Source: a virus
IMG/VR virus record: IMGVR_UViG_3300050821_007019
Span: 1-39,931 of that record
DNA: 39,931 nt
Strand: one strand, 5' to 3'
Shown: one piece after another, positions 1 through 39,931 of the stretch
How positions within the stretch are numbered: the stretch's first letter is position 1
How the letters are laid out: every line of letters starts with the position of its first letter
The notes under the pieces: generated by a model
What the model was told of the DNA's origin: nothing
The model's input: only the letters and a program-made list of their open reading frames with translations
Database searches by the model: none
Program-made: the position numbers and the translations under genes

Positions 1-1
1 C

Positions 2-1441
2 TACCCGGAGCCTGTGCCGCCGGACGGCCAGTCCGACGTCATGGACCCGAACGCGGCCAGCGCGCCGGTAACGCTGCGGCGGTGGCCCGGCATCACGAAC
101 CTCGCCTCCACCAACACGGTCGGCGACACGGTGCGCGGGATGTGGGAGATGATGGGCGTGCAGTACGCCGTCATCGGCGCGAACTTTTATTCGGTCAGCA
201 TGACCGGGATCTTAACGAAGCTGAACGGGGCCACCCCGATCACCGGCACCGGCTTCGTGCGGATGTCAGACAATCAGGCGTGTCTTGTGATCCTGCAGCC
301 GGGGACCACCAACTGCTGGACCTACTGCCCGAACGGCGCCGGCTTCCAGCTGCTGACGTCGGCGTTCTTCCAGGCCCTCGGCGGCGCCATCGATGTGTGG
401 TACCTCGACACGTTCATGGTGTTCTTGGCGAACAACAACGGCGGCAACGGCAGCTACACGTTCTTCAACGACGACGGCAAGCAGGTGAGCGGTAACAACC
501 AGATCACCTTCACGACCGCCGCCAGCTTCAGCCGCCAATTCGGTACGGACCCGTTCTACGCGATGGCCATCGACCACCGGCAGGGGCTGTTCTTCGGCTC
601 GCGCACGACGGAAGGTTTCGTGAACACCGGCAACGCGACCGGGTCGCCGTTCTCGGCCGCGTCGGATACGTTCATGCCGCTCGGCGTGCACCCGCAGTGC
701 CAGTTCAGCGCCGTCCTGCAAGACAACACCGTGTTTTGGGTGGCGAACGACCTCTCGGTCCGCCGCCGCGAGGGCCAGACCCCGCTGCGGGTATCGAACC
801 CCGGCATCGAGTTGGTGCTGCAGGAGGCCCAGCAGGCCGGCCAGCTTACCGGCACCTATGCCTTGGCGCCGGTGTGGCATGGGCACCCGATGCTGGTGAT
901 CACGGTCCCGCTCGCGGCGCGCAGCCTCGTGTACGACTGCGTGACCCAACAGTGGTGGGAGCTGTCGTCCATCGTTAGCGGCCAGGACGTCCAGTGGCGC
1001 CCGCTGAGTTGGTACAACGGCTTCGGACGGCAGCTGGTGGGCGACGGACTCAGCGGCACCATCGGCTTCTTGGACCCGACCGTCAACACGGAGTACGGTT
1101 CCGCGAACCCGACGTTGTGCCAGATGATCCTGCAGCCGATCTACAACCAGAACAAGCGCGTGATTGTGCGCCGCATAGAGGCGGTAATCACGGTGGGCCA
1201 GGGCACCGTCAACGCCTACGCCCCGAAGGTGACGCTGCTATTGTCGGACAACTGGGGCACGACCTTCTACCCGGTAGGCGATGAGGACCAGACGCTCGGT
1301 ATGCCGGGCGACACCGACGACCGCGCTTTCTGGCTCAACCAGGGAGCGCACCGGTCTCTGGTGGCGATGCTGCGGGTCACGGACTCGTCGCCGCTCTTCA
1401 CGGTGGACGTCAACGCTGACATAGAGCTGTGTAGCTCGTGA
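2..1441 (+). CDS. P22 gp10-like packaged-DNA stabilization / tail hub protein (5' partial)
   Basis: The frame is open to the left edge of the window, so the first codons are missing; a GTG at 14 is the first start-like codon but the true start is probably upstream. The first visible residues (LRRWPGITN) align with the YLRSFPGITK-type segment near residue 45 of P22 gp10. The C-terminal part carries the other hallmarks: VYDCVTQQWW, FGRQLVGDGLSGTIGFLD and a late IYNQNKRVIVRRIEAV beta segment. In P22, gp10 forms the hub under the portal that plugs DNA in the head. The visible 475 residues are close to the P22 length (472). The next gene starts inside the stop codon (GTGA overlap). Family assignment rests on remembered motif order, not on a search. 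Confidence 0.8.
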   Translation, partial: YPEPVPPDGQSDVMDPNAASAPVTLRRWPGITNLASTNTVGDTVRGMWEMMGVQYAVIGANFYSVSMTGILTKLNGATPITGTGFVRMSDNQACLVILQPGTTNCWTYCPNGAGFQLLTSAFFQALGGAIDVWYLDTFMVFLANNNGGNGSYTFFNDDGKQVSGNNQITFTTAASFSRQFGTDPFYAMAIDHRQGLFFGSRTTEGFVNTGNATGSPFSAASDTFMPLGVHPQCQFSAVLQDNTVFWVANDLSVRRREGQTPLRVSNPGIELVLQEAQQAGQLTGTYALAPVWHGHPMLVITVPLAARSLVYDCVTQQWWELSSIVSGQDVQWRPLSWYNGFGRQLVGDGLSGTIGFLDPTVNTEYGSANPTLCQMILQPIYNQNKRVIVRRIEAVITVGQGTVNAYAPKVTLLLSDNWGTTFYPVGDEDQTLGMPGDTDDRAFWLNQGAHRSLVAMLRVTDSSPLFTVDVNADIELCSS

Positions 1442-2289
1442 CCGCGCTGCCAAGTAAACCGGGCATCACTGGCGCGAGCACGCTCGCGATCCCGAAGAAC
1501 TGGGACCCGCACTGGTTCCGCGACTTCATCATCAACCAGCTGAAGGGCGCGGACGTACGGAACGCGGTCGGCGCGAACGGAATCGTGGTCAGCGGCAACA
1601 TCTCAACCCCGTACGCTACGATCTCGATTGGCTCTGGCGGCCTTTCTCTCAGTGTCAATGTGAACGGAACCTTCGAGCCGCTCTTTGCGAGTAACAGTAG
1701 CGCGGGCGCGGCCGCCACGAACCAGATTCAGTTATCGAACAATGCCGGCGACAGCATCTTCTTGGGTATAGCTGGCTCCGGCAACACCGGCGTACAGTGG
1801 AGCGGCGGCCCCACCGGCGAGCAGATGTTTGTCGGCGGCAACGGCGGCCCACTCACCTTCGCCACCAACAATACGTATCGCGGGCAGATAAATAGCTCCG
1901 GGTGGGTTATAGCCACGCCGACCGTCGTGCCAACGGGCAACAACGGCGCGCTTACCGTCAACGGCATCAGCGGCAATTACACGGCGAGCCTTTTCGGCGG
2001 CAGCACAACCGGCAGCTCCTTCGGACTGAACATACAGGCCGGAACCAATGCGTCAGACATCTGCGCCATCTTCAGGAATCAGGGGAACACCCAAAATTTC
2101 TTTGAGATCACCGGCGCGGGCGTCGTCACGGTGACCGGGGGCGCCACGCTGTTGGCTACTTTCAGCACGCTCACGAACGGCGCTGGCGCCTCCGCGGGCA
2201 CGCTTACCAACGCTCCTAGCGCGGGCAACCCGACCAAGTGGATCGCCATCAACGACAACGGCACCACTCGGCGCATCCCGGCATGGTGA
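1438..2289 (+). CDS. virion protein with conserved WDPHWFRDFI N-terminus and SKW/KW-type C-terminal cap
   Basis: 283 residues; GTG start overlaps the upstream stop by 4 nt (GTGA), so the two are translationally coupled. The N-terminus (WDPHWFRDFIINQLKGADVRN) is a pattern I associate with podovirus structural proteins encoded next to the tail hub. The body is Gly/Ser/Thr/Asn-rich beta sequence. The C-terminus (PTKWIAINDNGTTRRIPAW) resembles the last residues of the two fibre proteins at 11389 and 12014, which end in KWLPIQCDGSTYLLPLWL and LSFSCDGSIYYTPLW. A tail-associated or head-decorating role is inferred from position and composition only. Confidence 0.75.
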   Translation: MTALPSKPGITGASTLAIPKNWDPHWFRDFIINQLKGADVRNAVGANGIVVSGNISTPYATISIGSGGLSLSVNVNGTFEPLFASNSSAGAAATNQIQLSNNAGDSIFLGIAGSGNTGVQWSGGPTGEQMFVGGNGGPLTFATNNTYRGQINSSGWVIATPTVVPTGNNGALTVNGISGNYTASLFGGSTTGSSFGLNIQAGTNASDICAIFRNQGNTQNFFEITGAGVVTVTGGATLLATFSTLTNGAGASAGTLTNAPSAGNPTKWIAINDNGTTRRIPAW

Positions 2290-2293
2290 CGCA

Positions 2294-2638
2294 GTGACAA
2301 TACTCTCGTGGACCTTGGCCGCGCCCGCGCCAGCTACAGGGTACTGGACACTCAGCATCGACAGCGTGTCGAACTATGACCTGCCGCTGATCACACCCTA
2401 CACCGGCGCCGGCGCCTATAGCTGTGATCTGACCAAGGTGCCGGTGCTACGGGACGGTAACCCGCATCAAATCGGCGTCGTACTTGTGGTGAGCGGAACA
2501 TTTAGCCCAGTTTCTGCGACCGTGGCGGTGACTCTGCCCTTTGTCGCGCCCGTAGCTGTATTGCCCCCGGCCCCGGTGCCTGTCACCGCCGTCGCGAGCG
2601 CTGTAGCAGTAGCCGCGACCGCGGTTCCAACTATCTAA
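2294..2638 (+). CDS. small putative virion protein, Ala/Val/Pro-rich C-terminus
   Basis: 114 residues from a GTG start 4 nt after the previous stop. The N-terminal 75 residues look like a compact beta domain (DGNPHQIGVVLVVSGTF); the last 40 residues are an Ala/Val/Pro linker-like tail (PVPVTAVASAVAVAATAV). No recognised family. It lies between tail-hub-linked genes and the lysis cassette. The start is uncertain because no strong Shine-Dalgarno sequence precedes it. Confidence 0.6.
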   Translation: MTILSWTLAAPAPATGYWTLSIDSVSNYDLPLITPYTGAGAYSCDLTKVPVLRDGNPHQIGVVLVVSGTFSPVSATVAVTLPFVAPVAVLPPAPVPVTAVASAVAVAATAVPTI

Positions 2639-2654
2639 GGTGAGGAGAGGAAAC

Positions 2655-2906
2655 ATGACTGAGATTACTGATGCGATCAAGCAAGCGATTGAATCCGCGA
2701 ACCCCGGCGTGAAGGTAGATCTTACGCAGGCGCCACCGGCGCCCGTAACGCCTGTCGTGCCGCCACACGTCGCCGCCAACATCTGCAAGATGCTGGAGCG
2801 CGTACAGGTGACAGGCGTCGAGTCGGTTGCATGGGTCGAGGCGTACCAGACCATGCGGCAGTTCGTTCCGCAAGGTCCCGGCGTCCCGTTCGTGCCGCAC
2901 GGCTAA
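2655..2906 (+). CDS. small hypothetical protein
   Basis: 83 residues from the ATG at 2655, chosen over the upstream in-frame start at 2640 because an AGGAGAGGA Shine-Dalgarno (2643-2651) precedes it. The sequence has a short Ala/Pro-rich linker (residues 25-38) between an N-terminal helix and a C-terminal helix (NICKMLERVQVTGVESVAWVEAY). No family recognised. Confidence 0.75.
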   Translation: MTEITDAIKQAIESANPGVKVDLTQAPPAPVTPVVPPHVAANICKMLERVQVTGVESVAWVEAYQTMRQFVPQGPGVPFVPHG

Positions 2907-2915
2907 GGATACAAC

Positions 2916-3179
2916 ATGTCATTGAAGTGGACCATGGAATCGGTGTGGGCGGCAGTCGCGGTGGCCGTAACTACCTGCGGCGGTCTGTACTCCACCAGCT
3001 ACCATTGGGGTAAAGCGGCCGAACAAATTACGGCGGTCCAGTCGCACCAGGCTGATCAAGACAAAAATATTGATGCGAACCGCTCCGCGCTTGAGGCGCA
3101 GAAACTGCTGGACGCGGCCGTCTCCCAGAAGCTGGATGACATGGGCCATCAGCTCGACCGCATCGAGAAGAAGTTGTGA
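2916..3179 (+). CDS. membrane-anchored coiled-coil protein of the lysis region (holin- or i-spanin-like)
   Basis: 87 residues: one N-terminal hydrophobic segment (about residues 9-26, VWAAVAVAVTTCGGLYST) followed by a charged helix with heptad-like spacing to the end (DRIEKKL). It directly precedes the endolysin, which starts inside its stop codon (GTGA). This topology fits an inner-membrane spanin or a small accessory holin; no Rz1-type lipoprotein was found nested in or next to it. The specific role is inferred from neighbourhood. Confidence 0.7.
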   Translation: MSLKWTMESVWAAVAVAVTTCGGLYSTSYHWGKAAEQITAVQSHQADQDKNIDANRSALEAQKLLDAAVSQKLDDMGHQLDRIEKKL

Positions 3180-3688
3180 GCATCACAGACGCGACAGTCC
3201 TTGACCCGCGCATTGATCGACGCCTCGCGGTTGACATCGATGCCGCCGAATCCGACGTGCTCACGGCCTACTGGGACCCCATCGGCAAGGTGTGGACCTG
3301 CGGACGCGGGCACGTCATGCCGCCTCCCGCGCCACCGGCCACGTGGGCCGGGTTCTCCGTCATCCAGTCCACCTCTGACCGGTGGTTCAACACCGACATC
3401 GTGAACGCGATGGTGCTCGCGCAGAAGTGGCCGGAGTACGAGAAGTGCGACACCGCCTGCCGGAAGAACGCCCTCATCGAGATCGCGTTCAACCTGGGCG
3501 GCAGGTGGGCGGGGTTCCATCACGCCCGCGCCGCGGCGCTCGCGCAGGACTGGCAGGGCGTCCACGACAACCTGCTCTGGGACGCGCCCGGCGTGAAGAC
3601 CGCGTGGTACGCCGAAGTGAAGGGACGCGCGGAGCGGCTCGCGAACTATTTTCTAACAGGTGAGTACCCATGCCAATCTGGAACCTAA
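3176..3688 (+). CDS. GH24-type phage lysozyme (endolysin)
   Basis: 170 residues, predicted to cleave the glycan strand of peptidoglycan. The N-terminal catalytic block shows Glu25, then eight residues, then Asp34, followed by Thr41 and CGRGH, matching the E-D-T triad of T4 lysozyme/GH24 with one extra residue between Asp and Thr. A second conserved block reads KNALIEIAFNLGG, equivalent to the LxSFxFNxG motif. No signal peptide or SAR segment is visible, so export would depend on the holin next door. GTG start overlaps the upstream stop; the 3' end overlaps the holin gene by 19 nt. Confidence 0.85.
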   Translation: MSITDATVLDPRIDRRLAVDIDAAESDVLTAYWDPIGKVWTCGRGHVMPPPAPPATWAGFSVIQSTSDRWFNTDIVNAMVLAQKWPEYEKCDTACRKNALIEIAFNLGGRWAGFHHARAAALAQDWQGVHDNLLWDAPGVKTAWYAEVKGRAERLANYFLTGEYPCQSGT

Positions 3689-4101
3689 TCGCCGGGCCCG
3701 TGCTCGGCATCCTCGGTAAGCTGATACCCGACAAGGCCGCCGCCGCCGCCGCGCAGGCGCAACTGCAGCTGCTGGTCACGCAGGGCGCGCTCTCTGAAGA
3801 GTTGGCGCAGCTGCAGGCGGTCACGACCGCGCAATCGGACATCAACAAGGTTGAGGCCGCCAGCTCGTCGCTCTTCGTAGCGGGCTGGCGCCCGTACGTC
3901 GGCTGGATCTGCGGCACCGCACTCGGGATGGACTGCATAGTCCGTCCGCTCGTCAACTGGACCGCCGCGCTCTGCGGTCACCCGGTTGACTTTCCGACTC
4001 TTAATGATCCGATCCTGAAGTCAACACTCGCCGGTATGCTGGGCCTCGGCTTTGGCCTTCGCACCTTCGAGAAGTCGCAGGGGATCGCAGGGAACCACTG
4101 A
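3670..4101 (+). CDS. holin, 3-TM (GTA/Holin_3TMs-like)
   Basis: 143 residues. The arrangement matches the Holin_3TMs family: an amphipathic start (MPIWNLIAGPVLGILGKLIP), an Ala/Gln-rich helix, the signature segment SSLFVAGWRPYVGWICGTALG (residues about 67-86) opening the hydrophobic region, and a final hydrophobic helix with LGLGFGLRTFEK near the C-terminus. It overlaps the endolysin gene by 19 nt and the next gene by one base (TGATG). Role: timed permeabilisation of the inner membrane for lysozyme release. Confidence 0.8.
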   Translation: MPIWNLIAGPVLGILGKLIPDKAAAAAAQAQLQLLVTQGALSEELAQLQAVTTAQSDINKVEAASSSLFVAGWRPYVGWICGTALGMDCIVRPLVNWTAALCGHPVDFPTLNDPILKSTLAGMLGLGFGLRTFEKSQGIAGNH

Positions 4102-4544
4102 TGTTACCCGGTAGCCTCTCAAACTCCATGGGCATGTACGGCGCCTCCGCCGTACGACCACCGTCAACTGGGATAGCCGCGCCGGCTACGTCGGTGGGCG
4201 GACCTAACAATCCGGGCGCGGCCTTCAGCGGCCTTAGCTCGTTGGGCGGCGGCGCGAACCCACAACTCGGCAACCTCGGCAACCTCGGCATCGCGGGGTT
4301 CATGCAGCCGTCACACGCCGGCGTAGGCCAGATGGCACCATCGATGCACGCGTCTGGTCTACCGAACCAACCGCCGGCGGGCATCCACCCTCAGCTCTGG
4401 CAGTCGGTGCTGCAGCACCTAGGTCAGACAAACTTCGGCCAGCAACCAGGCCGCATGCAGCGGCCAACGGCCCAGCCGTTGCCGGGTAATATCGATGCGC
4501 ACGCATGGGGCGGCCCGATAGCCGGGCCCGGAGCAATGTACTAA
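4101..4544 (+). CDS. Gly/Pro/Gln-rich putative virion protein
   Basis: 147 residues, low complexity (Gly, Pro, Asn, Gln, Met), with a possible short ordered stretch IHPQLWQSVLQHLGQTNFG (residues about 94-112). It starts at the TGATG junction with the holin and ends in a TAATG junction with the gp7-like gene. Composition resembles the ejection proteins that follow, including the shared LGNLGNLG motif. Likely a minor virion or ejection protein; no family recognised. Confidence 0.65.
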   Translation: MLPGSLSNSMGMYGASAVRPPSTGIAAPATSVGGPNNPGAAFSGLSSLGGGANPQLGNLGNLGIAGFMQPSHAGVGQMAPSMHASGLPNQPPAGIHPQLWQSVLQHLGQTNFGQQPGRMQRPTAQPLPGNIDAHAWGGPIAGPGAMY

Positions 4545-5380
4545 TGGACCCGACCACCGCCGGACAACTCGGCAACCTCGGCGCGTCGCTGCTCGGCACC
4601 GGCGCGCAGATGTACGGCCAGCAGAACGCCGCGGAGGCGGTCTCGAAGGCCAACAACGCCGCGATCACGAACCAGAACACGGCGCTCGGCAACATCGGCA
4701 ACATCTACCAGCCGTACACAACCGGCGGCGCGAACGCGCAGACCGCGCTCGGCACCGCGCTCGGCACGAACGGTAAGCCGGCGGACTACTCCGGCTTCGA
4801 GCACATGCCCGGCTACGACTTCGCGGTCCAGCAGGGCACGCAGGCGATCCAGCGTCAGGCGGCCGCGAGCGGCAACGCCTACACACCTAACACCCAGGCG
4901 GCCATCGGTCAGTACGTGACCGGCACCGCGATGCAGGACTACAACACCTACATCCAGCAGCTGCAGGCGCAGGCCGGTATGGGCGCGACCGCCGCGAACT
5001 CTCTCGGCAACATCACCTACAACACCGGCGCCAACACCTCGCAGCTCATGTCCAACACCGGCCAATCACAGGCCGGTATGTACACTGGTATGGGTCAGAC
5101 CGCGAGCACGGCGCTCGGCGGCTACGGCAACCTACCCCCAGGACTCGCCGCGCTGCTCGGCGGCAGTGGAGCTGGCGGCGGAGCTGGCGGCCTCGGCGCA
5201 ATGTTTGGCAAGGGACTCAGCTACATGTTCGGTAACGGCGACATCGCCTCCAATAACCCGCAAGGCGACCCGAACGCCGGCTACGCGCTCCCGACGTCTC
5301 CTGACTACGGAAGTATGACGCAGCCGATGCCGAACTTTGACGCCAGCACATCCGCTGATCTTTCGAACCTGACCTACTGA
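4544..5380 (+). CDS. P22 gp7-like DNA transfer (ejection) protein
   Basis: 278 residues from the ATG at 4544 (TAATG overlap); the frame opens further upstream at 4505 but that start lies inside the preceding gene. The central region has the order typical of gp7-like DNA transfer proteins: YQPYTTGGANAQTALG, then PGYDFAVQQGTQAIQRQAAASG, then GQYVTGTAMQDYNTYIQQLQAQAGMG. In P22 this protein leaves the virion with the DNA and helps build the trans-envelope channel. The C-terminal third is Gly/Ala-rich. Confidence 0.8.
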   Translation: MDPTTAGQLGNLGASLLGTGAQMYGQQNAAEAVSKANNAAITNQNTALGNIGNIYQPYTTGGANAQTALGTALGTNGKPADYSGFEHMPGYDFAVQQGTQAIQRQAAASGNAYTPNTQAAIGQYVTGTAMQDYNTYIQQLQAQAGMGATAANSLGNITYNTGANTSQLMSNTGQSQAGMYTGMGQTASTALGGYGNLPPGLAALLGGSGAGGGAGGLGAMFGKGLSYMFGNGDIASNNPQGDPNAGYALPTSPDYGSMTQPMPNFDASTSADLSNLTY

Positions 5381-5388
5381 GCGCATCA

Positions 5389-6501
5389 ATGCCTCAGATG
5401 ATCGGCAGCGCTATCTCGGCCAACTCTGCCAATGACTGGCAGCGGTACGAGCCCGCGCCCGCACCGTCCGTCGGACCTAACCTCGGCAACATAGCCGGCG
5501 GCGTAGGGGCGCTCATCGGCGGTGGGGGTCCCGCGACCGCGGCCGCCCTCTACGCGTCGATGCAGGGTGGTGGCGGCAACATCGGTAACCTCTCGCGCGG
5601 CGTCGCTGATGCGAGCCTCGCCTACAGCGGCCTCAACCGGCTCACCGGCGGCGCGACCGCGAACGCCGGCGTCTCCGGCGGCCTCAGCACACTCGGCGGC
5701 GGCCTGCAGTTCCTCCAGGGGATCCAGCAGGGCGGCGTCCAGGGTTACGGCAGTGCCGCGGTCGGCGGCCTGCGCGCCGCGGCCGGCGTCGAGGGTATGC
5801 TCGGTAACTCCGGCGCAGCGGGCGCGCTCAGTGGCGCCGCCGGCTACGTCGCCGCGCCGCTCGCGCTATACAACGCGGTGGCGAACTATCAGTCCGGCGA
5901 CACCGCCGGCGACACGATCCGTGGCGCCGAAGCTGGCGCGGCTATCGGCAGCATCGTCCCCGTCGTCGGCACGCTCATCGGCGGCGTGGTTGGCGGCGCG
6001 GTAGGCGCGATCTCTTCCGCGTTCGGTAACGGCAAGGTGGACCCGGAGACCAACAACTGGCAGTCGTTCATCAACGCGACCGGCGGAGCGAACGCGAACC
6101 AGGCACAGGTCAGCAAGGCGCTTCAGGGCGCGTCCCCCGCGCAAGCGTTCAACCTGCTGGCCGGTGTGATGGACATCAAGGACGGCAGGATCCCGATCAC
6201 GAACGCGTTCGGCCAGAAGGGCGAGACCAACGTCCTGAACGGGATGACGCAGCAGGTCAACAGCGCGATCTCGTCCGGCAAGCTCTCGAAGAACGCTACG
6301 CCGCAGCAGATGTACAACCAGGTCGTGGCCCCGTGGCTCAACTCTAAGGGCGCGACCATCACGCCAAACACCGGCGGCCTGCAGCTCCAGAGCGTGCTCC
6401 AGAGCCTGCTCGGTAGCTGGCAGAGCGGCCAGCTAACAAACAAGACGGCGCTCACCTCTACAGGGTCAACCAACTCGTCGTTGCCGACGTTCGGCGGATA
6501 A
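5389..6501 (+). CDS. putative internal virion/ejection protein, glycine-zipper rich
   Basis: 370 residues; ATG 8 nt after the gp7-like stop. Residues about 30-215 are a long series of small-residue hydrophobic helices (GGVGALIGGGG, SIVPVVGTLIGGVVGGAVGAISS), suggestive of a membrane-inserting segment. The C-terminal 150 residues look globular (WQSFINATGG, NVLNGMTQQVNSAISSGKLS, PQQMYNQVVAPWLNSKG). Position between the gp7-like protein and two larger ejection candidates suggests a trans-envelope DNA injection role like P22 gp20. No direct family match recognised. Confidence 0.7.
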   Translation: MPQMIGSAISANSANDWQRYEPAPAPSVGPNLGNIAGGVGALIGGGGPATAAALYASMQGGGGNIGNLSRGVADASLAYSGLNRLTGGATANAGVSGGLSTLGGGLQFLQGIQQGGVQGYGSAAVGGLRAAAGVEGMLGNSGAAGALSGAAGYVAAPLALYNAVANYQSGDTAGDTIRGAEAGAAIGSIVPVVGTLIGGVVGGAVGAISSAFGNGKVDPETNNWQSFINATGGANANQAQVSKALQGASPAQAFNLLAGVMDIKDGRIPITNAFGQKGETNVLNGMTQQVNSAISSGKLSKNATPQQMYNQVVAPWLNSKGATITPNTGGLQLQSVLQSLLGSWQSGQLTNKTALTSTGSTNSSLPTFGG

Positions 6502-6511
6502 GGTACAACAC

Positions 6512-8452
6512 ATGGCAGATATTGCTCCTCAGCCCTTCATCAACTACGGTCTGTCCCAGGCGCAGCAGGGGCAGGCGCAGTCGTCGGCTGCTCTCCAGGG
6601 GCAGCAGGCGCAGGGCGCCGCGATGACCAACCAGATCACGGCCGCGTCGATGCCCATGATCATGCAGGCCCTCGATGAGGCGAACTCGTCCAGCTCGACC
6701 GCGGCCCAGAGCGGCACGGCCCCCAGCTCCCGCGCGGTCAGCGCGCGTAACCGCAGCGGCGTGAACGGCCAAAGCTCGTCCGATGATGACACCGGCACCG
6801 GTCACGGGTACGACGGCGCGAGCATGGAGACCACACTACGCGATCAGAACTTCGTGCCGCCGTGGACGCAAGACGAACAGCAACAGCTGACGCAGTGGAC
6901 GAAGTTGGCGGGATTGCCCGGCCCCGCCGGTGATATGGCTAAGGCGAGAGTAGCCGCGCTACAGGTGCGGCGTCAGGCACGCATGGAGAACGCTACCGCC
7001 CAGAACCAGAAAGCCATGGGCAACATGTACGACACGTGGGCCACGGCCTCGACTGCGCCCGATCCGCTGGTAGCGCTCGCGAGTGTGCCCGACGGGAAGG
7101 CGGTGGCATCACAGATCGCCATGCGCCACGGCGCTGACGAAGACGGCGCGCGCGCCGAAGCGAAGGCGTTCCTCGAACACGGCGCGGCCGTGTCGCACCT
7201 GTACTCCGGCCGCCCGACCCACGACGTCAACGGACAGCTCGTGGACGACAAGACCTCACAGAACGTGGTAGGCCAGAACCAGGTCTACCGCGGATCAACC
7301 GCGGAACAGCTCGGCGAGGACCGGAAGTTTGCCGTAGGGCAGGTCGATGTCCCGACCACGTCCGGCACGCCGATCAAGATGTCGCGGCTGGACGCGCCCG
7401 TAGAGAACGGCGGCGTTCGTGGCGCCCACGGCGAGAAGATCACGGCCGACCAGTACGCGCTCCAGCAGGACCAAGCGCGCCGCAAACTAACATCCGCCCA
7501 GCAGGCCGCTGACCCAGGCGGCGCGCCCGTGCAGCCGCCACCGTCACCGTCCGCCGCCCCGGCGGTGCCGCAGCAGCCTGGGACCGCGACCACGCCCGCG
7601 GTGCCGGCCTCTGGCTCAACGGCCGTTGGACCCGCCGGCAAGCAGGCGGCGCTCCAGGCCAAGCACGCCGCCGCGCAGACACCGCCTCCGGCCGAGCAGT
7701 ACGGTACCGCGCCACCGGTGGGCACGCCGGAGTACGGCCAGCGCATGCAGGTCGCGCTCGCGAACGCGAAGCCCGCTGAGTACGGCCCGAAGAACACACA
7801 GACTAGGGTCGGGATGCCCGTCGCCGGACAGGCCGAAGGGATCAAGACGTTCCAGGCACAACAGAAGGAGCTGCGCGAGTACGGCTCTGAGTTGGCGACG
7901 TCCTCGGACCAGTCGCTACAGAACTTCAACGCCGCGAAGCGATTGCTCGCTGGCGACACCACGTTACCCATCACGGGCGCCATCGGCGCCGCGCTACAGA
8001 AGGCGTCGGCCGCGCTCGGCATCCTCGACACCAACTCCGCGCGCGTCCGCCAGGAGGCCGCGAAGTACCTGGTGCAGGGCGCGGTCTCGGGACTGAAAGA
8101 GACCTACGGCTCCCGCCCCGGTGTGTTCGATGTCAAGATCAACGTCGAGAAGGCGTTCCCCAGCCTCGAAGGGATGGGCATCAATGAGGTGCGCAACCTG
8201 GTTGACTCTCAGATCACGCAGGCGCAGTACCTGAAGGACACCTCCCAACGTGCGACACAGTACGCGGACCGCGGGTACGAGCCCGGCAACTTCAAGACAT
8301 GGAACGCGCGCTTCTTCCCGCGCGCGAACATCGTGACGCCGGCAAATAACGGTCCGCCAACCATCACGAGCCAAAAGGATTACGACGCGCTTAAGCCGGG
8401 CGACGCCTACGTTGACTCGCAGGGTGCCTCCCACCACAAGGGCGGACGCTAA
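6512..8452 (+). CDS. large putative ejection/internal virion protein
   Basis: 646 residues; ATG 10 nt after the previous stop. The N-terminal 110 residues are Gln/Ser/Ala-rich; residues about 130-260 form a helical domain; residues about 330-420 are a Pro/Ala linker; the last 220 residues are a helical globular domain (SDQSLQNFNAAKRLLAG, VRQEAAKYLVQGAVSGLKETYG, NIVTPANNGPPTITSQKDYDAL). This layout is common in podovirus internal proteins located after gp7-like genes. Its stop overlaps the ATG of the next gene (TAATG). Function is inferred from context. Confidence 0.7.
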   Translation: MADIAPQPFINYGLSQAQQGQAQSSAALQGQQAQGAAMTNQITAASMPMIMQALDEANSSSSTAAQSGTAPSSRAVSARNRSGVNGQSSSDDDTGTGHGYDGASMETTLRDQNFVPPWTQDEQQQLTQWTKLAGLPGPAGDMAKARVAALQVRRQARMENATAQNQKAMGNMYDTWATASTAPDPLVALASVPDGKAVASQIAMRHGADEDGARAEAKAFLEHGAAVSHLYSGRPTHDVNGQLVDDKTSQNVVGQNQVYRGSTAEQLGEDRKFAVGQVDVPTTSGTPIKMSRLDAPVENGGVRGAHGEKITADQYALQQDQARRKLTSAQQAADPGGAPVQPPPSPSAAPAVPQQPGTATTPAVPASGSTAVGPAGKQAALQAKHAAAQTPPPAEQYGTAPPVGTPEYGQRMQVALANAKPAEYGPKNTQTRVGMPVAGQAEGIKTFQAQQKELREYGSELATSSDQSLQNFNAAKRLLAGDTTLPITGAIGAALQKASAALGILDTNSARVRQEAAKYLVQGAVSGLKETYGSRPGVFDVKINVEKAFPSLEGMGINEVRNLVDSQITQAQYLKDTSQRATQYADRGYEPGNFKTWNARFFPRANIVTPANNGPPTITSQKDYDALKPGDAYVDSQGASHHKGGR

Positions 8453-11268
8453 TGGCGTGGTCACCGCCGGCCGCCGACCGCGACTGGACGCCGCCAGCCG
8501 CCGACCGCGACGACGCGGCCGACGTCACGACGCCGTCGGACGACGACTCGCCAGAGGCCGCCGAGGCTAAGGCCGCTATTTCCGGTGGGGACCTTTTGGG
8601 CAGCGTGGCCCGTGGGATAGCCGGCCAGACCTACGGTGCCCTCGCCATGGGCGGCAAGGCGCTCACCAACGCGCTCGGGGTCACCTCCGGCGACCCGATA
8701 GAGCAGTACCGCGCCGGCGCCGCCAGCGTACCGTCCGAACCGCTCACTCAGGGCGGCGCGGCAGCGGCCGGGGCCCTTGACCGCGGCATGGCCGCTGCGG
8801 ACCGCCCCATCGAGCGCGCCGAAGACTACATCGACCCGACCGGCAACCTTAAGGCCACCGCCCAGGACGTCGCCGAGCGCGGCAACGCTGTCGCCGCCCT
8901 CACGGGCGTGGTACCGGGTGTCGGCGCCGTGGTGGACGCGGCCGGCGCCGCGCGCGGCGCGCTTCGGGCCCGCTCCGCCGTCAAGACCGCCACCGAGGCG
9001 TCCGCCGCGGCCGAGGCCGCCCCCGCAGCCGCCGCCAAGGCGCACCTGGAGGCCAAGGGCGTCCCGGTCAACGGGGTGCCGGTGGAGGGTGCCCCCGGCA
9101 AGAGCGTGCCCGCCACGAGCCAGCAGCTCAACCAAGGCTACAACCGCGCGGTGCTCGCGCACGTCGGCGAGACCGGCGAGACCGCGCACGATCCCCTCGC
9201 CACTCTTCCGGCGGCGCGCGAGCGCATCGTCGGCGTGATGGACGACGTCGGCGCGCGCACGAACCCGCAGCTCGACACGCAGGCGGCGGGCGATATACAG
9301 CGGGTCCAGCGTACGATCCCCGGCCGCATGTCCGATGAGGCGGCCGCCCCGATACACCACAACATCGAGACCCTGATCGACGCGGCCGCCAAGAACGACG
9401 GCCACATCCCCGGCCCCCTCCTCCAGGAGGTCAACACGAACCTCCGCTCGCTCGAAGCCAACCCCGCGCTCGCGGAGACCGCGTCCGACATGCACGAGGC
9501 GCTCGGGGATCTCGTGGGCCGCCACGCAGCCCCCGGAGACGTCGAGGCGCTCGCGACCGCGCGCAACCAGTACCGCGCGTTGAAGCAGATCGAGGGCTCG
9601 ATCAATACGACCACGGGCGACATCGACCCGAAGAAGTTGATGACCAAGCTCAGCGCGAAGAAGAACCGAAACCAGTCACTCTACGGCGCGGGCGACCAAG
9701 GACTGATGCAGACCGCGCGCGCCGGCGCCCGCGTGCTGCCCGACATGCACAACGCGCTCGCGGACGCGAAGAGCGGGCAACTGAGCACCGCCGACCGCGT
9801 GCGGGTCAAGCTCGCCAACCTAGTCGAGGGCGGTACGCTCGGACTCGTCGGGGCGCACACCGGCGGCCTTGGGGGCGTGGCGGCGGCCGTCGGCATCGAA
9901 GGTAGCGGACTCGGCGGCCGGCTGCGCGCCGGCGTCGTACACGCCACCGGCGGCTCCTCGGCCGCGGCCGCGGTAGCGCGCGGCGATAGCCCGCTCGGCG
10001 CGCGCGTCGCCGGCGGCAAGATGCGCGGCGCGGTCGGAGACCTGAAACCCCCAAAAGCGGCGGCCGCCCCGGCGGCGAATCCGGGGGACGTCACCGCACG
10101 ACACTGGACGAGGGTTGGGATTGATCCGAGCACGGGCGAGGTAAGCGACCGCGCCGCGTACGGGAAAGCGAAAGCAGACTACGCGGCCCACCGGGACACC
10201 GCCGGCGGCAAGATCATCAGCGCGGACACGGCCCGGGACCTGTCCCCCGACTACAACGCGTCCAAGGAGTCACGGGGCACCTTGGCCGCGGCCGTACACG
10301 AACCCTCGTCCGCGTTCGTGAAGCAGCTCTACAAGGATAAGCTGGCCGAGCCGGTACCGGCAGGCCAAGAGCGGCGCGTCCTGTTCACCGCGGGCGGTAC
10401 CGGCGTGGGCAAGACCAGCGCCATCTCTGACGTACCGGCCCTCGCCGCGTTGCGCGACCGGGCGCACGTCGTCTACGACACGAACATGAACGGGCTCGAA
10501 AGCTCCCGGCAGAAGGTGCAGCAGGCGCTCGCGGCCGACCACGCAGTTGACATAGTGTACGTGGAGCGGGACCCTTACGACGCGTTCCGCAACGGCGCGC
10601 TCCCGCGGGCCGAGCGCCAGGGGCGCACGGTGCCGATACAGGCCCACATCGACACCCACTCGGGCGCGTACCCCACCGTACGGGCCCTAGAGCGCGAGCA
10701 CAGCGCGGACGGTCGAGTTAACGTAATCAGGCTCGACAACTCGCACGGGAAGGGGAACGCGCGGGTCGTCCCCTCCCTTGACGCCTTCGCAAAAAACAAT
10801 CATAATCCTGATGCGGCCACGTTGCGCCGCATAGCAAAGGACCAGCTAGACGCTGGAACTATATCGAGGAGAACCTATGACGGTACAACCCAAGACGTGC
10901 CAGTGCGGGGACCCGCACTGCGAGCGGCACCGGAAGGTCAAGCAGCAGTACCTGTCCCCGGCCTGCCTGAAGGAGCTGGGGGACAAGGCCCCGTGGGGCC
11001 TGCGGATGGCGGCCGCTATGGCGGACAACCTGAACCGCCTCAACACGGAGTCACCGGCAATCCGCAAGGCGCGGGAGGAGCGGGAGGAGCGGGCCATGCG
11101 GGCCTGGAAGGCCAAGCACCAGCACGGGTAGGGCCACTCGGCGAGCGCGTCTTCGGCGGCAAGCAGCGCGGCGCGGTAGGGAATCACTCCGGCGCGTTCA
11201 GTCGAGCCAACTCTGACATCACGGCAAGGAATCAGCGAGATGAAAATCAAAACGAACGTGCTGCGTAA
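8452..11268 (+). CDS. ejection-type virion protein with embedded zeta-toxin-like P-loop kinase domain
   Basis: 938 residues. Residues 1-530 are Ala/Gly-rich helical virion-type sequence with a coiled-coil-like region (about 230-450). Residues about 545-810 resemble zeta-toxin kinases: SADTARDLSPDY upstream of a Walker A (G648-G-T-G-V-G-K654-T655), HVVYDTNMNG, VDIVYVERDPYDAFRNG, then GRTVPIQAHIDTHSGAYPTVRALE and VIRLDNSHGKG. Zeta toxins phosphorylate UDP-GlcNAc or other small substrates; the substrate here is unknown. After about residue 808 the frame crosses a nested gene (10877-11131) and rejoins virion-like sequence: PLGERVFGGKQRGAVG repeats PLGARVAGGKMRGAVG from residues about 514-529. The kinase therefore lies between two copies of a repeat. 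Function as an injected effector is inference. Confidence 0.75.
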   Translation: MAWSPPAADRDWTPPAADRDDAADVTTPSDDDSPEAAEAKAAISGGDLLGSVARGIAGQTYGALAMGGKALTNALGVTSGDPIEQYRAGAASVPSEPLTQGGAAAAGALDRGMAAADRPIERAEDYIDPTGNLKATAQDVAERGNAVAALTGVVPGVGAVVDAAGAARGALRARSAVKTATEASAAAEAAPAAAAKAHLEAKGVPVNGVPVEGAPGKSVPATSQQLNQGYNRAVLAHVGETGETAHDPLATLPAARERIVGVMDDVGARTNPQLDTQAAGDIQRVQRTIPGRMSDEAAAPIHHNIETLIDAAAKNDGHIPGPLLQEVNTNLRSLEANPALAETASDMHEALGDLVGRHAAPGDVEALATARNQYRALKQIEGSINTTTGDIDPKKLMTKLSAKKNRNQSLYGAGDQGLMQTARAGARVLPDMHNALADAKSGQLSTADRVRVKLANLVEGGTLGLVGAHTGGLGGVAAAVGIEGSGLGGRLRAGVVHATGGSSAAAAVARGDSPLGARVAGGKMRGAVGDLKPPKAAAAPAANPGDVTARHWTRVGIDPSTGEVSDRAAYGKAKADYAAHRDTAGGKIISADTARDLSPDYNASKESRGTLAAAVHEPSSAFVKQLYKDKLAEPVPAGQERRVLFTAGGTGVGKTSAISDVPALAALRDRAHVVYDTNMNGLESSRQKVQQALAADHAVDIVYVERDPYDAFRNGALPRAERQGRTVPIQAHIDTHSGAYPTVRALEREHSADGRVNVIRLDNSHGKGNARVVPSLDAFAKNNHNPDAATLRRIAKDQLDAGTISRRTYDGTTQDVPVRGPALRAAPEGQAAVPVPGLPEGAGGQGPVGPADGGRYGGQPEPPQHGVTGNPQGAGGAGGAGHAGLEGQAPARVGPLGERVFGGKQRGAVGNHSGAFSRANSDITARNQRDENQNERAA
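9988..10038 (+). repeat. left copy of 51-bp imperfect direct repeat flanking the kinase module
   Basis: About 80% identical (10 mismatches in 51 by eye) to 11131-11181, in the same frame of the 938-codon gene. It encodes SPLGARVAGGKMRGAVG. The two copies bracket about 1.1 kb holding the zeta-like domain and the nested small gene. Confidence 0.75.
10877..11131 (+). CDS. small Cys/His-rich protein nested out of frame in the kinase-virion gene
   Basis: 84 residues in the +1 frame relative to the surrounding 938-codon gene. A strong GAGGAG Shine-Dalgarno lies 5 nt before the ATG. The N-terminus has a compact metal-ligand-like cluster (CQCGDPHCERH, Cys8, Cys10, His14, Cys15, His18), followed by charged helices (REEREERAMRAWKAKH). 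The frame looks natural, whereas the overlapping 938 frame in this stretch is an Ala/Gly/Pro-rich shadow. This suggests a gene carried with the kinase domain. Function unknown; an antitoxin-like partner is only a guess from position. Confidence 0.65.
   Translation: MTVQPKTCQCGDPHCERHRKVKQQYLSPACLKELGDKAPWGLRMAAAMADNLNRLNTESPAIRKAREEREERAMRAWKAKHQHG
11131..11181 (+). repeat. right copy of 51-bp imperfect direct repeat flanking the kinase module
   Basis: Pairs with 9988-10038 and encodes GPLGERVFGGKQRGAVG in the 938-codon frame. It starts at the last base of the nested gene's stop codon, so the repeat boundary and the end of the nested gene coincide. Confidence 0.75.
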
Positions 11269-11389
11269 CGCACCCCTCTCCGCTTGGCTATCCGGCAAGT
11301 CAAAGGCGCCTATCCAGCCAAAGGCGCCCAAGAACGCGAAGTTGATCAAGACTCGCGCTGATCTCACCCCGTTCCAAGGGATTCGATAA
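11240..11389 (+). CDS. small basic protein
   Basis: 49 residues, basic (many Lys, Pro), starting inside the 3' end of the 938-codon gene with AAGGA about 9 nt upstream, and ending in a TAATG junction with the fibre gene at 11389. The coupled stop/start supports expression. Sequence ends TRADLTPFQGIR. No family recognised. Confidence 0.7.
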   Translation: MKIKTNVLRNAPLSAWLSGKSKAPIQPKAPKNAKLIKTRADLTPFQGIR

Positions 11390-12012
11390 TGACCGTCATC
11401 TCGCAGCTCTTCTACGACCCGTCCGCTCGCCCTCTAAGCGGCGGCCTCCCGCTGCCGCTCGGGTACTACAACTTCTACGTGTCGAGCACGACCACCCCGA
11501 CGCCCGTGTACCAGGACGCGGGCCTCACGACCCCGTTCCCGGCCACGACGCAGCCCATCGGCTCCGTCCCCGCCGGCAGCTACATGGTCCAAGCGGACGG
11601 CACCGGCACCTTCCCGCCGATCTACCTGAACCCCACGCTCATCTACCGGGTGCAGCTATACAACTCCAACGTCCAACTCCAGCGCGACGACGACCCAATC
11701 ATCCCCGCGTTCCCCGTGACCGGCACCGGGCCGATCAGCTTCGACGCGCAGGGTGAGATGACGATCAACGCGCCGCTGCCCGGCGGGGTCGGCGTGACGC
11801 TGACGATTGCGCCGGCCGCGCTCCAAGCGCTCCTGCTCTCCGGGGTCGCCGCCGGCACGCCGGCGATGATCATCAACAACGCGATCTCGGTCGGCACACA
11901 GACCGCGACCTTCTCCGCCACCAACAAGCCCGGCTCCGGCACGACCGCGCCATCGAAGTGGCTCCCGATACAGTGCGACGGCTCGACCTACCTCTTGCCG
12001 CTGTGGCTATGA
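11389..12012 (+). CDS. tail fibre-like protein, short paralog
   Basis: 207 residues. Residues 1-100 form a beta domain (YYNFYVSSTTTPTPVYQDAGLTTPF, FPPIYLNPTLIYRVQLYNSN) that is paralogous to the N-terminus of the next protein (NVYQDAALATAF, LFPPIYLDTSVNYGVQFVN). The C-terminus has QTATFSATNKPGSG followed by KWLPIQCDGSTYLLPLWL, again shared with the next gene. Likely a tail-attached adaptor or fibre. Starts at a TAATG junction. Confidence 0.75.
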   Translation: MTVISQLFYDPSARPLSGGLPLPLGYYNFYVSSTTTPTPVYQDAGLTTPFPATTQPIGSVPAGSYMVQADGTGTFPPIYLNPTLIYRVQLYNSNVQLQRDDDPIIPAFPVTGTGPISFDAQGEMTINAPLPGGVGVTLTIAPAALQALLLSGVAAGTPAMIINNAISVGTQTATFSATNKPGSGTTAPSKWLPIQCDGSTYLLPLWL

Positions 12013-12013
12013 G

Positions 12014-14164
12014 ATGGCGTTCCCGGTAGCACGAACAGGGCTCCTACAGGTCGGCGTACCGTACCGCGACCCGCACGTCAGCCTCGGGACGACCGGGGCC
12101 GGGTGGTCGGTGCTGTTCTTCACCTCCGCCTCCAACTTCGTGACCCCGGCGAACGTCTACCAGGACGCCGCCCTCGCCACCGCGTTCTCCCCTACCGGGC
12201 AGGTGACCGCGGACGCGAACGGGCTCTTCCCGCCGATCTACTTGGACACGTCCGTGAACTACGGCGTGCAGTTCGTCAACGCCGCCATGGTCGTGCAGCG
12301 CCAGTACGTGCAGCACCAAGGCTCGCTTGCCAGCACCGGTAACGACGCCTCCACTGGCGCGGGCCAAGGGCTCAACCTCTCCGCCTTCAACGAGTACAAC
12401 CTGCGCACCGTCGCCGGCGGCTCGGGCGCTGCGCTCACGGTGAAGGCGCAGGCACCGGCCGGTATCCCGCTGCGCTTGACCGCCACGAGCCCCGGCGCTC
12501 CGGCGCTCGCTATCAACAACACGGTGACCACCGGCGCCCAGACCGCGACCTTCACTGCGACCAATAAGCCGGGCGCGGGGCAGGTCACGGTGCTGCTCAC
12601 GGTCGCACCTCCGCCCGGCGCCGGCTACGTCGGCGGCACCCTCACGGCGAACTGGCCGTACGCGACGATGTCGGCGACCGCCACCGTGACCTTAAGCACC
12701 GGGCAGGTTATCAGCGGGGCCACGCTCACGAACGGCTCGACCACGTTCACGACCCCCAGCACCACCATCACCGGCGTACCCAACACCGCGATCTCTGTCA
12801 GCACCGGCATAGGGCCGGTGGCGTGGTTGTCGTTCTCCTGCGACGGCTCGATCTACTACACGCCGCTGTGGCGCCTGGACGACTTCTTGCCGTTCGGAAC
12901 TGCCCTGATACCGGCGCAGGTGAACGGGCAGACGATCAGCGCGGCGACGGTCACGTTCAACGGCAACGGGTCCTCGTCCGTCACCGGCACGGGCGCGACG
13001 GTGGTGCCGTCGAGCTGGTACACGCCCAACCAGACCAACATCGGCTCCGGTTACTGGATCACGATCACCAAGACCGGCGGACTCGCCGGGCTAACCTTCA
13101 GCGCGGCCGCGAACACGAACATCACGAACGGCGGCCTGACCATCACCTCGAACGGCGCCGCGCAGATAACGGGCACCTACAACCTCTCGTCCAGCGTCAC
13201 CGGCAGCCCAATCGTCGCCAGCGGCACGATCACGCTCGCCGGCGGCAACGGCGTGCAGCAGACCAGTTACAGCGGCCCTGCGAACCTTGTGCTCGGCGGC
13301 GACGGCACCGCGACGATAGGCGGCGGCGGCGCGGCGCCCAACTGGTTCCTGCCGACAACGGGCAACACCGGCAGCGGGTACTGGATCAACATCACGCGCA
13401 CGGGCGGCTCGACCGGGACCAACTTCTCGGTGGCGCAAGGGTCGTGGGTAAACATCACCAACGGCGGCCTGACGATTGGCCTTACGGGCGGCGGCACCAA
13501 CGCCAGCGGCACCTACCAGATCGCCACCAACTCAAGCGGCACGCAGCTCGTCGCCAACGGCACTATCGCGCTAACGCAGTCCTTTACCCCCGTCACCAAC
13601 ACCTACAATAGCGCGGGTACCTTCACCGAGACGATCCCGAACGGCGCTACCACGGTCGTTATCGAAGACTCGGGCAGCTCGGGAAACGGCGGCAACGGCG
13701 CCAACGGGAACAGCCCGCCGCACAATGACTGGGGCGGCGGAGGCGGCGCGAGCGGATCCTACTGCCGTACGTCGTTCAGCGTCGGCTCGCAGAACGGGAA
13801 GTCGTTCACGGTAGTCGTCGCCGCGGCTAGCTCGGGCGCGTCGTCCACGGTAACTCAGAACACGGTCACCGGCTTCGCCAAGATGACCTCACCGGGCGGC
13901 GTCGCGGGGTCCAACGCGACGTCTACGGGCGCCGGCAATGCGGGCGCGGGCGCGGCGGCACCGGCGATTGCAACCGGCGGCACCGCGCAGAACACCGCCG
14001 GCAACGCCGGAACAGCGGGCGGCCCGGGCAACGGCGGGACGGGCGGCTCGGCTATAGTTGGCGTCAACGAGACCGGGCCGAAGGGCGGCAACGGCGGCGA
14101 CGGCTCAGGTAACGTGGGCCACACGAACGGCGGCGCCGGCAAGATCGTCTTCAAGTACACATAA
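12014..14164 (+). CDS. tail fibre with two internal repeats and glycine-rich tip
   Basis: 716 residues; ATG 1 nt after the upstream stop. N-terminal domain paralogous to the preceding protein. Residues about 332-440 and 442-555 are two copies of a roughly 110-residue unit (WYTPNQTNIGSGYWITITKTGG versus WFLPTTGNTGSGYWINITRTGG, each followed by NITNGGLTI). The last 180 residues match the pattern of phage glycine-rich domains (NSAGTFTETIPNGATTVVIEDSG, then GGGGGASGSY and long Gly/Asn/Ala tracts). Such tips form polyglycine sandwiches in some receptor-binding proteins. Likely the host-recognition fibre. Last gene of the plus-strand late operon. Confidence 0.8.
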   Translation: MAFPVARTGLLQVGVPYRDPHVSLGTTGAGWSVLFFTSASNFVTPANVYQDAALATAFSPTGQVTADANGLFPPIYLDTSVNYGVQFVNAAMVVQRQYVQHQGSLASTGNDASTGAGQGLNLSAFNEYNLRTVAGGSGAALTVKAQAPAGIPLRLTATSPGAPALAINNTVTTGAQTATFTATNKPGAGQVTVLLTVAPPPGAGYVGGTLTANWPYATMSATATVTLSTGQVISGATLTNGSTTFTTPSTTITGVPNTAISVSTGIGPVAWLSFSCDGSIYYTPLWRLDDFLPFGTALIPAQVNGQTISAATVTFNGNGSSSVTGTGATVVPSSWYTPNQTNIGSGYWITITKTGGLAGLTFSAAANTNITNGGLTITSNGAAQITGTYNLSSSVTGSPIVASGTITLAGGNGVQQTSYSGPANLVLGGDGTATIGGGGAAPNWFLPTTGNTGSGYWINITRTGGSTGTNFSVAQGSWVNITNGGLTIGLTGGGTNASGTYQIATNSSGTQLVANGTIALTQSFTPVTNTYNSAGTFTETIPNGATTVVIEDSGSSGNGGNGANGNSPPHNDWGGGGGASGSYCRTSFSVGSQNGKSFTVVVAAASSGASSTVTQNTVTGFAKMTSPGGVAGSNATSTGAGNAGAGAAAPAIATGGTAQNTAGNAGTAGGPGNGGTGGSAIVGVNETGPKGGNGGDGSGNVGHTNGGAGKIVFKYT

Positions 14165-14196
14165 AAAAGAGGGCCGCTCACAGCGGCCCCAAGTTT
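14163..14196. terminator. bidirectional intrinsic terminator between convergent operons
   Basis: Perfect 8-bp hairpin GGGCCGCT-CAC-AGCGGCCC (14171-14189) with six A residues before it (T-run for minus-strand transcripts) and AAGTTT after it. It lies 7 nt past the last plus gene and 25 nt past the last minus gene. Strong terminator for the leftward operon; weaker T-run for the rightward one. Confidence 0.85.
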
Positions 14197-14213
14197 CTCC
14201 TCACCACGTCAGT

Positions 14214-14771
14214 CTACGACTCCGACCCCTGAGTCTTGACCGTCAGCCCCTCGCTGTACTGGTCCTGCAGCAGGCGAATGTTCTTCGCCGCCACCACGCC
14301 CGTGAGCTGCACACGGACAATCTCAACCCCCCACTTCCATCCCTGCTTGCGACACGCCGCCGACAGCGCCTCGCTGGTCTTGTTGTGCACGATGTCGTCC
14401 CAGGTCGCTTCGCTCAGCTCGGTCCCGATCACGCCCATGCAGCAGTCCGAGATCGCGTCCTTCAGCGAGCTGATCTCCAAGAGCGACTTGTGCAGGTCGT
14501 TTATGCGCCACGTGATCACGGCCTCAAACCCCGCGGTCCTGCCGTCCTTCGTGGTCGTGCTCATCGAGTGGATCCGCGCCGTGCGCGGCACCGTGTGCTC
14601 GGTGATGATGTGCTCGACCTTGAGCGGGATGATCCAATTGAAGCCCGGCTTCAGGTCGCGGTTGTAGATCCCCAGCCGCAGCACGAGGCCGCCCTCGTAC
14701 GGGTGGACGATGGTCCAGCACTGGAACAGCTCCCCGAACTGGGAGATGAACTCAAACAGCCGCTCAAACAC
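14214..14771 (-). CDS. SPFH (stomatin/prohibitin-like) domain protein
   Basis: 185 residues; GTG start overlapping the upstream gene by 8 nt. It begins with a hydrophobic amphipathic stretch (LFEFISQFGELFQCWTIV), then the SPFH core: VHPYEGGLVLRLGIYNRDLKPGFNWIIPL, HTVPRTARIHSM, DGRTAGFEAVITWRINDL and LSEATWDDIVHNKTSEAL, ending in WGVEIVRVQLTGV. These match band-7/stomatin order. The long C-terminal coiled coil of bacterial flotillins is absent. SPFH proteins scaffold membranes and modulate membrane proteases such as FtsH. A phage role in protecting or remodelling the host membrane is inference. Last gene before the terminator. Confidence 0.8.
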   Translation of the reverse strand: MFERLFEFISQFGELFQCWTIVHPYEGGLVLRLGIYNRDLKPGFNWIIPLKVEHIITEHTVPRTARIHSMSTTTKDGRTAGFEAVITWRINDLHKSLLEISSLKDAISDCCMGVIGTELSEATWDDIVHNKTSEALSAACRKQGWKWGVEIVRVQLTGVVAAKNIRLLQDQYSEGLTVKTQGSES

Positions 14772-15243
14772 CGCAGCCGTCCACGCCGTGCATGATGCCG
14801 TGCGCTATGACGACCGGGCTCATGTCGCCCGCGCGCATATTGAACAGGCGTTTGCCGCACTTGCAGTGCACCTGGATCACGTCATCAGGCGCCGGCTGGC
14901 TCGGGTCGCGGGCACCGGTGGCGGGACCGGCGGCTGCCTCCGCCTCTATGGCGAGCTGCAGCTCGGCGAGGACACGCCATGCCGCCTTCGCGAGGTGGTA
15001 CGCGCCATCCGTGTCCTTCACCTCACCGCGGCCGTGGTCCATCATGTGCCGGATAGCGGTGTTGGTCTGGTCCATGGACTTGCCGCGCGCCCAATGCAAT
15101 TTCTCGCCGGGGTTGTGCTGCTTGTTCCCCAGCACGCTCACGGCCGCTACGGCCGCGATAGCGTCAGGGAAGTACATCAGCACGCCGTCGAAGATCGGCA
15201 CCGCTTTGCGGCCTTCGTAATCAACCCCAAATGTTTTACTCAT
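14764..15243 (-). CDS. dATP/dGTP diphosphohydrolase N-terminal-like domain protein (DUF5664)
   Basis: 159 residues. The N-terminal 110 residues follow the dATP/dGTP diphosphohydrolase N-terminal family: RKAVPIFDGVLMYFPDAI, SVLGNKQHNPGEKLHWARGKSMDQ, IRHMMDHGRGE and AYHLAKAAWRVLAELQ. It probably acts on dNTPs during phage replication. The C-terminal 30 residues carry a CKCGKRLF cluster and His residues, possibly a small metal site. GTGA/ATGA-type overlap with the DUF4406 gene upstream supports co-expression for nucleotide metabolism. Confidence 0.75.
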   Translation of the reverse strand: MSKTFGVDYEGRKAVPIFDGVLMYFPDAIAAVAAVSVLGNKQHNPGEKLHWARGKSMDQTNTAIRHMMDHGRGEVKDTDGAYHLAKAAWRVLAELQLAIEAEAAAGPATGARDPSQPAPDDVIQVHCKCGKRLFNMRAGDMSPVVIAHGIMHGVDGCGV

Positions 15244-15644
15244 CGCGTGAACTCCTGGTGCAGGATGTCGGCCACCGTCCGCGTCGAGTACATGACCGGC
15301 GTGTCGATGTTGTCGTCCCAGCGCATGAAGCTAAACTTCTTCAGGAGGCCGAGCGTCGCCTCCAGCCTCGCGCCATCGGAATCCTCCCAACCGGGCAGGA
15401 AGATGATACCCGTGATCCCGCCGTCGGCGAGCACCTTCACGTCGCGCGACAGGAAGTCGCCCCACGTCTTCTTTGACTTTCGGTCCTCGACGGCGTCAAG
15501 CTCGGCCGGAGAGACAACGTCAAAGCCCTGTGCGCGCAACGACGTCGCCACCCGATTGAACATCGGGACGTTAGACTGCGGGAGACCAGACATCTTGCCT
15601 GAGAGGTACCACTTCCCTTCGGTGTACCACCTAGTTATTTCCAT
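15240..15644 (-). CDS. DUF4406 nucleoside 2-deoxyribosyltransferase-like protein
   Basis: 134 residues from the ATG at 15644, chosen because AGGAGG precedes it by 6 nt. Signature: YLSGKMSGLPQSNVPMFNRVA at the N-terminus, VVSPAELDA, DFLSRDVKVLADGGITGIIFLPGWEDSDGARLEATLG. This is the DUF4406/nucleoside deoxyribosyltransferase-like fold, whose members handle nucleotides or bases. The last 30 residues are family-variable. Exact substrate not predictable. Confidence 0.8.
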   Translation of the reverse strand: MEITRWYTEGKWYLSGKMSGLPQSNVPMFNRVATSLRAQGFDVVSPAELDAVEDRKSKKTWGDFLSRDVKVLADGGITGIIFLPGWEDSDGARLEATLGLLKKFSFMRWDDNIDTPVMYSTRTVADILHQEFTR

Positions 15645-15795
15645 ACAGATCCTCCTGTGCGGCGATAAGCCGCGACTGCACCACATCCAAAAGTACCTCA
15701 AGGAACTCCACGTACTCGTGAAGCTCCAGGGCGTCCGCCTCCACATCGATGAAGTTCCCCACCGACTCCACGGCCTCATACGCTGCTTTACTCAT
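15631..15795 (-). CDS. small acidic helical protein
   Basis: 54 residues from the ATG at 15795. Acidic and strongly helical (DVEADALELHEYVEFLEVLLDV). It lies between the exonuclease and DUF4406 genes, overlapping the latter by 14 nt. No family recognised. Confidence 0.7.
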   Translation of the reverse strand: MSKAAYEAVESVGNFIDVEADALELHEYVEFLEVLLDVVQSRLIAAQEDLYGNN

Positions 15796-15800
15796 AGTGA

Positions 15801-16502
15801 CTACTCCATCTCTCGTTTGTCGTAGGTCCCCAGCTTCGAGCGGTTCTGTATCCACTCTTGCTGCCGTATCCACAGCTTCTCTGTGGCCTTGATGTCCTGA
15901 ATGTTGTATTTCTTCATCTCTACCCAGGCGGCGGGATTGTCCTTTAAGCACTCGACCCACAGCTCCATACCTGGGAACTTGCGGTGTTTGCTCTTGGGCG
16001 TATCGGTTAACTTCTCTGCCAACCACGCCAGCTTGTGCGATGTGGCGGCGAATAGCCGACGCGACGCGAGCAGCGTATCCGAGATCCGCACCGGATCGTA
16101 CGGTGGGAATTTGTGGTACACTAACCGCCAGTTGATTTTCTTGACATCAAAACGGTTCCCGTTTTGTGCGATAACGTTTCTGGCCTTGTTCATCAGCGCC
16201 CACAGCCCCGGCATCAGGATACTGTCGTCGCGGACCTTGTCAACGCCGCGCCCGCCCGTATCCTGATAGAACACCTCGGGCTTGCCGACCCACTTCGCGG
16301 CGTAGCTCAGGATGCACCAGTCCTCAACGATACCGTCGGGGATGTTTACATTCTGTTTGAACGTACCCCATGTATACGACAGGATAGGGGCCGTCTCGAT
16401 GTCGATGACAAGATCCCCTGGGAGTATTACCGGGCGCTTGAGGGGTGGGCGCGTTGCCTCGCCCAACCCTTCAGCGCCGCCCTTGCGTTTAGCCGGTCTC
16501 AT
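15801..16502 (-). CDS. RNase H-like DEDD 3'-5' exonuclease
   Basis: 233 residues. After a basic N-terminal tail, the DEDD motifs are visible: Exo I in LVIDIETAPILSYTWG, the conserved LSYAAKWVGK, Exo II in VIAQNGNRFDVKKINWR, SDTLLASRRLF, and Exo III in MKKYNIQDIKATEKLW. This matches the RNase_H_2-type exonucleases common in phage replication operons. It sits directly after the 198-residue replication-module protein with an ATGA overlap. Expected role: proofreading or DNA/RNA end processing. Confidence 0.8.
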   Translation of the reverse strand: MRPAKRKGGAEGLGEATRPPLKRPVILPGDLVIDIETAPILSYTWGTFKQNVNIPDGIVEDWCILSYAAKWVGKPEVFYQDTGGRGVDKVRDDSILMPGLWALMNKARNVIAQNGNRFDVKKINWRLVYHKFPPYDPVRISDTLLASRRLFAATSHKLAWLAEKLTDTPKSKHRKFPGMELWVECLKDNPAAWVEMKKYNIQDIKATEKLWIRQQEWIQNRSKLGTYDKREME

Positions 16503-17095
16503 TTCTGCACCTCGAACTTCTTCAGCTCATAACGCCCGTAGCGGGGGCGGTAGTCGCCTATTCCTACGAAGTTACCGCCGTTGGTGATCCACGTCTTCAG
16601 CATGGCCGGCGCGACCATCTCTTCCAAGATCGATACTTGAAAGCTGGTAGACCAGCCCTTGAAGAACGGGCGCACGCGCATCACCTTCGCCTGACCCACA
16701 ACCACCGCGAGCCGCAGCTGGTGCTCCTCGCTGTCAAGGATCTGCGCGACGGTCATCGGGCCGCCGTCGTAGGCGAGGACGCCGTCCGTGTCCACGAACA
16801 TGCCCGCAAGCGCCTGCTTGCCCTCTTTGGTCTTACGCGCGCCCTCGGAGATGTGCGCCTCCAGCACGCGCGTCGGGATGATCACGCGCTTCTTCGCGTC
16901 GAGGTAGAGGCCGGCCTCGCACTCGATGCGGCCCATCTCCAAGATGCCCTCGTCGGTCTTCTTGCGCTGCTTGTCGGAGGTGACCTCCTTCAGCATCTTC
17001 GCGAACTTGTTCAGCGGGTCCGACGTCTGCCCGTTGTGCATGATCAGCTGATCGCCCGCGATCTCGACCTTAACTTTCAAATAACCGGTACTCAT
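16499..17095 (-). CDS. conserved phage replication-module protein of unknown function
   Basis: 198 residues. Conserved-looking blocks: LIMHNGQTSDPLNKFAKMLKE, KTDEGILEMGRIECEAGLYLD, EGARKTKEGKQ, VVVGQAKVMRVRPFFKGW, and the C-terminal FVGIGDYRPRYGRYEL. I remember proteins of this pattern beside phage helicase and nuclease genes but not a named function. AGGAG lies ahead of the ATG. It is the first gene after the pentamer array, so its transcript leader contains that array. Confidence 0.75.
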   Translation of the reverse strand: MSTGYLKVKVEIAGDQLIMHNGQTSDPLNKFAKMLKEVTSDKQRKKTDEGILEMGRIECEAGLYLDAKKRVIIPTRVLEAHISEGARKTKEGKQALAGMFVDTDGVLAYDGGPMTVAQILDSEEHQLRLAVVVGQAKVMRVRPFFKGWSTSFQVSILEEMVAPAMLKTWITNGGNFVGIGDYRPRYGRYELKKFEVQK

Positions 17096-17128
17096 GTCGC
17101 TCTCCTAGTCAGTTTGTGTGAATCAACC

Positions 17129-17382
17129 ATGAAATCCTCGCCCGGCCAAACCTAGCCTTGCCGCGCCTTGCCACGCCAGAAGATCCTTGCCACGCCCAGC
17201 CACGCTAGGAAATCCCTGCCGAGCCTCGCCGAGCCCTGCCGCGCCGCGCCGCGCCTTGCCCTGCCGTGATGTCCACGCCTTACCCTGCCCTGCCCAACCC
17301 TACCGCGCCGCGCCGTGATATCCTCGCCTAACCTCACCTTGCCCCGCCTCGCCTCGCCTCGCCACGATGTCCCTGCCTAGCC
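17129..17382. repeat. NNGCC pentamer array with six phased punctuation 9-mers
   Basis: Noncoding apart from the last helicase codons. On plus, pentamers of form NNGCC (variants NNACC) are broken by six related 9-mers at 17129 (ATGAAATCC), 17178 (AGAAGATCC), 17207 (AGGAAATCC), 17266 (GTGATGTCC), 17315 (GTGATATCC) and 17364 (ACGATGTCC). Between them are exactly 8, 4, 10, 8 and 8 pentamers, so every gap is a multiple of 10 bp. On minus, the transcribed strand, this reads GGCNN repeats with G2N3 tracts that could form two-tier quadruplexes or R-loops. It sits in the middle of the replication operon. Possible roles: origin, protein-binding array, or transcript-structure element. Confidence 0.85.
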
Positions 17383-18789
17383 ATTGTCTATTCTCCTCGC
17401 TCGCGCGCTCTTGAGGGCCTGTTCAACGGTTATCTTTCGGAAGTTGGATTGCACCACCTCCGACTCCATCGTGCCCTGGGCGTATGCGTACCACACGCGG
17501 ACAACTTGCTTTTTCCCGGCCTGGGCCTGCCGCGCTGGGCCGACCCGGTCAATAAACTGCTGCCACAGCTCGGCGTTCCAAGTGTAGCCATAGAGCATCA
17601 CGTCGCGGCACGGCATGTGGAGGTTGAGGCCGTGGGCGCTCTGCTCGTGGAGCAGCAGCACGCGAATCTTTTTCGAGTTCCAGTCGTCCTCGTCCTTCTG
17701 GCCGTTATAGATCCGCGCCTTGATGCCGCGCTTCTTCAGGTGCTCCATGATCCTGGGCGCGTCGAACTTGAACCAGTACCCCAGGAGCAGCGGCTGCGGC
17801 TCGATCTGGTCCAGCACGTCGTCAAGGGTCTCCAGGCGCGCGTCGTGGACCCAGTGCGGCATCTGGTTGTCATCGTAGATGCTGCCGGCGCACAGCTGCA
17901 GCAGTTTGCTCGACTTGATCGCGGCGGTTCCGGCCTCTATCTGTTTGTCGTCAATCTCAAGGAAGAAGTCGCGCTCCATGTCAGAGTAGCGGGCCTTCGC
18001 CTCGGGCGGCAGCTCGAACGGCACCGGTATGATCTGCGGCTTCTCTATCGGCAGCCAATCCTCCGCGCGGAACGCGATCAGCCGGTCCGCCACCTTCTCG
18101 TGGATGGTCTCGTCAGCGCGGTGCTGCAAGCTGATCCGCCTCGTGTACCGGTCCTCCAACAAGTATGCTTCGGAAAACGCTGTGTACGATCTCTTCAGTC
18201 TCTCGCCGAAGTCGATGAACCACATCTGCCCCCACAAGTCTTGAAGTCCATTCGGCGTCGGTGTACCAGTCAAATTCCACCAGCGTTCCGTAAACTTCGC
18301 GATAGACGACAAGGCTTGCGCCCGCTCGGTACCACCGTGCAGACGGAAGCCCTTCAGCCTCGAACTCTCGTCGGCGACCACAATCCGATACGGCCACGTG
18401 CCCGAACGGAAGAACGATACGAGCCACGGCACCAATTCGTAGTTCACGATGTAGATGTCGGCGCGCATCCTCGCCAAGATGGACGCGCGCTCGCTCGGGC
18501 TCCCCGTAATTCGTTGCACACTCAGTCCATGAAACGTCTGCCACTTGTCACGCTCCCCGGTCCACACCACGTCGGCGACGCGCTTGGGCGCGAGCACGAG
18601 GGCGGGAAAGTAGTTCGAGCCGAGTAACTTCAAGAGGTCCAAAGCCAATAAAACCGTACCGGTCTTCCCCAGCCCTGGGTCGGCCACGAGCATACACCTC
18701 GGGTGCTCGATCAAGTATTCCGCGCCGATCAGTTGATATGGTCGCGGCGCGAAGGGCGTACTCGATGACCCACTCGATCTCAAGATCAT
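17377..18789 (-). CDS. SNF2-family DEAD/H helicase
   Basis: 470 residues. PRPYQLIGAEYLIEHPRCMLVADPGLGKTGTVL gives the Q-like and Walker A motifs (about residues 14-45); motif II reads VADESSRLK (about residue 138), DESS instead of DEAH as in many phage members; motif III is NLTGTP. The C-terminal lobe has VLLLHEQSAHGLNLHMPC and QFIDRVGPARQAQ (motifs V and VI). Role: DNA translocase/remodeller in phage replication. The upstream VRR-NUC frame overlaps it by 242 nt; its stop lies in the pentamer array. Confidence 0.85.
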   Translation of the reverse strand: MILRSSGSSSTPFAPRPYQLIGAEYLIEHPRCMLVADPGLGKTGTVLLALDLLKLLGSNYFPALVLAPKRVADVVWTGERDKWQTFHGLSVQRITGSPSERASILARMRADIYIVNYELVPWLVSFFRSGTWPYRIVVADESSRLKGFRLHGGTERAQALSSIAKFTERWWNLTGTPTPNGLQDLWGQMWFIDFGERLKRSYTAFSEAYLLEDRYTRRISLQHRADETIHEKVADRLIAFRAEDWLPIEKPQIIPVPFELPPEAKARYSDMERDFFLEIDDKQIEAGTAAIKSSKLLQLCAGSIYDDNQMPHWVHDARLETLDDVLDQIEPQPLLLGYWFKFDAPRIMEHLKKRGIKARIYNGQKDEDDWNSKKIRVLLLHEQSAHGLNLHMPCRDVMLYGYTWNAELWQQFIDRVGPARQAQAGKKQVVRVWYAYAQGTMESEVVQSNFRKITVEQALKSARARRIDNG

Positions 18790-19027
18790 CGCGCGCCACC
18801 CACACGTCGAGCCCGCGGTCCCGCCAGTACTTGTGCCTTCGTAGCTGGTGAGGTTCGGGATCGGCGTCCGGCGCCCATTTGGTCTCTACCATGCAATGGT
18901 AGCCCCATGGGAACGACAGCACGCAGTCCGGCTCCCCACGTAAGGCACCTCGATAGATTTCGCACGCGCCGCCTACCTGCTCAGTCCGCCACTTCAATCG
19001 ATTTCGAACCGGTGTCTCCCGCCTCAT
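18548..19027 (-). CDS. VRR-NUC domain nuclease
   Basis: 159 residues. Residues about 5-90 carry the VRR-NUC pattern: GGACEIYRGALRGEPDCVLSFPWG, HCMVETKWAPDADPEPHQLRRHKYWRDRGLDVWVARD, with the active-site D and ExK (ETK). Holliday-junction or flap cleavage is known in the family. The last about 70 residues run out of frame through the helicase gene and look like a shadow (RPRARAQARRRRG), so the domain ends well before the stop. Upstream gene overlaps by 47 nt. Confidence 0.8.
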   Translation of the reverse strand: MRRETPVRNRLKWRTEQVGGACEIYRGALRGEPDCVLSFPWGYHCMVETKWAPDADPEPHQLRRHKYWRDRGLDVWVARDDLEIEWVIEYALRAATISTDRRGILDRAPEVYARGRPRAGEDRYGFIGFGPLEVTRLELLSRPRARAQARRRRGVDRGA

Positions 19028-19310
19028 GCTTCACCACCTGTAGCCGTACCCCGGCAACCATCTGGCCGAACGTCTTCGACGCTATGATAAACATCTCAGC
19101 CTCGTTCCGATCATAGAACGTGCAGACCCACACGTCGTTCCCGTCCTTGCTGTCCGCGTCGCACCCGAACACGCCGCTGAACATCACCGGCACGCCGATG
19201 GGATGTTTATATTCCATTGGCCGGATGATCAGGGTGCGCGGCATGACGCCGACGGTCGGTACCGTAGCGGCCTGCTCGGCCGCGAAGTCTGTCTTATCTT
19301 TCTCGCTCAC
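18981..19310 (-). CDS. small phage protein of the replication operon
   Basis: 109 residues from the GTG at 19310, chosen because the stop of the upstream membrane protein overlaps it (GTGA). Sequence PRTLIIRPMEYKHPIGVPVMFSGVFG followed by WVCTFYDRNEAEMFIIASKTFG suggests a small beta/alpha domain. No family recognised. Its 3' end overlaps the VRR-NUC gene by 47 nt. Confidence 0.7.
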   Translation of the reverse strand: MSEKDKTDFAAEQAATVPTVGVMPRTLIIRPMEYKHPIGVPVMFSGVFGCDADSKDGNDVWVCTFYDRNEAEMFIIASKTFGQMVAGVRLQVVKHEAGDTGSKSIEVAD

Positions 19311-19456
19311 TGTACACCTCGTAGTACTAACATCGATCCAACATCCGCGAGCGCGCAGCCGGCAAAGAGCACAGCGAACGGCCAACGGCCCGTATAAATG
19401 AATCCGCCGGCGCACACCACGTTCAGCAGCGCCTTGGCGCCAACTACCCAGATCAT
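19307..19456 (-). CDS. small two-TM membrane protein
   Basis: 49 residues with two hydrophobic helices (VVGAKALLNVVCAGGFIYTG and WPFAVLFAGCALADVGSMLVL). Both ends are coupled: TGATG at 19456 with the upstream micro-ORF and GTGA at 19307-19310 with the downstream gene. The motif NWPLA-like turn between helices is common in small phage membrane proteins. Function unknown. Confidence 0.7.
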   Translation of the reverse strand: MIWVVGAKALLNVVCAGGFIYTGRWPFAVLFAGCALADVGSMLVLRGVQ

Positions 19457-19515
19457 CACTCGCACCGCCAGCGCTCTCGCCCGGTTAGTGGTCGGTCAGG
19501 TAGTACACGCTTCAT
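19456..19515 (-). CDS. 19-codon micro-ORF after DNA polymerase
   Basis: Encodes MKRVLPDRPLTGRERWRCE. It starts in an ATGA overlap with the polymerase stop and ends in TGATG with the next gene. It may be a real peptide or only a ribosome relay that keeps translation coupled between its neighbours. Confidence 0.4.
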   Translation of the reverse strand: MKRVLPDRPLTGRERWRCE

Positions 19516-21737
19516 CGTTTTCCGAACCTCTCGTGAACCCACGAGTCCACAGCTATAGGCAAGTCTGATGCCCACGCCGGCCGCGTCGTCATCACCTTCA
19601 CCAACCGCTCTTTTGAGTAAGAGCCTTTGGGCACGTCGAGGCATACCTCGTCATGGACGTGAAGCGCTATGGCAGTCCGCTCGTGGAGCGGCAACGTATC
19701 GAGGTACGCCTTGATCGCCGGCACGGTGAGTGTGTCCGCGTGTAGGCGCCGCATAGCGGCTCTGAGTACGTCCGCGGCAATGGCTTGAACCATGTTTTCC
19801 ACGAACAGGCCGCTCCACGCTCTCTCGCGTCGCCAGCCACGCCCGCGTGCGGTCGCATAGGTCATGTACGAACTTGTCCACGGCTCACCTCCGTCGGGGT
19901 CAATGATCGACTCGGTCTTCAGCTCCGGGTTCGCGTACAGCAACCTGCGCCCGCTCGGCAGCTCGATCACGAGGAACGTGCCCGTGCAGAAGATCTTGCA
20001 CCGGCCGACGTTGTAGACCGCGTCGTCCGGGGACATGATGGCGTTCTTCACCGCGACGTCCACGTCCTTGCGCAGCCGGTCGATGGCGGCGTTGGTCGTG
20101 CGGTACGCCTGCTTCAGGACGTCGCACGCCATGTACACGACCCGCTCCAGCCCGAAGTCCTCGCCCCGCAGGAACGCCCGCCGCCACGCCTTCTCCGCCT
20201 TCCACAGCTGCTCCGGCGTCGCCGTCGGCAGCACCAGATCCGCGAGCGGGTCGAGGTCGAGCTGGTACGTGATCGCCATGTTGACCAGCGCGCTCACGCC
20301 GCCGCCGAACCCGAACGCCAGGATCATCACCTTGCCCATCTGGCGCTCGGTCTCGTTCACGTCCTTCGGGTCCTTGCCCAGGATCTTCCCGGCAAGGATG
20401 CAGTAGACGTCCTTGGCCGGGTCCCCGTGGGAGGCGAACGACGCCTCGAACTGCGCGAGCTGCGCGGTCTCGCCGGCGATCCAGGCCGTGACCACCGACT
20501 CGATGTTCTTGAAGTCGCCCGCCATCAGCTGGCCGGCCTTCGAGATGATCACGTGCCGCATCGCGAGCGAGCACGCCTCGTACGGGCCGCCGTAGATCAG
20601 GGGCTCGTTCAGTGCGGCGTTGGAGTAGATGCCGGGGATGATGACATCATCGATATATGCTGCCTTAACTGGCTGCAGCTCAATCCGTCCCGCATGTGCG
20701 TGAGTGTCGGGTCGTCGGACACGGAGAGTCGGGCGAGCCATGTTATGCGGCTGGAACCCGCGCCCGCTGTGACGGCCCGTACGCCCCGCACCGTTCCACC
20801 GGCACCAATGGCGGATGCAGTCTTCGGGGCCAACCAGACCCAGTCCCCGCTTGTACTTCGAACCAGCACTTCGACCGGCTTCGAGTCGCTGTTCGAGAAG
20901 CAGTCGAGTAGTTGGGTCAAGGTCGTCATGCTCTAACCATTCCGTAACTTCAGAGGCGCGCAGCGACTCGATGTTGATCTTGCTGTGCTCTCGGAGCCAC
21001 TGGAGGAGTCGGTCACGCTGAGTAGCAGCGTGCACGGCCCCGCCGGTCGCGCCTGATATTTTAAGGTCGCTCTCAATCTTCGCTCGGCTAAGAAATCCGA
21101 CAGCTGCTTTCGCGAGCGGCTTATCGAAGCCGAATCCCCGGCCGTTAACGAGCTGATCCAGCCACCAGTCGCGCAGAGTGTCATCCCGATAGTTCGAAGT
21201 CGGGAGGGCTCTATCGATGGCCCGTAGAGTTTCAGTGTCGCGAAGTGCGTACTCACAAAACTTCTTCCAATCATCGGGACGCTCCCAGGGTTCAATGAAC
21301 TTGTCACTAGCGCGCTGCGGGATGCAGAACGTGTCGATCAGCTTGTAGTCATCACCGGTCAGCTTGCGCAGGTGCTCCGGCAGGTTGCATACGGCGCCCA
21401 GCGACTCCAGCGAGCCGGGCAGCGCGTGTGCGTTCGCCTTCGCCATCGTGCACTGAAAACGTTCCACCGGAACATTGATATTCAAACACCGTAGTAAAAT
21501 CAATCTATCAAACGCTGAATTATGCGCCACCAGCACTACTTCTGGATCTTGCGTCGCCGCCCAGAAATCCTCTGGGGGTATCGTATCTTTCCATGGCTCC
21601 CAGATCTTCGCTGGGCCCTCCTCGAAGGCGTAGGTAACTATGAGGCATTCGGCATTTCGAGTGTACAGGTCCGTGCCGTCGGATATATCGACACGACTTC
21701 TCGTCTCAGTATCAACGAAGAGACGTCTAACGGCCAC
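19512..21737 (-). CDS. family A DNA polymerase with 3'-5' exonuclease domain
   Basis: 741 residues; GTG start inside the 3' end of the HNH gene. Exonuclease: LFVDTETRS (Asp9, Glu11) and HNSAFDRLILL. Polymerase: GAGRTGRHSGRGFQPHNMARP, motif A GDFKNIESVVTAWIAGE (about residue 405), motif B RQMGKVMILAFGFGGG (about 460-475), motif C HVHDEV (about 694). This is the phage PolA subfamily found with DUF2815 and DUF2800 genes. Acts as the replicative polymerase. The catalytic motifs are intact. Confidence 0.9.
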   Translation of the reverse strand: MAVRRLFVDTETRSRVDISDGTDLYTRNAECLIVTYAFEEGPAKIWEPWKDTIPPEDFWAATQDPEVVLVAHNSAFDRLILLRCLNINVPVERFQCTMAKANAHALPGSLESLGAVCNLPEHLRKLTGDDYKLIDTFCIPQRASDKFIEPWERPDDWKKFCEYALRDTETLRAIDRALPTSNYRDDTLRDWWLDQLVNGRGFGFDKPLAKAAVGFLSRAKIESDLKISGATGGAVHAATQRDRLLQWLREHSKINIESLRASEVTEWLEHDDLDPTTRLLLEQRLEAGRSAGSKYKRGLGLVGPEDCIRHWCRWNGAGRTGRHSGRGFQPHNMARPTLRVRRPDTHAHAGRIELQPVKAAYIDDVIIPGIYSNAALNEPLIYGGPYEACSLAMRHVIISKAGQLMAGDFKNIESVVTAWIAGETAQLAQFEASFASHGDPAKDVYCILAGKILGKDPKDVNETERQMGKVMILAFGFGGGVSALVNMAITYQLDLDPLADLVLPTATPEQLWKAEKAWRRAFLRGEDFGLERVVYMACDVLKQAYRTTNAAIDRLRKDVDVAVKNAIMSPDDAVYNVGRCKIFCTGTFLVIELPSGRRLLYANPELKTESIIDPDGGEPWTSSYMTYATARGRGWRRERAWSGLFVENMVQAIAADVLRAAMRRLHADTLTVPAIKAYLDTLPLHERTAIALHVHDEVCLDVPKGSYSKERLVKVMTTRPAWASDLPIAVDSWVHERFGKR

Positions 21738-22119
21738 GCAGATACTCCACGAGGCGCGAAGCGATGACGATGCTGTCCTTCATCAGGCCCAACGTGGTGT
21801 TGCAGTTGCTGCAAAGCCAACCGCGAAATGTGTTAGTCAGATGATCGTGATCCAAATGGAGTGCGCGCTTCCCCGGCGGGGAACCGCATACCTCACATCG
21901 TTCTGGGCAGGGGCGTGTGGGTTCAGGCATGCCGGCGTAGCGGCGGCGTAAAGAGCGCGATCTGTCGCGGTTACGTTGATGCCACTTTCGCTGCAGCTCG
22001 CGCGCATGCGGCCTGTCCAGCCTACCGCGCATGGCGCTGTTGCTGATGCCTAGCGCGCGAGCGGCGGCTCGAATGGACGGATACTCCATTCCGTTGTAAT
22101 TAAGAGGCCGAGGCTTCAA
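21727..22119 (-). CDS. HNH endonuclease, endonuclease VII-type, upstream of polymerase
   Basis: 130 residues; TTG start in a TTGA overlap. N-terminus has a helix-turn-helix-like segment (YPSIRAAARALGISNSAMRGRL) like those in HNH/GIY-YIG homing enzymes. The nuclease core has CEVCG, LHLDHDHLTNTFRGWLCSNCNTTLG, matching the recombination-endonuclease-VII family. Probably a free-standing homing endonuclease inserted immediately before the polymerase gene, whose GTG start it overlaps by 11 nt. Paralogs lie at 32729 and 37341. Confidence 0.85.
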   Translation of the reverse strand: MKPRPLNYNGMEYPSIRAAARALGISNSAMRGRLDRPHARELQRKWHQRNRDRSRSLRRRYAGMPEPTRPCPERCEVCGSPPGKRALHLDHDHLTNTFRGWLCSNCNTTLGLMKDSIVIASRLVEYLRGR

Positions 22120-22328
22120 AGGCTAATCTGCTCCGCCATCTTTCTCGCCCACGACCGGAACGCCAGCTCCGGCGTCATTCCGTGACCCACCATCAGCGGG
22201 CGCGCTCCCCACCCCGACAGCTGGCACGTCCACTGCGGCACTCCCGGCAGCTTTCGGATCACCGGCTTCGGGCGAAGGGAAGGGAACTGCCGCCGCTCCC
22301 GGTGGGGCCACGAGCTTTGCGTAGTCAT
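22116..22328 (-). CDS. small hypothetical protein
   Basis: 70 residues; ATG directly after the previous stop. Sequence VIRKLPGVPQWTCQLSGWGARPLMVGHGMTPELAFRSWARKMA resembles short phage proteins with a W-x-C and TPxxAxxxW pattern. The alternative frame at 22123-22335 is Ala/Gly-rich and judged a shadow. Function unknown. Confidence 0.7.
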   Translation of the reverse strand: MTTQSSWPHRERRQFPSLRPKPVIRKLPGVPQWTCQLSGWGARPLMVGHGMTPELAFRSWARKMAEQISL

Positions 22329-22514
22329 TCAGCACCCCTGGCGGGACTTCCGAATCATGTTCATGCGATCCACGAGATCAAACATCCCGCGCTGCGCGAA
22401 GAAGCGCGTCATGCTCTTGCGCTGGATCCGCAGGTATCGCGCGATCTGCCGGTTCATGAGGCCGCGCACGGGCTCGTACCCCAGCGCGCCCCACTTCGGA
22501 ATCTGCTCAGTCAT
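22329..22514 (-). CDS. small putative helix-turn-helix protein
   Basis: 61 residues; CAGGAG precedes the ATG. The segment MNRQIARYLRIQRKSMTRFFAQRGMF looks like a short HTH (two helices, conserved R-I-x-R). It could bind DNA, but the length is minimal. It follows the only spacer of about 100 nt in this part of the operon. Confidence 0.65.
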   Translation of the reverse strand: MTEQIPKWGALGYEPVRGLMNRQIARYLRIQRKSMTRFFAQRGMFDLVDRMNMIRKSRQGC

Positions 22515-22618
22515 GTTGACTCCTGAAAAAGAGGGGCGCGCTGCCTCATTGCGGAGACATCGTAGGCTATGCCCGTTGGGTACTCATTCCCCGACGCGCC
22601 CTCGCGTAGGTACGCCTC
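22515..22618 (-). terminator. 104-nt spacer with possible terminator/attenuator hairpin
   Basis: Reading leftward after the DUF2815 stop, GAGGGCGCG can pair with CGCGCCCCTC (one bulge) about 60 nt later, directly followed by TTTTTC. The loop is long and may hold a second hairpin. The Shine-Dalgarno of the next gene follows the T-run, so this may attenuate rather than fully end transcription. No ORF of note. Confidence 0.35.
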
Positions 22619-23269
22619 TTAAACCAGACTCTCGCCGCCCGTGCTCTGGCTCGGTGCCGGCTTGTCGGCGTCGCCGACCGTCAGACCGAACTCCTTGCCG
22701 CTCGACACGACCGCGTTCGAAAGACGCGGGCCGTGGCCGGCGAACTGCACGCCAAGGACGCTGCAACCGATGCCGGCGCCGTTGAAGTCGTAGCCGTAGA
22801 ACTGCAGGTGCACGTTGGCCTTGCACCCCGCGTACGGCCACACATCATCGGCCGGTGTCAGCACCGCGGCGCTCCCGCGGTTCTGCACGTTCACGCCGTT
22901 GACGGTCGCCAAGATCGTGGGCTGGGTCTCGTTGCCGGCGCTGAGGTACAGCTTCCCGGCGTAGTGCGGCTTGCCCGCACGGTACTGGTCCCCGCGCTGC
23001 AGACAGAAGCGCTGGTTGTTGCCCTTGATCATGGCTAAGACCTGGTCGGCCTTCTCGCTGAACCGCTTCACGGCCGCAGCGCGAATCACCCCGATCAGTT
23101 CCTTGAACTGCGGGTGCGTCTCGCCGAAGATCGCGTCGATGTGGTACTTGTCCGGCTTCGCCTGGCCGGTGCGTGTGTCGATCTGCGGCTGCTTGCTCTT
23201 GAACGGGGTCGCGAGCGAAACACGATCCAACAGCACGTCATTCAGAACTATCTCTACCTTGTCACTCAT
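22619..23269 (-). CDS. DUF2815 ssDNA-binding protein
   Basis: 216 residues; GGAG lies upstream of the ATG. Family pattern: RVSLATPFKSKQPQ, KYHIDAIFGETHPQFKELIGVIRAAAVKRF, CLQRGDQYRAGKPHYAGKLYLSAGN, and DDVWPYAGCKANVHLQFYGYDFNGAGIGCSVLGVQFAGHGPRL. DUF2815 proteins are OB-fold ssDNA-binding proteins (T7 gp2.5-like) that recur next to phage PolA. The acidic/Ser-rich C-terminus fits a protein-interaction tail. Confidence 0.85.
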   Translation of the reverse strand: MSDKVEIVLNDVLLDRVSLATPFKSKQPQIDTRTGQAKPDKYHIDAIFGETHPQFKELIGVIRAAAVKRFSEKADQVLAMIKGNNQRFCLQRGDQYRAGKPHYAGKLYLSAGNETQPTILATVNGVNVQNRGSAAVLTPADDVWPYAGCKANVHLQFYGYDFNGAGIGCSVLGVQFAGHGPRLSNAVVSSGKEFGLTVGDADKPAPSQSTGGESLV

Positions 23270-23282
23270 TTAAGTCTCCGGT

Positions 23283-23484
23283 TTACTTGCTTCGAATTTT
23301 CGCGCCGTTACGCCAGCCGGGCTGGGCGTGGCAGCGCTCTACGAACCGCGCCTCGGTCGGCGCGTCCTTCTCTAATCGCCGGCCGCCGTTGGGATCTTTC
23401 ACCCAGCGCGTGCTCGACGGTTGTCTTCGAGCTGAAGCGCTCGGCGCCCTTGCGCCAGCGACTGTTCATTTTCACTTTAGCCAT
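23283..23484 (-). CDS. small protein gene with an apparent +1 frame change
   Basis: The ATG at 23484 opens MAKVKMNSRWRKGAERFSS..., good coding sequence to about 23403. Downstream of that, codon use favours the +1 frame, which reads VKDPNGGRRLEKDAPTEARFVE..HAQPGWRNGAKIRSK and stops at 23283, 14 nt before the next gene. The original frame continues as Arg/Pro-rich shadow to 23308. Either a +1 shift near CTG-GGT-GAA joins the halves (about 67 residues), or two overlapping small genes are present (second from GTG at 23402), or a base was lost. Confidence 0.5.
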
Positions 23485-23860
23485 CGGACGTCTCGTCAGC
23501 ACCTCTAAAGTCTTGTGATGGATTGCAGAAACCAGAATGAAGCGCAGTTCGTGCTATATCCCGCAAACTTCCTCCTTCAAAGATAGCGGCGCTTACTGTA
23601 GTGAGCGGTGGGCTATGAACTATCCGCTCCAGCGCCGCGCGCAGCCGCACGTTCTCTCGGACTACGCCCAAATGCACCTTGAGATGTGTATCCAGCTCCT
23701 CAGTCAGCCGCTCAATCTCGCCAACCAGCGCATACGGACTGTCGTGCACGGTGAACTGGTGATTTGAGGTCAGTGCACCGTTTCTGGTGGCTACGGTGCC
23801 AGAGCCAGCGGCCTCCGATGTCCCAGCATCGCCGCCTTTGGACTGGTTATGCTTGGTCAC
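23477..23860 (-). CDS. hypothetical coiled-coil-containing protein
   Basis: 127 residues; GTG start in a GTGA overlap. Flexible Ser/Thr/Gly N-terminus (about 35 residues), then a helical region (LVGEIERLTEELDTHLKVHLGVVRENVRLRAALERI). No family recognised. Confidence 0.65.
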   Translation of the reverse strand: MTKHNQSKGGDAGTSEAAGSGTVATRNGALTSNHQFTVHDSPYALVGEIERLTEELDTHLKVHLGVVRENVRLRAALERIVHSPPLTTVSAAIFEGGSLRDIARTALHSGFCNPSQDFRGADETSDG

Positions 23861-24111
23861 GTATTTTCCTTCACGGCCGCTCGTGCCTTATCCAACCAAG
23901 GCGGAACGTCGTACCTATGCACGTTGTCGTTTCCGAACACGCGCAGGCTCTCGACTAGCTGTATCCCTCCCCGCAGCAAACGTTCCAAGTTCTCGATCTT
24001 ATCTGCAGCCGCACCGAACAAGTCTTCGGCCGCGATCTTCGTGACCTTATGCGGCAAATTTTCCAGATCGCGAAGCTGTGCAACAAGATCCGATGTCCGC
24101 TGCTCGCTCAT
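23857..24111 (-). CDS. hypothetical helical protein
   Basis: 84 residues; ATGA overlap with the 27-codon gene upstream. The central part (DLFGAAADKIENLERLLRGGIQLVESL) resembles short helical phage proteins that pair leucine heptads. Function unknown. Confidence 0.7.
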   Translation of the reverse strand: MSEQRTSDLVAQLRDLENLPHKVTKIAAEDLFGAAADKIENLERLLRGGIQLVESLRVFGNDNVHRYDVPPWLDKARAAVKENT

Positions 24112-24191
24112 GCCAGTGCGTCCATTATCTTCCCCAAAAAGGCCGTCCCCTTTTTATGCGCCTCATCCATCAAATAGCCTCCAAAGTTCAT
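24108..24191 (-). CDS. 27-residue small protein
   Basis: Encodes MNFGGYLMDEAHKKGTAFLG plus seven more residues. AAGGAG precedes the ATG by 6 nt, and both ends are ATGA overlaps with neighbours, which argues for translation. No family recognised. Confidence 0.55.
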   Translation of the reverse strand: MNFGGYLMDEAHKKGTAFLGKIMDALA

Positions 24192-25375
24192 GTGGTCTCC
24201 TTGTCGAACGCTTCGCTGCCGTCTTCGCCGGCGGCGCCTTGGGGGACGAGCCGCCACGGCGCCTCGCTCTGCGTGACGAGATTCGCCAGCGGCTCGTACC
24301 CCTTCTTCAGCAAGCGCTCGGCCTGGGTCGGTGAGATTGGCACGCGAGGCTCGAACGCCTTCTCTGCCAAGGCCAGCTCTAAGACGCTGGCGGCGTGTGC
24401 CGGGTCAACCCACTTGCGCTTGCCCTTGTTCCCCTTGACCAACTTCCACCCCTCGATCTGTGTGCCGCGGGTCGCGCGCGCCAGCGCCTCCGCCTCGTAG
24501 TCCGCGAGCGCGCCCTTGATCGTGCGCCCGTTGGTTAGGAGCTGCCCCAGCACCGCGTCCGTGACGCTGTGCGCTTGGATGACGGGCTGGAAGAGCGACC
24601 CGATGTAGCGGGCGCGCTCGACGCACTTGCCGCGCACCGGGCAGAACGTGCACTGCTCAGGGCCCGCGCGCAGGTGCTGCGTGTCATCGAACGCCACCGT
24701 GCCGTGGTACAGGTCGTACGCTAGCTTCGCGGTCGGGCGGATCAGGTCCATGAAGTAGATCAGCTCATCGCGCGTGTAGGTCCACTCGTCGTAGTGGTGC
24801 ATCTTCGGTTGGTGGATGCAGAACCGGAACGCCTGGAACTCGTCCACCAGCGAGTAGAGCATCATCGCGGCGCACAGGTAGATCAGGCCCTGCGTGTTGT
24901 CCTTGGCGTTGACGACGATGTAGCCGTCCTTGAAGTCGTGCACGGTCACGACGCCCTTGAGCAGCGTCCCGTCCTTGACTACCCCGCCCTCCGGGTAGAG
25001 CACGACCGTGTCGGCGTGCCCTTCCTGGTCAGGAAGGCCCATGACCGGCGTCGTGTCCAGGCGCGCCTCGTACAGGTGCGTCCCCGGCTCGCGCTTGATC
25101 GCGGTCACGTACTGGCGCACGCGGTTCAGGCGCTCCTCGTCCACGGTGAACTTGAAGGGTGGGTTATCGCCGAACGTCATCTCCTTGCCGAGCCACGCGT
25201 CGAGGTCGAGGTCGGGATGCGAGAGCGCCCACTCGCCGAGCCAGTGCGAGCACGTGCCGGAGGCGTTGTACTCCGCGTCGAGCGTCGGCACGCCCTTCGA
25301 CATGTAGAGCGCACCCGCGCACCGCAGCCAGCGCGCGGAGTCGCTCGGGGCCAAGATGGAATGGCTACCGGCCAC
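24188..25375 (-). CDS. DUF2800 Cas4/RecB-like PD-(D/E)XK nuclease
   Basis: 395 residues. Opens with HSILAPSDSARWLRCAGA, typical of the family. Active-site region: EGHADTVVLY, VTVHDFKDGYIVVNAKDNTQGLIYLCAAM. A C-terminal CTFCPVRGKC cluster with an upstream Cys could ligate Fe-S as in Cas4/AddB relatives. Role: end resection or recombination during replication, together with DUF2815 and PolA. Motif II reads DFKDG where many relatives have DYKYG. Confidence 0.85.
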   Translation of the reverse strand: MAGSHSILAPSDSARWLRCAGALYMSKGVPTLDAEYNASGTCSHWLGEWALSHPDLDLDAWLGKEMTFGDNPPFKFTVDEERLNRVRQYVTAIKREPGTHLYEARLDTTPVMGLPDQEGHADTVVLYPEGGVVKDGTLLKGVVTVHDFKDGYIVVNAKDNTQGLIYLCAAMMLYSLVDEFQAFRFCIHQPKMHHYDEWTYTRDELIYFMDLIRPTAKLAYDLYHGTVAFDDTQHLRAGPEQCTFCPVRGKCVERARYIGSLFQPVIQAHSVTDAVLGQLLTNGRTIKGALADYEAEALARATRGTQIEGWKLVKGNKGKRKWVDPAHAASVLELALAEKAFEPRVPISPTQAERLLKKGYEPLANLVTQSEAPWRLVPQGAAGEDGSEAFDKETT

Positions 25376-25559
25376 CGTCTACCTTCGGTAGCTGACACTT
25401 CGCGACGAGCGCGCGCTTCACGGACTCAAGGTCCGGGTGATCGATCCAGGTTCCTTCAGGCGTAGCCGGCGAGGGCGGCGCCTTCAGCTGCGAGCCGGTG
25501 AACTGCGTCGCGCGAACGATGCGCGGGCCGCGCTTGTTCCAGAATCCGCGGAGACTCAT
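25365..25559 (-). CDS. small hypothetical protein
   Basis: 64 residues from the ATG at 25559 (ATGA overlap with the HNH stop), preferred over the in-frame start at 25571. Sequence GFWNKRGPRIVRATQFTGSQLKAPPSPATPEG.. is compact and basic. Overlaps the DUF2800 gene by 11 nt. Unknown function. Confidence 0.65.
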   Translation of the reverse strand: MSLRGFWNKRGPRIVRATQFTGSQLKAPPSPATPEGTWIDHPDLESVKRALVAKCQLPKVDGGR

Positions 25560-25984
25560 GCGGCTCTCCATTGACGTAACAGCTTCGAGCGCCTTCTAGC
25601 GTCGGCGATGACGTGGTTGTCCGTCCTAGTCTTCTCAACGTGTTCAAGCTCGGTCAGCGGCTGCAGATTTTTTACGCAGTGGCGGCCGCCAAGCCTCAAC
25701 GGGATCTTGTGATCGACATCGTGACCGCAGAGCACAGCGCTGTTGAAGATGGCTTGGAATTGTTCATTGGTACAACAACCGCATCGCTGTTGAAGTTTCA
25801 TGGCGCGACGCTTAGCTTCGTTTGCTCTTCCCTTCTCCGGGTGCGCCTTGGCCCAAGCCAAGTACCGCGCCAGCGCTCTCTCCGGGTGCGCCTTATCCCA
25901 AGCGGCGGCGCGTCGTCGCACTATCTCTCGGTGCGCTGCGGCCCAAGCCCGATGACTTTTGCGCCGTTTCTCCGGGTCTCTCAT
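25556..25984 (-). CDS. HNH endonuclease (classic HNH type)
   Basis: 142 residues. The N-terminal half is repetitive and basic, with copies of W-x-K-A-H-P-E (AWDKAHPERALARYLAWAKAHPEKGRANE). The HNH core reads CGCC, VDHKIPLRLGGRHCVKNLQPLTELEHVEKTRTD. It differs from the endonuclease VII-type genes in this window. Likely a mobile free-standing endonuclease inserted between the metallopeptidase-like gene and its neighbour, with ATGA overlaps on both sides. Confidence 0.85.
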   Translation of the reverse strand: MRDPEKRRKSHRAWAAAHREIVRRRAAAWDKAHPERALARYLAWAKAHPEKGRANEAKRRAMKLQQRCGCCTNEQFQAIFNSAVLCGHDVDHKIPLRLGGRHCVKNLQPLTELEHVEKTRTDNHVIADARRRSKLLRQWRAA

Positions 25985-26427
25985 CGTCTGATCTCTTCTT
26001 GCAGGTCGGATATGGCCTGTTTGATTGAACGCGGAGGATCATACGCATACAGTGGCGCGACGAGCCGCGCGGCGGTGGACACCAGCAGCTTGGCGCGGTA
26101 GTTGCGGTCGATCCGCGGGCCCAGCTGGGCCTTGTACTCGGCGACGTGCGCCTTCAGCTCCTCGGTGTAGCGGAACTCGGGGTCGCTGAGGTAGAACTTC
26201 CACCACAGGTTGGTCAGCATCTCGGGCGAGCCGAGCGCGCGCGAGCCCTCGCCAGTGATCTGTCGGCGCTGGTGCACGGCCTCGTGCGCCAGCAGCGCCG
26301 GCGGGATCGGGTTGCCGGTGGGGTTGTAGATGTGCTCGCCGTACGCGAAGATCACGCCGGGCTTGCCCGCGTCAGGGAACGCAGCCAGGATCTGGTCGAA
26401 GTTGGGCGGTCGCTCGACGATGATCAC
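25981..26427 (-). CDS. putative zinc metallopeptidase-like protein (HEXXH)
   Basis: 148 residues; GTG start with GGAG upstream. FAYGEHIYNPTGNPIPPALLAHEAVHQ contains His48-Glu49-Ala-Val-His52, the HEXXH zinc-binding motif. A later acidic helix (RYTEELKAHVAEY) could supply the third ligand. Phages encode small zincin-like proteins of this design, but targets are unknown. First gene after a structured spacer. Confidence 0.7.
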   Translation of the reverse strand: MIIVERPPNFDQILAAFPDAGKPGVIFAYGEHIYNPTGNPIPPALLAHEAVHQRRQITGEGSRALGSPEMLTNLWWKFYLSDPEFRYTEELKAHVAEYKAQLGPRIDRNYRAKLLVSTAARLVAPLYAYDPPRSIKQAISDLQEEIRR

Positions 26428-26465
26428 ATAGGCTCCAGGTTACAGCATAAAGAAACGGTCGGCCT

Positions 26466-26518
26466 CGGGGTCTTCGTTGGGGACTCGAACCCTAACCCGC
26501 ACCAGCGGTAAGACCCCG
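26466..26518 (-). ncRNA. three-way-junction RNA structure candidate with T-arm-like hairpin
   Basis: Outer 9-bp stem CGGGGTCTT (26510-26518, minus) with AAGACCCCG (26466-26474). Inside are two hairpins: CCGC-TGGT-GCGG and GGG-TTCGAGT-CCC, the latter identical to a tRNA TpsiC loop. No D arm, anticodon arm or CCA is present, so it is not a full tRNA. It lies in the 104-nt spacer between 26427 and 26532. It might be a leader or processing element, or a tRNA remnant. Confidence 0.4.
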
Positions 26519-26531
26519 GAGCCAGACTCGG

Positions 26532-26954
26532 TTAGACCAGGGACGCCTGCGCGGCCGCGGCGTCGATGGCGGCCTTCTTCTCTTCCAAGGCGTCGATGGC
26601 CGCCTGGAACTGCTCCGGCTTCAGCTCGGAGGCGTTCGCGACCTTGAACGTGCCGAGGATGTCCACGGCCGCCTGCCGGTTGATGCCGGCGAGGGCGAGC
26701 ACGGCCTTCTTCAGGGTCTCGAAGGCGGGGTAGGTCGGCGGCGCCGGCGGCGCGGCAGCGGGAGCAGCGGCGGGAGCCGTCGCAGCGGCAGCGGCTGGTG
26801 TTGCGGCCGGCGCGGCCGATTCGGTGGCCGCCACGACCTTCTTCACGGTCGCCTTGGCGGCAGATTTGACGGCGGCGAGGTCGGCCTTGAGGTCGGCGAC
26901 GACGGCCGCAACTTCCTCGCGAATGATCGCGCGGAGGTGTGCTTCGAAACTCAT
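26532..26954 (-). CDS. Ala/Pro-linker protein with C-terminal helical domain
   Basis: 140 residues. N-terminal basic/acidic helix (LRAIIREEVAAVVADLKADLAAVK), an Ala/Pro-rich linker (about residues 47-75), and a C-terminal domain (LAGINRQAAVDILGTFKVANASELKPEQFQAAIDAL). The C-terminal pattern recurs in small phage proteins without a known role. It follows a 72-nt spacer with a perfect TTGACA but no matching -10 box. Confidence 0.7.
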   Translation of the reverse strand: MSFEAHLRAIIREEVAAVVADLKADLAAVKSAAKATVKKVVAATESAAPAATPAAAAATAPAAAPAAAPPAPPTYPAFETLKKAVLALAGINRQAAVDILGTFKVANASELKPEQFQAAIDALEEKKAAIDAAAAQASLV

Positions 26955-27026
26955 TGGTTACGGTCTCCTGGGAGCGACATGCCCCTCATGGTTAGGGTGG
27001 TCACAAAGGGCAGCCGGTGTCAAGCG

Positions 27027-27212
27027 CTACTCGACGGGCGTGTCGGCATAGCCCCGCATCGACTCCTCGAACGCCTGCTCCAGGGGGTCCCCGGCGCCCC
27101 CGGCCTCGTTGTGCTCGATGCGCCGGTCCCGAAGGTAGCGTTGCTCGGCGGCCAGGATGGCGCGCTTCTCGGCCAGGGGTAGGGCGTCAAGGTGCTGTCG
27201 GAAGGTCGTCAT
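27027..27212 (-). CDS. small helical protein
   Basis: 61 residues, ATG at 27212. Helical and charged (LPLAEKRAILAAEQRYLRDRRIEHNE). Overlaps the previous gene by 26 nt. No family recognised. Confidence 0.65.
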   Translation of the reverse strand: MTTFRQHLDALPLAEKRAILAAEQRYLRDRRIEHNEAGGAGDPLEQAFEESMRGYADTPVE

Positions 27213-27366
27213 TTATTCGTTCCTGTTGGATGATGAGGTAGCTGGGGTTGAGCATCGCGCGCCCGCGCACCGCGGACATGTAGCTCGGGTAGGCGTAGGG
27301 CTGCCCGTTGGGCTGCAGGACGACATCGCCCCCGCGCGTGCGTAGGATGTACCGGTACTCTTTCAT
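27187..27366 (-). CDS. small hypothetical protein
   Basis: 59 residues from the ATG at 27366 (ATGA overlap). MKEYRYILRTRGGDVVLQPNG looks like a small beta domain, then PSYMSAVRGRAMLNPSYLIIQQ. The frame opens upstream but only this start is coupled. Function unknown. Confidence 0.65.
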   Translation of the reverse strand: MKEYRYILRTRGGDVVLQPNGQPYAYPSYMSAVRGRAMLNPSYLIIQQERINDDLPTAP

Positions 27367-27551
27367 GGGCGCCAAAACTTGCCGGTCTCGTTCAGACTCT
27401 CCAGCCGCAGGCGCTGCGCCTCCGTGAGGGGCGTGGGCGTCTCTAAGGTGACGTGCTCGTGTACGCCGTCCTTGGCGGCAGGGTCCGGCTCGTAGGTGGT
27501 CGTGACGATCTGCACGGCGCGTCCGTGCGCGACGATGACGCGCGCGGTCAT
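27363..27551 (-). CDS. small hypothetical protein
   Basis: 62 residues from the ATG at 27551 (ATGA overlap). Beta-rich N-terminus (MTARVIVAHGRAVQIVTTTYEPD), then a short helix (LTEAQRLRLESLNE). Unknown function. Confidence 0.65.
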   Translation of the reverse strand: MTARVIVAHGRAVQIVTTTYEPDPAAKDGVHEHVTLETPTPLTEAQRLRLESLNETGKFWRP

Positions 27552-27733
27552 GCACCCCTCCACGCCATCCGGCCGCAGAAGCGCGCGGCGCGGGCGAGCA
27601 CGTAGCGCTCGCTTTGGCGCTCGTAGGACTGGCCGCGCACTTTGCGGGCGAGGGTGATGTACTGCCCGGCCTTCTTGCGCCACGTGCGGCAGTTCTGCTT
27701 GGCGGGCGTAGAGTTGGCGTCGGTGTAGGTCAT
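27548..27733 (-). CDS. small basic protein
   Basis: 61 residues from the ATG at 27733 (ATGA overlap). Very basic (KKAGQYITLARKVRGQSYERQSERYVLARAARF), possibly nucleic-acid binding. No family recognised. Confidence 0.6.
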   Translation of the reverse strand: MTYTDANSTPAKQNCRTWRKKAGQYITLARKVRGQSYERQSERYVLARAARFCGRMAWRGA

Positions 27734-27945
27734 GGGCGCACCTTGCAAGGAACGTCGGCCATCGCGGCGATGCCGCAAATACACTGTTTAAACAGATGGT
27801 CGCAACAGCCAACCGGGCACCAGTCGTTACCGCGTAAACACGGCTGCACTCGGCGGGTTTCCCGTTCGCGCTTCAGGCGCATGGCTCCCTCGTGAGCGCA
27901 GAACTGACAGACGTCGGCGTAGGCGTCGTGCGGACAGAGGCTCAT
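27730..27945 (-). CDS. Cys-rich small protein
   Basis: 71 residues with many potential metal ligands: Cys4, Cys13, Cys16, His18, Cys36, Cys43, Cys47, Cys48, His50, Cys55, Cys57 and Cys67. These could form two zinc sites. ATGA overlaps on both sides. Function unknown. Confidence 0.65.
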   Translation of the reverse strand: MSLCPHDAYADVCQFCAHEGAMRLKRERETRRVQPCLRGNDWCPVGCCDHLFKQCICGIAAMADVPCKVRP

Positions 27946-28238
27946 GGCTTGCCTCCTCGGATCAGGGTGAACGCCGCGCGCCGCTCCTGGGGGCCGGCGA
28001 TGCGCGGGGCCTGGGCGAACTTCAGGTCGTAGCCTTTGAACTTGGGTGCGGCCACGAAGCCGCTGACCGGGTCCACGCGGTGGTAGTCGCCGAAGCTCTC
28101 GAGCTGCGCGGCGGTGCGGGTGGCGGCGAAGCGCGCCTCCGCGACCTCGGCCATCCGGGCGGCAGCTTGGGGCCGCGCCTCGAAGGACACAGAGAACGGG
28201 ACGCCGTCCTTGCTGGTAACGATGATGGTAGTAATCAT
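27942..28238 (-). CDS. hypothetical protein
   Basis: 98 residues. N-terminal beta hairpin (MITTIIVTSKDGVPFSVSFEA), a helix (RMAEVAEARFAATRTAAQLES), and a C-terminal basic part. It directly follows the Mom-like gene. No family recognised. Confidence 0.65.
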   Translation of the reverse strand: MITTIIVTSKDGVPFSVSFEARPQAAARMAEVAEARFAATRTAAQLESFGDYHRVDPVSGFVAAPKFKGYDLKFAQAPRIAGPQERRAAFTLIRGGKP

Positions 28239-28240
28239 TC

Positions 28241-28939
28241 TCAGGCTCCTATCAGATCAAGGTTCCGGTTCAAGTGAACCGGGGTCGCTTTCGGGTACTG
28301 CCTCGAAAGTGACCACAGTATATCAGACGGCTCGACGCCGTTCAAGTACACGTACCGGTACTTCGGCTCGATGGGCACGAACTGCACCCCGTTCTCGCGG
28401 GCCCACTGCCGCGGGCTCGTGATGCCGCGGGCGGCGAGCGTGCGCGGATGCACGCGCTTGCCATCGATCAGGTACTCGGAGTCGTGGGGCCGGCTCTCGC
28501 CGGCGAACCAAAAGTTCGTGGCCTGGTACACGAAGCCGACGTGCGCCTGACCGCGGTCAGCGAACGAGACGCAGATGAACGGGCGCGGCAGCAGGCGTAG
28601 CGCGCGGCCGATCAGTCGGCTCGCGGCGTTCTTCTCGTGCGTCGTGATCGCGAGCCGGTTCAGCTCCCACACGATGTCCCTATTATTGGGCGCCACGCTG
28701 CGCGCTACCTGCGGCGACGACGGGCGCCCGAACGTAACTACACCCACCAACTTATCGGCAGCGAAGAGACCGAACGCGAAGCTCGCGTTGGCCGCCCGCC
28801 CGGAGTAGTGGTGAGCGATGATAAACGGCGCGCTCTCCCGCGCCGTTATCGGTTGGACGTGGAGCGGAGGGGTCGGAATTGAACCGCCACCCGCGGTTGG
28901 TACCGCGTGTTCTTGCCGTTGAACTACCTCCGCGTTCAT
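28241..28939 (-). CDS. Mom-like DNA adenine modification protein (GNAT fold)
   Basis: 232 residues. Family signatures of Mu Mom relatives: FIIAHHYSGRAA, FAADKLVGVVTFGRP, WELNRLAI, CVSFADRGQAHVGFVYQATNFWFAGE and the C-terminal KYRYVYL. Mu Mom adds a carbamoylmethyl group to adenine N6 and makes DNA resistant to restriction. The start is forced: the only ATG/GTG/TTG before the HHY motif is ATG 28939, in a TGATG overlap with the upstream stop. The first about 27 codons therefore run through a tRNA-Gly-like sequence (28860-28933). If translated as read, residues 3-27 are encoded by that element. Confidence 0.8.
   Translation of the reverse strand: MNAEVVQRQEHAVPTAGGGSIPTPPLHVQPITARESAPFIIAHHYSGRAANASFAFGLFAADKLVGVVTFGRPSSPQVARSVAPNNRDIVWELNRLAITTHEKNAASRLIGRALRLLPRPFICVSFADRGQAHVGFVYQATNFWFAGESRPHDSEYLIDGKRVHPRTLAARGITSPRQWARENGVQFVPIEPKYRYVYLNGVEPSDILWSLSRQYPKATPVHLNRNLDLIGA
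28860..28933 (-). tRNA. tRNA-Gly-like gene (anticodon region ACC), atypical
   Basis: 74 nt including encoded CCA. Acceptor GCGGAGG/CCTCCGC with T discriminator and CCA, as in tRNA-Gly; D arm GTTC-AACGGCAA-GAAC; anticodon stem CGCGG/CCGCG with a six-base loop TACCAA (one short of seven); T loop TTCAATT on GGCGG/CCG(A)CC with a bulged A. Discriminator and anticodon ACC fit glycine. The loop deletion and bulge suggest a degenerate or specialised tRNA. It lies inside the 5' coding region of the Mom-like gene, 6 nt after its ATG. Confidence 0.65.
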
Positions 28940-29100
28940 CAGACCTTTTCCCGTAGCGCCGCGATCTTATCGGCGGCCTGCTTGATGATGCGGTACGCTT
29001 CGGCCGCGTTCTCGCCGCCTTGGTTGTACGCCGGGACGTACTCAAGAACGTCCGTCAGGCGGTTCCACAGTTCATCGAAGCTCGCGTAATCCATTTCCAT
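28939..29100 (-). CDS. small helical protein upstream of Mom-like gene
   Basis: 53 residues from the ATG at 29100 (GGGAG upstream), preferred over GTG 29127 because the latter lies in an inverted repeat. Sequence FDELWNRLTDVLEYVPAYNQGGENAAEAYRIIKQAADKIAALREKV is helical. TGATG overlap couples it to the Mom-like gene. A role in controlling Mom (as Com does in Mu) is possible but unsupported: it has no zinc cluster. Confidence 0.6.
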   Translation of the reverse strand: MEMDYASFDELWNRLTDVLEYVPAYNQGGENAAEAYRIIKQAADKIAALREKV

Positions 29101-29112
29101 CCTCGGTCTCCC

Positions 29113-29129
29113 AGGTGGACCATCCACCT
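29113..29129. promoter_or_regulatory. perfect 17-bp inverted repeat (operator-like)
   Basis: AGGTGGA-CCA-TCCACCT lies just upstream of the small gene that leads the tRNA/Mom block. No T-run follows, so an operator or translational hairpin is more likely than a terminator. Reading leftward, TACACT about 15 nt before it could be a -10 box, but no clear -35 is seen. Confidence 0.4.
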
Positions 29130-29171
29130 ACTGAAGAGAGTGTACCATAGCCGAAAACCGAAAACCATGAC

Positions 29172-29186
29172 CTACGTCACACTTTG
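29172..29186. repeat. 15-bp direct repeat, copy 1 (recombinase 3' end)
   Basis: CTACGTCACACTTTG, identical at 32724-32738. Here it holds the last recombinase codons and stop. A 15-mer match in 40 kb could be chance; both copies at ends of mobile-type genes with untranslated spacers beyond make it worth noting. Confidence 0.5.
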
Positions 29187-29963
29187 AGCGGATTTCCATA
29201 GGGTCGGGTCTACCAAGGGCTCGATTTGACGTAATACCAAGGGCCCGCCCGGCCGCGCCAGGGGCCGCAGGCGCCGCCCGTCCTGGGCCCCCGTCCGGGT
29301 GAGGGTGGCGCCCCAGGCGAGCCGGCCTGCGTAGCGAGGGTTCGCCAGGATCCTCTTTACAGCATTGTGGTGCCAGCGGGGCCCTCGGGGGCCGGGTATC
29401 CCCTCCCGGTTCAGGGTCCGTGCGATCTCGGCAGGCCGCGCGCCTCCGGCAGCCGTGGCGTAGATCCGGCGGACCACGCCCGCCTCGCCCGGCCCGTAGC
29501 CGTAGCACTTGCCGCCCGTAGGTTTGCCGGCGAGCGCCCGCCCCTCCATGCCGCGGCGGGTGCGGTAACTGATCTGCTTGCGGTACGCGGCCGCCATAGA
29601 CCCCATCACGGCCCCTAAGATCTCCGCGGAGTCTTGGCGGGTGTCCAGGTCGCGCGTCACGACGTGCACGCCGATGTCGGACAATTCCGCGAGCCGCGGA
29701 GACTGCTCGGCCATGTTACGCCAGAGCCGCGACGTGTCTTCAGCCAGAATCACCTCGAAGGCGCCGGCTCGCGCGGCCGCAAGGCACGCCTGATACCCAG
29801 GGCGGGCAGTCTTGCCTCCAGAGATAGCTCGGTCCTCGAACCGTGCTACTACCTCGAACTCGCGAGCGAGCTGCTGGCAAACACGAAACTGATCCTCGAT
29901 AGAGGATTCGCTCTGCCGGTCCATCGAGTAGCGCGCGTAAATCGCGGCCTTCATATTGGTCAT
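29172..29963 (-). CDS. serine recombinase (resolvase N-terminus plus recombinase domain), short form
   Basis: 263 residues from the ATG at 29963 (GAGGAG upstream); a GTG at 29978 is alternative. Catalytic domain: AAIYARYSMDRQSESSIEDQ with nucleophile Ser13, FEDRAISGGKTARPGYQACL, VILAEDTSRLWRN. Recombinase domain: GGKCYGYGPGEAG, REGIPGPRGPRWHHNAVKRILANPRYAG. It stops right after this domain (LVDPTLWKSAQSVT), lacking the zinc-ribbon and coiled coil of large serine integrases, so it is about half the usual length. Role could be genome integration, inversion or mobile-element movement. Confidence 0.85.
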   Translation of the reverse strand: MTNMKAAIYARYSMDRQSESSIEDQFRVCQQLAREFEVVARFEDRAISGGKTARPGYQACLAAARAGAFEVILAEDTSRLWRNMAEQSPRLAELSDIGVHVVTRDLDTRQDSAEILGAVMGSMAAAYRKQISYRTRRGMEGRALAGKPTGGKCYGYGPGEAGVVRRIYATAAGGARPAEIARTLNREGIPGPRGPRWHHNAVKRILANPRYAGRLAWGATLTRTGAQDGRRLRPLARPGGPLVLRQIEPLVDPTLWKSAQSVT

Positions 29964-30057
29964 CGATGCTCTCCTCACGTTGTTTGTCGGTGCTGAACCT
30001 GGCGTAGATGGCGGCCCGTGTGCGCGGCGGCTCTACTTGCAAAGAGTTTGATCGCAT
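29950..30057 (-). pseudogene. recombinase N-terminal fragment preceding the intact recombinase
   Basis: ATG at 30057 with a strong GGAGG Shine-Dalgarno 8 nt upstream opens MRSNSLQVEPPRTRAAIYARFSTDKQREESIDDQYE, a second recombinase N-terminus including the catalytic Ser22. The frame then leaves recombinase sequence and runs as a shadow to 29740. The intact recombinase starts at 29963 in another frame, inside the codons for ESIDDQYE, and repeats the same motif (AAIYARYSMDRQ). This looks like the joint of a recombination between two recombinase genes. Confidence 0.7.
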
Positions 30058-30566
30058 CGAAGGTACCTCCGTATGTCCACCCAGCCGACGATGTGCCCTA
30101 TGGTCAGGAACAGTTTCCGGCCGCTCTCGAAGTCTATCTCCTCATCGTCGCGGTCGTCAACTCCCGGCGCGTATCGGTGGATGTTGCCGTTGCACATCTC
30201 CAGCATGTAGCCGATGGTGTGGAAACCGTCGTTGGTCTGCACGTCCCCGAACGAGAAGAACGGCGCGAGGCCGCTGTTGTGCTTGTTGCAGATGTGGACG
30301 TGGTAGTCCGCGACCCGCGTCAGCCCCTCCGGGGCCGGGTCCGCCAGCTCCGGTATGTCGAGGCTGAACGGGCGGTCGCTCGTGTACGGGCCGGAGTAGA
30401 GGTAGATCTCGCGGCCGTCCACCTTGTAGATCGCGCCGCCGCACTCGCGGGTGTTGCGGCTGCAGTCGGCTGCGTCGATGAGCCCGTTCTTCGCGGCCTC
30501 ATCGATGGACGCGTACGGCCAGCCGTGGATGACGACCGTGGCGACAGCTGCTACGAGCGCGTTCAT
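30033..30566 (-). CDS. DUF4329-like protein with possible signal sequence
   Basis: 177 residues from the ATG at 30566 (ATGA overlap). N-terminus MNALVAAVATVVIHGWPYA is signal-like but lacks basic residues. The core ECGGAIYKVDGREIYLYSGPYTSDRP, ADYHVHICNKHN, FSFGDVQTNDGFHTIGYMLEMCNGNIHRYAP resembles the DUF4329 (JAB/deaminase-like) pattern with a possible H-x-H metal site. Its 3' end overlaps the recombinase fragment. Substrate unknown. Confidence 0.6.
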   Translation of the reverse strand: MNALVAAVATVVIHGWPYASIDEAAKNGLIDAADCSRNTRECGGAIYKVDGREIYLYSGPYTSDRPFSLDIPELADPAPEGLTRVADYHVHICNKHNSGLAPFFSFGDVQTNDGFHTIGYMLEMCNGNIHRYAPGVDDRDDEEIDFESGRKLFLTIGHIVGWVDIRRYLRCDQTLCK

Positions 30567-30754
30567 TTCCGCTCCGACAAACACTCGCCCGCCGTCCCAA
30601 TAGCCCACAAAAGGGCTAGAATCACCGCGCCGCCCATGGTAGCCGCTCCAAACGCCGTAGCGAGGTGCGGGACGGTAAAGAGAAGATAGATGATCCCACC
30701 GAGCGCCGGCAGCCCGATGAGCGCGAGAATCGAAAAAGCGATGAAGCATTTCAT
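30563..30754 (-). CDS. small two-TM membrane protein
   Basis: 63 residues with two hydrophobic helices (FIAFSILALIGLPALGGIIYLLF and AATMGGAVILALLWAIGTAG). GGAGG precedes the ATG. Function unknown. Confidence 0.75.
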   Translation of the reverse strand: MKCFIAFSILALIGLPALGGIIYLLFTVPHLATAFGAATMGGAVILALLWAIGTAGECLSERK

Positions 30755-30757
30755 GTC

Positions 30758-30934
30758 TCAACCTCCTGGATCCAAACATGATTCTAGCCACTCCTTGTCG
30801 TTGGCGTCGTCAAGCTCGTTCAGCGCCACGGTGTACCCATCCAGCGCGCGCTTCAGTGCGTCGCGTAGCTCAATCGGGCTACCGCTGTGCCGCTCGATGT
30901 TTCGCAGCTCAAGTATCAGCTTCGGGTGGTTCAC
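30758..30934 (-). CDS. small hypothetical protein
   Basis: 58 residues from a GTG in a GTGA overlap with the previous stop; it ends 3 nt before the next ATG and its last codons form that gene's Shine-Dalgarno. Helical (LILELRNIERHSGSP, ALKRALDGYTVALNELDDAND). No family recognised. Confidence 0.7.
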   Translation of the reverse strand: MNHPKLILELRNIERHSGSPIELRDALKRALDGYTVALNELDDANDKEWLESCLDPGG

Positions 30935-31173
30935 AGTTGCTCCTTCCTGATGCCGGCAGCCTCGAACTGGGTGTAGGTGATCAGCAGCTGGTCGAGCGCG
31001 CGCAGCAGCGCGTCGTCCTCGATGGTGTACATCTCGCCGGAGACCGCGTTAGACATGATCTGGCCCAGCCGCAGCATCGGGTACCGCTCCGCCAGATCCT
31101 CCAGCTTGCGGATCGCCGCCGCTCGGATCTCGGGGCTGCGGTGCAGCCTGTCGTAGTCGCTCTGCCTGCTCAT
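30931..31173 (-). CDS. small helical protein
   Basis: 80 residues from the ATG at 31173. DRLHRSPEIRAAAIRKLEDLAERYPMLRLGQIM and LLRALDQLLITYTQFEAAG. It overlaps the 106-codon gene by 125 nt, so the two share sequence in different frames. Function unknown. Confidence 0.65.
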   Translation of the reverse strand: MSRQSDYDRLHRSPEIRAAAIRKLEDLAERYPMLRLGQIMSNAVSGEMYTIEDDALLRALDQLLITYTQFEAAGIRKEQL

Positions 31174-31369
31174 AACGGTCTCCGTAGTACTTGTGGCGCT
31201 GGCGGACCAGCTCCTGGTGGTGCGCGTGCTGGCGCGGGTAGCCCGGCCCGATGTTGGCGAGCACCGCGAGCTGGTCGCGCGCATCGTGCGCGTGCGCGAT
31301 ACGCTTCGCGCGGTTGATGCCGATGTTGAAGGACTTGCCGCCCTTGCGGCTCGGGTATAAGACCCTCAT
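31049..31369 (-). CDS. small basic protein, C-terminus overlapping next gene
   Basis: 106 residues from the ATG at 31369 (ATGA overlap with the lipoprotein stop). Residues 1-65 look natural (RVLYPSRKGGKSFNIGINRAKRIAHAHDARDQLAVLANIG). The remaining residues coincide with the next gene in another frame and are Pro/Gly/Ala-rich, so the functional part may be only the first two-thirds. Confidence 0.6.
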   Translation of the reverse strand: MRVLYPSRKGGKSFNIGINRAKRIAHAHDARDQLAVLANIGPGYPRQHAHHQELVRQRHKYYGDRYEQAERLRQAAPQPRDPSGGDPQAGGSGGAVPDAAAGPDHV

Positions 31370-32472
31370 TTTCTGGCCTCCTTGATGGCCGCGATCCACG
31401 GTTGTAATTGCGTCTCGGTGGAAGTACCCCACCAGTCCTGCCACTCAGTGTAGTGCCACACATATATGTCGGCGGCGTTCAGCGCGTTGGTGAGCGTGCT
31501 TTGGTACTGCGCCGTGTCTGTGATCGGCGTCCACGTGTTCGTGACCTTGTTGGCCCGCTCCTTGTCGAAGGTCGAGAAAGAGATATTCACCTTCTCAGGC
31601 CACACCCCAGCGAGGGCCGTGTCCATGAACGGGCAGATGCTCGGCGTCGCAATCGTACTGCGCCGCCACTCCCGCGCAAAGCCAAAGTCCTGCGCCGTGC
31701 GGTAGTCGTACGCCTCCCCGCCGTCCACCGCGACGCCCGTGGCCGCGCCCTCGATCATGCCCGCCGCGAACCCGCCGCGCAGGTACGCGTCCGAGCCCCA
31801 CTCGCTCTCGGCCTGATCCCACGCCGTGCAGCCCTCCTGCGGTCCGTGGGCTATTATCACGACGATGCCGGGGAAGCCGGCCTCAAGGGCCTGCATGAGC
31901 GCGCGTCCGCGCGCTCGCGCGGTCAGTACGGCCTGATCGAGCGGCCACGACGCCTGCGTCTGGCCCGCGAGAGTGAGCTGGTCGGCGTACATCCAGTAGG
32001 GCATCCCGTCGTTCTCGTTCTCGAAGAAGATGCCCTTGAAGCCCGCGTCGTGCACGGCCTGCGCGTAGTTGGTGACGCTCGCCAGAGCGCGCGCCCAGCC
32101 GGCGTCGTCGTTCAGCGCCGGGACCGCGCCCTCGAAGTCGATCTTCATAAAGTTGGCCGTGAACTTCTTGAAGATGCCAATGACCGGCGCGAGTTTTTGC
32201 GTAGCCTCGGCGTACGTCACGTCGAGCGCGAATACGTTCCGGCCCAGGTACTCGTTGATTACCATACCGTCGAAGGGCCGCGTCTCGATCCACGCGACGT
32301 GCGCCGCCACGTAGGCGGGGTCCGCGTTGAGCGCGGTGTACTCGATAAGGATCTTGCCCGCGTTGGACGCCGCCGGAGCTGCCGTAGCGGCGGGCGCAGG
32401 CGTCGTGGTGACGGCGGGGCCGCCGCAACCGAACAGGCTAAGGATCACGCAACACAACAAGCTAGTTTTCAT
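31366..32472 (-). CDS. phage-encoded lipoprotein with TIM-barrel glycosidase-like domain
   Basis: 368 residues. N-terminus MKTSLLCCVILSLFGC16 is a lipoprotein signal with lipobox L-F-G-C, followed by an Ala/Thr/Pro linker (about 20 residues). The rest reads like a TIM-barrel: ILIEYTALNADPAYVAAHVAWIETRPFDGMVI, FMKIDFEGAVP, AGFKGIFFENENDG, GIVVIIAHGPQEG, TPSICPFMDTALAGVW, ADIYVWHYTEWQDWWG. I do not recognise a family name. In an early operon it may act at the host envelope, for example in superinfection exclusion; that is inference. Confidence 0.75.
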   Translation of the reverse strand: MKTSLLCCVILSLFGCGGPAVTTTPAPAATAAPAASNAGKILIEYTALNADPAYVAAHVAWIETRPFDGMVINEYLGRNVFALDVTYAEATQKLAPVIGIFKKFTANFMKIDFEGAVPALNDDAGWARALASVTNYAQAVHDAGFKGIFFENENDGMPYWMYADQLTLAGQTQASWPLDQAVLTARARGRALMQALEAGFPGIVVIIAHGPQEGCTAWDQAESEWGSDAYLRGGFAAGMIEGAATGVAVDGGEAYDYRTAQDFGFAREWRRSTIATPSICPFMDTALAGVWPEKVNISFSTFDKERANKVTNTWTPITDTAQYQSTLTNALNAADIYVWHYTEWQDWWGTSTETQLQPWIAAIKEARK

Positions 32473-32549
32473 CAGCGCCCCCGGAACAGGTCGATAAGAT
32501 CGCCCACTATGGGCAGGAGGGCCACAACGAGAATAATGATGCCGATCAT
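32472..32549 (-). CDS. 25-residue single-TM micro-protein
   Basis: Encodes MIGIIILVVALLPIVGDLID plus LFRGR: one membrane helix and a basic end. It is joined by ATGA to the gene before it and TGATG to the lipoprotein after it, which supports translation. Confidence 0.6.
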   Translation of the reverse strand: MIGIIILVVALLPIVGDLIDLFRGR

Positions 32550-32668
32550 GACCGCCCCCGGCTCAGGTAGGCGACCGAGTACCGGCCCTGCACTTCGTCA
32601 GTACAGACTTCGCAGGCGTCTGCGTCGTACAGCGTCACTAGGAACCAAGGGGCGATGCGTTTGTTCAT
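32546..32668 (-). CDS. 40-residue small protein
   Basis: ATG at 32668 with CGGAGG 4 nt upstream; ends in an ATGA overlap with the 25-codon gene. Sequence contains DADACEVCTDEVQGRYSVAYL with a CxxC pair. It follows a 60-nt spacer after the HNH gene. Function unknown. Confidence 0.65.
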   Translation of the reverse strand: MNKRIAPWFLVTLYDADACEVCTDEVQGRYSVAYLSRGRS

Positions 32669-32723
32669 AGGGCCTCCGATTCAGTGAGGCTAGTAGAACA
32701 CACCCGGCGCCAGAAGTCGAGAA

Positions 32724-32738
32724 CTACGTCACACTTTG
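32724..32738. repeat. 15-bp direct repeat, copy 2 (HNH 3' end)
   Basis: Identical to 29172-29186. Here it holds the last codons and stop of the endonuclease VII-type gene plus five bases of the following 60-nt spacer. Confidence 0.5.
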
Positions 32739-33070
32739 CGAAGGTACTCGATTGCGCGCTGTAGGCCCGGAATGTTGTCACCGAGCTTGCCGAGCCTGGT
32801 GTTGCAGGTTCGACATAACCATCCCCGAAAACGGCCCGTGACGTGGTCGTGATCCAGACACATCGCGCGCCGGCCGCAACCAAGTTCACATAATTCCGGC
32901 TTCGGGCGGGTGGGCCCAAGTTTCGCGTATCGACGCGCCAGGATTCGGGCCCGCTTAGCTGGGTCAGCGTGATATCGTGCGCGCTCTTGTGCGTTGACCT
33001 GAAGTCTACGGGGTGCGCGGAGCGCCGCCTGACGCGCCCTGTATGCCGCGTCAGCCTTGTGCCGAGACAA
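32729..33070 (-). CDS. HNH endonuclease, endonuclease VII-type
   Basis: 113 residues; TTG start directly after the previous stop. Basic N-terminus, then core CELGCGRRAMCLDHDHVTGRFRGWLCRTCNTRLGKLGDN, ending AIEYLRKV. Paralogous to the genes at 21727 and 37341. The first Cys pair (CELGC) is spaced differently from CxxC in its paralogs. The last 15 bp with the stop (32724-32738) are shared with the 3' end of the serine recombinase. Confidence 0.8.
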   Translation of the reverse strand: MSRHKADAAYRARQAALRAPRRLQVNAQERARYHADPAKRARILARRYAKLGPTRPKPELCELGCGRRAMCLDHDHVTGRFRGWLCRTCNTRLGKLGDNIPGLQRAIEYLRKV

Positions 33071-33313
33071 TCAGTGCCCATCCACCGCGGACGCAGCGGT
33101 CGCCGCGTCAGCCTCCTTGCGCTTCGCCTCGGCGGCGTCGTACTCGTCCGCACGCCGTAGCGCGTACTCGGCCGCGCGGTACAGGTCGAGCGTGCCGATC
33201 ACGTTCAGCATGAACGCGTTCGGGTGCGCGTTGACGCTCAGGCCCGGCGTCTGGCTCGTCTCGATGCTCTGCTTGAACGCGAGCGCTACCGCGATTGCTT
33301 TCGGGTTGGTCAT
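33071..33313 (-). CDS. small hypothetical protein
   Basis: 80 residues from the ATG at 33313 (TGATG with the zinc-ribbon gene). ALAFKQSIETSQTPGLSVNAHPNAFMLNVIGTLDLYRAAEYAL, then an acidic/Ala-rich tail. No family recognised. Confidence 0.7.
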   Translation of the reverse strand: MTNPKAIAVALAFKQSIETSQTPGLSVNAHPNAFMLNVIGTLDLYRAAEYALRRADEYDAAEAKRKEADAATAASAVDGH

Positions 33314-33498
33314 CAGTGTCCGCTCCTCTTGATTGCCTTTCGGTCGTTCGCGTGGAAGTTCGTCTGCGTAGCGCTCAGCTGGAACTGCGCCGGCGCGCCG
33401 CACTTCTCGCACTCGACGGTCGGTTTTCGGTCGGCCAGCGGCACGAACACCGCCGTGACGTGGTTGCACTGGCTGCACGCATATTCAAACACGCCCAT
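33313..33498 (-). CDS. FmdB-like zinc-ribbon protein
   Basis: 61 residues. FEYACSQCNHVTAVFVPLADRKPTVECEKCGAPAQFQLS has two CxxC knuckles 21 residues apart, as in FmdB/CxxC_CXXC_SSSS regulators. Probably a small zinc-binding transcription or RNA-polymerase-interacting factor. Overlaps the HNH gene end by 14 nt. Confidence 0.75.
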   Translation of the reverse strand: MGVFEYACSQCNHVTAVFVPLADRKPTVECEKCGAPAQFQLSATQTNFHANDRKAIKRSGH

Positions 33499-33715
33499 AG
33501 GCTTTTCTCCATTCGCGAATATGATGTTGGTCCCGCGCCGTTTTCGCGCGATGGGCGGCGGGTGAAAGAATCTGCAGATTCTTCAAACAGTGCGCGCCGC
33601 CCATAGCGAGCGGCGTGCGGTGATCTACTTCAGCGCTCAGAAGCTGCGCGGCTTTATACCGAACGCCGCTGTGCCCGCGCTTACACGGACGGCCTTGGTA
33701 CCGCGCCTCATCCAT
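33485..33715 (-). CDS. short HNH endonuclease
   Basis: 76 residues. RYQGRPCKRGHSGVRY then VDHRTPLAMGGAHCLKNLQILSPAAHRAKTARDQHH, the H-N-H core. It is nearly only the core, so it may nick poorly or need a partner. Inserted between the sigma-like and zinc-ribbon genes with overlaps on both sides. The HNH core resembles the one at 25556. Confidence 0.8.
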   Translation of the reverse strand: MDEARYQGRPCKRGHSGVRYKAAQLLSAEVDHRTPLAMGGAHCLKNLQILSPAAHRAKTARDQHHIREWRKAYGRV

Positions 33716-34460
33716 TAGCGCGCACTCGTTTCGCGATTGTGATCTTACGGCGTTCTGTCTTAAGAATTGCCGCCTTTATTTCGCGTTCTTTTATTTCCAT
33801 GCGTGTTGGGATCTGCTCTCCGGGGAGGTAACCCTCAAAGTATTTGCAGCGCCAGCACGGGGGGCAGTCCTTGCCGTGCTCTGGCGGCATGTCCAGCTTC
33901 TCCAGCTCGCGGTCGATCTCCGACTCGACGGCGCCCTGCTCGTCGTAATTCTGCGCCCTAGGTGTTACGGCGCGCCGCAGTATGACGCCCTCGTGGGCGC
34001 CCGTGGGAATCTGGTCGCGCATGCGCGCCAACCGGCGACGCACCGTCGTCGCGTCCAGCTTCAGCCGCCCTGCGATGTAGTCGGGCCGCTCCTCGCCGTC
34101 CAGCTTCAGCTGCACGATGGCGCGATCTACCTCGTCCATGTTGTCCGCCAGCGCCCGCACCGCGTCGGCGAGGGTCGTATTGTACTCAGGGTCGTCGTCT
34201 GATCTCATCTCACTCACCAACTCTGCTCGGCTGCGCCGCTCGCCGCGCAACCAGCTCTTGTAGGCATCGCGGACGGCGCCAACGAACCACGTGTCGAGCG
34301 AGGTGACCAACGAGTAACTGTCCCGGTTCTCCCAGCACCACAACATCGCCATCGACAGCACATCCTCGCGCGCCCCCTTCGGCAGGCGCCGGATGAATCT
34401 GTTGGCCTTGCGTGATGCCCGTCCCAACTGCACCACGAAGATCTCTTTCGCGCTGGTCAT
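33708..34460 (-). CDS. ECF-type RNA polymerase sigma factor-like protein
   Basis: 250 residues. Residues about 10-75 resemble sigma region 2 (GAREDVLSMAMLWCWENRDSYSLVTSLDTWFVGAVRDAYKSWLRGERR). Residues about 105-145 resemble region 4 helix-turn-helix (EVDRAIVQLKLDGEERPDYIAGRLKLDATTVRRRLARMR). A CPPCWRC cluster near residue 200 and a basic C-terminus follow. It could redirect host RNA polymerase to phage promoters. Sits early in the operon, before DNA polymerase genes. Confidence 0.65.
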   Translation of the reverse strand: MTSAKEIFVVQLGRASRKANRFIRRLPKGAREDVLSMAMLWCWENRDSYSLVTSLDTWFVGAVRDAYKSWLRGERRSRAELVSEMRSDDDPEYNTTLADAVRALADNMDEVDRAIVQLKLDGEERPDYIAGRLKLDATTVRRRLARMRDQIPTGAHEGVILRRAVTPRAQNYDEQGAVESEIDRELEKLDMPPEHGKDCPPCWRCKYFEGYLPGEQIPTRMEIKEREIKAAILKTERRKITIAKRVRANG

Positions 34461-34645
34461 TCATCGTCCTTCCCTATGAGGTCCGCGACCTGCGCCCGCG
34501 CGCGCTGTACTTCCTCGAAGATCTCGTCCATCTCTTTCTTGTGGGTGGCCTTCAGCATCGCGTTCGTGCCAGCGTACCACGCCTGCGTGCCGCGTATGCC
34601 TATGGCAGCGCCCGCGGCGAATATAAGCCAGCCGAGCGTCATCAT
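34457..34645 (-). CDS. single-TM coiled-coil small protein
   Basis: 62 residues from the ATG at 34645 (ATGA overlap). One TM helix (LGWLIFAAGAAIGIRG) followed by a charged coiled coil (HKKEMDEIFEEVQRARAQVADLIG). Directly couples to the sigma-like gene. Function unknown. Confidence 0.7.
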   Translation of the reverse strand: MMTLGWLIFAAGAAIGIRGTQAWYAGTNAMLKATHKKEMDEIFEEVQRARAQVADLIGKDDE

Positions 34646-34977
34646 GCCACACCCGCCGGGGGCGTCATGCCGCCGCGCTGCGCCTTCGCGTTGCGCCGCT
34701 CCACGCTCAGCTCGAAGTGCGTGCGCGCGGTCAGCACTATCGCGCAGATCTTCGCCTGCACGTCCTCGGGCAGGTCGTGCACGGACTTCATGTCCATCAG
34801 CTCCTTCAGACCCTCCCACAGCGCCTTGGACAGGAGCAGCTTGTTCGAGCAGTCCTGGCACAAGGCATCAAGGTCGGTGCGGCCTACGCCGGTCCACCGG
34901 TAGCTCAGGCCGAACTTGCGCGCGTGCAGCTGAATGAGCTGCGAGAGCGCGTCGCTGGTCGGTGCAAGTTCCGTCAT
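34642..34977 (-). CDS. hypothetical helical protein
   Basis: 111 residues. LIQLHARKFGLSYRWTGVGRTDLDALCQDCSNKLLLSKALWEGLKELMDM, with a CxxC pair. ATGA overlaps on both sides. No family recognised. Confidence 0.7.
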   Translation of the reverse strand: MTELAPTSDALSQLIQLHARKFGLSYRWTGVGRTDLDALCQDCSNKLLLSKALWEGLKELMDMKSVHDLPEDVQAKICAIVLTARTHFELSVERRNAKAQRGGMTPPAGVA

Positions 34978-35111
34978 CCAACCAACTCCGCGCGATTAAA
35001 ATAGTGAAGCGCGAGCATTACTCCTTCGCGAGAGTCGCTAAGCGCACCGATACCCATATATTCCAAATGCTGAATGCGTTGCGCCTCAGTTCTTTTACGC
35101 GAGGTCTTCAT
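34974..35111 (-). CDS. 45-residue small protein
   Basis: ATG at 35111 inside the helicase 3' end, with AAGAGGA upstream; ends in an ATGA overlap with the next gene. Sequence MKTSRKRTEAQRIQHLEYMG then GALSDSREGVMLALHYFNRAELVG. Basic N-terminus and one helix. Unknown. Confidence 0.7.
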   Translation of the reverse strand: MKTSRKRTEAQRIQHLEYMGIGALSDSREGVMLALHYFNRAELVG

Positions 35112-37344
35112 GTATCCTCTTAAACTGCCACCGGATGCCGAGCGCGCAGTCGCCGGCGTGCACGAGCTTGTGGCCCGCGCCGATCTTATCGCGGCAGCTG
35201 CGCAGCCAGTACCCGATCTTCATGGTGCTGTTGGGCTCCGCGCAGCCGGCGCTGATCATCGCGTTGGTGATCGCGCCGTCCTGGTCGCCGATCCCGCCGG
35301 GCACCCGCGCCAAGTCTCCCGCCACGAACGGTCGCTCGCCGAACTGCGCCGCAAGCAGCTTGAACGCCGCCCGGATCGAGCGCGACTCGTCGTCCGTCTC
35401 GTGGTCCTGCGTGATCACAGGGTCGGGCAGCCCCAACCACACCAGCGGCTCGCGACAAAAGTGCGACCACTGCACGAAACTCGGCATCGGCACCGGCATC
35501 CCGGTTACGCCTTTGGCGGCATGGTACGCCTTTATGACGGTCAGGGCATCAATCAACAACTCCGCGCGGTTCGCCATCACGTACGCGCGCAGGTCGGGCA
35601 GCTTGAAGACGCGCTCCTTCATTCTTTCGGTATTCGCATCCATCCGAACCACAAGGCTCCGTCGTGCCAGATCAGACACAGGCGTAATGTTGTTGCCGGA
35701 TCCAACGAGAACCATCTTGTTTGAAACTCCCAGGCTCTCGCTCTCCCCCAACTTACGATCCGTCCACGTAGAGCTGGTGATAAAAGCGCATAGCTCAGGC
35801 GAACGAACCTTGTGACCATCGGGAATGTTGTCAAACCAAAGCGAGCGGTCCCCAGCGAGTACTGCTGCGTAAAGGGCCTTGCGAATCTCATCGCCATCTC
35901 CTACCCACGCCCGAAGCGCCGGGTCACTGCCATGTACAATGCGTGCGGCCATCTCTTGGAGGAGGCCCTTGCCGGTGCCGGAGCTGGGGGCGTCGTAGAA
36001 GTACATGGGGCTGCAGTCGATGGCGAGGCGCGCGGCCTCCGTGAGTATATGAGATAGGAAAGCGGCTTCGCTGGCGGCCTCCTTCCAGGGAAATTGATCG
36101 AATACTCCACGAATGCGTCCGAGTGCGTCTCGCGCACAATCTCGATCAGGCGCTGTTGGGATGGCGGGGTAGGCGGCGCTTGGAACGTAAAGAACTCGCG
36201 TGCGATTATCGTATCCTGGCTTGTCACAGATGCTCCCATCAGGCCGAATGAACGGCGCGCGTGCGATTGCTTCGAGCGGCTTGATCTTTCTCCAACTGCC
36301 CAGGTTGAAGAGCGTGTTCGGGTGCTCGGCGGTCGGGTCCACGTTGTACCACGTCTGCTTCACGGGCGCGTACCGCTGCCAGTCCGCCTTCTTGCCCAGC
36401 TCCGTGCGCAACCACGCAGGCGTCGTACGAACCAACATCACCGCGTCGCTGCTGCGCCGGATCTCGCGGTCGTCGTGCCCTTGGTGCAGGCGCGTGAGGT
36501 GCGGGCCCTGTGAGTAGATCTCCGGCGCGATGATCTCTTCCAGCTGCGTGATGATGTGGCTGAACATACCCTCGATCAGTCTAATGATCGGCTTCGTGGG
36601 TGCGGGCGCGAGGACACTATCCGCCCCTGTCCCTGTATCGCCACCGTCAGGTCCGTCGGATCCGCCGGCGCCGTCAGCCTTCCCTCCCGCGCCAGCTGCT
36701 CCTTCGCCTGCTGCCGCGCTGTCTTCACCAGCTTGAGCACTATCGCTACCACCCGGTACCGGTCCGGTGACCAGCCCGAAGACAGACGGATCTGAACGTC
36801 GTCCCCAACCCTCACCCTTTGCAAGATTGAAGATGTGTCGGAAATCAGTGCGGGGGGTTTGCCGCGCGTGCTGCTCCCACCACGCCTCTGGAGCGCCGTC
36901 CGTAAATCCAGGGGCTTTTTTCGAGAGGTCGATGAAGAGTTGCCGCGCGGGGCGCGTGCCTTGGAGACTGAGTAACGCATAACCTACCTCACTCCAGCGG
37001 TCGTTGGATCCTAGTGTTGGAATCAGCGCGCGTATGGCGTCGAGCAGGCGCGGCCACTCCTCGTCGCTTATCTGTGTCAGGGTCTCCTGGTTCGACGTAC
37101 CCTCCGAAGCCTGAGCAGTTTGGGTCGCGTTCGTCGAGGAGGGCTTCACAGCTGACCATTTCGCTTCGAGGATCTCCCATATCTGATTGACCTGAGCCAG
37201 CGTCAGCGTCGGCAGTGTCTCGGGTAATCCAGGTGACCACTGATAGCGGACGCCGCTGGGGTGGGTGCCGGCCGCGACTAGCTGTTGTCCATCTCCGAGC
37301 AACTCCAATAAGCCGCCCGTCATTTTTATTTGGCGTTTCTTCAT
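35095..37344 (-). CDS. prim-pol C-terminal half, PriCT-2 and SF3-like helicase
   Basis: 749 residues. Residues 1-35 (KKRQIKMTGGLLELLGDGQQLVAAGTHPSGVRYQW, written in parts: LLGDGQQLVAAGTHPSGV with His28) are the second half of an AEP prim-pol domain. A PriCT-2 domain follows (residues about 95-180: RLLDAIRALIPTLGSNDRWSEVGYALL..FRHIFNLAKGEGW). After a Gly/Ala/Ser linker (about 195-245) comes the helicase: WYNVDPTAEHPNTLFNLG, Walker A DAPSSGTGKGLL (about residue 455), Walker B SLWFDNIPDG (about 505). The first half of the primase is encoded at 37757, beyond an HNH gene. ATGA overlap with the HNH stop. Confidence 0.85.
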   Translation of the reverse strand: MKKRQIKMTGGLLELLGDGQQLVAAGTHPSGVRYQWSPGLPETLPTLTLAQVNQIWEILEAKWSAVKPSSTNATQTAQASEGTSNQETLTQISDEEWPRLLDAIRALIPTLGSNDRWSEVGYALLSLQGTRPARQLFIDLSKKAPGFTDGAPEAWWEQHARQTPRTDFRHIFNLAKGEGWGRRSDPSVFGLVTGPVPGGSDSAQAGEDSAAAGEGAAGAGGKADGAGGSDGPDGGDTGTGADSVLAPAPTKPIIRLIEGMFSHIITQLEEIIAPEIYSQGPHLTRLHQGHDDREIRRSSDAVMLVRTTPAWLRTELGKKADWQRYAPVKQTWYNVDPTAEHPNTLFNLGSWRKIKPLEAIARAPFIRPDGSICDKPGYDNRTRVLYVPSAAYPAIPTAPDRDCARDALGRIRGVFDQFPWKEAASEAAFLSHILTEAARLAIDCSPMYFYDAPSSGTGKGLLQEMAARIVHGSDPALRAWVGDGDEIRKALYAAVLAGDRSLWFDNIPDGHKVRSPELCAFITSSTWTDRKLGESESLGVSNKMVLVGSGNNITPVSDLARRSLVVRMDANTERMKERVFKLPDLRAYVMANRAELLIDALTVIKAYHAAKGVTGMPVPMPSFVQWSHFCREPLVWLGLPDPVITQDHETDDESRSIRAAFKLLAAQFGERPFVAGDLARVPGGIGDQDGAITNAMISAGCAEPNSTMKIGYWLRSCRDKIGAGHKLVHAGDCALGIRWQFKRIHEDLA

Positions 37345-37760
37345 ACACGCTCCAAATAGGCGACGGCGCGATTCGCGGCCGCGACGGTATCACCGAGCAT
37401 CCCGATGGCGTGATTACAGGTCGCGCATAACCAACCACGAAACTCACCAGTAAGATGGTCGTGATCGAGCGCCATAGACTTCTTGCCATTGGGTGGACCT
37501 CCACAACACTCGCATAAGGCGGGACATGGGCGGCTAGGGGCGGGGAGCGTGCGTCTGCGCACAGAGTCACGAACGCTAGTTCGACGCGCCTCTCGATATA
37601 CCGGATCTGATCGATATCTCTGCGCTCGGGCGGCCTCGTAAGCGGTCTTGCAGGCTGCGCAAGACGCTTTGGTCTTTTCTCCGTGCGGACAGCAGGCTCG
37701 CGGTTTATATCCTAGCCGCTTGCGCTGATACTCTCGCATTTGATCTCGTGTGTACGTCAT
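37341..37760 (-). CDS. HNH endonuclease VII-type gene splitting the prim-pol gene
   Basis: 139 residues. N-terminus has a CCPHGEKTKASCAACKTAY cluster; core CECCGGPPNGKKSMALDHDHLTGEFRGWLCATCNHAIGMLGD. Probable free-standing homing endonuclease. It is joined by ATGA overlaps to both primase halves, so it replaced no linker and no intron sequence is visible. This is the same family as at 21727 and 32729. Confidence 0.9.
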   Translation of the reverse strand: MTYTRDQMREYQRKRLGYKPRACCPHGEKTKASCAACKTAYEAARAQRYRSDPVYREARRTSVRDSVRRRTLPAPSRPCPALCECCGGPPNGKKSMALDHDHLTGEFRGWLCATCNHAIGMLGDTVAAANRAVAYLERV

Positions 37761-38191
37761 TCTTTCAGCCTAAATAACAAGAGGCACTTACCTGAATTTT
37801 CACGCCAGCGTTTTGGTAGCGGGCCTGTGGTAGCCTCAATCATGCGTACGATCTCTTCAGCCTTCTCCCGGTCTTCAACATCTATATCCAGAGCATACAC
37901 ACCGCTGATCGGGCCAGTCCTGATACAGATATTCAGGCGCCGGTCAGCCGTCCACAGCTGTATCTCGTTGCTTAGGATCGGCCGCTTCTGCCAATCAAGC
38001 AGGCCATGCGCCTCGCCAGCATGATTGTACTGACTGGGCAGTTTGCCGACTTTTCCAGCCAGCGCACTCCCCCTAACTACCTTGACGTCAGGGCCGGCCG
38101 GCACGCATGGAAGTAAATTTGATCCTAGCCCTAATACAAAGTCGAACCAAAACCACTCGTCCGCTGTCGCGCCGCGCTGTACATCGCTCAT
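37757..38191 (-). CDS. N-terminal half of AEP prim-pol (primase-polymerase)
   Basis: 144 residues. FDFVLGLGSNLLPCVPAGPDVKVVRGSALAGKVGKLPSQYN and LLDWQKRPILSNEIQLWTADRRLNICIRTGPISGVYALDIDVEDREKA match prim-pol N-terminal regions; Asp102 and Asp104 are the metal-binding DxD. It ends LLLFRLKE, where intact relatives continue into a LRKRQ-like stretch; that stretch opens the 749-residue protein beyond the HNH gene. The two proteins must associate for activity, or this half is nonfunctional. Confidence 0.85.
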   Translation of the reverse strand: MSDVQRGATADEWFWFDFVLGLGSNLLPCVPAGPDVKVVRGSALAGKVGKLPSQYNHAGEAHGLLDWQKRPILSNEIQLWTADRRLNICIRTGPISGVYALDIDVEDREKAEEIVRMIEATTGPLPKRWRENSGKCLLLFRLKE

Positions 38192-38517
38192 CCGAACCTC
38201 GTGCTGTTGAACTCAATCGGCACATTGTGCTGGCGCATCACGAACTCTTTTCGCCACTGCGCGCCCTCGTAGAACTTCAGGTCGTTCATCGCGTCTATGT
38301 GCCGCCGCACGTCCGTATCAATGCTTTTGGCGATGGCCTCAATTGCGGGCCGCAGTATGCGCGCCTCGAAATGGTCCAGCGACATCATCGCTTCGCGAGC
38401 GGTGAACCTGATGTCTACCCAAGTTTGCTTCGGCGCGACCAAGAGCTTCGGCGCGAGCGCCGCAATCGCAGCGGTGCCGGCGAGCAGCTTGAAGAAGTTA
38501 CGTCTATTCATAGTCAT
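38188..38517 (-). CDS. Tat-signal protein, possibly capsid-derived fragment
   Basis: 109 residues. N-terminus MTMNRRNFFKLLAGTAAIAALAP has the twin-arginine motif R5-R6-x-F-F-K-L and a hydrophobic region. The remainder (WVDIRFTAREAMMSLDHFEARILRPAIEAIAKSIDTDV) reminds me of the N-terminal segment of P22-type coat proteins, which read like DITFTxxExxLSxDDFxERxLxPAMxxLAxxID. That similarity is from memory. Function unknown; export through Tat would be unusual for a phage early protein. Confidence 0.6.
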   Translation of the reverse strand: MTMNRRNFFKLLAGTAAIAALAPKLLVAPKQTWVDIRFTAREAMMSLDHFEARILRPAIEAIAKSIDTDVRRHIDAMNDLKFYEGAQWRKEFVMRQHNVPIEFNSTRFG

Positions 38518-38641
38518 CTTCGCGGGCCCATGGATCTGAGGGGTGCGCGACCTCGTAGGCGTCGCGTATCACCACCTGCTCAGCGAGCCGGCGCGCGGCC
38601 TTCTGCAGGTGCCGCCGCGCTAGCTTCAGCTCGGCGCTCAT
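38504..38641 (-). CDS. 45-residue basic helical protein
   Basis: ATG at 38641 in an ATGA overlap with the 33-codon gene. AELKLARRHLQKAARRLAEQVVIRDAYE is a basic helix. The frame opens further upstream, but that part is a shadow of the neighbouring gene. Confidence 0.65.
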   Translation of the reverse strand: MSAELKLARRHLQKAARRLAEQVVIRDAYEVAHPSDPWAREDDYE

Positions 38642-38739
38642 ACCGTGAATATGGTAGCGAGCAGGAGCGTGGTACCGATGACCGAGTGCTTGGTGGCGTA
38701 CGCGTACATGGACGCGAGAAAAAAGATTGCGGGGATCAT
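38638..38739 (-). CDS. 33-residue single/double-TM micro-protein
   Basis: Encodes MIPAIFFLASMYAYATKHSV followed by IGTTLLLATIFTV: two short hydrophobic stretches. ATGA overlaps at both ends with the flanking genes support it as a real coupled gene. Confidence 0.6.
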   Translation of the reverse strand: MIPAIFFLASMYAYATKHSVIGTTLLLATIFTV

Positions 38740-38978
38740 TCTTCATCTCCGTAGAAATGCGTTTCGTGCCAATAGTGCATGGCGCTCGTGTTCACGCACG
38801 CGTAGTGACCGCTCACATCCTGCAGCAGCACGCCCTTGGCTAGCGCACACAGGTTCTGGTCATGTCTGAGCATGTTGAAGTGTTGCGGGGGTGTGACACC
38901 GATGAACACTAGCGTGAGTACGAAAGTAACTACCGCGCCCGCAAGCGCCCCCACCACAAAGTCCTCGCCGGGGCTCAT
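38736..38978 (-). CDS. single-TM membrane protein with Cys-containing ectodomain
   Basis: 80 residues. TM helix VVGALAGAVVTFVLTLVFIGV (about 8-28), then a C-terminal domain with two Cys (CALAKGVLLQDVSGHYACVN), possibly disulphide-bonded outside the cytoplasm. ATGA overlaps both sides. Unknown. Confidence 0.7.
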   Translation of the reverse strand: MSPGEDFVVGALAGAVVTFVLTLVFIGVTPPQHFNMLRHDQNLCALAKGVLLQDVSGHYACVNTSAMHYWHETHFYGDEE

Positions 38979-39310
38979 ACCGGCGCCTCCTTGATTTTCA
39001 CTTCAACGCGCGCGTTCTCCGCCTTCGCGGGCACGAGCACAAACTGCACGCCCAGCTTCTCCAGGGCCTGCACGATCTGTGTCAGCAGCTCAGGCAGCGT
39101 GGTGTCGTGTACCTGCTCGTAGTAGCCCTGGAAGCCCGCGTACCGCGTGCGCCACTCCTCCACGCGCAACGGAAACTGCGTTTGCCCCTCCTGCCCAATT
39201 TGGTATGAGCCGCGCACCAGCTGCAGCGGCGGCCTAGAAAATGTAGGGTCTTCTGACACGCGCTTTCTCCTGATGAACTTGGTTGCGTACTCTTGAAAGG
39301 AAAATCTCAT
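38975..39310 (-). CDS. hypothetical protein
   Basis: 111 residues from the ATG at 39310 (ATGA overlap); the frame opens far upstream but that part is a shadow. FSFQEYATKFIRRKRVSEDPTFSRPPLQLVRG, then a helical region DTTLPELLTQIVQALEKLGVQFVLVPAKAENARVEVKI. No family recognised. Confidence 0.7.
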   Translation of the reverse strand: MRFSFQEYATKFIRRKRVSEDPTFSRPPLQLVRGSYQIGQEGQTQFPLRVEEWRTRYAGFQGYYEQVHDTTLPELLTQIVQALEKLGVQFVLVPAKAENARVEVKIKEAPV

Positions 39311-39513
39311 GTGTAGGCTTTGACCGCCCACATCACGGCCTGCTCCAGGTTGGTCATCGCGAGCGCGATATGGCGCAGCTGGTCGGGGTCGTGGCTCGTG
39401 CCGCGCTCGCTCTCGATCAGCAGCTGCAGGGCCTGCGCGGTATCCTTGATCTTCTCTACGTGTTCTAGCTGGTGCGGCGACAGCGCGCGGTATACTTTGC
39501 GGAATGTGCTCAC
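39307..39513 (-). CDS. Acb2/Tad1 hairpin-domain protein (candidate anti-CBASS cyclic-nucleotide sponge)
   Basis: 68 residues; GTG start with AGGAG 6 nt upstream. Two-helix hairpin: YRALSPHQLEHVEKIKDTAQALQLLIE and LRHIALAMTNLEQAVMWAVKAYT. This matches the Acb2/DUF7681 pattern (LSPxQxExVExIKxxAxAL ... RxIAxAxTxLxxAxMWxVxA). In Pseudomonas phage Acb2, Tyr11 and Lys26 contact the cyclic dinucleotide; here Tyr8 and Lys23 have the same 15-residue spacing. Acb2 sequesters CBASS signal molecules and blocks abortive defence. Assignment from remembered family features. Confidence 0.65.
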   Translation of the reverse strand: MSTFRKVYRALSPHQLEHVEKIKDTAQALQLLIESERGTSHDPDQLRHIALAMTNLEQAVMWAVKAYT

Positions 39514-39591
39514 GGGGATCTCCTGGGTTGAGTTTATGCAGACGCTGCAGCGCTGGTCCGTGCCGCCGCTGAACCAAAATTAAACAGCTGC

Positions 39592-39909
39592 TCACACTGG
39601 CGGGGCCTTCTGCCCCAGCGTGCGCTTGATCGCGCGCTTGTGGATTGACTGATCGAAGGCCGCACTGAACGTGTCCAGCTGCGGGTACATACCGAAGAGT
39701 GAGCGCAGCTGGCACATGCTCATGGGGGTCTCGTACAGCTCCTGCAGGTCCTGCGCGATAGCGGAGCGCTGCGACTCGGTCCAGTCAGCGAACACGTAGC
39801 GTAAGGCGCCCAGGCATATAGCGCAGGAGGCTGGGCCGCCGCAGCTCACCTGCTTGTTGAGCCTGAAGTCGCGTATGAGTCCGGCCAGCGCTAGCGTTGA
39901 TCCGAACAT
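39592..39909 (-). CDS. hypothetical protein, first visible gene of the early operon
   Basis: 105 residues; AGAGGA precedes the ATG at 39909, but the operon promoter must lie beyond the window. CGGPASCAICLGALRYVFADW has a CxxC pair; the rest is helical (QLRSLFGMYPQLDTFSAAFDQSI). No family recognised. Confidence 0.65.
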   Translation of the reverse strand: MFGSTLALAGLIRDFRLNKQVSCGGPASCAICLGALRYVFADWTESQRSAIAQDLQELYETPMSMCQLRSLFGMYPQLDTFSAAFDQSIHKRAIKRTLGQKAPPV

Positions 39910-39931
39910 GGCTCACATCCTCTTGAATGAG

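What the first reader, a model, noticed from the sequence alone, without database searches (positions are those of the whole stretch)
37341..38191. AEP primase-polymerase split between its catalytic motifs by an HNH gene
The 144-residue ORF (37757-38191) carries the DxD metal motif (GVYALDIDVED) and stops at LLLFRLKE. The 749-residue ORF begins KKRQIKMTGGLLELLGDGQQ...THPSG, which is the expected continuation of the same domain with the second catalytic motif. Between them lies exactly one endonuclease VII-type HNH gene, joined by ATGA overlaps on both sides, with no spare intron sequence. Homing endonuclease insertion therefore appears to have split one active site over two polypeptides while keeping all three ORFs translationally coupled. 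Either the halves reassemble or the priming function is lost and only the helicase remains.
Basis: partly seen in the sequence, partly recalled or inferred. Interest (0 to 1): 0.85.

Follow-up and report, generated by a model that had tools for sequence, protein, structure and literature searches.

The report
Phage primase gene split by nuclease
A phage gene for a DNA-priming enzyme has been cut in two by a selfish nuclease gene that sits between two halves of one active site; relatives carry the same cut with an unrelated nuclease, another cut elsewhere, or a cut with no nuclease left, and the halves show no sign of decay, so the two pieces probably reassemble into a working enzyme.

Summary
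A 144-aa ORF (motifs I and II of an AEP Prim-Pol), a 139-aa endonuclease VII-type HNH gene and a 749-aa ORF (motif III, PriCT-2, D5-like SF3 helicase) are joined by ATGA overlaps. The outer ORFs match consecutive columns of one primase profile. I found 18 relatives. Most encode one uninterrupted 850-913-aa protein across this point, so the split is derived.

Three genomes are split at the same Cys codon: the window (EndoVII-type HNH), L019 and L095 (an unrelated phrog_3322 HNH family). Trees reject one vertical origin. The flanks of the site form a shared mosaic tract, as expected from co-conversion during homing. Two others are split at a second site: L001 with an HNH gene, and L017 with none, only a TGATG stop/start overlap.

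All catalytic residues survive in every split copy, and the primase half is under normal purifying selection. No intron or intein sequence is present. The cut falls in a surface hairpin turn of a confident AEP model.

Best reading: a homing-endonuclease-created gene-in-pieces whose halves reassemble non-covalently, like Aeh1 nrdA/mobE. The same split slot has been occupied by unrelated nucleases.

The parts
37757..38191 (-). ORF1: N-terminal part of the AEP Prim-Pol domain (motifs I and II), ends LLLFRLKE*
   Evidence: aligned with intact L002, L010 etc.
37341..37760 (-). endonuclease VII-type HNH (His-Me finger) gene, 139 aa, probable homing endonuclease, inserted at the conserved Cys codon (site A)
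   Evidence: PF02945 E 2.3e-15; CxxC..DHDH..CxxCN motif intact
35095..37344 (-). ORF3: rest of Prim-Pol (motif III), PriCT-2, SF3/D5-like helicase, 749 aa, starts MKKRQIKMTGG
   Evidence: intact homologues in one frame
37757..37760 (-). ATGA overlap: HNH start codon / ORF1 stop; the ATG corresponds to the (A)TG of the conserved Cys TGC codon in intact relatives
37341..37344 (-). ATGA overlap: ORF3 start codon / HNH stop; ATG replaces the Cys codon (TGC) of intact genes; same junction in L019 and L095
37350..37353 (-). GGAG Shine-Dalgarno-like sequence 5 nt before the ORF3 ATG, inside the tail of the HNH gene
   Evidence: read from sequence; similar placement in L019 (GGAG) and L095 (GGGG)
37880..37888 (-). 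AEP motif I, D102-x-D104
   Evidence: invariant in all 17 aligned rows
37787..37810 (-). AEP motif II region R128-x-R130..S133-x-K135
   Evidence: invariant in all 17 aligned rows
37303..37305 (-). AEP motif III acidic residue, E14 of ORF3 (E166 in L010)
   Evidence: invariant in all 17 aligned rows
37261..37263 (-). conserved His, H28 of ORF3 (H180 in L010; GTHPSG)
   Evidence: invariant in all 17 aligned rows
36847..37041 (-). PriCT-2 region; contains the position of site B, where L001 and L017 are split but the window is intact
   Evidence: PF08707 E 1.1e-3, below curated cutoff
35461..36267 (-). SF3/D5-like helicase core with Walker A GTGKG
   Evidence: phrog_10537 and phrog_19930; full-length L010 model finds D5/E5 and AsfvPrimPol
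37760..37885 (-). mosaic tract next to the insertion: closer to split L019/L095 than to the window's own tree neighbour L011

Best explanation
A single phage gene for an AEP primase-polymerase fused to a D5-like SF3 helicase was split inside the Prim-Pol domain, in the codon of a conserved Cys in a surface hairpin turn between motif II and motif III, by insertion of an HNH homing-endonuclease gene. The HNH gene borrows its start from host bases, and its tail supplies a Shine-Dalgarno-like sequence and overlapping ATG for the downstream part, so all three ORFs can be translated from one message by termination-reinitiation. The two parts are inferred to reassemble non-covalently into a working primase-helicase. 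The split junction with its flanks has probably spread between related phages by homing with co-conversion, and the nuclease in the slot has been exchanged at least once (EndoVII-type in the window, phrog_3322-type in L019 and L095). Shown: the split, its derived state, the identical site, different nuclease families, the second split site, a nuclease-free split, intact catalytic residues, purifying selection, no recognisable intron or intein. Inferred: reassembly, endonuclease activity, homing, direction of transfer.
For: Profile continuity across the two ORFs. Uninterrupted relatives. Identical site with another nuclease in L019 and L095. Tree: window sister to intact L011, L095 sister to intact L097; one clade of the three split genes rejected, p-AU 1.25e-4. 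Shared tract at columns 106-164 between window and L019/L095 although the rest follows L011, and L095-L019 tract at columns 118-215 over L095's tree neighbour L097, p 0.005. Residues shared by all three split copies and by no intact row occur only at columns 118, 142 and 164; comparable triples give a mean of 0.04 near the site. pN/pS between split L019 and L095: 0.30 in ORF1, 0.15 in the downstream Prim-Pol piece, same range as intact pairs. Catalytic residues invariant. Model of L010 Prim-Pol pLDDT 95: site A in loop 146-151 between strands 139-145 and 152-155; Foldseek top hit pRN1 prim-pol 1rni, E 3e-6. Site-B split without nuclease in L017. No DnaG zinc-ribbon match in the window. Precedent: split Aeh1 nrdA and phage 25 gene 43A/43B products are active (PMC2988022).
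Against: No expression, complex or activity data. The window's downstream Prim-Pol piece is more divergent than its neighbours (67% to L011 against 90% for L010-L011) and lacks 4 residues of a variable loop. Synonymous sites are near saturation, so pN/pS is rough. Permutation and AU tests were made after seeing the pattern. The L017 junction rests on one metagenome contig.
Confidence: 0.8

Rival explanations
1. The insertion abolished priming; only the helicase (ORF3) is still used, and the host or another enzyme supplies primers.
For: An active site is divided between two chains; the window's downstream Prim-Pol piece is somewhat diverged; host primases exist in any bacterium (general knowledge).
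Against: All catalytic residues invariant in three split copies of two or more origins; ORF1 pN/pS 0.30 between split L019 and L095, like intact pairs; ORF1 end branches of split rows 0.37, 0.40, 0.19 against a median of 0.42; start codons and SD-like sequences kept at every junction.
Confidence: 0.1
2. A self-splicing intron or a (split) intein restores one polypeptide.
For: HNH genes often sit in group I introns and inteins; fractured genes with split inteins plus a nuclease are known in phages (Dassa et al. 2009, seen here only as a reference title in PMC10448857).
Against: The 412 nt between ORF1's stop and ORF3's start are wholly HNH coding sequence; no Rfam match even at E <= 5 for 37200-37900 or at gathering threshold in the window and L001, L017, L019, L095; ORF1 ends and ORF3 begins in host primase sequence with no extra intein residues.
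Confidence: 0.05
3. Sequencing or assembly artefact, or an inactive allele fixed by chance in one metagenome contig.
For: All split copies come from metagenome contigs.
Against: Same junction in three contigs from different IMG datasets with 55-85% protein identity to one another (by region) and different inserted genes; open frames throughout.
Confidence: 0.02

Closest known systems
Aeromonas phage Aeh1 nrdA split by mobE (HNH), genes-in-pieces ribonucleotide reductase (Friedrich et al. 2007, via PMC2988022)
   Same: [quoted passage not shown] there the pieces form an active enzyme
   Different: Different host gene (AEP Prim-Pol); here the same slot holds unrelated nucleases in relatives, and the split point is preserved with a shared flanking tract
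T4-like gene 43A/43B (phage 25 with seg43; 44RR split without nuclease) and T4 mobA beside gene 60 (PMC2988022)
   Same: Split replication gene that may or may not carry a nuclease; parallels L001 and L017 at site B
   Different: Family B polymerase or topoisomerase, Seg-type nuclease for gene 43, another split position; not the same protein families
phrog_1156 DNA primase / PF09250 Prim-Pol fused to a D5-like SF3 helicase (pRN1 ORF904, NrS-1, AsfvPrimPol as structural relatives)
   Same: Motifs, fold and domain order of the assembled protein
   Different: One polypeptide there; two here
Fractured genes with split inteins and a homing endonuclease (Dassa et al. 2009; known to me, paper not held in the library)
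   Same: Gene split around a free-standing nuclease gene
   Different: No intein halves here, so no covalent rejoining expected

Membership tests
AEP Prim-Pol (PF09250) | profile match above curated cutoff | tested here: met
   ORF1 30 bits against cutoff 22.8, profile 18-103 only; remainder in ORF3 by phrog_1156
AEP Prim-Pol (PF09250) | conserved motifs I (DxD), II and III | tested here: met
   invariant across 17 rows, divided between ORF1 and ORF3
AEP Prim-Pol (PF09250) | AEP fold | tested here: met
   intact relative L010 modelled (pLDDT 95), top Foldseek hits 1rni, 3m1m, 6a9w; the window's own two-chain form not modelled
AEP Prim-Pol (PF09250) | primer synthesis | not testable with these tools
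   needs protein
Homing-endonuclease split gene (Aeh1 nrdA/mobE type) | uninterrupted allele in relatives at the same position | tested here: met
   16 of 19 clade members uninterrupted at site A
Homing-endonuclease split gene (Aeh1 nrdA/mobE type) | insert encodes a site-specific nuclease, no intron or intein | tested here: met
   PF02945 match; no Rfam hit; no spare sequence. Site-specific cleavage itself untested
Homing-endonuclease split gene (Aeh1 nrdA/mobE type) | horizontal spread with flank co-conversion | tested here: inconclusive
   mosaic tract centred on the site, tests made after seeing the pattern
Homing-endonuclease split gene (Aeh1 nrdA/mobE type) | both pieces form an active enzyme | not testable with these tools
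   purifying selection only
Endonuclease VII-type HNH (PF02945) | His-Me finger with zinc CxxC pairs and DH..N | tested here: met
   56.7 bits, residues 82-137; CECC, LDHDH, LCATCN present
Group I or II intron | conserved intron RNA core | tested here: not met
   no Rfam match at E <= 5 in 37200-37900
Split intein (fractured gene) | intein halves at the C-end of ORF1 and N-end of ORF3 | tested here: not met
   both ends align directly to intact primases with no added residues

The most novel reading that the evidence does not exclude
The mobile unit is the split junction itself: a standing stop/start slot inside an enzyme's active site that passes between phages with its flanks, is occupied in turn by unrelated nuclease families, and stays split after nuclease loss (as L017 suggests at site B), so that splitting of an AEP primase is a lasting, inherited architecture rather than a transient scar.
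Probability: 0.4. Interest if true: 0.75.

Novelty: new variant of a known kind. Interest (0 to 1): 0.6.

Why it matters
Only a few genes split by homing endonucleases have been studied, and how the pieces form one enzyme is called an open structure-function question in PMC2988022. This phage clade offers one enzyme in several natural states: whole, split with nuclease A, split with nuclease B, and (at another site) split with or without a nuclease. That makes reassembly of an AEP active site from two chains, the order of events (split first or nuclease first) and nuclease exchange directly testable. It also warns that annotation pipelines will call such primases truncated.

Tried and rejected
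Self-splicing intron: Rfam at gathering threshold and at E <= 5, nothing. Split intein: no extra residues at the junctions. Readthrough or a simple frameshift joining ORF1 to ORF3: ORF1, HNH and ORF3 lie in three different frames with 412 nt between, so not plausible. Single vertical origin of the site-A split: rejected on the primase tree. PDB sequence search with the Prim-Pol profile gave only chance hits; fold comparison was needed. Search for relatives with ORF3 alone in viral contigs found none; alignment queries did. A papers search for a primase split by a homing endonuclease found no described case in the held library. I checked whether the second EndoVII-type HNH gene of the window (21727-22119) also splits polA: it does not, polA is full length. 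The 126-aa in-frame insertion in polA of the L013 contig was not identified.

Full report
OBSERVATION. On the minus strand the window carries ORF1 (38191-37757, 144 aa), an HNH gene (37760-37341, 139 aa) and ORF3 (37344-35095, 749 aa), joined by ATGA at both borders. ORF1 matches Prim-Pol PF09250 and phrog_1156 columns 16-125; ORF3 resumes phrog_1156 at column 135 and continues into PriCT-2 and a D5-like helicase. The middle gene is endonuclease VII-type HNH, PF02945. One detail is off: the 749-residue ORF carries the third AEP motif, while ORF1 carries the first two.

UNINTERRUPTED RELATIVES. Searches of viral contigs and one of bacterial genomes gave 18 relatives with the same primase-helicase. 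L002 encodes it as one 913-aa protein, and L010, L011, L012, L013, L015, L018, L020, L090, L091, L097, L100 and L180 are also in one frame. L003 is intact across the window's site and then runs off its contig. The last three scans added only the bacterial-bin member L180, so sampling in these collections looks near exhausted. The split is therefore derived. More distant Prim-Pol loci (roughly 30-42% identity, over 60) are uninterrupted here too.

THE SAME CODON, ANOTHER NUCLEASE. L019 ends its first ORF at LLLFRLEE and restarts at MKKRKLKLDENPRGP; L095 ends at LLLFRMEGA and restarts at MKKRRLKLDNNPRGP. Their inserted genes are related to each other (66% over 110 aa); the L019 one matches phrog_3322 and has no Pfam hit; neither shows significant similarity to the window's EndoVII-type gene. 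In intact genes the site reads, for example, GAG GAG CCA|TGC|AAG AAG CGC. In the split genes the HNH start lies at or beside the (A)TG of that Cys codon, and the second ORF starts with ATG in its place: TATGAAGAAACGC in the window and L019, TATGAAAAAACGC in L095. A GGAG or GGGG lies 5-6 nt before that ATG in all three.

A SECOND SITE. L001 is intact at this site (A) but split at another (B), in the PriCT-2 region between HARE and QPRSDF, by a third kind of HNH gene. L017 is broken at the same point with no nuclease: the frames meet at TCATGATGCAGCC, a TGATG stop/start overlap. Site B lies in loop 332-340 between two helices of the L010 model. L017 may be a split that outlived its nuclease, or a small indel; one contig cannot decide.

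HISTORY. On the whole-protein tree the window is sister to intact L011 (91/90; 98/94 on the helicase alone), L095 to intact L097 (92/94), L001 to intact L012 (99/98). One clade of the window, L019 and L095 is rejected (p-AU 1.25e-4), and so is L001 with L017 (1e-6); L019 with L095 is not rejected (0.26). Yet around the site the window changes allegiance: in columns 100-180 it is 64-75% identical to L095 and L019 and 31-47% to L011, L010 and L002, while columns 1-100 and the helicase follow L011 and its neighbours. A maximum-segment test puts the tract at columns 106-164 in most comparisons, next to the insertion at column 160, p 0.00005 to 0.03 over six comparisons. L095 shares columns 118-215 with L019 over its own tree neighbour L097, p 0.005. 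Residues common to the three split genes and absent from all intact rows occur only at columns 118, 142 and 164. This is what homing with co-conversion of flanks leaves. Because the nucleases differ, the simplest account is that a split junction spread and its nuclease was exchanged; two independent insertions at one exact codon, followed by flank exchange, is the alternative. These tests were made after the pattern was seen and treat sites as independent.

FUNCTION. D102, D104, R128, R130, S133 and K135 (ORF1) and K3, E14, G19, Q21, G26 and H28 (ORF3) are invariant in all 17 aligned proteins, split or not. Between split L019 and L095 pN/pS is 0.30 (ORF1), 0.15 (downstream Prim-Pol piece) and 0.23 (helicase), within the range of intact pairs; synonymous sites are near saturation, so this is rough. 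ORF1 branches of split genes are not longer than others. The window holds no DnaG zinc-ribbon match, a single match to this AEP, and a replication set of family A polymerase, SSB-like and SNF2-type proteins. The Prim-Pol domain of intact L010 is modelled at mean pLDDT 95 and finds pRN1 ORF904 and NrS-1 prim-pols; the full-length model, of lower confidence (pTM 0.47), finds AsfvPrimPol and D5/E5 helicases. Site A falls in the turn between strands 139-145 and 152-155. The cut thus separates neighbouring strands of the domain, so each piece alone is unlikely to be an active enzyme; association of the two chains is needed for priming. That step is inferred.

ALTERNATIVES. Intron: no Rfam match at E <= 5 in the region and no spare sequence. 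Intein: neither junction has extra residues. Loss of priming is not excluded but is disfavoured by selection. Artefact is disfavoured by three contigs from different datasets.

COMPARISON. The closest precedent is Aeh1 nrdA split by mobE, where the pieces are active, and split gene 43 of T4-like phages with or without a nuclease (PMC2988022). Later papers still cite 'at least one' functional case (PMC8351571; PMC10448857). The present case works like these. It differs in the enzyme, in the exchange of unrelated nucleases at one codon, in the shared flanking tract, and in the second split site. I did not find a primase split in this way in the papers searched, which is a limited library.

Noticed in passing
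window 21727-22119 (-), 32729-33070 (-), 25556-25984 (-), 33485-33715 (-): Four more HNH-type genes. The first two are EndoVII-type and 44-46% identical to the primase-splitting one; the last two resemble the site-B HNH of L001. The 21727-22119 gene overlaps the start of a full-length polA.
   Followed up: partly
L209 124-2712 (-) (L013 contig, IMGVR_UViG_3300050821_002518): Family A DNA polymerase with an in-frame insertion of roughly 126 aa near window polA residues 372-385; no family assigned, intein not established.
   Followed up: partly
window 29172-29978 (-) and 29740-30057 (-): A serine recombinase of 268 aa overlapped by a second ORF that starts with another resolvase-like N-terminus (TRAAIYARFSTDKQREESIDDQYEG): possible duplication or frameshifted remnant.
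   Followed up: no
window 38188-38517 (-): ORF directly upstream of ORF1, overlapping it by ATGA, with a Tat-signal-like N-terminus (PF10518, below cutoff); odd for a phage gene next to a primase.
   Followed up: no
L007 4986-7293 (Caulobacter phage SR18): A related primase is annotated as two overlapping genes, primase and ATPase, with no nuclease between: a fission at yet another place.
   Followed up: no
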